This document shows, piece by piece, positions 1-36,571 of a DNA stretch of 36,571 nt. Each line of letters opens with the position of its first letter. Position 1 is the stretch's first letter. Where the stretch lies: positions 1 to 36,571 of the forward strand of contig NZ_JADGIA010000026.1 in NCBI RefSeq assembly GCF_019683635.1, given 5' to 3'. The notes under the pieces were generated by a model, which saw only the letters and a list, made by a program, of their open reading frames with translations, was not told the DNA's origin and did not search any database. The translations under genes were made by a program, and so were the position numbers. This stretch comes from Thermogemmatispora sp. (lineage in GTDB: Bacteria > Chloroflexota > Ktedonobacteria > Ktedonobacterales > Ktedonobacteraceae).

Positions 1-45
1 TAGCGAGCTATGCAGGGACGCCCCTAGGTTAAGGAGGAAGGTAGT

Positions 46-1812
46 ATGACAACAACTGCGACGGTTACTCAGGAGTCAGGAGATGCCCGTAGGGCCAGTA
101 CACATGCCACTGATGAGGCGCGTGAGCTGGCAGGTAGTCACATTCTCTGCGAGGCCCTGGTGCGCGAGGGCGTAGAGCTGCTCTATGGCTATCCGGGTGG
201 TGCGATCATGCCTTTCTATGACGCGCTTCCCGCCTATCCGCGGCTGCATCATGTGCTGGTGCGCCATGAGCAGGCCGCCGCTCATGCCGCCGATGGCTAC
301 GCGCGCGCCACCGGTAAGGTTGGTGTCTGCGTGGCTACCAGTGGCCCGGGCGCCACCAATCTGGTTACGGGCCTGGCCACCGCTTACATGGACTCTACGC
401 CGGTGGTCGCCATTACGGGCCAGGTGGGTCGTCCCTTCATTGGACGTGATGCCTTCCAGGAAACCGATGTTCTTGGCCTAACCCTGCCTATCACCAAGCA
501 CAATTTCCTGGTCAGGCGTGTCGAAGAGCTGGCTGATGTGGTGCATGAGGCGTTCCAGCTCGCCCGCAGCGGGCGCCCTGGTCCCGTGCTGATCGACGTC
601 CCCAAGGATGTCCAGTTTGCCAAAACCGTCTATCGTCCCGCTGCTTCTGTGCGCTCGATCGAACTCTATCGTGCGACGCGCGTGCCCCAACCAGCGCCCG
701 AGGCTATTCAGCAGGCTGCCCGCCTCATCGCTCAGGCCCGCCGCCCAGTCATTATGTCTGGTCATGGCGTCATCCTCTCAAATGCCTATAGTGAGCTGCG
801 CGCCCTGGCCGAGAAGACCAACATTCCGGTGATCACCACCCTGCTCGGTCTGAGCGCCTTCCCCGTCGATCATCCGCTCTTCCTGGGCATGCCGGGCATG
901 CATGGGCCGGCCTTTGTGAACCGCGCGATTGGGATCACCGATCTGATCATCGGCGTCGGCCTGCGCTTTGACGATCGTGTGACCGGCAAGGTGAGCGAGT
1001 TTGCTCCCCAGGCGCAAATCATCCATATCGATATCGATCCGTCGGAGCTGAACAAGGTCAAGCCGGCTGTCGTGCCCATTCTGGCTGATGCGAAGGCAGC
1101 CCTGGCAGCTCTGGCCGAGGCTGTTGAGCCGGGCGATCACCGCGAGTGGCTCAGCGAGCTACGCCAGTGGGAGGCTGAGGAGCAGGAGCGCGCGCGCCGC
1201 CTGAGCCGCCCTGTGCCCTATCCCACGCCGACCGATATCCTGGATGCCATCTACGAGGTCACCGATGGAGAGGCGATCGTGGTCAGCGATGTGGGCCAGC
1301 ACCAGATGTGGACGGCGCGCTTCTATAAGTGGACCCGCCCTAACAGCCATATTACCTCTGGCGGCCTCGGCACGATGGGCTTCGCCCTGCCGGCGGCGAT
1401 GGGGGTCAAAATGGGTCGACCCGAGGCCACTGTCTGGGTGGTGGCCGGCGACGGCGGCTTCCAGATGAATATCCAGGAGCTGGCAACGCTCCGCGATGAG
1501 GGCGTCGAGATCAAGGTGGCCATCATGAACAACGGCTACCTCGGTATGGTGCGCCAGTGGCAGGAGTTTTTCCACCAGCGCAACTACTCTGAAACTCCCA
1601 TTAGCAGCCCGGATTACGTCAAGCTGGCCGAAGCCTACGGCCTGACCGGAATGCGGGTGGAGCGGCGCGAGGATGTCCAGGCCGCCGTGCAAAAGGCTAT
1701 GCAGACGCCTGGTACGGTCATCATCGACTTCGCGATCGAGGCCGAGGCCAACGTCTACCCGATGGTGCCGCCTGGTGCCGCCATCACCGATATGATTATC
1801 GAGAGTGAATAA
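46..1812 (+). CDS. ilvB: Acetolactate synthase large (catalytic) subunit
   Basis: A 588-residue ThDP-dependent enzyme that condenses two pyruvates, or pyruvate with 2-oxobutyrate, in the first common step of valine, leucine and isoleucine synthesis. The N-terminal pyrimidine-binding domain carries the catalytic Glu in RHEQAAAHAADGYAR (E75). The middle FAD/transhydrogenase-like domain follows, and the C-terminal ThDP-binding domain shows GDGGFQMNIQEL and NNGYLGMVRQWQ. Length is normal for the family. About 40 residues precede the first conserved block, so the N-terminus is slightly long. The ATG follows an AAGGAGG ribosome binding site at 31-37 by 8 nt. It is the first gene of ilvB-ilvN-ilvC-leuA; the promoter and any leader lie outside the window. 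Glyoxylate carboligase and pyruvate oxidase are relatives, but the adjacent ilvN and ilvC settle the call. Confidence 0.97.
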   Translation: MTTTATVTQESGDARRASTHATDEARELAGSHILCEALVREGVELLYGYPGGAIMPFYDALPAYPRLHHVLVRHEQAAAHAADGYARATGKVGVCVATSGPGATNLVTGLATAYMDSTPVVAITGQVGRPFIGRDAFQETDVLGLTLPITKHNFLVRRVEELADVVHEAFQLARSGRPGPVLIDVPKDVQFAKTVYRPAASVRSIELYRATRVPQPAPEAIQQAARLIAQARRPVIMSGHGVILSNAYSELRALAEKTNIPVITTLLGLSAFPVDHPLFLGMPGMHGPAFVNRAIGITDLIIGVGLRFDDRVTGKVSEFAPQAQIIHIDIDPSELNKVKPAVVPILADAKAALAALAEAVEPGDHREWLSELRQWEAEEQERARRLSRPVPYPTPTDILDAIYEVTDGEAIVVSDVGQHQMWTARFYKWTRPNSHITSGGLGTMGFALPAAMGVKMGRPEATVWVVAGDGGFQMNIQELATLRDEGVEIKVAIMNNGYLGMVRQWQEFFHQRNYSETPISSPDYVKLAEAYGLTGMRVERREDVQAAVQKAMQTPGTVIIDFAIEAEANVYPMVPPGAAITDMIIESE

Positions 1813-1852
1813 CAGGCAGGTTGTGAGGATAGACGGAAGGACGGGATTGAAC

Positions 1853-2392
1853 ATGAGCGAGCAGGCTGTCGTCTCAGCGCGCGCCGGGCAGGCGGATGTT
1901 CCCCCAGGAAGCGCGCGCCTCTACACCCTGGTGCTGCTGGTCGACGATCGCCAGGGGGCTATTGATCGGGTGGTCAATGTGCTGCGTCGCCGACGGGCCA
2001 ACATGCGCACCCTCGTCGTCGGCCCGAGCGAAGAGGCCGGCGTGGCGCGGGTCACTGTGGTTGTCGACGATGCCGAGGTCGGCGTCGAGCACCTCAGCGA
2101 ACAGTTGCGCAAGATTGTCGACGTTCGTCAGGTGTTCCTCTTCCCGGCTGGGCGGGCTATCGAACGTGAGCTAGCGCTGGTCAAGGTCAGCTGCACCGCG
2201 GCCAACCGCAGCGAGATCATCGAACTGGGCCAGCACTTTGGGGCGCAGGCAGTCGATCTTGCGCCCGAAACGCTCACATTGCAGGTCACCGGCAAGGGTG
2301 AGCAGGTGGAGCAGCTCCTGGAGCGGCTCCAGCCCTATGGCATTCGTGAACTGGCGCGCAGCGGTTGTCTGGCGATTGCGCGCGATGAATAG
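1853..2392 (+). CDS. ilvN: Acetolactate synthase small (regulatory) subunit
   Basis: A 179-residue regulatory partner of IlvB that normally binds valine and activates the catalytic subunit. An N-terminal ACT domain (about residues 20-95, starting YTLVLLVDDRQGAIDRVVNVLRR as split over the first strand and helix) is followed by a C-terminal ACT-like domain (VKVSCTAANRSEIIELGQHFGA). The frame is open from a GTG at 1805 that overlaps the ilvB stop. I chose the ATG at 1853 because it follows GGAAGG (1835-1840), and because extra upstream residues would not match the family. The gene lies 40 nt behind ilvB and 15 nt before ilvC, so the three are surely co-transcribed. The length of about 180 residues is typical of the longer IlvN/IlvH type. 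Confidence 0.93.
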   Translation: MSEQAVVSARAGQADVPPGSARLYTLVLLVDDRQGAIDRVVNVLRRRRANMRTLVVGPSEEAGVARVTVVVDDAEVGVEHLSEQLRKIVDVRQVFLFPAGRAIERELALVKVSCTAANRSEIIELGQHFGAQAVDLAPETLTLQVTGKGEQVEQLLERLQPYGIRELARSGCLAIARDE

Positions 2393-2407
2393 GAGGAGAT
2401 GCAGTCA

Positions 2408-3439
2408 ATGGCGAATATCTACTACGATGCTGATGCCAATCTTGAGCTGATCCAGGGCAAGCGTGTGGCAGTCATTGGCTATGGAAGCCAGGGCCATGCT
2501 CACGCCCTCAACATGCGCGACAACGGCTGTAGTGTCGTGATTGGCTTGCCGGCTGGCAGCAAGAGTCGGGAGAAAGCTGAGGCCGATGGGCTGCAGGTCA
2601 TGACGACCGCCGACGCGGCGGCGCAGGCCGACATCATTATGCTGCTGATCCCCGATCAGTACCATCGCGAGGTCTTTGAGCGCGATATTCGTCCTGGCCT
2701 GGCCCCGGGCAAGATGCTGATGGTCGCCCACGGCTTCAGCATCCATTATTCGCAGATCGTACCACCTGCCGATATTGACGTGGCGATGGTCGCCCCCAAA
2801 AGCCCCGGGCATATGATGCGCCGCCTCTTCACCGAAGGCGTTGGCGTACCAGCCCTGTGGGCCGTCCATCAGGATGCTACCGGCCAGGCCGAAGCCCTCA
2901 CGCTGGCTTATGCCCGCGCCGTTGGTTGCACACGCGCCGGCGTATTGCGCACAACCTTCGCTGAGGAGACTGAGACCGATCTCTTCGGTGAGCAGGCTGT
3001 GCTCTGTGGTGGCGTGACGGCTCTGATCCGCGCCGGCTTCGAGACGCTGGTGGAGGCCGGCTATCAGCCCGAGGTGGCCTATTTTGAGTGCCTCCACGAG
3101 ATGAAGCTGATTGTTGACCTGATGTACCAGGGCGGCATGAGCTATATGCGCTACTCGATCAGCGATACCGCCGAGTACGGCGACTACGTCTCTGGGCCGC
3201 GCATCATTAATGAGCAGGTGCGTAACGAGATGCGCAAGATCTTGCGCGAGATTCAGGATGGCACCTTTGCGACCCGCTGGATTCTGGAGAATCAGGCTGG
3301 ACGCCCGGCTTTCCAGGCCATGCGCCGCGCCAACGCGCAGCACCAGATCGAGCAGGTCGGCAGCGAGCTGCGCGCAATGATGCCCTGGCTCAAGCCTGTA
3401 GACAAGCGGCCTGAGATCGCAGGGCCGACGAAGAAGTGA
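2408..3439 (+). CDS. ilvC: Ketol-acid reductoisomerase (NADP+)
   Basis: A 343-residue class I ketol-acid reductoisomerase. It isomerises and reduces acetolactate or acetohydroxybutyrate to the dihydroxy acids of the valine and isoleucine pathways. The N-terminal Rossmann domain shows [19 protein letters not shown], followed by the cofactor-specificity loop [17 protein letters not shown]. The C-terminal knotted domain shows the Mg-binding block [19 protein letters not shown] and [19 protein letters not shown]. An in-frame ATG at 2399 lies only 2 nt after AGGAGG (2391-2396), so the ATG at 2408 (product starts MANIYYD) is the better start. Length is typical. It belongs to the ilvBNC unit. Confidence 0.97.
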
Positions 3440-3455
3440 GGAAAGGAGCAGCCTG

Positions 3456-3482
3456 AGCTGGCTCGCCGGTGATGAGCCAGCT
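3456..3482 (+). other. Small hairpin in the ilvC-leuA spacer
   Basis: A perfect 9-bp inverted repeat (AGCTGGCTC at 3456-3464, GAGCCAGCT at 3474-3482) lies just after the ilvC stop. No T-run follows, so it is not a convincing terminator. It could be an RNA processing or stability element inside the operon transcript. The rest of the 150-nt spacer shows only the leuA ribosome binding site at 3573-3579. Confidence 0.4.
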
Positions 3483-3589
3483 GGCCTGGCCGCCGGCGCG
3501 CTCATCGGCTTGCCTGCGCTACGGGTGGCGAGACGCCGACAAATGGCCTCTCGTCACCCGGTGAATGGTCACAAGGAGGAACAACAACA

Positions 3590-4771
3590 ATGGGAGATCC
3601 TGCGGTAATTCGCGTCTTTGACACGACTCTGCGTGACGGAGAACAGTCGCCTGGCGCCACTATGACGACCGAGGAGAAGCTGCAAGTTGCGGAGCAGCTT
3701 GTGCGCCTGAACGTCGATATCATCGAAGCTGGTTTTCCGGCTGCTTCACCCGGCGACCTGGCTGCGGTGAAGGCCATCGCTCAGCGTGTGCGTGGCCATG
3801 ATGTGGCCGTCGCCGGCTTGGCGCGTGCCAATACCGAGGATATCGATGCGGCCTGGGAAGCCGTCCGCGAGGCAGACCAGCCGGTGATTCATGTCTTCCT
3901 GGCTACCTCTGATATCCACCTGAAGTATAAGCTGAGGATCACGCCCGAGGAAGCCCTGGAGCAGGTCAAGGCAATGGTGACCTACGCGCGCAACCTCTGC
4001 CCACGGGTCGAGTTCTCGGCAGAAGATGCCACGCGCAGCGACTGGGACTATCTCTGCCGCGTCTTCGAGCTGGCCATTAAGGCGGGCGCCACGACGATCA
4101 ATGTGCCCGATACGGTCGGCTACGTGATGCCGCATGAGTATGAGATGCTCTTCCGCTACCTGCGCGAGCGCGTGCCGGGCATGGAGGATGTGGTGCTCAG
4201 TGCGCACTGCCACGATGATCTCGGCCTGGCTACGGCTAATACCCTGGCGGCGATCCGCGGCGGTGCTCGACAGGTGGAGGTGACCATCAATGGCATCGGT
4301 GAGCGCGCCGGCAATACGGCGATGGAGGAAGTGGTGATGGCCCTGCGTACGCGCCCGGATGTCTTCCAGGCCGATACGCGCATCAATGCCCGTGAATTCG
4401 TGGCGGCCAGCCAGCTGGTCAGCCGTCTGACCGGTATCCCGGTGCAGCCGAATAAGGCAATTGTGGGCCAGAACGCCTTTGCACATGAGGCCGGCATTCA
4501 TCAGGATGGCGTGCTGAAGAACCGCCTGACCTACGAGATCATGACGCCGCAGTCGGTCGGCTGGGATGATACGCGCCTGGTGCTCGGCAAGCATTCCGGG
4601 CGCCACGGCCTCGATGCCCGCCTGCGCCAGCTCGGCTACCGCCTGAATGCTGAACAGTTGAAGAAGGCCTATGCTCGCTTCGTCGCGCTGGCCGATGAGA
4701 AGAAGTATGTGACCGACGACGATCTGATCTATATCGTCGAGAGCAGCCTGGAGACGCCTTCGGCGATCTGA
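3590..4771 (+). CDS. leuA: 2-isopropylmalate synthase lacking the C-terminal regulatory domain
   Basis: A 393-residue DRE-TIM metallolyase that condenses acetyl-CoA with 2-oxoisovalerate, the entry step of leucine synthesis. The catalytic barrel begins with [17 protein letters not shown]. It contains [11 protein letters not shown], the metal-binding [14 protein letters not shown] and [14 protein letters not shown]. The linker subdomains carry [15 protein letters not shown] and LGKHSGRH. The protein stops right after the second subdomain (KKYVTDDDL), where usual LeuA (500-530 residues) continues into a leucine-binding LeuA_dimer domain. That domain is absent here, and the 256 nt before ilvE do not encode it. 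Leucine feedback inhibition is therefore expected to be absent or different. AAGGAGG at 3573-3579 lies 10 nt before the ATG. Homocitrate or citramalate synthase is possible but less likely from the motifs. leuB, leuC and leuD are not in the window. Confidence 0.9.
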
Positions 4772-4889
4772 GATCGCTGCGGCCCTGCCCGCTGGAAGAG
4801 CACGCTCCGCTCCAGCCCTGCCCTGTCCAGCGCAGGACCAGCAACCGGCAGACCAGACAGCTCTGGCGGTCAAGAGATGGCTCCTGGCC

Positions 4890-4948
4890 CGCAAGGGTGT
4901 GTCCGTCATGGGTCTCAGCGGCACACCCTTGCGCCTTCTTCCTTTTTG
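4890..4948 (+). terminator. Intrinsic terminator after the ilvBNC-leuA unit
   Basis: A perfect 12-bp stem (CGCAAGGGTGTG at 4890-4901, CACACCCTTGCG at 4922-4933) encloses a 20-nt loop and is followed by a T-rich tail ending in TTTTT near 4943-4947. It sits 118 nt past the leuA stop and 80 nt before the ilvE ribosome binding site. It should end the ilv-leu transcript, or act as an attenuator that limits read-through into ilvE. Confidence 0.8.
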
Positions 4949-5027
4949 CTGTTCTATTCGCTTATTTGCACGTGGGGCGGTTCCTCCTCCCCACCGCTTG
5001 GTTGCTATCGATCGAAGGAGTGAGGTC

Positions 5028-6005
5028 GTGACGCAGACACAGAGTTCTCAGGAAGCCACACCGCAGAAAGTCTCGATTCAGGACCCGCTGGAGGGCTACG
5101 CTTTCTTTGAGGGCCGTTTTGTGCCAATTGCTGAGGCCAAGGTTAGTATTGCTACTCATGCCCTTCAGTACGGCACAGCCTGTTTTGAGGGCATCCGCGC
5201 CTACTGGAATCCGTCTCACGAGCAGCTCTATGTGCTGAAAATGCGCGAACATTACCAGCGAATGATGCATTCGTGGAATGTGATGCGCTTCAATCTTCCC
5301 TATTCGATCGAGGATTTGGAGCGTACCACTATTGAGCTGCTGCGCAAGCATAACTATCGGCAGGATGTCTACATTCGACCGATTGCCTACAAGGCTTCGT
5401 TGACGGTCAAGCCGCGCCTGACTGGTCTCAAAGATGAGTTTGCTATCTATACTTTCGGCATGGGCAACTATGTGGACATCGAATCGGGCTTGCGAGTCTG
5501 TACATCGAGCTGGCGGCGGGCCAACAGCAACGCCATGCCAGTGAGAGCCAAGGTGACAGGCGGCTATGTCAATAGCGCCCTGGCGACCGAAGATGCTCTG
5601 GCCAGCGGCTTTGACGAGGCCATCATGCTGACACATGATGGCTATGTCTCCGAGGGCAGTTCCTGCAATCTCTTCATTTTGCGCAACGGCAAACTGGCTA
5701 CGCCGGCGCCCTCTGAGGATATTCTCGAAGGAATCACGCGTAACACCTTGATTCAGCTAGTGCGCGATGAATTCGGTATGACTGTCGAAGAGCGGCGCAT
5801 TGATCGCACGGAGCTGTATGCCAGCGAAGAAATGTTCCTCTGTGGGACAGGCGTCCAGGTTTCTCCGGTCATCAGTGTTGATCACCGCCCGATTGGCAGC
5901 GGGCGTCCTGGCCCTTTTACGATGAAGTTGCAAGCCCTCTATCTGGCGGCCTGTCGAGGTGAGAACGACAAGTATCGCCACTGGTTAACGCCAGTCTACG
6001 AGTAG
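5028..6005 (+). CDS. ilvE: Branched-chain-amino-acid aminotransferase (PLP fold class IV)
   Basis: A 325-residue transaminase that interconverts valine, leucine and isoleucine with their 2-oxo acids. Family blocks visible are YGTACFEGIRAYW, YIRPIAYKA, the PLP lysine K175 in RAKVTGGYVNSALATEDAL, EGSSCNLFILRNGKL and the phosphate-binding ILEGITRNTLIQL. The frame is open further upstream, but the GTG at 5028 follows AAGGAG (5015-5020) by 7 nt and gives a normal length. The upstream extension would run across the terminator hairpin. The gene stands alone between the leuA terminator and the thrB promoter. I saw no clear promoter in the 60 nt before it, so read-through from the ilv unit is possible. 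D-amino-acid transaminase is the nearest alternative. Confidence 0.93.
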   Translation: MTQTQSSQEATPQKVSIQDPLEGYAFFEGRFVPIAEAKVSIATHALQYGTACFEGIRAYWNPSHEQLYVLKMREHYQRMMHSWNVMRFNLPYSIEDLERTTIELLRKHNYRQDVYIRPIAYKASLTVKPRLTGLKDEFAIYTFGMGNYVDIESGLRVCTSSWRRANSNAMPVRAKVTGGYVNSALATEDALASGFDEAIMLTHDGYVSEGSSCNLFILRNGKLATPAPSEDILEGITRNTLIQLVRDEFGMTVEERRIDRTELYASEEMFLCGTGVQVSPVISVDHRPIGSGRPGPFTMKLQALYLAACRGENDKYRHWLTPVYE

Positions 6006-6183
6006 GCAAGGCGACGCTGTGGAGGGAGCTGAGCAGGGTTGTTCTTCCTGGCCCCGCCCGCGATACGCGCTCTCGCCGGTCAAGGAGAGTGTGGCTTGGG
6101 GAGTGGTTGAGGCTTGAGCCGGAGGAGGGAAGACGCCCCCTCTCGCTCCCAGGCGTGTTGTGCTGTATTGATAGTGGGGCTAC

Positions 6184-6212
6184 TGACGAGTAGCCCGAGA
6201 GCGTGATACAAT
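6184..6212 (+). promoter_or_regulatory. Promoter upstream of thrB (extended -10)
   Basis: TACAAT at 6207-6212 is preceded by TGA, making an extended -10 (TGnTACAAT). A weak -35-like TGACGA lies at 6184-6189 with an 18-nt spacer. The predicted start, near 6219, lies just before a leader hairpin and about 87 nt before the thrB ATG. Confidence 0.55.
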
Positions 6213-6223
6213 AAAAGCCACTC

Positions 6224-6246
6224 TTGTCTGCTAACAGAGCAGACAG
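6224..6246 (+). other. Leader hairpin in the thrB 5' UTR
   Basis: TGTCTGCT (6225-6232) pairs with AGCAGACA (6238-6245) around a 5-nt loop, and a G-U pair extends the stem. It lies right at the predicted 5' end of the thrB mRNA. No T-run follows, so a stability or regulatory role is more likely than termination. Confidence 0.45.
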
Positions 6247-6305
6247 AAAGGAGATGCTGAGAGCAATGGAAGGTCTTGCAGCTGAAAGACAGGAGGCCCG
6301 TGGCG

Positions 6306-7346
6306 ATGGCACCGGTATTTCCTGTCGCTTTTACTGTGCTCGTACCGGCCACCTCGGCTAACCTGGGGCCGGGATTCGATAGCCTTGGTTTGGCCTTGCA
6401 GCTCTACAATCGCTTTGAGGTTGTAGAGGGTGGCGATGATCCGCAGCGTCCTGTCATCCAGATCGAGGGTAGTCTGGGGGCAGGGCTTCCCACTGGTCCC
6501 GAAAATCTGTTCTTCCGCGCTTTCTCCTCAGTTTTTGCTTCTAAAGGAATAGAACCGCCGGCGGTACGCATTCGGATGTTCATCCAGATCCCTGCGGGGG
6601 CTGGACTGGGTAGCAGTGCCACAGCAGCGGTTGGCGGCGTTGTGGCGGCCAGCGAATTTCTGCGTCTGCGGGGTCTGATGCTTTCTGAACAAGAGGTTTT
6701 GGAGTTGGCAGTGGCTAGCGAGCAGGGGAATCATCCTGACAATGTGGCCCCGGCCCTCCTGGGCGGGCTGGTGGCGACTACGGTCAAGGATGGCAAGATC
6801 CATGCGGTCAAGACCCCCTTCCCGGATGCTCTGAAGGCGGTCATTTTCACTCCCTCATTCTCAATGGATACGCTGGCCGGTCGTAAGCTGCTCCCTTCCA
6901 GCTATCCCAAGGATGATGTGACCTTCAATACCGGGCGCGTGGCGCTGCTCCTCTCAGCTCTGCAAACGGGACGGTATGAGCTGATCGGAGAGGCAATGCA
7001 GGATCGCCTGCATCAGCCCTATCGGCAGGCGCTCTTTCCTGCCATGCCCGATATTATTAAGGCTGCGGTGGCTGCCGGGGCCTACGGCGCCTCTCTTTCT
7101 GGCGGCGGTTCTTCTTTGATTGCTCTTGCAAGTTCGCGCTTCCAGGAGATTCTGCGTGCGATGCAGGAGGCCGCGCGTGCCCGCGGCGTGGAAGGAACCG
7201 GTATGATTCTGCGGGCTGATAAGCATGGGGCGCGGGTGATCAATCCTCGCCATCATCGGGCGCGCCGTCCGCGTGCTCGTTACTATGAAGATCAATTCTG
7301 TTGGTCGCCCGCCCGACCGCTCAAGGAGGGATCGCTTGGACGCTAG
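6306..7346 (+). CDS. thrB: Homoserine kinase
   Basis: A 346-residue GHMP kinase that phosphorylates homoserine with ATP in the penultimate step of threonine synthesis. The N-terminal PATSANLGPGFDSLGLAL block and the ATP loop IPAGAGLGSSATAAVGG are diagnostic. The C-terminal GASLSGGGSSLIAL is the third GHMP motif. AGGAGG at 6291-6296 lies 9 nt before the ATG at 6306; the frame extends to a TTG at 6276 that has no better signal. The last 35 or so residues are a basic tail (RHHRARRPRARYY) beyond the usual 300-310-residue core, and the DNA for this tail holds the thrC ribosome binding site. The gene overlaps thrC by 11 nt, so the two are probably translated together. Confidence 0.94.
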   Translation: MAPVFPVAFTVLVPATSANLGPGFDSLGLALQLYNRFEVVEGGDDPQRPVIQIEGSLGAGLPTGPENLFFRAFSSVFASKGIEPPAVRIRMFIQIPAGAGLGSSATAAVGGVVAASEFLRLRGLMLSEQEVLELAVASEQGNHPDNVAPALLGGLVATTVKDGKIHAVKTPFPDALKAVIFTPSFSMDTLAGRKLLPSSYPKDDVTFNTGRVALLLSALQTGRYELIGEAMQDRLHQPYRQALFPAMPDIIKAAVAAGAYGASLSGGGSSLIALASSRFQEILRAMQEAARARGVEGTGMILRADKHGARVINPRHHRARRPRARYYEDQFCWSPARPLKEGSLGR

Positions 7347-8811
7347 GATCGATCATCAAAAGGAGATTCAGCTCGCTGACTCTGCCCGGCAGGCGCTGGA
7401 ACAAGTACGCCTGCGCTGCGTAGGGTGCCAGGCACTCTATCCCGTGCTGGAGCCGGGGCGGGCGGCACGCTATCGTTGCGATTGCGGTGAGGTGCTCGAT
7501 GTGGAGATCCCTCTCCGCTTGCCCAAGCCGCTATCTCCCCAGGCTGGAACGGCTCAACAGACTTACGAGGAGGCTGCCGTCTGGCGCCGGCTTTTTGCTG
7601 AGCGGGCCATGCTGGTGCCGGGCACGCCGGGCGCCGCGGCGGTGCAGCGCAGTGGCGTCTGGCGCTACCGTGAGCTGATTCTGCCGATCCCTGAAGAGGC
7701 TGTGATCTCGCGGGCGGAAGGCAATACGACCTTATACGCGGTAGGCAGTGACCAGCAGCAGGAGACGCAGGCCAGCCCTGGCCTGCGCCGCATTGGTGAG
7801 TATGCCGGCCTGGCCCAGCTCTATCTTAAGCACGAGGGTGAGAATCCGACGGGGAGTTTCAAAGATCGCGGGATGGTGGTGGGCGTCACAATGGCGCGTC
7901 TGATGGGGGCGCGGGCCGTCGCTTGCGCTTCCACCGGCAATACCTCTGCCTCGCTGGCCTCCTATGCCGCTCTGGCGGGCCTGCAGGCACTGGTCTTCCT
8001 GCCTGCTGGTCAGGTTGCTGGCGGCAAGCTAGCGCAGACGCTGGCCTATGGGGCCTATATGGTCCAGATCAATGGCGATTTTGATGCTGCCATGCAGCTT
8101 GTTGAGCAGGTCTGTGACGAATTAGGCATCTATCTGCTCAATTCGCTTAATCCCTTCCGCGTCGAAGGTCAGAAGGCGATCGCTTTTGAATTGCTGCAAC
8201 AGCTCAACTGGCAGGCTCCCGACTGGCTGGTGCTGCCGGCGGGCAATCTGGGCAATACTTCAGCGCTGGGCAAGGCTTTCCGCCAGGCGCACAAGCTCGG
8301 GTTGATCAGCCGTCTGCCGCGCCTGGCTGCTATCCAGGCTGCCGGAGCCAATCCCTTCTATCTGAGCTACCGAGAGGGCTTCGCCCGGCGGCATGCCGTC
8401 CAGGCTCAGACGGTGGCGAGCGCCATTAAGATTGGCAATCCTGTCAGTTACGCCCGCGCTCGCCTGGTGATCGAGGAGTGCGCGGGCCTCGTCGAGGAGG
8501 TCAGTGATCCAGAAATCCTAGAGGCGAAGGCCGTTATTGACCGCGCGGGTATTGGCTGCGAGCCTGCCTCTGCGGCAACCTTAGCCGGCATTCGCAAGCT
8601 TGTCAGGGCTGGTATAATCAAGCCAAATGAGCGCGTGGTTGCTGTCCTCACCGGTAATTTGCTCAAGGATCATCAGACCGGTATCCCGCGCGCCGAGACG
8701 GTCAGCATTGACCCTGATCTCGCTAGTGTCAGGAGGACACTTGATGCGCTTGGCTCCCTTACCAGCCCGTCATCAGGGGAGGATGGTTTCACAAGACCAG
8801 GGGCGCTCTGA
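7336..8811 (+). CDS. thrC: Threonine synthase (with N-terminal four-cysteine motif)
   Basis: A 491-residue PLP fold-type II enzyme that converts O-phosphohomoserine to threonine. The PLP lysine K176 lies in ENPTGSFKDRGM. The phosphate-binding loop is in the PAGNLGNTSALGK region, and ASTGNTSASLASYA is also typical. Near the N-terminus a C28-x2-C31 ... C48-x-C50 pattern suggests a small zinc-binding knuckle, as in many long threonine synthases. The start is a TTG at 7336, 6 nt after AAGGAGG (7323-7329) and overlapping the thrB stop. Further upstream in-frame starts (GTG 7273, ATG 7285) lack a ribosome binding site. The 3' end overlaps the next gene by 68 nt. About 40 residues past the conserved C-terminus are Ser/Pro/Gly-rich. 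Confidence 0.93.
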   Translation: MDARIDHQKEIQLADSARQALEQVRLRCVGCQALYPVLEPGRAARYRCDCGEVLDVEIPLRLPKPLSPQAGTAQQTYEEAAVWRRLFAERAMLVPGTPGAAAVQRSGVWRYRELILPIPEEAVISRAEGNTTLYAVGSDQQQETQASPGLRRIGEYAGLAQLYLKHEGENPTGSFKDRGMVVGVTMARLMGARAVACASTGNTSASLASYAALAGLQALVFLPAGQVAGGKLAQTLAYGAYMVQINGDFDAAMQLVEQVCDELGIYLLNSLNPFRVEGQKAIAFELLQQLNWQAPDWLVLPAGNLGNTSALGKAFRQAHKLGLISRLPRLAAIQAAGANPFYLSYREGFARRHAVQAQTVASAIKIGNPVSYARARLVIEECAGLVEEVSDPEILEAKAVIDRAGIGCEPASAATLAGIRKLVRAGIIKPNERVVAVLTGNLLKDHQTGIPRAETVSIDPDLASVRRTLDALGSLTSPSSGEDGFTRPGAL

Positions 8812-10942
8812 GCAGCAGCGCCCCTGGAAGTCCTGGTCGTGGCTGTTGAAGCCGGAAGTCCCTGGCCTGCTGCTCCTCGCATCGGCCTTGCGGCTCTACG
8901 GTCTCAATCGGACCGAGTTTGATGACGATCAGGCCACGCTCTTTCGGATGGCCTACGATGCTGTCCATCAGGGACTGCTCCCGGTCACTAGCAATACTGG
9001 CTCGATCGGGGCCCAGCATCCACCCGGCGTGGTCTATTTGTTCATGCTGCCCGCGGCCTTGAGCGCTAACCCGCTCTGGGCCGCTGTGCTTGTGGCCCTG
9101 CTTAATGTCCTGGCTGTCCTGTTGACGTATTTCTTCTTGTACCGCTACTATGGCCGCCTGGCTGCTGTGACTGGCTCCTTTCTCTACGCTTCTGCCGTAT
9201 TGCCTGTGAAGTATGCTCGTTTTATCTGGCAGCCCAATATAGCTGCTCCTTTTGTTGTGCTCTTTCTGCTGGCGCTCTTCCGAGGGGTGGTAGCGCGGCG
9301 ACAGGGATGGTTCGCGTGGGCTGTGCTCTGGCTGGCCCTTCTCTATCAGGCTCACGAGGTCAATCTCTTGTTGGCGGCTCTGCTGCTGCTCTGTCTGGTG
9401 CTCGCTCCCCAGACCGTGCGTTGGCGCGATGCCCTTTTCGCACTCCTGGCCCTGCTGCTCGTTTTTACTCCATCGTTGCTCTGGCTGCTCGTCTCTGGCC
9501 TGCACGATCTACGCTCCACTCTCAGTTTCTCTAATCATCAGGCCGGTGGTCTCTCTCTTCAAGCTCTGCGTATCTATCGTCTTTTCATTATTCCATATGA
9601 TCAGCTTCCTCATCGTAGCGATACAATTCTCTTGCCACTCCACCGCCTTTTCTCCTGGCTCAAGCTAGCGATGCCTGCCCTGCTGATCCTGGCTGCCCTT
9701 TGGCTGCTGGTCGTACTTGTGCGCCGACAGGCTGGCCCGGCTGTCGAACAGAAGGAGTTGCGGAGAGCGGCGGGGCCTGGCCGCTGGTGGCCGCGGCTGT
9801 GGGAAGGTTGGGAGAGCTTGCGCTCGGATGGCCAGCGTTGTGGAGCGCTGATTTTGCTTCTCTGGCAGCTTCTCCCTCTTCTGGTCTTCTTGCGTTATGG
9901 AGGAGAACTACACACTCAGTATTTGCTGCTCTTGATGCCGGGGCCATTTCTCTTGATTGGCATCGTGGTGGCCCGGGGCTGCCAGTGGCTGTATCGGCAC
10001 GAGGGCTGGCTGCGGCGTCTGCGTTGGGCCGGCTATCTCCTGGTGGGGATGCTAGTGATTGCTCAAAGTCTGGCCTCGGCTGTCAGTGTCCTCGATACTC
10101 TTGAAGGCCACTTCGATGATCGCTCCTTTCCACCCTATCCGTATCATAATGATCTTGCCTCACTACAGCAGGCCCTTGCTGCTACTGATCAGCTTGCCCA
10201 AAGAGAACATCTGTCGCATGCCTACGTTACTGTAGATGATGCCACGCGCACCGCTGTCTTCTTTCTCAGTCGCCAGATGCGGACACCAGTCACGCTCTTT
10301 GATGCCCACTGTCTGCTCCTGCCGACGGAGCGCGCGGTCATGCTCGTAGGGCCTTATGATCCCTGGGTGACGGCTCTGCTGGAGCGTTTTGGACGCGCCA
10401 CGCTGGTGAGCCAACTCCCACGTCCTGGGGGACTGCCGTTTTCTCTCTATGTGGTCGAGCCGGGACCGGAGGCTGCTGCCTCTGCCCTGTCCTCTCCCTG
10501 GAAGTTCAACCAGCTAGAGGCACTATCACAGCAGGCTTTCCCTCTCACGCTGGCCAATGGCTCTCAGGCTAGCACCTGGCTTGTCTCGTCCTGGCAGATC
10601 AGACAGAGTGCCTCGCCTGTGCTCAATACCACCTATGCCTATCGCTTCGTGGCCACTGCCGAGGCCTCGCCTTCTTCTCAAAGCCTGCAGACAACCTGTA
10701 CTTTTAACCGCTTGCAGGCTGGGGAGAGGCTACTCGTGACCTTCGCCCTTGCTGATAAGGCAGAGATTCCTGTCAACCTGCTGCTGCGTATCTGGTCCTA
10801 TCGCACGGTCCTTTATACGCCGTCCTACGGCCCCCTGCATCTAGAGACTTCTATATCGAAAGAGGTAGATATGAATCTTTTGCAGACAGCGACGGGGCTG
10901 AACCAATTCCTGCTATCGGTGAGCGACGGGACGGGAGGATGA
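8744..10942 (+). CDS. Multi-pass membrane glycosyltransferase, GT39/ArnT-like (GT-C fold)
   Basis: A 732-residue integral membrane protein. After a short charged N-terminus, the first segment (PGLLLLASALRLYGL) is followed by an acidic loop, RTEFDDDQATLFRMAYDA. A proline motif, GAQHPPGVVYLFML, comes next; both are typical of GT-C enzymes that use polyprenyl-phosphate sugars. About ten hydrophobic segments follow to near residue 450. The last 250 residues look soluble and extracytoplasmic. AGGAGG (8731-8736) precedes the ATG at 8744 by 7 nt, which places the start inside thrC, a 68-nt overlap. It likely shares the thrBC transcript, although its function looks unrelated. The substrate and acceptor cannot be told from sequence. 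O-mannosyl or arabinosyl transfer to envelope lipid or protein is possible. Confidence 0.75.
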   Translation: MRLAPLPARHQGRMVSQDQGRSEQQRPWKSWSWLLKPEVPGLLLLASALRLYGLNRTEFDDDQATLFRMAYDAVHQGLLPVTSNTGSIGAQHPPGVVYLFMLPAALSANPLWAAVLVALLNVLAVLLTYFFLYRYYGRLAAVTGSFLYASAVLPVKYARFIWQPNIAAPFVVLFLLALFRGVVARRQGWFAWAVLWLALLYQAHEVNLLLAALLLLCLVLAPQTVRWRDALFALLALLLVFTPSLLWLLVSGLHDLRSTLSFSNHQAGGLSLQALRIYRLFIIPYDQLPHRSDTILLPLHRLFSWLKLAMPALLILAALWLLVVLVRRQAGPAVEQKELRRAAGPGRWWPRLWEGWESLRSDGQRCGALILLLWQLLPLLVFLRYGGELHTQYLLLLMPGPFLLIGIVVARGCQWLYRHEGWLRRLRWAGYLLVGMLVIAQSLASAVSVLDTLEGHFDDRSFPPYPYHNDLASLQQALAATDQLAQREHLSHAYVTVDDATRTAVFFLSRQMRTPVTLFDAHCLLLPTERAVMLVGPYDPWVTALLERFGRATLVSQLPRPGGLPFSLYVVEPGPEAAASALSSPWKFNQLEALSQQAFPLTLANGSQASTWLVSSWQIRQSASPVLNTTYAYRFVATAEASPSSQSLQTTCTFNRLQAGERLLVTFALADKAEIPVNLLLRIWSYRTVLYTPSYGPLHLETSISKEVDMNLLQTATGLNQFLLSVSDGTGG

Positions 10943-11016
10943 TCAACGAGGGCCTGAGTAAGCCCCACGCTGGAAGCAGGAGGAGAGCCGGGGCACTAGC
11001 GTCGCCGCCTTCTGGC

Positions 11017-11025
11017 TGTTACAAT
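11017..11025 (+). promoter_or_regulatory. Extended -10 promoter candidate upstream of 11201
   Basis: TGT-TACAAT matches the extended -10 seen at other genes in this window. No good -35 box is visible 16-18 nt upstream. It would give a leader of about 170 nt for the small membrane protein gene. The rest of 10943-11200 shows no gene. Confidence 0.4.
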
Positions 11026-11200
11026 GATGTCAGCACAAGAGCGGGCCCCTCCCTCTCCTCTTGCTCATTCTTGCTTGACCTAGACAAAGCTGAACTGCCC
11101 GTGCTGTTGCTTTGCTGATCGGAGGTCGGAGCAGCGCAGGGTCACATAAAGGAAGACAAGAAGGACAGAACGGACCGGCAGCGCACCTGGCACCGTGAAC

Positions 11201-11635
11201 ATGGAAAGAAACAATCGTCGTTTACAATGGATACCGCCCTGGGAAATGCCGGCAGACCCCATCAAAGCGGTCTTCTGGTTCCTCTACTGGCTGCTCCGGG
11301 TAGTGGTCCGCTTCTACTGGCTCCCCCTACTCGCTGGCGTCATCTATGAAGGTCTGCTCAACGGCTTGATTGGGGGAGGCATTACCCTGCTCCTCGGTTT
11401 AGCGCTCTGGGTGGCCCTATTTGCTGTTCTCAGAATCGTTGAGCTGCTCCGCGGGGTCGCGCAGGTGCTGGCCACCGTCGAGCAGCTCCAGCAAGAGTTC
11501 AGCCTTATTGACAATGATCCTCTCTCCCGATCCAGCGAAGGCGAGCCACGCAATGAACCGCGTGTCGTGGAAGGTACCATTGTCTACCTGGATGAGAAAC
11601 GGCGCGAGCGAGGAGACCGGCCTGGGGCCAGCTAG
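11201..11635 (+). CDS. Small two-helix membrane protein of unknown function
   Basis: A protein of about 144 residues that I do not recognise. An aromatic, basic N-terminus (RRLQWIPPWEMP) leads into two hydrophobic segments. The first is around residues 25-50 (AVFWFLYWLLRVVVRFYWLPLLAGVIY) and the second around 55-80 (LIGGGITLLLGLALWVALFAVL). A charged, probably cytoplasmic tail follows. The helix RIVELLRGVAQVLATVEQLQQEF could be a coiled coil. The ATG at 11201 is two codons inside a GTG at 11195; neither has a strong ribosome binding site. It lies alone between the glycosyltransferase and the oppositely oriented manA. The base composition and reading frame look coding, but the function is unknown. 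Confidence 0.6.
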   Translation: MERNNRRLQWIPPWEMPADPIKAVFWFLYWLLRVVVRFYWLPLLAGVIYEGLLNGLIGGGITLLLGLALWVALFAVLRIVELLRGVAQVLATVEQLQQEFSLIDNDPLSRSSEGEPRNEPRVVEGTIVYLDEKRRERGDRPGAS

Positions 11636-11753
11636 GAGCCAGTCTGACGAGCGAGGCATGCCGGACATGGTCAGCTAGACAAGCCCGGCCTCACTCCTCC
11701 TTCCTGCTTGGGGGAGGGCCGCGTCATCAGCAAGCGGTCTGTCTCTCTCTAAC

Positions 11754-12788
11754 TCAGGCCAGTTCTGGGTTAGCCTCTTTCCAGGCCAGCCAGGCCGGGT
11801 CATCGGGAGCTGGCACGTAGGAGCGCAACAGCAGCCCATTGCCCTCAAGACAATAGGGGCCGAGGGCGGCTGGTAGCACAACGCTCTGACCGCGTGTGAA
11901 GGCCAGGTGGAGCTGCTGAGAAGGGCCATAGTGGATCGTCGCCTCTGCGCCCAGCGACGACAAGATTTGACAGCTTCCTGTCGTCTGATCGTGGACCTCT
12001 CCTTTGAGCGCTAACTCGCGCATCACAAAGTAGCGACAGGCGGCCAAACAGCGCTCCTCGTAGCCCGGGCCGCCAGCGAGCGTCACCGGGCGAACCTTAA
12101 TGCGCGCTGAAGGACCGTAATGGGCCACGGCCAGTGCGCGCTCAATATGCAGCTCGCGCGGCTTCCCCTCGGCAGTCAGGCGTCCGTAGTCATACATGCG
12201 ATAGGTAATATCAGAGTACTCCTGAAGTTCATAGAGCAGAATGCCTGCGCCGATGGCATGCACCGTTCCGGCAGGGACGAAAATAACATCTCCTGCCTGA
12301 ACCGGCTCTTCATGGAGAAGCTGCTCCAGCTCTACCTTCTCGATAGCTGCGGCCACCGCGGAGCGGTTGGTGGGGATAGCAAAGCCGTGGACGATAGCCG
12401 CGCCTGGCTCTGCGGCCAAGATATACCAGCATTCCGTTTTGCCGAGCTTTCCGCCCTCATGCTGAGCAGCGTAAGCATCATCGGGGTGCACCTGCACAGA
12501 CAGCTTCTGATGAGCATCAATGAACTTGGCCAGCAGGGGGAAGCGTGGACCGAAGATTGCCTCAGCCTGGGGACCAAGGAGAGAAGGCCCAAGCTCTATT
12601 ACCAGCTGACCCAGCGTTTTCCCAGTATAGGGAGGATTCTGAGCCAGCGTATTCACCTCAGTCTCCCAAGCTTCACCGATCAGCTTTGCTGGAGGCAGCT
12701 TTTTCCAGCCATCCTCCTCCAGGCGCCGCCCTCCCCAAATGGTCTCATGGAGCGAAGCTTCCAGGAGGATCGGATGAACGCTCTCCAC
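11754..12788 (-). CDS. manA: Mannose-6-phosphate isomerase, class I
   Basis: A 344-residue zinc-dependent cupin isomerase that interconverts mannose-6-phosphate and fructose-6-phosphate, linking mannose use and GDP-mannose supply to glycolysis. Family blocks are FPLLAKFIDAHQKLSVQVHPDD (metal ligands in the HPDD part), GKTECWYIL, AAEPGAAIVHGF, and VPAGTVHAIGAGILLYELQ followed by SDITYRMYDYGR. Its length matches the short bacterial class (310-350 residues). The start is a GTG, with AAGGAGG 10 nt upstream on the minus strand. It is a single gene facing the small membrane protein. Glycosyltransferase and ROK kinase genes elsewhere in the window also deal with sugars but are not adjacent. Confidence 0.92.
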   Translation of the reverse strand: MESVHPILLEASLHETIWGGRRLEEDGWKKLPPAKLIGEAWETEVNTLAQNPPYTGKTLGQLVIELGPSLLGPQAEAIFGPRFPLLAKFIDAHQKLSVQVHPDDAYAAQHEGGKLGKTECWYILAAEPGAAIVHGFAIPTNRSAVAAAIEKVELEQLLHEEPVQAGDVIFVPAGTVHAIGAGILLYELQEYSDITYRMYDYGRLTAEGKPRELHIERALAVAHYGPSARIKVRPVTLAGGPGYEERCLAACRYFVMRELALKGEVHDQTTGSCQILSSLGAEATIHYGPSQQLHLAFTRGQSVVLPAALGPYCLEGNGLLLRSYVPAPDDPAWLAWKEANPELA

Positions 12789-13262
12789 AGCGCAAACTCC
12801 TCCTTAGACTCATCATAAGGACAACATGCGAGTGCTTTGGTATCTCCCGGCAGCCGGGCCGTTGTTCAAAACTGCTGCTGGCCCATAAGCAGCCGGGCAA
12901 CCGCAAGCAAGCGCAGTTGAGGTCAGCGACAAAGGGACCTGGCAGCAGAAGCCCTCACCGCTTCTCTTCTCTGAAGCAGTGGCTGGCCACCAGCTCCTGG
13001 CTTCTTTCAGGAACGAAGGCGCATCGTTGTCAAGGGTAGCACCCTTGACAGTAACTGTCAAGGCCAAGATGAAGCCTGGCGAGCCGGTCGAACATACCTG
13101 CGAGTTTGAGCCTGCACCGGGTTTGAAGAGAGTAAGGCCCAAAAGCGGGTGCAGCCAAACCAGCCACTCCCTTCAGGCTCTCCTGCCGGGGACCGCTGCA
13201 ACAAGGGAGAGGAGAGGCGTTGAAAGAGAGATGCGCCTGTTAGCTCAGCACTCGATCCCAAA
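12789..13262. other. Intergenic stretch between manA and the alpha/beta-hydrolase gene
   Basis: 474 nt between two minus-strand genes. I see no convincing gene. It holds a 10-bp direct repeat GCAGCCGGGC (12850-12859 and 12889-12898) and the striking three-arm repeat at 13028-13063. It probably contains the manA promoter and the 3' end of the hydrolase transcript. Confidence 0.5.
13028..13063. repeat. Three alternating inverted repeats (TGTCAAGG family)
   Basis: Arm A TGTCAAGGGT (13028-13037), arm B ACCCTTGACAG (13041-13051) and arm C CTGTCAAGG (13055-13063) alternate in orientation. A and B form a perfect 10-bp stem with a 3-nt loop. B and C form a perfect 9-bp stem (CCTTGACAG / CTGTCAAGG) with a 3-nt loop. 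The two stems share arm B and exclude each other. The element could be an attenuator-like RNA switch in the manA leader or a pair of overlapping protein-binding dyads. Confidence 0.6.
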
Positions 13263-13937
13263 TCAAACATCGGGCATCTCGGCCCAGCGCATCAGATAGC
13301 GCGTAATCGCCTCAATTGCTGGCTCCTCGTAGCCGCGCATCAGATGGCGAGCGCCGGTGATCACCTTAATGCCCTTGGGTCCTTTCTGCTGCTCAACGAA
13401 CGGCTCCAGCTTATAGAGCGGACAGACCTCGTCGAACTCGCCGGTCACAAAGAGCTTGGGGCGCTCAAACTGGCGAGGTAAGCCGCCGATAGCCCGGAAG
13501 AGTGGCAAGCTGATCGCCACCACTGTGCGGATACGCGGATCGTAAGGAGCATACTGCAGGGCGATGTAGGCGCCGAAGGCGTGACCAATGACGCAGAGCT
13601 TGGCTGGATTGACTCCGGGCTGGGCCAAAACAAAGTCGACGGCGCCTGCCAGATCCAGTGGCTCCAGGCGGCCATCGGTCTGTTGCCCCTGGCTACGGCC
13701 AACGCCGCGGAAGTTGAAACGCAGGGCGACCATACCTTGTTCGGCCAGGCGCCGCGCCAGGAGCAAAGTCAGCACGTCCTGCATATCGCTACTGGCCGGC
13801 TGAGGATGGCAGAGCACAGCGGCGGGGGCCTGACGAGCCTGGCCGGGATAATGGAGAATGCCCTCTAGCATAAAAGAAGGCTGTCCCTTGCTGGGGAAAA
13901 CCACGCTGCGCTCGGTCGGTGCGGAGGATATGGCCAT
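13263..13937 (-). CDS. Alpha/beta-hydrolase fold protein, dienelactone-hydrolase-like, nucleophile replaced
   Basis: A 224-residue protein of the small alpha/beta-hydrolase group (COG2945-like). It shows the lid-less core: ILHYPGQARQAPAAVLCHPQP, the oxyanion-region block MVALRFNFRGVGRSQG, and the strand-turn-helix CVIGHAFGAYIALQYA. In relatives the nucleophile elbow reads GxSxGA; here residue 120 is Ala (G118-H-A-F-G122). The acid (GEFDEVCP) and the histidine (GARHLMRGYEEP) appear kept. Normal ester hydrolysis is therefore doubtful, and a binding or altered chemical role is possible. The ATG at 13937 follows AAGGGGAG closely. The gene is monocistronic, with long non-coding stretches on both sides. 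Confidence 0.8.
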   Translation of the reverse strand: MAISSAPTERSVVFPSKGQPSFMLEGILHYPGQARQAPAAVLCHPQPASSDMQDVLTLLLARRLAEQGMVALRFNFRGVGRSQGQQTDGRLEPLDLAGAVDFVLAQPGVNPAKLCVIGHAFGAYIALQYAPYDPRIRTVVAISLPLFRAIGGLPRQFERPKLFVTGEFDEVCPLYKLEPFVEQQKGPKGIKVITGARHLMRGYEEPAIEAITRYLMRWAEMPDV

Positions 13938-14285
13938 AGGCTCCCCTTCAAGACTGGCTAGATGTTTCTCGCGCCTGGATGGGCGCTTTTATCTTAGCGC
14001 AGGCCGGGCAGCACGTCAACTGCAAAACCTGGAAATCCCCTCTCTCCGTGGCAAGCCTCCTGGCTTGTTTGCCCCTGGCTCCGCTCACCATATCTTGACC
14101 GGTCAGCAGGTTGTTGCCGTCTGAAACCGGGGAAGGACCTGCATGAGCAGGGGGTAAAAACGGCTGGACTGACGGCTCCAGCGCTCCAGTCGAGATTAAC
14201 AACCAGACATGCCGCGTTACAAGGACATCATGACACTTATTGGAAGAAGGATAGTCTTTCATCTCCTTCTGTATAACATGACAGG

Positions 14286-14362
14286 AACATTTGTTAGAAC
14301 TTTCTTTGCAGATCCATCTGGGGATATTACACTGGATCGTGCAGACAAATGTTGAACTTTCT
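14286..14362. repeat. Composite inverted/direct repeat
   Basis: AACATTTGT (14286-14294) and its exact complement ACAAATGTT (14345-14353) are each followed closely by the same-direction word GAACTTTCT (14297-14305 and 14354-14362). The spacing of about 57-59 nt is close to five or six helical turns, as in paired protein-binding sites. No assignment to a known regulator is possible. Confidence 0.4.
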
Positions 14363-14836
14363 CGTGCTCAGGTGGATGATGAAAAATTCATCTCTGATGT
14401 GTTGACACTGCTTGCTTTATGTGCTAGCGTTTAATATGATGGGGCAAGCAGGTATGGCGCTGTTGCCAGGACCCGTGAGGGGCAGCATGGGTCCAGCTCC
14501 GCAGGGCTACAGAATGTTAACAGCCAGGCCGAGGGACGAGAAACCGCCGTGGCTGATGGGGGCTTCCGTCCGTGCTCAAAGTCGGTGCGTTGGCTGGCTT
14601 AATGGGCGGTGGAGGAGAAGACATTTGAACTCTACATTATTTGCTCTGTTTGCTCTGTGCTCTTGCTCATGCGCGCTGCCTTATCGAAGAGGGGAGCAGA
14701 GATAGTGGTGGCGGTGCATGAGTTTTAGTCCTCGCCCTGTGCCCGGGGAGCTGCTCGTTTGCCCTGTCGTCAGGGGTCGTCAGTGGCCAGGGTCTACGAT
14801 CTATGACAATTGATCCTGCCTGGAGAAAGAGAGGCG

Positions 14837-14881
14837 GTGAGCACGCCTGCTTGCTCACAGTAGGCATGCATGCTTGCTCAC
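14837..14881. repeat. TTGCTCAC inverted and direct repeats
   Basis: GTGAGCA (14838-14844) forms a 7-bp hairpin with TGCTCAC (14851-14857 region). The word TGCTTGCTCAC occurs again 23 nt further on (14871-14881). No T-run follows, so this is not a terminator. It lies 155-200 nt before the receiver-GGDEF start codon. Confidence 0.35.
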
Positions 14882-14931
14882 CCCGGGCAGCGAACCTAGA
14901 GGTCTCTTACACAGATACCTCTGCACCTCTG

Positions 14932-14992
14932 TCACACCTCATCACATAGGGCTGTTTTTATTCCTGTGAAGATCAGGTGTGAAAGGTAAAAT
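14932..14992 (+). promoter_or_regulatory. Promoter with nested inverted repeat upstream of the receiver-GGDEF gene
   Basis: TAAAAT at 14987-14992 is a good -10; the -35 region (CTGTGA, 14964-14969) is poor. Over it lie two TCACA words (14932-14936, 14942-14946) and two TGTGA words (14965-14969, 14978-14982), with a 7-bp outer pair CACACCT/AGGTGTG (14933-14939, 14975-14981). A weak -35 covered by a dyad suggests control by an activator or a repressor. Confidence 0.45.
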
Positions 14993-15034
14993 GTGCTTTC
15001 GTTGTGCTAGTGAAGCGTAGAGGCAGGAGCACTT

Positions 15035-16129
15035 ATGGGCAATGTGTTAGTCGTCGAGGACAACAGTCTGATCTCTTGCATCCTTCAGAAGCATCTGGGA
15101 AATGATGGAGATCATACGGTCACTGTCCTTCACGGCGAGGATGCTATCCAGTTCGCGCTGCGCAAAATGCCTCAGCTTGTCATTCTCAATATGACAGGCT
15201 CCGGCAGCGATGGCGAGCAATTCATTCAGTGCCTGCGCGCGCATGCGCGGACCATGTATATCCCTATCATTGTCGTTGGTGCCGCCAGCGACCCCGGCGC
15301 TAAGGTGCGTGCATTCCGTATGGGGGTAGATGATTATATCGCCACTCCCTTTGACTCCGAAGAATTTCTGGAGCGTGTGCGCACACAGCTACGACATGTA
15401 CAGCAAGTGATGTTATCGAGGCTGATTGATCTCCCTGGGGCGTTCCAGGTTGAGATGACTATCAAGTGCAAGCTTACTGACCAGGAGCCGTGGAGTCTCC
15501 TCTACCTCGACCTCGATAATTTTAAAGCCTTCAACGATACCTACGGTTTCCTTGCTGGCAATGAGCTGATCCGTCTGGTAGGGCGCATCTGCCGTCGCGT
15601 GGTCTGTGAATATGGCAACCTGGAGGATTTCGTCGGCCATGTTGGAGGCGACGACTTTGTCGTGGTCACCACGCCTGACCGGGCCCGCCTGCTCAGTTGT
15701 CGCATCATTGCGGCCTACAAAGAGCTGAGCCAACCATTCTATCGGCCTGAAGACCTGAAGCGTGGCACGATCAGCGGTGTTGACCGCAAAGGACGCCCCT
15801 ATCAGTTCCCGCTCGTCTCTCTCTCGATTGGCATCGTCAACAACCAACCCTATCTTGCTCACAGTCTGCAGGAAATCAGCTATCTGGTTGCCGAGGCCAA
15901 GCGCAACGCTAAGCGTTCCAGTGATAATATTTACTACATCTCATCGTCTCACGACGTTGCCAGCTGTTTCGATCAGCCCGTTGCCTCCGCGCTCTCTCTC
16001 TCGGCTAGCACCACTATCCTGCCTTTCTCGGCCCTCGGCTGGGAGTGGGAGTTGAGCAAGCGCGAGCTGGTCCATGCTCTCAGCGGCGAGGAGGTGCGCA
16101 GCGACTACGAGCTGCGTCTGCGATCCTAG
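15035..16129 (+). CDS. Degenerate receiver domain fused to a GGDEF-like domain
   Basis: A 364-residue predicted cytoplasmic signalling protein. Residues 1-120 are a receiver domain: VLVVEDNS keeps the acidic pocket, but the phospho-acceptor position is Asn52 (LVILNMT) and the conserved Lys is Thr104 (DDYIATPF). Phosphorylation is therefore unlikely. Residues 150-300 are a GGDEF-like domain with YLDLDNFKAFNDTYG and the signature GGDDF (204-208) in place of GGDEF. The RxxD inhibitory site is replaced by NLED. Diguanylate cyclase activity is possible but uncertain. The C-terminal 60 residues have no recognised domain. The ATG follows GGCAGGAGC by 8 nt. The gene is preceded by a long regulatory stretch and stands alone; no histidine kinase is nearby. 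Confidence 0.85.
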   Translation: MGNVLVVEDNSLISCILQKHLGNDGDHTVTVLHGEDAIQFALRKMPQLVILNMTGSGSDGEQFIQCLRAHARTMYIPIIVVGAASDPGAKVRAFRMGVDDYIATPFDSEEFLERVRTQLRHVQQVMLSRLIDLPGAFQVEMTIKCKLTDQEPWSLLYLDLDNFKAFNDTYGFLAGNELIRLVGRICRRVVCEYGNLEDFVGHVGGDDFVVVTTPDRARLLSCRIIAAYKELSQPFYRPEDLKRGTISGVDRKGRPYQFPLVSLSIGIVNNQPYLAHSLQEISYLVAEAKRNAKRSSDNIYYISSSHDVASCFDQPVASALSLSASTTILPFSALGWEWELSKRELVHALSGEEVRSDYELRLRS

Positions 16130-16224
16130 AAGCAGAAGGAACAAGATCGCTCTGACTGACTGGTGGGTTGGCTCTGGGCCACTTCTGGCCGCAGCCTCCT
16201 CTTTGTGCTATGCTCTCTATGGGA

Positions 16225-16243
16225 GAGCCATGAGTGATGGCTC
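16225..16243 (+). other. Small hairpin after the receiver-GGDEF gene
   Basis: GAGCCAT (16225-16231) and ATGGCTC (16237-16243) form a perfect 7-bp stem with a 5-nt loop, and an alternative stem GCTCTC/GAGAGC overlaps its left arm. No T-run follows. Its role in the 250-nt spacer before 16380 is unknown. Confidence 0.3.
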
Positions 16244-16379
16244 CGGTGAGTTACGCTGAGCAGACAGGTGATTGGAGGTTCGGGGCAGCAGAGGCTGAGC
16301 CGCAGAAGGACGGAGACGCGTCTCACACGAATCATCCGCTGCTCTCCGATGGAAGAAAGGACGGCTGAGTGCTTCTAGT

Positions 16380-16772
16380 ATGAGTCAGTCGGAAGAGTTA
16401 CTTGACGCAGACGCACAGCGTCAAGCGCGCCGTGAAAACGCGCGGCGCATTATGCGAGAGAGTGATCTGCCCTCGCTCTTGCGCCGTCTCGATCGCGAGT
16501 TGCTCAAGGGGCGAGGGCGCTTTGAAGAATACGACACGCTCGTGCTCCTCAAATGGGGTTCGGGTTATACGGGACGCCATATCTGGGTGGAAGTGGTCGA
16601 GGATACCATTCGCTTCCGCCTGACGCCTCATCGGGTCTGTCCCACCCAGGTGCCCCTCTGTGATGGCGAGTACCACATCTTTACACCTGCCATGTGGCGG
16701 GATCGCGCTCTGCTCTGGTCTGAACTTCAGAAGTACTATGCCAGGCCAGTGGCCGAAAGCTCCAGTGACTAG
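16380..16772 (+). CDS. Conserved-looking small protein of unknown function
   Basis: A 130-residue protein that I do not recognise. The first 45 residues are charged and helical (QARRENARRIMRESDLPSLLRRLDRELL). The rest looks like a compact beta-rich fold with many aromatics (TLVLLKWGSGYTGRHIWVEVVEDTIRFRLTPHR, then YHIFTPAMWRDRALLWSELQKYY). No signal peptide or membrane segment is visible. The ATG at 16380 has no strong ribosome binding site; the nearest purine-rich stretch is GAAAGGACGG, 16-25 nt upstream. It is a lone gene followed by a long hairpin and facing the minus-strand gene at 16949. Codon use looks like that of its neighbours. Confidence 0.6.
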   Translation: MSQSEELLDADAQRQARRENARRIMRESDLPSLLRRLDRELLKGRGRFEEYDTLVLLKWGSGYTGRHIWVEVVEDTIRFRLTPHRVCPTQVPLCDGEYHIFTPAMWRDRALLWSELQKYYARPVAESSSD

Positions 16773-16828
16773 GGAGCTGCTTCCGCAGGGGCTGAGACCA
16801 GGAGGGAGCAGCTGGCTACTATCGGGCC

Positions 16829-16877
16829 AGCGCTGACCCGACGGCCTTGCCTCTCATGGGCCGTCGGCCCCAGCGCT
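16829..16877. terminator. Long hairpin between convergent genes
   Basis: An outer 7-bp stem (AGCGCTG 16829-16835 with CAGCGCT 16871-16877) and an inner perfect 9-bp stem (CCGACGGCC 16838-16846 with GGCCGTCGG 16859-16867) enclose a 12-nt loop. No T-run follows on either strand, so termination would be of a non-classical kind. Its position between two convergent genes supports a transcript-end role. Confidence 0.5.
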
Positions 16878-16948
16878 CCAGGCGCTGCCCTGGCCCTCTC
16901 CTGCTGGCGCTGGATCGTGGGTGACCGCGAGGAGAAGAGCCAGGGGCG

Positions 16949-17602
16949 TCAGGGCTGTTCCAGGGCCAGCATCTGGATGAGCGCCGCCTGGTGCAGCTGC
17001 AGGCTGAAATTCTGGTAGCCTGGCTGAGTATAAAACTCCTCCTGCTCAATCTCGCTGGCCCAGGTGAGAAAATTGAGAAAGACTGTCCCCCACCGATAGG
17101 TCGACTCCCGGCTGGGGTCTTCCTTGCCCCCGTCGGCTTGCGTCCCGCTCTCCTCATTCCCGCGTGCCAGGAATGCCGAGGTCATCAACAATTCCGCCGC
17201 CTGACGATGGAGGCTTTCTAGCCAGTGCTGCTCGATTGTCTCGGCCTGCTCTGGGTGAACCCGTGCCAGCAGAGCCACGGCCAGAGTGGGACTGACCGCC
17301 GGGCGCACATAGCCCCAGATATAGCGCATCGCCCACTGCTCTGGCGTGTCCATGAGCTGAACGCCTGCCATCTCCTGCAGCAGGCGAGCGGGACTGCAGC
17401 GATCGCGTACTTTTTGCCAGACTTCCTCATTCTCCCAGGTGGTGAGCAGCAGGTGATAGCGCCTGTCGCGGCTGGTGTAGCTGCGCACGCCCAGCAGGCC
17501 GGGAGTTGGACGCAGGGTCTCGGTCACTTGCCGCACCTGTGTCTGAGCGTCAAGCTCGTAGGCGGGCCTGATATGGGCCAATGTTACAATTAATAGCTCC
17601 AT
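16949..17602 (-). CDS. Protein with two ABM-like (dimeric alpha/beta-barrel) repeats
   Basis: A 217-residue soluble protein. The first half (about 1-85) fits an antibiotic-biosynthesis-monooxygenase-like fold: LLIVTLAHIRPAYELDAQ, then GLLGVRSYTSRDRRYHLLLTTWENEEVWQKV. The second half repeats the plan (VALLARVHPEQAETIEQHW, then YRWGTVFLNFLTWASEIEQEEF), with a hydrophilic insert of about 25 residues (GNEESGTQADGGKEDPSRES). ABM domains may act as cofactor-free oxygenases, haem-binding proteins or pure structural units, so the function is not assigned. The ATG follows GGGGAG by about 9 nt on the minus strand. The gene stands alone. Confidence 0.6.
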   Translation of the reverse strand: MELLIVTLAHIRPAYELDAQTQVRQVTETLRPTPGLLGVRSYTSRDRRYHLLLTTWENEEVWQKVRDRCSPARLLQEMAGVQLMDTPEQWAMRYIWGYVRPAVSPTLAVALLARVHPEQAETIEQHWLESLHRQAAELLMTSAFLARGNEESGTQADGGKEDPSRESTYRWGTVFLNFLTWASEIEQEEFYTQPGYQNFSLQLHQAALIQMLALEQP

Positions 17603-17980
17603 TACTCAGCTCCCCACTTGTCTTTAAACTCTCTCCTTGCCCCTCGGTTTCCTTCTCTCCCTCCCTGATTTTCATCGTCTCTGAGCTTATGGCGTTCTTC
17701 TCATATCGCCAGGCTGGTCTGATGGCAGGGGATAGTGGCGTAATAAGTGATCAGGGCCTGGAGAGCTGGCTGATCGGGGCGAGGGCAAGAACGCGGCTGC
17801 CCTTTGTCCAGGCAAAGTGGCAAATGAAATGGCCTGGGCGGAAGAGAAGGAAGCAGAGAGGGGGCGACGGCCTCAGCTGAGTGAGCTGAGGCTGACTTGT
17901 CGCCCCTATTCTCTCTTACCAGGCAGTACTGGCTGCGGAGGGAAGGGTCGAGGCTCTGCCTGGTCTCGCCTTGCTTCCCA
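17603..17980. other. Intergenic stretch with a nested hairpin
   Basis: 378 nt between two minus-strand genes. The only clear structure is the nested hairpin at 17861-17906, taken as the terminator of the receptor gene. The part near 17603-17700 should contain the promoter of the ABM-like gene. I see no credible coding region. Confidence 0.5.
17861..17906 (-). terminator. Nested terminator hairpin of the receptor gene
   Basis: An outer 8-bp stem (GGGGCGAC 17861-17868, GTCGCCCC 17899-17906) encloses an inner perfect 9-bp stem (GCCTCAGCT 17870-17878, AGCTGAGGC 17884-17892). The flanks are pyrimidine-rich downstream on both strands (CTCTCTGCTTCC on minus, TATTCTCTCTT on plus), so it may stop transcription from either side. 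It lies 75 nt past the receptor stop. Confidence 0.65.
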
Positions 17981-20329
17981 CTACTGAGCAATCTGAATGC
18001 TGCCATCCTGTTGCAGCACCAGGATCGCTGGTGCGGCGCGTGTGCTGGTAACCAGCACATTATCCCACAAGCGCAGGGCGATAGGGCCACTCACGCCGTT
18101 GAAGTTCTGGCTACTGATGCGCTGCACGAGCTGGGCAGACGTGGGGAAGCTGGGAGAAGCCTGGGCCTGACCCTGGCTGCTCTGGGCCTGTTGCCCTGAC
18201 TGTTGGTTCTGGCCGAGGCTTAAGGCCACCATCTCGACCGCATCGCCGAAGAGCAGCGCACCCTGGTCCAGGGCTGCGGCCCCACTACAGAAGCTCCCTG
18301 GCGAGGCAAAGAGCGTGCAGAATGCGGCGTAGAACTGCTTGGGCCAGGGGCTATCTCCGCTGGGAGGACGGGCGGCACTACTGACCGTCACATAGATGCG
18401 TGGCAGTGTGAGCTGGTTTTGACGCACCCAGGGCACCAGCTTCTGGATGGCCGTCGGCTGGACGAACTCGCCACCGATCAGCAGAATCGGCTGCTGATCA
18501 CGTGGAAGTTGGGCGATTGCCTCCGCCAGCGTCATGACATCGTTAGAGAGCAGCGGAGCAAAGATTAGGTCAGGACGGGGCTGGGCCTGCAGAGCATCCT
18601 TGAGGCCGGCCAGCAAATCATCGCGCGAGGCCTGGGGGCGTCCATTGGCATCGAGCAGGCCGCTAGCCACAGCGGTCTCCTGAGCCACGATGCGCGTATG
18701 CCGGTGAGCGGTAAAGTACTGGCTAAAATAGCGTGCTGAGCTACTGGAGGAAGGATTGCTCGGGTCATAGAAGATTGCCACGTTGCGAGCACCCAGCTCA
18801 TTGTAGGCGTAATCGGCTCCGGCCCGGCTCTGCGCCGAATCGTCCGCCGAGAAGCGAATAAAAGCGAAGCCGGGGGTGCAATGGCGGTAGAGCGAGGTCT
18901 GAGAGAGCAAGTCAATGATGAAGAGACCCGAAGCGGTTGGGGCGAGCAGAGGGATACCGGCGCGGCAGAGCACTGGCAGCACCACCTCTGTCAAGCGACT
19001 TGGCGCCAGTCCCAGCACGGCCAGGATGGGCGGACGTCCGGTGACCTGCAGCCCGAAGTCACCAAAGTTCCCCTTCGCGTTTAGCGTCGCCACAGCATTG
19101 GCGATCTGCAGCGCACCCTCCTCCTCCCCTGTTGTGTTCGCAAGCACCAGGTACAGCAAAGGTGCGCCAGGAATCTTCATCTGCGCGCTATTGTACTGCT
19201 CCTGACTGATATAGGCTCCCACCAGCTCCTGGGTATAGGCGGCGTAGAGAATATGGCGATCGGTACCGCCCTGGGGGTCGGCCACGCCGGGACCGCTATC
19301 GAAGCTCACCACAATGATGCCATAGGGGTGGCCTGAGAGGCGCACGCGCAGGTCCTCCCGGTAGATGGCTGCCTCGGCGCTGTTGCAACCCGTCGTATCG
19401 CTGATCCCCACCGCTGCCGAGAGCAGGGCGTCGGCCTTCTTGCTATTGCCCGCTTGCATCGCCTGGGCAGCCTGCCGCTTATCCTGGTAGCCTGCGGCGT
19501 TACAGGCATCGAAGACCTTCAGCCCATCGCTCAGCCCGATACCATCCGGTGTCGGCAGCAGATGCGTATTGGGGGGATGGTAGTAGCGAGCGTCATCCCA
19601 GCGGATCGCCAGGAATGCGGTCAGAGAGGTCAGCAATAAAATCAGGATCAAGGTCCCGAAGGCTAAAGCGCGCGGAGAGATCGGGACCAGCCCGCCGCGG
19701 AAAAAGCCGCTCATCTGCCACCACATCACGCGGAACGGGTCGCGCACCGGGCGGCGCCGATACTTGCGATTGGCCTTTGCCTCCTGGCGAAAGAGGTCTA
19801 GCAATACCAGACAGCCGGTGTCGCAGACAAGCAAATGGGCTTGAACCTCTGGATAGAGCAAAGCCACATTCTGCCCGCTATCCATCGCCTCGGCGTACTC
19901 GGGCAGCAGTTGACGACACTGCTGGCAATCGATCAGGCCATCGCCAGCCGAGGGAGGTGCAATGCGGATTGTCTGCTCGGGTGTCTCGGGTCCGGGCGGG
20001 GGAGAGGAGAAACCTGACCCGGCAGGTGGCTGCGAGATGGGGGGAGCCACCTGGAAAGGCTCGGCACTAGCCAGGGCCGGCGCGGCCACCGCCGCCTCAT
20101 TGCCTTCGGAGGCGGCCAGAGGCTCTGCAGGAGAGAGCCGCCGTACCTTCTTTTTTTTGCGCTTGGGTCCGCTCGCTGCCGAGGCTTCCTTGCAACGTGG
20201 GCAAGAGGCCATATGCTGTCGGGCTGCCTCGACAGCCTCCTCGGGCACAGCCTCGGGGTCCTGCTCGTACTCAGCCAGGACAGAGACAGCGAAAGCACAT
20301 GCTGGCGGCAGCAATTCGTCCGTTGCCAT
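17981..20329 (-). CDS. Transmembrane receptor-like protein: anti-sigma-type zinc fingers plus substrate-binding-protein-like domain
   Basis: A 782-residue protein with an architecture I do not know as a named family. Residues 1-46 hold a ZAS-type pattern C11...H39-x3-C43-x2-C46. A Lys/Arg patch and a Pro/Ala linker follow. Residues 135-173 hold a second one: C135-x2-C138...H165-x3-C169-x3-C173. A single membrane helix (about 221-242, LAFGTLILILLLTSLTAFLAI) separates this cytoplasmic part from an outside part of about 540 residues. The outside part resembles the type-1 periplasmic-binding/LivJ fold (YGIIVVSFDSGPG; PPILAVLGLAPSRLTEVVLPVLCRAGIPLLAPTAS split across two strands; ARNVAIFYDPS; PILLIGGEFV). 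It could sense an amino-acid-like ligand and control a sigma factor, but no sigma gene is adjacent. The ATG at 20329 follows GGAGG by 6 nt, whereas the upstream ATG at 20335 abuts it. It lies 64 nt after ruvA. Confidence 0.8.
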   Translation of the reverse strand: MATDELLPPACAFAVSVLAEYEQDPEAVPEEAVEAARQHMASCPRCKEASAASGPKRKKKKVRRLSPAEPLAASEGNEAAVAAPALASAEPFQVAPPISQPPAGSGFSSPPPGPETPEQTIRIAPPSAGDGLIDCQQCRQLLPEYAEAMDSGQNVALLYPEVQAHLLVCDTGCLVLLDLFRQEAKANRKYRRRPVRDPFRVMWWQMSGFFRGGLVPISPRALAFGTLILILLLTSLTAFLAIRWDDARYYHPPNTHLLPTPDGIGLSDGLKVFDACNAAGYQDKRQAAQAMQAGNSKKADALLSAAVGISDTTGCNSAEAAIYREDLRVRLSGHPYGIIVVSFDSGPGVADPQGGTDRHILYAAYTQELVGAYISQEQYNSAQMKIPGAPLLYLVLANTTGEEEGALQIANAVATLNAKGNFGDFGLQVTGRPPILAVLGLAPSRLTEVVLPVLCRAGIPLLAPTASGLFIIDLLSQTSLYRHCTPGFAFIRFSADDSAQSRAGADYAYNELGARNVAIFYDPSNPSSSSSARYFSQYFTAHRHTRIVAQETAVASGLLDANGRPQASRDDLLAGLKDALQAQPRPDLIFAPLLSNDVMTLAEAIAQLPRDQQPILLIGGEFVQPTAIQKLVPWVRQNQLTLPRIYVTVSSAARPPSGDSPWPKQFYAAFCTLFASPGSFCSGAAALDQGALLFGDAVEMVALSLGQNQQSGQQAQSSQGQAQASPSFPTSAQLVQRISSQNFNGVSGPIALRLWDNVLVTSTRAAPAILVLQQDGSIQIAQ

Positions 20330-20339
20330 CAGCATCCTC

Positions 20340-20359
20340 CAGAAAATAGGCGTTTTCTG
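20340..20359 (-). other. Hairpin abutting the receptor ribosome binding site
   Basis: On the minus strand CAGAAAA and TTTTCTG form a 7-bp stem with a 6-nt loop immediately 5' of GGAGG. It may tune translation of the receptor relative to ruvA, or stop part of the ruv transcript. The short A/T-rich stem is weak. Confidence 0.35.
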
Positions 20360-20393
20360 CGAATCCTACCTGCTACAACGACCGTCAGTCAGA

Positions 20394-20978
20394 TCAGAGT
20401 TCGCGGGCGAGGGAGCGCAGGGCCAGGGTGATTTGTTCTTCCAGCGTCAGGTTCTGGTCCTGGGGCAGGCGAGCGATGGCCGCTTGGGCGGCAGCGGGAC
20501 TGTAGCCCAAACCGACCAGGGCTTCCAGCACCTCGGAGCGCCGGATACCACCGGCGGAGGCTGTGCCTGGAGCGATTGCCGGCACCTTGCCCTTCAGCTC
20601 CAGCACCAGACGACCGGCGAGCTTCTTGCCCACGCCGGGGGCGCGGGCCAATAGCTGCACATCCTCTTGAGCGATTGCACGGTAGAAGGTGGGTGCATCG
20701 AGCACCGAGAGCAGGGCCAGGGCTACCTTGGGGCCTACACCGCTGACGCCGATCAACAGCTCGAACATATCGCGCTCGGCCTCCTCGGCGAAGCCATAGA
20801 GCGCCAGGCCGTCCTCACGGACGTGCAGGTGAGTATAGAGCGAGACCTCACTGCCGGGCGTACTGAAGCGATTGCGTGTCGAGGCTGGCACAAAGACACG
20901 CAGCCCAAAGCCTCCCACGCGGATGATCAGATGGTCCTCGCGCTGTGCCTCAAGAATGCCATGAATGCTCGCAATCAT
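20394..20978 (-). CDS. ruvA: Holliday junction DNA helicase subunit RuvA
   Basis: A 194-residue DNA-binding subunit that tetramerises on Holliday junctions and loads the RuvB motor for branch migration. The N-terminal OB fold (MIASIHGILEAQ ... IIRVGGFGLRVFVP) is followed by two helix-hairpin-helix motifs (LIGVSGVGPKVALALLS and LARAPGVGKKLAGRLVLELK). The C-terminal UBA-like RuvB-contact domain comes last (EVLEALVGLGYSPAAAQAAI). The length is normal. It follows ruvC by 91 nt in the yebC-ruvC-ruvA order common in bacteria. ruvB is not in the window. Confidence 0.95.
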   Translation of the reverse strand: MIASIHGILEAQREDHLIIRVGGFGLRVFVPASTRNRFSTPGSEVSLYTHLHVREDGLALYGFAEEAERDMFELLIGVSGVGPKVALALLSVLDAPTFYRAIAQEDVQLLARAPGVGKKLAGRLVLELKGKVPAIAPGTASAGGIRRSEVLEALVGLGYSPAAAQAAIARLPQDQNLTLEEQITLALRSLAREL

Positions 20979-21069
20979 CCCTGCCTGCCTATCTCTCCCT
21001 CTGCTGTCGTATAGGAAGTAACGCCACTGGCGTGATCTGAGTAACGGTTGCTGACTTTTTGGGGAATGA

Positions 21070-21621
21070 TTACCATCCTCCTGATTCTGAGGAGTGGAAG
21101 TCCTCTGAAAGGAGGCTGGCCCTGATCAGGTGGGAGCTATAGAGGTGACAGATGGCAATAGCTGCCGCATCCGCTGCATCATCGGGGCGAGGAATGGAGC
21201 GCAGATTGAGCAAAATGCGCACCATCTCCCCGACCTGCGCCTTGTCTGCGCTGCCGTAGCCGGTGACTGCCTGCTTCACCTGGCGTGGTGTATACTCTGC
21301 AATGGGCAATCCGTGGTTCGCCAGCGCCAGCATGGCCACACCACGCGCCTGGCCGACCATCATCGCCGTGCGGGCGTTTTTGGCGAAAAAAAGCTCCTCC
21401 ATCGCCGCCTCCGCCGGCTGATGAATGGTGACGATTTCACCCAGACGCTCATAGATCTGCTGGAGGCGCTGGGGTAAGGGCATGCCGGCGGGCGTGGTAA
21501 TGACATCGCAGGCGAGCAAACTAAGCCTGTCGCCCTGAGCTGCTACGACGGCATATCCCACAATTGCCGTTCCTGGATCGATGCCCAGGGCGACCCGCCG
21601 CGGCGGAGCCTTCTGGGTCAT
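21070..21621 (-). CDS. ruvC: Holliday junction resolvase RuvC
   Basis: A 183-residue RNase H-fold endonuclease that cuts Holliday junctions symmetrically. The catalytic acidic residues are visible: D15 in ALGIDPGTAIVGYAVV, the Glu pair in AAMEELFFAKNARTAM, and the C-terminal Asp residues in PDDAADAAAIAICH. The block YTPRQVKQAVTGYGSADKAQV is the usual DNA-contact region. The start ATG is at 21621, 93 nt after the yebC stop, with a GGAAGG-type ribosome binding site region upstream. It lies in the yebC-ruvC-ruvA cluster. Confidence 0.95.
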   Translation of the reverse strand: MTQKAPPRRVALGIDPGTAIVGYAVVAAQGDRLSLLACDVITTPAGMPLPQRLQQIYERLGEIVTIHQPAEAAMEELFFAKNARTAMMVGQARGVAMLALANHGLPIAEYTPRQVKQAVTGYGSADKAQVGEMVRILLNLRSIPRPDDAADAAAIAICHLYSSHLIRASLLSEDFHSSESGGW

Positions 21622-21714
21622 AGGGTCATGCCGCCTTCCTTACCGTGCTTCCGGTGGGAGGACAGAGCGGCCACAAGGGTCGCTCTGATCCCTGGCTCGC
21701 TGCTGTCGCAGGCC

Positions 21715-22476
21715 CTACTCATAGGAGGCCACCAGTTCGTCAGGAATATCGGCATTGGAATAGACGTTCTGGACGTCGTCCAGGTCCTCCAGCTTCTCGA
21801 CCAGCCGCATGAGCTGATGAGCAGTTTTGGCATCGTGCAGTTCGACCCGTGTCTTGGGGACCATTGTGCTCTCCGCTTTCAGGACCTTGTAATTCTTCTC
21901 CTGGAGGGCCTGACGCACCTTCTCCAGATTGGCCGGGGTCGTGTAGATCGTCAGGATCTGGTCCTCCTCTGATGACGTTTCCGCATCTTCGGCGCCCAGA
22001 TCGATGGCCTCCAGTGAGACCTCATCGGGATCGTGCCCATCGAGAGCTAGCTCAATGACCCCGCGCGGCTCAAAAATCCAGGAGACGCTACCCGTCTCGC
22101 CCAGGCTGCCGCCGTTGCGGCTGAAGGCGTTGCGAATCTCTGCGACCGTGCGATTGCGGTTTTCGGTCATCGCCTCGATGAGGATGGCCGTCCCGCCGGG
22201 GCCATAGCCCTCATAGGTCACTTCTTCAAGGTTGCTGCCCTCTGCGCCGCCAAGCGCCCGCTTGATGGTGCGCTCGATGTTCTCCATCGGCATATTGGCA
22301 TCGCGCGCCCGCTGAATGGCCATGCGCAGACGCGGGTTGGCGGCAGGGTCCCCGCTTCCTCCTTCGCGCACAGCAACTGCGATCTCGCGCCCGAGGCGCG
22401 TGAAAAGTTGCCCCCTGCGCGCATCGTTCACACTTTTAGCTCGGCGAATCTGTGCCCATTTCGAATGGCCTGACAT
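21715..22476 (-). CDS. yebC: YebC/PmpR family protein (TACO1-like)
   Basis: A 253-residue protein with the invariant start MSGHSKWAQIRRAK, followed by FTRLGREIAVAVREGG, NPRLRMAIQRARDANMP and YEGYGPGGTAILIEAMTENRNR. Family members have been described as transcription regulators and, more recently, as ribosome-associated factors that ease translation of proline stretches, so the exact role is open. The length is normal. The C-terminus ends AD-IPDELVASYE after a usual third domain. It is the first gene of the yebC-ruvC-ruvA unit; a GGGGGC-type site precedes the ATG. Confidence 0.95.
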   Translation of the reverse strand: MSGHSKWAQIRRAKSVNDARRGQLFTRLGREIAVAVREGGSGDPAANPRLRMAIQRARDANMPMENIERTIKRALGGAEGSNLEEVTYEGYGPGGTAILIEAMTENRNRTVAEIRNAFSRNGGSLGETGSVSWIFEPRGVIELALDGHDPDEVSLEAIDLGAEDAETSSEEDQILTIYTTPANLEKVRQALQEKNYKVLKAESTMVPKTRVELHDAKTAHQLMRLVEKLEDLDDVQNVYSNADIPDELVASYE

Positions 22477-22543
22477 ACCGTTGCCCCCTATCTATCGCAA
22501 ATGCTCTGTATGAAGAAGGGCCGTTGCTGCCCTGCTTGCTCTA

Positions 22544-23311
22544 TTATTCGTGAGGGAAACCACTGGCTGTATTGTAGCATGAACCAGGGGAAGGCGTCGA
22601 GGGGGCTGCTGCCAGCCAGGCAGCGATGACGCGAGCTAGCTCCTCCGGTCGCTCCTGCATCAAAGCATGACCGGCAGCAGGGATGATCTGCAGCGTTGAG
22701 CCTGTGATATGCTTATGAAGATACTGGCTATACTTAACAGGAGTCATCTGGTCTTCTGCCCCTACGACGATCAGGGTCGGGAGCTGGATCTCTCCCAGGC
22801 GGGCCATGCAATCGAAAGTATGGCAGGCTAGCAGGTCACGGTAAAGCTGGGCAGCGCCGCTGGCTAGCTCCTGTTGGAAGCGAGTGCGTTGGCTCTCGCT
22901 GCTTGTCGGGACCAGGCTCCAGGTGGCCAGAGCTTGTAGCGCCTCGGGTGAGCCTGTCCGCGCGGCTTCCAGCAAATCTGCCCGTACGCGCAGGCGGGCG
23001 CCGGTTCCGATCAAGATCAGTCCGGCCAGCTCCTGACCATGCTCCAGGGCCAGGGTCAGAGCAATGGCTCCGCCCATCGAGTGCCCGGCGACAATCGGCC
23101 TCTGAAGCTGTAGCTCATGGTTTACAATCTGCCAGACAGCCTGCGCGTACTCTCTCATGCTCACCTCTGCCGGTAGGGTGTCCGCACGCTGGCCGTGGCC
23201 CGGCAGGTCAATGGCAATAGCTGGATACGAGCCGAGATACTCTAGCAGAGCGCTCCAGCTGCGAGCGCTCCCTCCTGCGCCGTGGAGAAAGACAATCGGT
23301 TGCTGTACCAT
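22544..23311 (-). CDS. Alpha/beta-hydrolase fold enzyme
   Basis: A 255-residue predicted serine hydrolase. It shows the oxyanion block IVFLHGAGGSARSW, the turn IAIDLPGHGQ, the nucleophile elbow VAGHSMGGAIALTLAL, the acid in VGAEDQMTP and the histidine in PAAGHALMQERPEE. The triad is complete. The substrate is not predictable; esterases, lactonases and MenH/BioH-like enzymes all share this layout. I chose the ATG at 23311 because GAGGAG lies 11 nt upstream and the fold starts right there. An in-frame ATG at 23380 would add 23 Arg-rich residues without a ribosome binding site. It lies upstream of yebC with a 67-nt gap and may be co-transcribed with it. Confidence 0.85.
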   Translation of the reverse strand: MVQQPIVFLHGAGGSARSWSALLEYLGSYPAIAIDLPGHGQRADTLPAEVSMREYAQAVWQIVNHELQLQRPIVAGHSMGGAIALTLALEHGQELAGLILIGTGARLRVRADLLEAARTGSPEALQALATWSLVPTSSESQRTRFQQELASGAAQLYRDLLACHTFDCMARLGEIQLPTLIVVGAEDQMTPVKYSQYLHKHITGSTLQIIPAAGHALMQERPEELARVIAAWLAAAPSTPSPGSCYNTASGFPHE

Positions 23312-23489
23312 CTCTTGACTTACTCCTCTTCTGAGCGTTTCCCCGGGTCGTCTTCGGGAACGCTCCTTGTCTGCTTGCATCTGGCCGCTGTCTAGGCTAT
23401 CCTTGCAGAGACAGCAAGAGCGCTGCTAGCTCAGCGGTGTTCTCATAGGAAGCATACAACATTGAGAGTGGGGAGGGCGTATTACTCTC

Positions 23490-23918
23490 ATGAATTGTCC
23501 AGATCACGAGGAGTCTGATGGGCAGGGACAGAAGAGGCTGAGCCGGGCCAGGGGACAGCGCGCCCTTGGTCAGGCTGGCGAGCGCCTGGCGGCTGCCATC
23601 CTGCGTCAGCAGGGCTATCATATTCACGAGCATAACTTTCGCTGCCGGGCTGGTGAGATCGACCTTGTGGCCAGCGATGGCGAGGAGCTGGTCTTTATTG
23701 AAGTGAAGACGCGCCGCAGCAGCAGCTGGGGCCCTCCCGAGGAGGCATTGACGTTGCACAAGCGCCGCAAGCTCATTGAGGTGGCCTCTCACTACCTTGA
23801 GCAGCACGAGGCCTATGAGCGTCCCTGGCGCATTGATGTGGTGGCTATCCAACTCAGCAGCGCGGGCCGACTGGAGGCCGTGCGTATCCATCGTGGGGCA
23901 GTGGAGGACGAGGACTAG
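23490..23918 (+). CDS. yraN: UPF0102/YraN family endonuclease-like protein
   Basis: A 142-residue protein of the restriction-endonuclease-like superfamily. After a charged N-terminus, GQAGERLAAAILRQQGY is followed by NFRCRAGEIDLVASDGEELVFIEVKTRRSSSWG. This carries the E-x-D ... E-V-K core typical of PD-(D/E)XK nucleases, and LHKRRKLIEVASHYL follows. The family's biological role is unsettled; a link to DNA repair or uptake is proposed. The ATG at 23490 has a purine-rich stretch, GGGGAGGG, 13 nt upstream. It diverges from the minus-strand hydrolase. Confidence 0.9.
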   Translation: MNCPDHEESDGQGQKRLSRARGQRALGQAGERLAAAILRQQGYHIHEHNFRCRAGEIDLVASDGEELVFIEVKTRRSSSWGPPEEALTLHKRRKLIEVASHYLEQHEAYERPWRIDVVAIQLSSAGRLEAVRIHRGAVEDED

Positions 23919-24145
23919 CGGCGCCCTGGGCAGGGTCTCCAGGTGGCGATCTGGCACGTCTGACCTTCTACCGGCCAGAACTGCCAGAGAGCAAGAAAGG
24001 GGCGCACGGGCGAGTGAGAAATGGCAGCTCTCGTCGCCCTGGCGGGGCAGGCAGGAACAGGCAGGATTGCCCTCGCGCCGAGCAGGAGACCCGACCTGTA
24101 TTCCCAGCTCACCAGACCAACCGACAAAGGGAAGGAGCACCAAGC

Positions 24146-24679
24146 ATGGCGGACTTTGTTGAGTCGGCGAAACATCTTGTCTCAGCGGCTGTCAGCCGCA
24201 CCACCTGGGAAGCGCAGAAGCAGCTGCGTATTCGAAACAAGCAGGGAGAGATTGATCAGCTGCTCAAGCAGCGCCAGCTTCTGCTGGAGGAGCTGGCCAC
24301 AGCGGCTATGACCCTCTATCAGCAAGGGGCGCTATCCCAGCCGCAGTTAGCGCGCATCTGTGCTAGTATTCAGGAGCTGGATGCCGATCTACGTAATCGG
24401 GAGCAACAGCTTCAGGAGATCAAGAATGAGACCTACCAGCCGGAGCAGTTTGCTCCGCAGCCACCGCGCGATTATACTCCGCCTCCAGTGGCGCCGACGG
24501 CCCCAACGACGCAGCAGGCGCCGGCGGGAATGGGGAGCGTCCCAGGAACGGCAGGAGCGGCTGGTTCAGCTGGCAGCAGCGGCCCTCGTGTAGCGGATAA
24601 GGTGCCCTGCCCTCACTGTGGCCAGTTAGTCCGCGTGCGGGCGCTCTATTGCTCTAGCTGTGGGAAGAAAATCGGCTGA
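24146..24679 (+). CDS. Coiled-coil protein with C-terminal zinc ribbon, unknown function
   Basis: A 177-residue protein. Residues 1-95 are predicted helical with a coiled coil (RIRNKQGEIDQLLKQRQLLLEELA, then LARICASIQELDADLRNREQQLQEI). A Pro/Ala/Gly-rich linker of about 50 residues follows. The C-terminus has a zinc ribbon, CPHC-x(12)-CSSC (PCPHCGQLVRVRALYCSSCGKKIG). No membrane segment is present. Such proteins are common in Chloroflexota and often annotated only as zinc-ribbon proteins. AAGGAG (24132-24137) lies 8 nt before the ATG; the frame extends upstream without a better start. An extended -10 follows it, so it is separate from tsaE. Confidence 0.8.
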   Translation: MADFVESAKHLVSAAVSRTTWEAQKQLRIRNKQGEIDQLLKQRQLLLEELATAAMTLYQQGALSQPQLARICASIQELDADLRNREQQLQEIKNETYQPEQFAPQPPRDYTPPPVAPTAPTTQQAPAGMGSVPGTAGAAGSAGSSGPRVADKVPCPHCGQLVRVRALYCSSCGKKIG

Positions 24680-24698
24680 GGCGAAGCAGGGAGGACTG

Positions 24699-24707
24699 TG
24701 TTATAAT
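24699..24707 (+). promoter_or_regulatory. Extended -10 promoter of the tsaE-tsaB-rimI-tsaD unit
   Basis: TGT-TATAAT is a perfect extended -10, with no clear -35. The predicted start, near 24714, lies 14 nt before a leader hairpin and about 65 nt before the tsaE GTG. Confidence 0.6.
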
Positions 24708-24727
24708 AATTTGAGGTTCTCTGGAAA

Positions 24728-24748
24728 GGCTCAAGAGATACTTGAGCC
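24728..24748 (+). other. Leader hairpin in the tsaE 5' UTR
   Basis: GGCTCAAG and CTTGAGCC form a perfect 8-bp stem with a 5-nt loop (AGATA), just after the predicted transcription start. There is no T-run. It resembles the thrB leader hairpin in place and size. Confidence 0.5.
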
Positions 24749-24778
24749 ACGGCTATAGCAGGGGAAAAGGAAGACGGT

Positions 24779-25336
24779 GTGACTGGTGCTTCTCAAGACG
24801 AGGTGAGCTGTACCCTTGATGTGATCAGCCATAGTGCGGCCCAAACCCAGCGGCTTGGTATGCGCTTAGGAGAGCTGCTGCGTGGTGGTGAACTGATTCT
24901 GCTGGCCGGCCAACTAGGGACGGGGAAGACCACCTTTACGCAGGGTCTGGCTCAAGGTCTGGGCATTGCTGAGGTGGTCAGCAGCCCTACCTTTACACTC
25001 CTGAAGGAGTACCGTGGTCAGCCGCGCGGGCGCGGAGAAGAGCAGGCAACGCACTCCAGAGGTTTGGCGCTCTACCATTTTGATCTCTATCGCCTGGAGC
25101 ATCCTGAAGAGATACTCGATCTGGGCTTCGAAGATTACTTTTCTAACCCGGCAGGTGTCTGTGTGGTGGAGTGGGCTGATAAGGCTGCCGCGCTCTGGTC
25201 TGGCGAGTATCTCCGCATCCGTCTGAAGTTGCTCAGCGAGACGAAGCGTGCGCTCCTCTTCGAGGCCGTTGGATCGTATTATTGTGAGCTGCTACAACAA
25301 TTCCAGAAAAATACCTATGCTGCTCTTGGCAATTGA
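24779..25336 (+). CDS. tsaE: tRNA t6A biosynthesis ATPase TsaE
   Basis: A 185-residue P-loop ATPase that works with TsaB and TsaD in threonylcarbamoylation of adenosine 37 in ANN-decoding tRNAs. The Walker A motif is at 44-52 (GQLGTGKTT). Switch blocks SSPTFTLLKEY, LYHFDLYRL and VVEWADKA are typical. An Arg/Gly-rich insert of about 15 residues (RGQPRGRGEEQATHSRG) separates the second and third blocks. The GTG at 24779 follows GGAAG by 5 nt. It overlaps tsaB by 20 nt. Confidence 0.94.
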   Translation: MTGASQDEVSCTLDVISHSAAQTQRLGMRLGELLRGGELILLAGQLGTGKTTFTQGLAQGLGIAEVVSSPTFTLLKEYRGQPRGRGEEQATHSRGLALYHFDLYRLEHPEEILDLGFEDYFSNPAGVCVVEWADKAAALWSGEYLRIRLKLLSETKRALLFEAVGSYYCELLQQFQKNTYAALGN

Positions 25337-26150
25337 TTCCTCCACGCGCCAGGCAAGTCTGGCCCTTTGCTCGGAGGAGACGCTCTACGCAGAGGAGACC
25401 TGGCTTGTCGAGAACAATCATAGTGTTGAGTTGTTGCCGGCGATCCGCCGGTTACTGACCAGCCGAAACTGGCGCCCGGCGGACCTCTCTGCCCTGGCGG
25501 TGGCTTTAGGCCCAGGCTCCTTTAATGGCGTGCGGGTGGCGGTGGCCACAGCCCGGAGCCTGGCCTTCGCCCTGGAGAAGCCCCTGATTGGGGTGGGCAC
25601 CCTGGATATCATCGCTGCCCAGCAGCGCCGCTGGTCGGGGCCGATCTGCGCTGTGCTGGAAGCAGGGCGCTCCGAACTGTACGCCGCCTGCTATCTCAGT
25701 ACAGAAGGCCAGGATGAGCAGGGGCGGCTTAGGCAGGAGCTGCGGCGGCTTGGAAACTATGTCTTGCTGCCTCCTCAGCAGCTCGTGGCCTATCTCAAAG
25801 AACTGGCTGCCTCATCTCTGGCGGTACCGGGCCGGCGCGAGCTTCCTCCTTTTCTCTTCTGTGGGGAGTTGAAAGCGGCCACCTGTGCGACCCTGCGCTC
25901 CTCTCTGCCAGAGTGTGCCTTCGCTGAGCCGTTGCTGGCCACCAGACGAGCTACCACTCTGGCCGCTCTCGCCTTACCGCGCCTCTTGCGGGGCGAGCAT
26001 GATGACCCTTTGCGCCTGGAGCCGCTTTACTTGCGCCCCCCTGCCATTACTGCCAGTGCACGTAAGCAACCGCTGCTGAACGCGGTGGGTCAGCCGCGCT
26101 CACTACCTCAAAGCGAGACAGAGAGGGAAGAACGTGCGTTACAGCATTGA
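25317..26150 (+). CDS. tsaB: tRNA t6A biosynthesis protein TsaB
   Basis: A 277-residue ASKHA-fold partner of TsaD that bridges the t6A complex. The start MLLLAIDSSTRQASLAL is the usual N-terminal strand pair; HSVELLPAIRRLL and ALGPGSFNGVRVAVATARSLAFAL are signature blocks. It is longer than typical TsaB (220-240 residues), with extra sequence after the YAACYLSTEG region. The ATG at 25317 lies inside the tsaE end; no separate ribosome binding site is visible, so coupling to tsaE translation is likely. It overlaps rimI by 17 nt. Confidence 0.92.
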   Translation: MLLLAIDSSTRQASLALCSEETLYAEETWLVENNHSVELLPAIRRLLTSRNWRPADLSALAVALGPGSFNGVRVAVATARSLAFALEKPLIGVGTLDIIAAQQRRWSGPICAVLEAGRSELYAACYLSTEGQDEQGRLRQELRRLGNYVLLPPQQLVAYLKELAASSLAVPGRRELPPFLFCGELKAATCATLRSSLPECAFAEPLLATRRATTLAALALPRLLRGEHDDPLRLEPLYLRPPAITASARKQPLLNAVGQPRSLPQSETEREERALQH

Positions 26151-26769
26151 ACGCATGACGTTGTCAGACGTACCTCGGGTGATCGAGATTGAGCGTCTGG
26201 CCTATCCATCAACCTGGCCTCCTAGTGCCTATCGCAAGGAACTGCAAGACAACCGCTGGGCGCACTATATTGTCCTGCGCGATAAAAAGATTCTAGAGGA
26301 GCACGTGGAGCCTTCTGCCTCTGAAGCTGAGAAGCCAAGGCGCTTCTTCCCTCTGTCGCTGTTGCCGGGCCGCTCGTCGACGGCGACAACCTCACCGCAG
26401 CTCGCCTCGATCATTGGCTTTGCCGGGCTGTGGCTCATGGTCGACGAAGCGCATATTACCACGATTGCCCTGCATCCTGACTATCGTCGTCAGGGGCTGG
26501 GCGAGTTCTTGCTCATCAGCCTGATTGATATCGCCTATACCATCGGCGCCAGATGGGTCACACTTGAGGTACGTGTCTCCAACTACGTTGCCCAGAATCT
26601 CTATCGTAAGTATGGCTTCCGTGAGGCCGGCCTGCGCCATCGCTACTACAGCGATAATCAAGAAGACGCTCTGATCATGTGGACTGACGAGATCCACAGT
26701 CCGGCCTATCGCCAGAAGTTTCAGGAGCAGAAAGCCGCGCTGCTACGGAAGCTGGAAGCTCAGGGCTAA
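26134..26769 (+). CDS. rimI: Ribosomal-protein-alanine N-acetyltransferase RimI
   Basis: A 211-residue GNAT acetyltransferase, normally acting on the N-terminal alanine of ribosomal protein S18. The acetyl-CoA loop is visible in TIALHPDYRRQGLGEFLL. The C-terminal part (LEVRVSNYVAQNLYRKYGFREAGLRHRYYSDNQEDALIMW) is characteristic. An insert of about 35 residues (EPSASEAEKPRRFFPLSLL and on) sits between early strands, making it longer than the usual 150-160. The GTG at 26134 follows GAGGGAAG and overlaps tsaB. The tsaB-rimI-tsaD order is common and supports RimI over other GNATs. Confidence 0.92.
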   Translation: MRYSIERMTLSDVPRVIEIERLAYPSTWPPSAYRKELQDNRWAHYIVLRDKKILEEHVEPSASEAEKPRRFFPLSLLPGRSSTATTSPQLASIIGFAGLWLMVDEAHITTIALHPDYRRQGLGEFLLISLIDIAYTIGARWVTLEVRVSNYVAQNLYRKYGFREAGLRHRYYSDNQEDALIMWTDEIHSPAYRQKFQEQKAALLRKLEAQG

Positions 26770-26850
26770 GAGAGGTCATCTCGACCGACCGCCTTATCTG
26801 CGCTGACTGCCTCTGGCTCGACTCTGGTGACTGGGCCTGGATAGCATGGT

Positions 26851-26898
26851 CGGCAGTTGTATGCGGACTGCCGCCGTTCTGGCCGAAGAGAAGAACGG
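26851..26898 (+). other. Two adjacent hairpins between rimI and tsaD
   Basis: CGGCAGT/ACTGCCG (26851-26857, 26867-26873) and CCGTTCT/AGAACGG (26874-26880, 26892-26898) are perfect 7-bp stems placed end to end. No T-run follows, so rimI and tsaD can still be one transcript. They may be processing or protective elements. Confidence 0.4.
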
Positions 26899-26974
26899 GA
26901 CAACGCCAGAGCCGGTCAGAGAGGCGTGCACTCCAGCTATGCAGCTTTTCATTGAATGAGAAAGGGGGTGAACT

Positions 26975-28153
26975 ATGCTCATTCTGGGGATCGAAAGCTC
27001 TTGTGATGAGACTGGGGCGGCTATTGTCAAAGATGGCCGCTACCTATTGGCGAATGTGGTCGCCTCGCAGACGGAGATTCATGAGCGCTACGGGGGGGTG
27101 GTGCCGGAGGTCGCCTCGCGCCAGCAGCTGGCCGCTATCCTGCCAGTCATCGAGACGGCTCTGCAGCAGGCTCGCTGCCGCTGGGAAGACATCGAGGCAG
27201 TGGCTGCTACCTATGGCCCTGGCCTCGCCGGCTCGCTGCTCGTTGGCCTGACAGTGGGCAAGACCCTGGCTCTGGCCCGCGACCTGCCTTTTCTTGGGGT
27301 CAACCATTTGGAAGCCCATATCTACGCCAACTGGCTGCGCCCGACGCTGGACGCCGATCTCCAGTCTGGCGCGAATGAGACGGAATGCGCCTATCTGCCC
27401 GGTGATCCGCTCTTCCCCCTGATCTGCCTGGTCGTTTCCGGCGCTCATAGCGAGCTGGTCCTCATGCGTGATCATACCGACTATCTCCTGTTGGGGCGGA
27501 CGCGCGACGATGCCGCGGGGGAGGCTTTTGATAAGGTGGCTCGCATCCTGGGGCTTGGCTATCCCGGCGGTCCGGCCATTCAGCAGGCTGCGCGCCTGGC
27601 AGAAGAGGAGCTACGCCAGCAGCGCCTGCCAGTGCGCAATCCTTATCGGCTGCCGCGGGCCTGGCTACGGGGAACCTATGACTTCAGCTTCAGCGGACTG
27701 AAAACAGCCATGCTACACCTGGCCGAAGGACTGGTTGCAGACCAGCAAGCGGGTCGCCCGCTGCCCAGTGGAGGGCGCCAGGTTAGTCGCTACACCACGA
27801 TGGGAAACGAAGCGGCCAGGCGCGGTCAAGTCCATATCGGTCTGCTAGCAGCGGGCTTCCAGGAAGCCATTGTCGATGTCCTGGCAGTCAAGACGCGCCT
27901 GGCCGCCCAGGAATATCACGTGCGGCAGGTCTTGCTGGCCGGTGGCGTAGCGGCCAACGTCGCCTTGCGGGCACGCCTGGAGGAAGAGCTGACACCGCTG
28001 GGCATCCGGTTGCAGTATCCGCCGATCGAATTCTGCACAGACAATGCGGCAATGGTAGCAGCGGCTGCCTTCTTCCATCGTCTGCACGGTGAGCAGCATG
28101 ATCTTGATCTGGACGTGGAGCCGAATCTGAGTCTCCCCTTTCGGCAGGAGTAA
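26975..28153 (+). CDS. tsaD: tRNA N6-adenosine threonylcarbamoyltransferase TsaD
   Basis: A 392-residue ASKHA metalloenzyme that transfers the threonylcarbamoyl group to A37 of tRNA. The block [16 protein letters not shown] begins it. The metal ligands H111 and H115 are in [11 protein letters not shown], and [13 protein letters not shown] and the C-terminal [13 protein letters not shown] are also typical. It is about 50 residues longer than usual; inserts sit after H115 ([20 protein letters not shown]) and near residues 255-285 ([19 protein letters not shown]). The ATG follows AAAGGGGGTG by 4 nt. It ends the tsaE-tsaB-rimI-tsaD series. Confidence 0.96.
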
Positions 28154-28331
28154 GGGAGAGAAGAGGGACTGAGGTGGGCTCCCCCTGGGGCCGACGAGCG
28201 TGCGTGGTGCAGACGCAGCGAGCGTACTCTGCTCAGAGATCCGCCACCAGATCCACACTACCATGAGCAAGCGGTATGAAACAGGCTCTGCCACCTGTTA
28301 CTACCGTTCTGTTTATCTTGAGGAGAGAACT

Positions 28332-29375
28332 ATGGCCAAGAATCACGCGGGACATCCGGCAACCTATGCTCTTGGCATCGACCTGGGAGGCACCAAGACG
28401 CTGGCGGCAGTCATCGATGTCTCCACTGGCGCAGTGATCGCCTCGGCGCGCAAGCGCACAAAAGCGGAGCGGGGGCAGGACTTCGTCGCCCGCCGGGTAG
28501 TGGAAGTCGCTCGCGCCGCTCTGGAGGCTGCTGATCTGCGCAACGGGCGCGAGCTGCTCGCGGTAGGCATCGGCGCCGCCGGCCAGATTGATCGTCAGGC
28601 CGGCGTGATTCTAGAGGCGCCCAACCTCGGCGTGCGCGATATGCCGGTAGCGGCCCTGCTAAGCGCCGAATTTGAACGCCCAGTCGCGGTTGGCAACGAT
28701 GTTGAGGTCGCGGCTCTGGGCGAGTACCTCCACGGTGCCGGGCGCACCTACAAGAATTTTGTCTGTGTCTTTATCGGCACCGGCATCGGCGCTGGCATCA
28801 TTCAAAACGGGCGGCTCTACACGGGTCTCTCCGGTACCGCTGGCGAGATTGGCCATATTACGGTGGAAGCCAGCGGACGCATCTGTGGCTGTGGCGCGCG
28901 TGGCTGCCTGGAGGCCTACGCCTCACGCACGGCCATCACTCGGGCCATTCTGGCTGAGATCCATCATGGCCGCAAATCGGTGCTGGCCGACGAGGCCCTG
29001 CTCCAGCTCAAAGGCGGCGAGACCATCATTCGCTCGGGATTGCTAGCCAGCGCGATTCAGCAGAACGATGAGCTGGTCATTGAAGTTGTCAGCGAAGCTG
29101 CGGACTACCTGGGCTATGGCCTGGCTTCGATCATCAACTTTTACAACCCCGAGGCCATCATCTTAGGGGGAGGCGTTATCGAGGCCGTCGATCTGCTCTT
29201 TGAACGCGCCGTGCGACGAGCGCGCACTGTAGCACTCTCTCTACCGGCACGCCAGACGCCTATCGTGCGCACTCGCCTGGGCGATTTCTCGGGAGTAGTG
29301 GGGGCCGCCTGCCTTGCCGCTCAGGCGGCGGGCTATCGTCTCCGGGAGAGTGAAGAGCAGGCGATCGAAGAATAA
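28332..29375 (+). CDS. ROK family sugar kinase, probably glucokinase
   Basis: A 347-residue kinase that probably phosphorylates glucose or a related sugar with ATP. The phosphate loop LGIDLGGTKTLAAVID starts it. VGNDVEVAALGEY holds the catalytic Asp, and GTAGEIGHITVEASGRICGCGARGCLEAYAS is the ROK zinc/signature region (Cys 185, 187 and 192 visible). The C-terminal EAIILGGGVIEAVDLLF is also typical. There is no N-terminal helix-turn-helix, so it is a kinase rather than a repressor. The ATG follows AGGAG (28321-28325) by 6 nt; an open frame further upstream (from 28200) is not needed. It is followed by a terminator. Confidence 0.9.
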   Translation: MAKNHAGHPATYALGIDLGGTKTLAAVIDVSTGAVIASARKRTKAERGQDFVARRVVEVARAALEAADLRNGRELLAVGIGAAGQIDRQAGVILEAPNLGVRDMPVAALLSAEFERPVAVGNDVEVAALGEYLHGAGRTYKNFVCVFIGTGIGAGIIQNGRLYTGLSGTAGEIGHITVEASGRICGCGARGCLEAYASRTAITRAILAEIHHGRKSVLADEALLQLKGGETIIRSGLLASAIQQNDELVIEVVSEAADYLGYGLASIINFYNPEAIILGGGVIEAVDLLFERAVRRARTVALSLPARQTPIVRTRLGDFSGVVGAACLAAQAAGYRLRESEEQAIEE

Positions 29376-29417
29376 GGATCAGCCAGGCGGAGGAGGGGGC
29401 GCTCCGCCCAGCTGGCA

Positions 29418-29465
29418 CTGGGGAGAAGAGGCTCTCCCCAGCCGTGTTGGTCCTCTTTTTCCCCT
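29418..29465 (+). terminator. Terminator after the ROK kinase gene
   Basis: CTGGGGAGA (29418-29426) and TCTCCCCAG (29433-29441) form a perfect 9-bp stem with a 6-nt loop, followed by a T-rich stretch with TTTTT near 29456-29460. A preceding GGCGGAG/CTCCGCC hairpin adds structure. A further A/T-flanked inverted repeat (TGATTTT ... AAAATCA, about 29481-29526) may serve the opposing metG transcript. Confidence 0.65.
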
Positions 29466-29529
29466 CCTGACTGGCTCAATTGATTTTTTTCTGGGCCTGT
29501 TGCAGCTTTTGCTGGGAAGAAAATCATCG

Positions 29530-31221
29530 CTAGGGCAACGACTTACTCTCCGCCGAGGAGAGGTCTGCAGGCACCTCCAGCTTAGCAAAGAGCGGCTGGG
29601 GTGGTGGCAGCTGTCTGCCGGCAGGCACCGTTTCAAGCTGCCAGCGAGAAGCACTGACATCGCCCTCGAAGCCCAGGTAAGCGTGCAGCTTCTGAGAAGA
29701 AAAAGGCAGGTAGGGATAGAGCAGCACGCGCAGACCGCTCAGCACCTGCAGCATCACATAGAGCGTCGTCCCAGCGGCCTGCCGATCCTCCTTGATACGC
29801 TTCCAGGGGGCCTGCTCATCAAGATAGCGGTTGGCCACGTGAGCCACAGCCATCGCCGCCTGCAATCCATCCTTGAAGCGGCAGCGGCTGATCAACTCGC
29901 CAACTGTAAGAAAGCCCTTTTTCACCTCTGCCAGCATGGCCTCATCAGCGGTGCTCAGTGCCCCGGGCGTGGGAACTGTCCCGCCAAAGCGGCTCTGGAC
30001 AAAGGTCAAGGTGCGATGGACAGCGTTGCCGTAAGTGGCGACTAGCTCATCGTTGTTGCGCCGTACCAGCTCCTCGAAAGTAAAATCGGTATCGCGTCCC
30101 TCGGGAGCGGAGGCTGACAGGTAGTAGCGCAGCGGGTCTGCCCCGTAGAGGTCGAGCACATCCTTCGTCCAGACCACATTACCCCGGCTGCTGGATGCTT
30201 TGCTGCCGCGCATCGTCATGAACTCGTTGGCTGGGACATCGTAGGGCAAATTGCGATTGCCATAGCCCATCAACATGGCCGGCCAGATAATCGTGTGGAA
30301 AGGAATGTTGTCCTTGCCGATGAAGTAGTAGGCTTTCACCGGCGGATCGGTCATACCAGGAATCCACCACTGTTTCCAGGCATCGGGGTCGCCGCTGCGC
30401 TGCGCCCACTCCACGGTGGCTGAGAAGTAGCCAATCACCGCATCGAACCAGACATAGATACGCTTTTCATCGTAGCCCTCCAGCGGGATAGGCACGCCCC
30501 AATCGAGATCGCGCGTGATCGCGCGCGGGTGCAGGCCCTCCTTGAGCCAGTTCATCGTAAAGGCATAAACGTTGGGACGCCAATGCTCCTTACCCTGAGA
30601 GAGCCACTGCAGGATCGGCTCCTGAAGCTTGGGCAGATCAAGAAAGAAATGCTCGGTATCGCGGATCTCCAGCGGCTGCTCTCTACTGCCGCAGAGACGG
30701 CAGTGAGGCTGGATCAGATCGACGGGATCGAGTACTCGCCCACAATTGTCGCACTGGTCACCGCGTGCCTCGGCATAGCCGCAGTGAGGACAGGTCCCCT
30801 CGACGTAGCGATCGGGGAGAAAGCGGCGATCCGTTGGACAATAGGGCGACTGCATTGTATCTTTATAGACATAGCCCTTCTGATAGAGCGTCAGAAAGAA
30901 ATCCTGCGTGATGCGATAGTGATTCTCCGTACCTGTTTCCGTATAGAGATCCCAGGAGATCCCCAGGCGCTCCCAGATCTCGCAGATCTGGCGATGGTAG
31001 TAGGAGACAAATTCGCGCGGCGAAATGCCCTGACGCTCAGCTTCGACCAGAATGGGCGTGCCATGCTCATCGCTGCCAGAGACCATCAACACATGGTTAC
31101 CGGCCAGACGATGATAGCGCGCGAAAGTATCGGCGGGCAGATAAGCGCCGGCTATCTGCCCAACGTGGGTCGACGTTTTAGCGTAGGGCCAGGCCACGCA
31201 GACCAGAATATACTCAGCCAT
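29530..31221 (-). CDS. metG: Methionine-tRNA ligase with altered signature motifs
   Basis: A 563-residue class I aminoacyl-tRNA synthetase that charges methionyl-tRNA. Family blocks are clear: AGAYLPADTFARYHR, VSGSDEHGTPI, the zinc knuckles CPHCGYAEARGDQCDNC and CRLCGS, EHFFLDLPKLQ, DWGVPIP and YVWFDAVIGY. The signatures are unusual: the HIGH position reads H19-V-G-Q22, inside WPYAKTSTHVGQ, and KMSKS reads K341-A-S-S-S. There is no C-terminal tRNA-binding domain, so it is the shorter form. The ATG follows AGGGAG by 10 nt. The gene has its own promoter at 31380. The fold is plainly MetRS, but efficiency or specificity could differ. Confidence 0.92.
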   Translation of the reverse strand: MAEYILVCVAWPYAKTSTHVGQIAGAYLPADTFARYHRLAGNHVLMVSGSDEHGTPILVEAERQGISPREFVSYYHRQICEIWERLGISWDLYTETGTENHYRITQDFFLTLYQKGYVYKDTMQSPYCPTDRRFLPDRYVEGTCPHCGYAEARGDQCDNCGRVLDPVDLIQPHCRLCGSREQPLEIRDTEHFFLDLPKLQEPILQWLSQGKEHWRPNVYAFTMNWLKEGLHPRAITRDLDWGVPIPLEGYDEKRIYVWFDAVIGYFSATVEWAQRSGDPDAWKQWWIPGMTDPPVKAYYFIGKDNIPFHTIIWPAMLMGYGNRNLPYDVPANEFMTMRGSKASSSRGNVVWTKDVLDLYGADPLRYYLSASAPEGRDTDFTFEELVRRNNDELVATYGNAVHRTLTFVQSRFGGTVPTPGALSTADEAMLAEVKKGFLTVGELISRCRFKDGLQAAMAVAHVANRYLDEQAPWKRIKEDRQAAGTTLYVMLQVLSGLRVLLYPYLPFSSQKLHAYLGFEGDVSASRWQLETVPAGRQLPPPQPLFAKLEVPADLSSAESKSLP

Positions 31222-31281
31222 AGAACGTGACTCCCTTGCTTGCTGATGGAGGTCAGTCGAGTCGTTCTGTCTCCTTTGTAA

Positions 31282-31297
31282 TTGCTTGCTTGCTTGC
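31282..31297. repeat. Short tandem repeat (TTGC)4
   Basis: Four uninterrupted copies of TTGC lie in the leader of metG, about 60 nt upstream of its start codon on the minus strand. Such a tetranucleotide tract could vary in copy number; no reading frame is affected. Confidence 0.5.
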
Positions 31298-31379
31298 TGG
31301 CACTGTTGATTGCGCTCTGTCTCTCAGAGAGACGCTAACGGATGATGAAGTGAAGAGACCACCAGGCGGATTGTGCCTC

Positions 31380-31407
31380 ATTATAGCATAGAGTGGGAGA
31401 GGGGCAA
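31380..31407 (-). promoter_or_regulatory. Promoter of metG
   Basis: On the minus strand TTGCCC (31407-31402) and TATAAT (31385-31380) are spaced by 16 nt, and the -10 is extended by TGC. The predicted start lies about 150 nt before the metG ATG, leaving a leader that includes the (TTGC)4 tract. Confidence 0.65.
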
Positions 31408-31494
31408 GACCCCGGCTGGGCGGCGGGGGCTGGACCTGCCCGCCTCTAGTAGACCTGGCGCGCTCCTCCCAGGCCGGGCTGGAGCGGAGATCGG

Positions 31495-32517
31495 TCACAT
31501 GCCGATGTAGCGGGCGTAGAGTGAGCGCGCAACTTGCTCGTTATCGGTGCCCTTGATGATCGCGCGTCCGTCGGAGAAGACCGTCATCTCGTAGCCATCG
31601 ATGGTGAAGCGCAGCAAGTAGGCATTGTGCTGGACGGGAGCGAGCGCTTCTAGACGCTGGGCCAGAGCCGCCAGATCGACGGAAGCGCCGCGGCGACTGC
31701 TGCGTACCTGAACGGCGTTGCGCCCACAGAGCGCGGTTGTCCTGCTCTGGATGGAGGCGTTTAAGAAATCGAAGCGCCCAAGGGCACAGGTCGGGCAATC
31801 GTTCTGCCGAGGCAACTCCAGACGCTCAAACGTGTTTTCCCAGAGATCGGCAGCCAGCAAGGCCCGGCTGATCAGAGGACTCTGAAGCAAGATTTTAAGG
31901 GCCTCAGTCGCTGCGATGCCGCTAATCATGCTCACAATCCCATTAAGCACCCCGGCGGTATCGCAGGTCGGTGTACTGCCGGGAGGGGGCATCTCGGGAA
32001 AGACGCAGCGCAGACAGGCGGTCTCGCCCGGGAGAATGTTCATCGTCACCCCGTGAGCGGCGATCACCCCGCTGTAGATCCAGGGTCGTCGGTGTTTCAC
32101 GCAAGCATCATTGAGCAGGTAGCGCGTTTCGAAGTTATCGGTGGCGTCCAGCACCAGATCTACGCGCTGGACCAACGACTCGACCTCCTCGGCATCGAGG
32201 TCGGCAACCAGGGCTTCGATTCTGACCTCGCTGTTGATGCGCTCCAGTTTCCTGGCTGCAGCCACTGCTTTGGGCAGGTGGGCCTGAACGTCGTCTTCGT
32301 CAAAGAGGATCTGCCGCTGCAGGTTACTCAGCTCAACGTAATCGCGGTCGACAATGGTCACTTGCCCGATACCGGCGCGACAAAGGTGATTAGCAAGCAT
32401 AGTGCCGAGCGCCCCGCAGCCGATAATGGCCACGGAGGAGGCAAGCAGGCGTTCCTGACCCTGGCGTCCAATAGGACCAAAGAGAATCTGCCGTGAGTAG
32501 CGCTCGAAAGCTACCAT
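31495..32517 (-). CDS. ThiF/MoeB/HesA family E1-like adenylyltransferase
   Basis: A 340-residue enzyme that should adenylate the C-terminus of a small ubiquitin-like sulfur carrier (ThiS or MoaD type). The nucleotide-binding block is VAIIGCGALGTMLANHL, followed by DRDYVELSNLQRQILF. The Asp switch (LVLDATDNFETRYLLND) and the zinc-binding pairs CLRC and CPTC are present, as is the active-site region TCDTAGVLNG. A C-terminal domain of about 85 residues (starting LCGRNAVQVRSS) is seen in many similar proteins and is not a rhodanese. ThiF and MoeB cannot be told apart here; no thi or moa gene is adjacent. GGGGAGG lies 9 nt before the ATG. The gene starts about 300 nt from the response regulator, divergently. 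Confidence 0.88.
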   Translation of the reverse strand: MVAFERYSRQILFGPIGRQGQERLLASSVAIIGCGALGTMLANHLCRAGIGQVTIVDRDYVELSNLQRQILFDEDDVQAHLPKAVAAARKLERINSEVRIEALVADLDAEEVESLVQRVDLVLDATDNFETRYLLNDACVKHRRPWIYSGVIAAHGVTMNILPGETACLRCVFPEMPPPGSTPTCDTAGVLNGIVSMISGIAATEALKILLQSPLISRALLAADLWENTFERLELPRQNDCPTCALGRFDFLNASIQSRTTALCGRNAVQVRSSRRGASVDLAALAQRLEALAPVQHNAYLLRFTIDGYEMTVFSDGRAIIKGTDNEQVARSLYARYIGM

Positions 32518-32702
32518 CAGAAGAGGCCTCCCCAGAATGGGGCATCCTACAGCCGCCTGACAGCGCCAGGCCAGGGCAGGGCTGTCGGCAGCCCGTTGCT
32601 ATCTGCTTCATTGTACCACAAAGGGACAAGCGGAGAAAAGATGACCAACTGGAATGCCAGCCGCCTGACCGTCTGCCTGGCTAGTACTCCCGAGGGCCTC
32701 AG

Positions 32703-32731
32703 TTGGCAAGGCCAGGCAGGTGTGTTACAAT
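32703..32731 (+). promoter_or_regulatory. Promoter of the 32815 response regulator
   Basis: TTGGCA (32703-32708) and TACAAT (32726-32731) are spaced by 17 nt, and the -10 is extended by TGT. This is the best-formed promoter in the window. The leader of about 75 nt contains CGTCTTT (32746-32752), complementary to AAAGACG directly before the start codon. The other half of 32518-32814 shows no further gene. Confidence 0.7.
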
Positions 32732-32814
32732 GCAAAGGGGTGGGTCGTCTTTGCTGTTGAGGAGAGATAAAGTGCAGTGCCTGAGCAAGACGGCTTTAAA
32801 CGGCGGAAAAGACG

Positions 32815-33258
32815 ATGAAGAAAGTGCTGGTCATCGACGATAATCCTACTATTGTAGAGCTTATCAAATATGCCGTGAATCTCCAGGGCTCGTACGAAGT
32901 CATCGTCGCTTATGACGGCGTCCAGGGCCTGGAACAGGTCTATGCCCATCACCCCGATTGCGTCATCATCGATGTGAAGATGCCTCGGATGGATGGCTAC
33001 CAGCTAGTGCGCTGCCTGCGGGGCGATGCACGCACTGCCGATACTCCTATGATCATCCTAAGTGCGATGACGCGCGAGGAGGATCAGCTCACGGGCCTTC
33101 TCTCCGGGGTCGATGAGTATCTGACCAAGCCCTTTAAACCTAGCGCCCTCAATGCGGCTATCGAGCGCGTTCTGCGCCTGACTCCCGCTGACCGCCAGCG
33201 CCGCATGGATGAATTGATGCGCAGCCAGAGTGAACAGCAGCAACAGCAACAGCGATAG
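32815..33258 (+). CDS. Single-domain response regulator (CheY-like)
   Basis: A 147-residue receiver domain with no output domain. The acidic pocket is in VLVIDDNPT, the phospho-acceptor is D53 (CVIIDVKMPRMDG), the Ser/Thr switch is in IILSAM and the conserved Lys in DEYLTKPF, so it should be phosphorylated by a histidine kinase. The last 25 residues are charged and end in a glutamine run (QQQQQQR). No kinase is nearby; it may pass signals by protein contact. A weak ribosome binding site (GGAAAAG) precedes the ATG. A second receiver gene follows 310 nt downstream. Confidence 0.92.
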   Translation: MKKVLVIDDNPTIVELIKYAVNLQGSYEVIVAYDGVQGLEQVYAHHPDCVIIDVKMPRMDGYQLVRCLRGDARTADTPMIILSAMTREEDQLTGLLSGVDEYLTKPFKPSALNAAIERVLRLTPADRQRRMDELMRSQSEQQQQQQR

Positions 33259-33568
33259 AGGCGATGAGTCGGCTGAGCACGAGAGGGGTCGTGCACGGAC
33301 CACTCTTCTTCACTAAAGGACGCTGCTGCTATGGCTCTTGACCAGATGCGCAACCAGGCAACAGGTCTAAGCCGAACCACTTTTGCTCAGGTGGGTGGCC
33401 AGGATCTTTTGTGTTACGCTTGTCTTGCTGGCAGAGGGCTGTCCGCTCATCTTCGCTGAGAAGCAAGGGGACAGCCGCGGGAGGGGCCTCTCGCTTCCCG
33501 TCTCCCTCTGTCTATGTCGGCTTTATTTAGCTGCTTGAACACTTATTTCTTGTAAGTGCTGATCGACG
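33259..33568. other. Intergenic stretch between two response-regulator genes
   Basis: 310 nt without a recognisable gene. It holds a perfect 8-bp inverted repeat, GGCTGTCC (33437-33444) and GGACAGCC (33469-33476), with a 24-nt loop. A weaker CACTTA/TAAGTG pair lies near 33540-33560, just before the next gene. No strong promoter or T-tail is evident, so the second regulator may or may not share the first one's transcript. Confidence 0.45.
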
Positions 33569-34003
33569 ATGCTATCTATCCGTCTCATGGCTCGTGAACC
33601 AAGGACAGCGCAATTGCCGCGGGTGCTCTTCGTTGATGACGATCCACATACCCAGGGACGCATTAAACAAGCCCTGGAGCATATGTTTACTGTCCGCTGC
33701 GCCTCTTCGTTGGAAGAAGCTCGTCGCTGCTTGCTCGAAGAGCCACCCGACCTGCTGATCTGTGAGATTGTGCTGGGCAACGAGAATGGCCTCGATCTCT
33801 GTCGCTTCGTGCGCGATCAGTCTTCATTGCGCCATCTCCCTGTGATGATTCTCAGCTCGCAGATGACGGTACAAGATAAGATCGCTGGATTCACCGCCGG
33901 CGCTGATGACTACGTTGTCAAGCCGGTCGATGCGCGCCATCTTGCTGCCCGTCTGCGTCTTCTCTTGCGCATTAAGCAGCTGGAGCTGCGTAACCAGGAT
34001 TAA
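33569..34003 (+). CDS. Single-domain response regulator with Glu at the phospho-acceptor site
   Basis: A 144-residue receiver protein. After about 17 extra N-terminal residues, RVLFVDDDP supplies the acidic pocket, LSSQMT the Ser/Thr switch and DDYVVKPVD the Lys. The position that should be Asp is E66 (PDLLICEIVLGNENG). A Glu there often mimics phosphorylation, so this may be a locked-on receiver. There is no output domain; the C-terminus is a helix rich in Leu and Arg. The ATG at 33569 or the one at 33587 could be the start; neither has a strong ribosome binding site. It lies in the same orientation as the 32815 regulator. Confidence 0.85.
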   Translation: MLSIRLMAREPRTAQLPRVLFVDDDPHTQGRIKQALEHMFTVRCASSLEEARRCLLEEPPDLLICEIVLGNENGLDLCRFVRDQSSLRHLPVMILSSQMTVQDKIAGFTAGADDYVVKPVDARHLAARLRLLLRIKQLELRNQD

Positions 34004-34472
34004 CAGTGAGAGCCTGCCGTTCACCTCTGGGTGGATTCCTGGGGGGCGGCAGGATTCTCTTCGGCCTCGCTCTGAGTAGATCCTCCTTTCTGCGGTTGCA
34101 AGCGAGCCTCTACGTCTCTGCCGGCAAGCGAGCAGACAAGCGGGCGAGGATGTGCCCATTGGGAATTGGTGGACGTTCCTGCCAGCAGTCGTCCGGCTTC
34201 TGCTTTGCCTCCAGATCCTGGCAAATAGCAAAGAGGATAAACATGGAGCAGCGCACCCTTTCTTTTTCACCTCTTCTGACCAGGAGAGGAGCCGCTGGCA
34301 GTTCTGTTGACAACACGAACAGAAACAGCGCCGCAGGCTGGCCTGCTTGCATAGACAGGCGACTCTGCGGCGCTGCTTTCTATCTGCAGTCCTTCCCTAT
34401 GCTGCTCGCCCTTGATCAGGCCAGGGATGGCAATCTGATCTGGGAGCGGTGCGAAGCAAGAGGCAGCTCCTC
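34004..34472. other. Intergenic stretch between convergent genes
   Basis: 469 nt between the second response regulator and oppF. CCTGCCG (34013-34019) pairs with CGGCAGG (34047-34053) right after the regulator stop, and a strong hairpin lies at 34326-34375. I see no believable gene between them. Confidence 0.5.
34326..34375. terminator. Strong hairpin between convergent transcripts
   Basis: CAGCGCCGCAG (34326-34336) and CTGCGGCGCTG (34365-34375) form a perfect 11-bp stem, with an inner GCCTG/CAGGC stem. T-rich words follow on both strands (CTTTCTATCTG on plus, TTTCTGTTCGTGTT on minus). It should end oppF transcription and block read-through from the regulator. Confidence 0.7.
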
Positions 34473-35480
34473 TTAACCTGGGAAATGGCAGGCTGCGTAG
34501 TGATTTCGCTCCTTCTCTTCAAGAGGAGGCGTCACCTCACGGCAAATTTGCTGTGCTTTCCAGCAGCGTGGATGGAAGTAGCAGCCTGATGGTGGATTGA
34601 CCGGGCTGGGTACATCGCCTTCCAGAATGATGCGCTTACGACGGGCCTCAACCTCGGGGTCCGGGACAGGAATAGCCGAGAGCAGTGCCTGAGTATAGGG
34701 GTGCAGCGGCAACTCGTAGAGCTTCTCGCTCTCCGCCAGCTCAACGATGCGTCCCAGATACATCACAGCGACGCGATCGCTGATGTGTTTCACCACCGAG
34801 AGATTGTGTGCTACGAACAGGTAAGTCAGGCCGAACTCGGCTTGCAGATCCTGGAGCAGATTGAGTACCTGGGCCTGGATAGAGACATCGAGCGCTGAGA
34901 CTGGCTCATCGGCAACGATGAACGAGGGATGCAGTGCCAGGGCGCGAGCAATGCCGATGCGCTGGCGCTGGCCGCCGCTGAACTCGTGGGGGAAGCGGTT
35001 CACGTAATACGGGTTTAGCCCCACCACTTCTAGCAGGTGGGCTACCTGCTCACGGATCTCACGGGCATTTCCTCGTTTGAAGTTCTCCAGTGGCTCGGCG
35101 ATAATCTGCCCCACAGTAAAGCGTGGGTCAAGCGAGCCAAAGGGGTCCTGGAAAATCATCTGCATCTCAGCGCGCTTCTTGCGCAACTCAGCGGGTGGCA
35201 GCTTGGTCAGTTCAACCCCATTCAGTTTGACGCTGCCAGCTGTTGGCTTGATGAGCTGGAGAATAGCGCGCCCCGTTGTCGACTTGCCGCAGCCACTCTC
35301 TCCCACCAGTCCGAGGGTCTCGCCGCGGCGAATCGCCAGATCGACGCCATCAACGGCCTTCACTTGGGCGATGGTGCGATTGAAGAGGCCGCCTTTAATT
35401 GGAAAATGGACCTTCAGACCCTTGACCTCGACCAGTGTTGTTCCGGTTGCTGTCGAGGTTGCCATCTGCTGTTGTGCCAT
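34473..35480 (-). CDS. oppF: Peptide ABC transporter ATP-binding protein (OppF/DppF type)
   Basis: A 335-residue ATPase that powers a di- or oligopeptide (or nickel) importer at the inner face of the membrane. Walker A is GESGCGKST, the signature is [15 protein letters not shown] and Walker B is [13 protein letters not shown]. The switch His follows in [11 protein letters not shown]. The C-terminal oligopeptide/dipeptide domain is present with the Cys motif [14 protein letters not shown], which in some relatives binds an Fe-S cluster. The ATG at 35480 follows GAAGGA closely; an upstream in-frame ATG at 35540 would overlap oppD. It is 25 nt behind oppD. Confidence 0.92.
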
Positions 35481-35505
35481 AGCGTCCTTCTCCCTCTCTC
35501 CCTGG

Positions 35506-36483
35506 CTAGCTTGGATAGAAGCAAGCGGCGAGCTGCTCACCGCGGCCTACCGGTTTCAACTCTGGCCGTTCTTGACGACAGCGAGGCTGGACCCGCGGGC
35601 AGCGTGGGGCATAAGGGCAGCCAATGATCTCGCGTGAGAGGTCGGGGGGCTGCCCGGGGATGGGAGTCAGGCGCATGCCACGCTTCTCGTCTAGGCGAGG
35701 GATCGATTGCAGGAGTCCAGTGGTATAGGGGTGAGCCGGTGTCTGGAAGATCTGCCGTACTGGGGCCGACTCCACAATATGGCCGGCATACATCACGATC
35801 ACATGCTCGCAGGTACCGGCCACAACGCCCAGATCGTGAGTGATCAGCATCAGGGCCGTACCGAACTCCTTGGCCAGGCCCTTCATCAGTTCGAGGATCT
35901 GAGCCTGGATGGTTACATCAAGGGCCGTGGTTGGCTCGTCAGCAATCAGCAGCTGCGGATTGCAGGCCAAAGCGATAGCGATCATGACGCGCTGGCGCAT
36001 GCCGCCGCTGAACTCGTGAGGATAGCTCTTCGCTCGCCGGCGCGCATCGGGAATGCGCACCAGATCCAGCATCTCGACGGCTCGCTGCCAGGCCTGGTCG
36101 TTCGAAATGCCCTTGCGATGGCGCTTGACCGTCTCAGCGATCTGGTAGCCGATGGTGAAGACTGGATTGAGCGAGGTCATCGGGTCCTGGAAGATCATCG
36201 AGATCTTGCTGCCACGCAGCTCCGTCATCTCGTCATTGTTCTTCTCCAGGATATTCTCGCCGTTAAAGAGAATCTCACCCCCGACGATCTTACCTGGCGG
36301 CGAAGCGATCAGACGGATAATTGAGAGCGCGGTCACGCTCTTGCCGCAGCCGCTTTCGCCCACCACTCCCAGGGCCTCGCCAGGCCGCATGGTGAAGGAG
36401 ACATCGTCTACGGCCTTGACAACGCCGCTGCGAGTAAAGAAGTAGGTTCTGAGATTATTCACTTCCAGCAGATTTTCTGGCAT
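35506..36483 (-). CDS. oppD: Peptide ABC transporter ATP-binding protein (OppD/DppD type)
   Basis: A 325-residue partner ATPase of OppF. The N-terminus [20 protein letters not shown] leads to Walker [10 protein letters not shown], the signature [15 protein letters not shown], Walker [14 protein letters not shown] and the switch His in [11 protein letters not shown]. The oligopeptide C-terminal domain shows [18 protein letters not shown] lies 9 nt before the ATG at 36483; the frame is open to 36546, but that would overlap the permease gene. It lies 34 nt behind the permease stop in the usual opp order B-C-D-F. Confidence 0.93.
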
Positions 36484-36517
36484 GGGTGTATGCTCCGCTC
36501 TTGCATGGTTCGCTTGC

Positions 36518-36571
36518 TTAGTCTTTGGTGCGAGGATCGAAGGCATCGCGCAGGCCGTCGCCGAGGAAGGA
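36518..36571 (-). CDS. Peptide ABC transporter permease, last 17 codons (partial)
   Basis: Reading inward from the right edge on the minus strand gives a frame SFLGDGLRDAFDPRTKD followed by TAA at 36520-36518. This matches the conserved C-terminus of DppC/OppC permeases (GDGLRDALDPR). The rest of the gene lies beyond the window. It sits directly before oppD, as expected for a peptide importer operon. Confidence 0.85.
   Translation of the reverse strand, partial: SFLGDGLRDAFDPRTKD

Follow-up and report, generated by a model that had tools for sequence, protein, structure and literature searches.

The window (the whole stretch of DNA that was analysed, 36,571 nt) carries a gene for a membrane receptor on its minus strand, directly behind yebC, ruvC, and ruvA. 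Close relatives, at 93-98% identity, are from species of Thermogemmatispora, a heat-loving soil bacterium (class Ktedonobacteria, Chloroflexota). The gene is under constraint, with dN/dS of 0.04-0.06 within this genus, and the plus-strand frame over the same stretch has many stops. The features of the locus are as follows:

17981..20329, minus strand: coding sequence of the receptor, with two Cys/His fingers and a binding-protein-like domain (782 amino acids; the frame is open from 20335; orthologues)
20336..20340, minus strand: Shine-Dalgarno-like GGAGG, 6 nt before the ATG at 20329 and touching the ATG at 20335
20394..20978, minus strand: ruvA (Pfam), which precedes the receptor gene in all orthologues with enough contig to show it
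21070..21621, minus strand: ruvC (Pfam and synteny)
21715..22476, minus strand: yebC/TACO1 family gene (Pfam and synteny)

The frame opens with the ATG at 20335, which would give a protein of 784 amino acids (P0001). We number residues by P0001; an earlier sequence-only reading of this DNA used numbers that are lower by two. The start that it gave, 20329, and its numbering are right: this is the likely start (782 amino acids) because of the spacing of the GGAGG and because orthologues from two other genera begin at the equivalent ATG. The distance from 20329 to ruvA is 64 nt, as it had said.

Full-length orthologues are present in four genera of the family (one is split across two contig ends), and a fifth genus has a fragment from the C terminus, which lies at the end of a contig. 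Wherever the contig of an orthologue reaches far enough, the order is yebC-ruvC-ruvA-receptor on one strand, which gives the receptor gene an operon-like position. In the family's other genera in which ruvA was found, the receptor is missing, and the gene after ruvA is thiL-like, acetyltransferase-like, or ABM-like (the first two were named by eye). Behind yebC-ruvC-ruvA, the receptor gene is an addition specific to its lineage. Since the interval between ruvA and the receptor gene contains nothing that resembles a promoter or a terminator, it is plausible that the two are co-transcribed. In one genome (G028, L091:4341-6578), ruvA and the thiL-like gene each lie in two frames, as frameshifts or sequencing errors would produce.

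The sequence-only reading had noted that no sigma factor gene was in the window, and we saw none in the conserved neighbourhood. The survey of homologues that it proposed, for a conserved neighbouring sigma gene, turned up none beside any two-finger orthologue. Nor is there a transporter gene beside the receptor in the orthologous loci. Genes for the synthesis of branched-chain amino acids and threonine lie 10-20 kb away in the window (identified by eye). We dropped a guess at the ligand from these ilv/leu/thr neighbours, because the same linkage occurs in genera that lack the receptor gene.

Fingers, membrane helix, and ectodomain

From the N terminus onwards, the protein contains:

20192..20299, minus strand: finger 1 (P0001 C13-H41-C45-C48), a three-helix domain modelled with pLDDT about 80-86; zf-HC2 E=0.032, below cut-off
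19940..20170, minus strand: variable linker between the fingers, Lys-rich and then Pro/Ala-rich (P0001 56-132)
19811..19927, minus strand: finger 2 (P0001 C137-x2-C140...H167-x3-C171-x3-C175), a three-helix domain modelled with pLDDT about 73-87
19604..19666, minus strand: predicted membrane helix (P0001 about 224-244), by hydropathy and the positive-inside rule, with basic RKYRRRPVR before it
19325..19552, minus strand: juxtamembrane helical segment common to kinase-type relatives (P0001 262-337), by alignment
17984..19324, minus strand: type I (LivJ-like) solute-binding-protein ectodomain (P0001 338-784), by Pfam, profiles, and alignment

The Cys and His residues of the cytoplasmic part are exactly C13, H41, C45, C48, C137, C140, H167, C171, and C175. 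Those on which the sequence-only reading had built its fingers are all there, and none of the nine varies in any orthologue whose sequence extends over it (four genera; 55-65% identity outside the genus, and only 55-58% in the N-terminal part). Within the genus, neither finger shows a non-synonymous change, against synonymous differences per site of 0.05-0.15 (finger 1) and 0.13-0.35 (finger 2), while the intervening linker drifts. No other part of the receptor is as constrained as the fingers, which we predict to bind zinc.

An AlphaFold2 model of residues 1-222 has two three-helix domains (pLDDT about 73-87) joined by a disordered linker; in these domains helix 1 carries Cys, and H-x3-C lies at the turn between helices 2 and 3. 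Because the underlying alignment is shallow, we take the model as support rather than proof. The helices of finger 1 span residues 11-25, 32-44, and 46-54. Zinc-binding class I anti-sigma domains (ASDI) have an H-x3-C-x2-C signature (PMC7406223). Finger 1 has this motif across helices 2 and 3, along with an upstream Cys. Finger 2 is H-x3-C-x3-C with two Cys at its start, and so departs from the strict ZAS/ASDI motif.

The sequence-only reading described both fingers as anti-sigma-type. The ligand pattern and the helical layout agree with this, but finger 2 is not H-x3-C-x2-C and neither finger reaches the zf-HC2 cut-off. The profile search that had been suggested gave Pfam zf-HC2 as the best match for both fingers, yet at 14.8 bits for finger 1, 14.3 for finger 2, and 17.8 in an orthologue, against a curated cut-off of 22.2. 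Finger 2 in an orthologue has E=0.0037, which is also under the cut-off. In HMM-HMM comparisons with the fingers of sigma-linked relatives (see below), for which the alignments are too shallow, finger 1 matched with 93% probability over just 24 columns and finger 2 did not match. The finger region had no match to solved anti-sigma proteins by sequence or by fold: Foldseek returned nothing below E=5.8 for the finger model, which is largely disordered. We found no free-standing or otherwise-fused copy of the finger region at E<=1e-5 in 47 genomes of the class or in a 301-genome sample of the phylum, nor any copy at this threshold outside the family; there were three weak matches (E 0.002-0.009).

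As had been proposed, there is one membrane helix: a single clear one was found (P0001 about 226-244). Because basic RKYRRRPVR precedes this helix (positive-inside rule), the fingers are predicted to lie inside, and charge and hydropathy together place the ectodomain outside. About 540 residues follow the helix. Their proposed likeness to binding proteins is borne out by a Peripla_BP_6 match above the cut-off (E=7.8e-9; 36.1-38.3 bits versus 31.7 for Pfam) and by a family profile that includes the relatives, which matches solved LivJ-type proteins at E=1.2e-26 (3td9) and 1.8e-24 over about 340 columns. The two-finger clade's own profile matches solved binding proteins weakly (E=0.0011). Full-length AlphaFold2 gave an unusable model (mean pLDDT 36).

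Six extracellular Cys are invariant (residues 278, 317, 457, 486, 673, and 683; window 18279-19504, in the juxtamembrane segment and the ectodomain), and it is plausible that they form disulphides. Both these Cys and the clade's own inserts are restricted to the two-finger clade and are absent in other relatives. The positions that we take to face the ligand in LivJ seem to be partly kept in an HMM alignment (S446, S/T at 469 in most, and E623).

The ectodomain family and its sigma factors

The ectodomain recurs across Ktedonobacteria with varied cytoplasmic parts (some checked with Pfam). These include protein kinases, TIR domains, NB-ARC and AAA/TPR NTPases, zinc ribbons, TPR, several membrane helices, and a single anti-sigma-like finger. 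In this class, the ectodomain is a reusable module. The sequence-only reading knew of no named family with this order of parts. That seems right for the combination, but the plan of an effector inside and this ectodomain outside is widespread in Ktedonobacteria. A TIR domain, a membrane helix, and a binding-protein-like ectodomain are joined at L048:8424-10673, L071:8427-10796, and L054:9026-11392 (two of the three are in Thermogemmatispora), and AAA/TPR and HTH/NB-ARC NTPases are fused to the same ectodomain at L061:8795-12664 and L062:9125-12256. T. carboxidivorans has three tandem genes for kinase-like receptors with a binding-protein part (L046:4433-13484).

Seven of these genes, in the same bacterial family as the two-finger receptor, encode a single finger, and were chosen by the finger motif before their neighbours were read. 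Each locus has an ECF sigma gene and the gene for a receptor with three predicted membrane helices and a LivJ-like ectodomain:

L044:11470-14182
L045:8986-11752
L049:8359-11101
L050:7798-10525
L051:7651-10348
L052:7811-10835
L053:8934-11704

In all seven, the receptor gene shares 6-61 nt with the 3' end of the sigma gene, on the same strand; of the 35 other ectodomain genes, one lies no more than 1 kb from a sigma gene, at a distance of 427 nt. These counts describe only our set of 42 genes, because it was picked to favour non-kinase forms (among its members are the two-finger orthologues, fragments, and a distantly related secreted protein). Three representative sigma genes exceed the Pfam cut-offs for sigma regions 2 and 4, and the sigma-linked fingers score 19.5-21.9 bits against zf-HC2, just under the cut-off of 22.2. 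As every single-finger relative overlaps the gene of an ECF sigma, there are very probably sigma/anti-sigma pairs that include a binding-protein ectodomain, and these seven loci are likely to be such pairs with a small-molecule sensor.

Trees of the ectodomain place the two-finger clade (SH-aLRT 99-100) apart from the sigma-linked clade (94-96), and do not put the two-finger protein inside the latter. An arrangement of the two-finger and single-finger clades as sisters was not rejected (p-AU 0.19). The stem of the two-finger clade is very long (2.5-2.8). As the trees keep the clades separate, the case for an anti-sigma reading of the two-finger protein is made by its finger pattern and by analogy rather than by a neighbouring gene.

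Class I anti-sigma genes usually, but not universally, adjoin the gene for their cognate ECF sigma factor; in the complex, helix 1 of the ASDI binds sigma4 and helix 4 binds sigma2. By a simple motif test, more than 10 ECF-size sigma genes of Thermogemmatispora have no zinc-finger gene beside them, so an unlinked sigma partner is possible. We compared the sigma region 2 genes of three genomes that have the receptor gene with those of two that lack it, a comparison with little power, and among these five genomes found no unpaired sigma that is co-distributed with the receptor. The only sigma that is common to the three and absent from the two was rejected as a candidate: adjacent to it is its own soluble zinc-finger anti-sigma, which is above the zf-HC2 cut-off. 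A pair of an ECF sigma gene and a gene for a 120-amino-acid soluble zinc-finger anti-sigma is present in three genera (L112:1285-2462; also L146 and L176), and the gene after the pair encodes a mechanosensitive-channel-like membrane protein (by eye). The idea of a one-protein sensor that controls an inside partner thus gains by analogy with the seven single-finger relatives, but no sigma partner was found for the two-finger protein itself.

Proposed mechanism, alternatives, and known systems

We propose that the protein is a ligand-gated receptor of anti-sigma type that acts on an unlinked partner, and we would give this reading an even chance of being correct. Outside, the LivJ-like two-lobed domain would bind a small ligand, probably an amino-acid-like one; the partner held inside by the two ZAS-type zinc fingers would most likely be an ECF sigma whose gene lies at another locus. 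Ligand would close the lobes, and the movement would travel by way of the juxtamembrane helices and the lone membrane helix to alter the hold on the partner. We infer both the identity of the partner and the direction of the signal. Several observations favour this reading: the finger ligands are invariant, with no non-synonymous finger change within the genus; the finger layout resembles the zinc motif of class I anti-sigma factors (PMC7406223); the ectodomain profile matches LivJ-type proteins; sister genes that encode this ectodomain with one finger are found alongside a sigma gene; a sister arrangement with these genes is not rejected by the trees; and sigma genes that could be free partners are present. 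Against it stand the absence of a sigma gene beside any orthologue, the lone co-distributed sigma that already has an anti-sigma of its own, zf-HC2 scores below the cut-off, the departure of finger 2 from the motif, the lack of a match to solved anti-sigma proteins, and the placement of the clade, on its long stem, outside the sigma-linked one. A broader proposal is that this is a plug-and-play family whose finger-bearing branches ligand-gate sigma factors, with the two-finger protein as a trans-acting anti-sigma receptor that is co-expressed with ruvCA. This broader proposal may be right, but we lean slightly against it.

The main rival keeps the same kind of receptor and has the fingers hold something other than a sigma factor, such as a transcription regulator, a kinase, or a DNA-repair-linked protein. 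We consider this rather unlikely, although the fixed gene order without a promoter- or terminator-like site after ruvA would fit it, as would the lack of a sigma partner by either neighbourhood or co-distribution and the many unrelated effectors that the ectodomain family employs. Against it, the finger pattern and the helical layout resemble anti-sigma domains, and the sole other relatives found with ZAS fingers are sigma-linked. As for a link to DNA repair, ruvCA occurs alone, with no receptor gene, in most of the family's genera, so the receptor is not needed for recombination.

Two other readings concern the ectodomain. If small-molecule binding had been lost, the ectodomain, with its Cys-bearing inserts, might sense a protein, the redox state, or envelope stress, with the fingers following. 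The long stem branch, the clade-specific inserts and Cys, and the weak match of the clade's profile to solved binding proteins all point this way, but the ligand-facing positions look partly kept, and we think such a loss improbable. It is very improbable that the protein is tethered to the membrane to bind nutrients for an ABC transporter, with fingers that serve as its structural anchor. The LivJ-like fold and the amino acid synthesis genes in the window could suggest this, but orthologous loci have no transporter gene beside the receptor, the ilv/thr linkage extends to genera without it, and it is the fingers that are most constrained.

Overall, the receptor architecture is well supported, and the anti-sigma action of the two-finger protein is evenly balanced between true and false. 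The signal to which many anti-sigma factors respond has yet to be identified. A solute-binding-protein ectodomain would hand an ECF sigma pathway a defined small-molecule input that can be tested. The exchange of effectors (kinase, TIR, NTPase, or anti-sigma) behind a common ectodomain would form a natural series for Venus-flytrap signalling through a single membrane helix. The family, in which one ectodomain serves many effectors and one branch is clearly sigma-linked, is as interesting as the two-finger gene. In the open-licence literature that we searched, we found no report of an anti-sigma factor with a LivJ-like ectodomain.

Among known proteins, class I anti-sigma factors (ASDI; RsrA, ChrR, and RsiW) share with finger 1 a small helical zinc-type domain with H-x3-C-x2-C, and they are often membrane-bound with an extra sensor domain (PMC7406223). 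Unlike them, our protein has two fingers, both of which score under the zf-HC2 cut-off and the second of which is non-canonical, and its gene has no adjacent sigma gene. The single-finger sigma-linked genes encode a homologous LivJ-like ectodomain, also predicted to be outside, and an N-terminal H-x3-C-x2-C finger; they differ in having one finger, three membrane helices, and an overlapping upstream sigma gene, and in forming a separate clade.

The Pkinase-TM-Peripla_BP_6 receptors of Ktedonobacteria (L012 and many others) have the same ectodomain and juxtamembrane segment, with ectodomain matches at E=9e-27 and weaker and about 30-42% identity. Inside, they carry a kinase with a zinc ribbon (Pkinase E=1e-36 in L012), whereas P0001 has no Pkinase match and ZAS-like fingers in that place. 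Finally, by profile, the ectodomain has the fold of LivJ/HAAT-type solute-binding proteins (PF13458; PDB 3td9 and 4gnr), but unlike these proteins it bears Cys-containing inserts and is fused to a membrane helix and a cytoplasmic effector.
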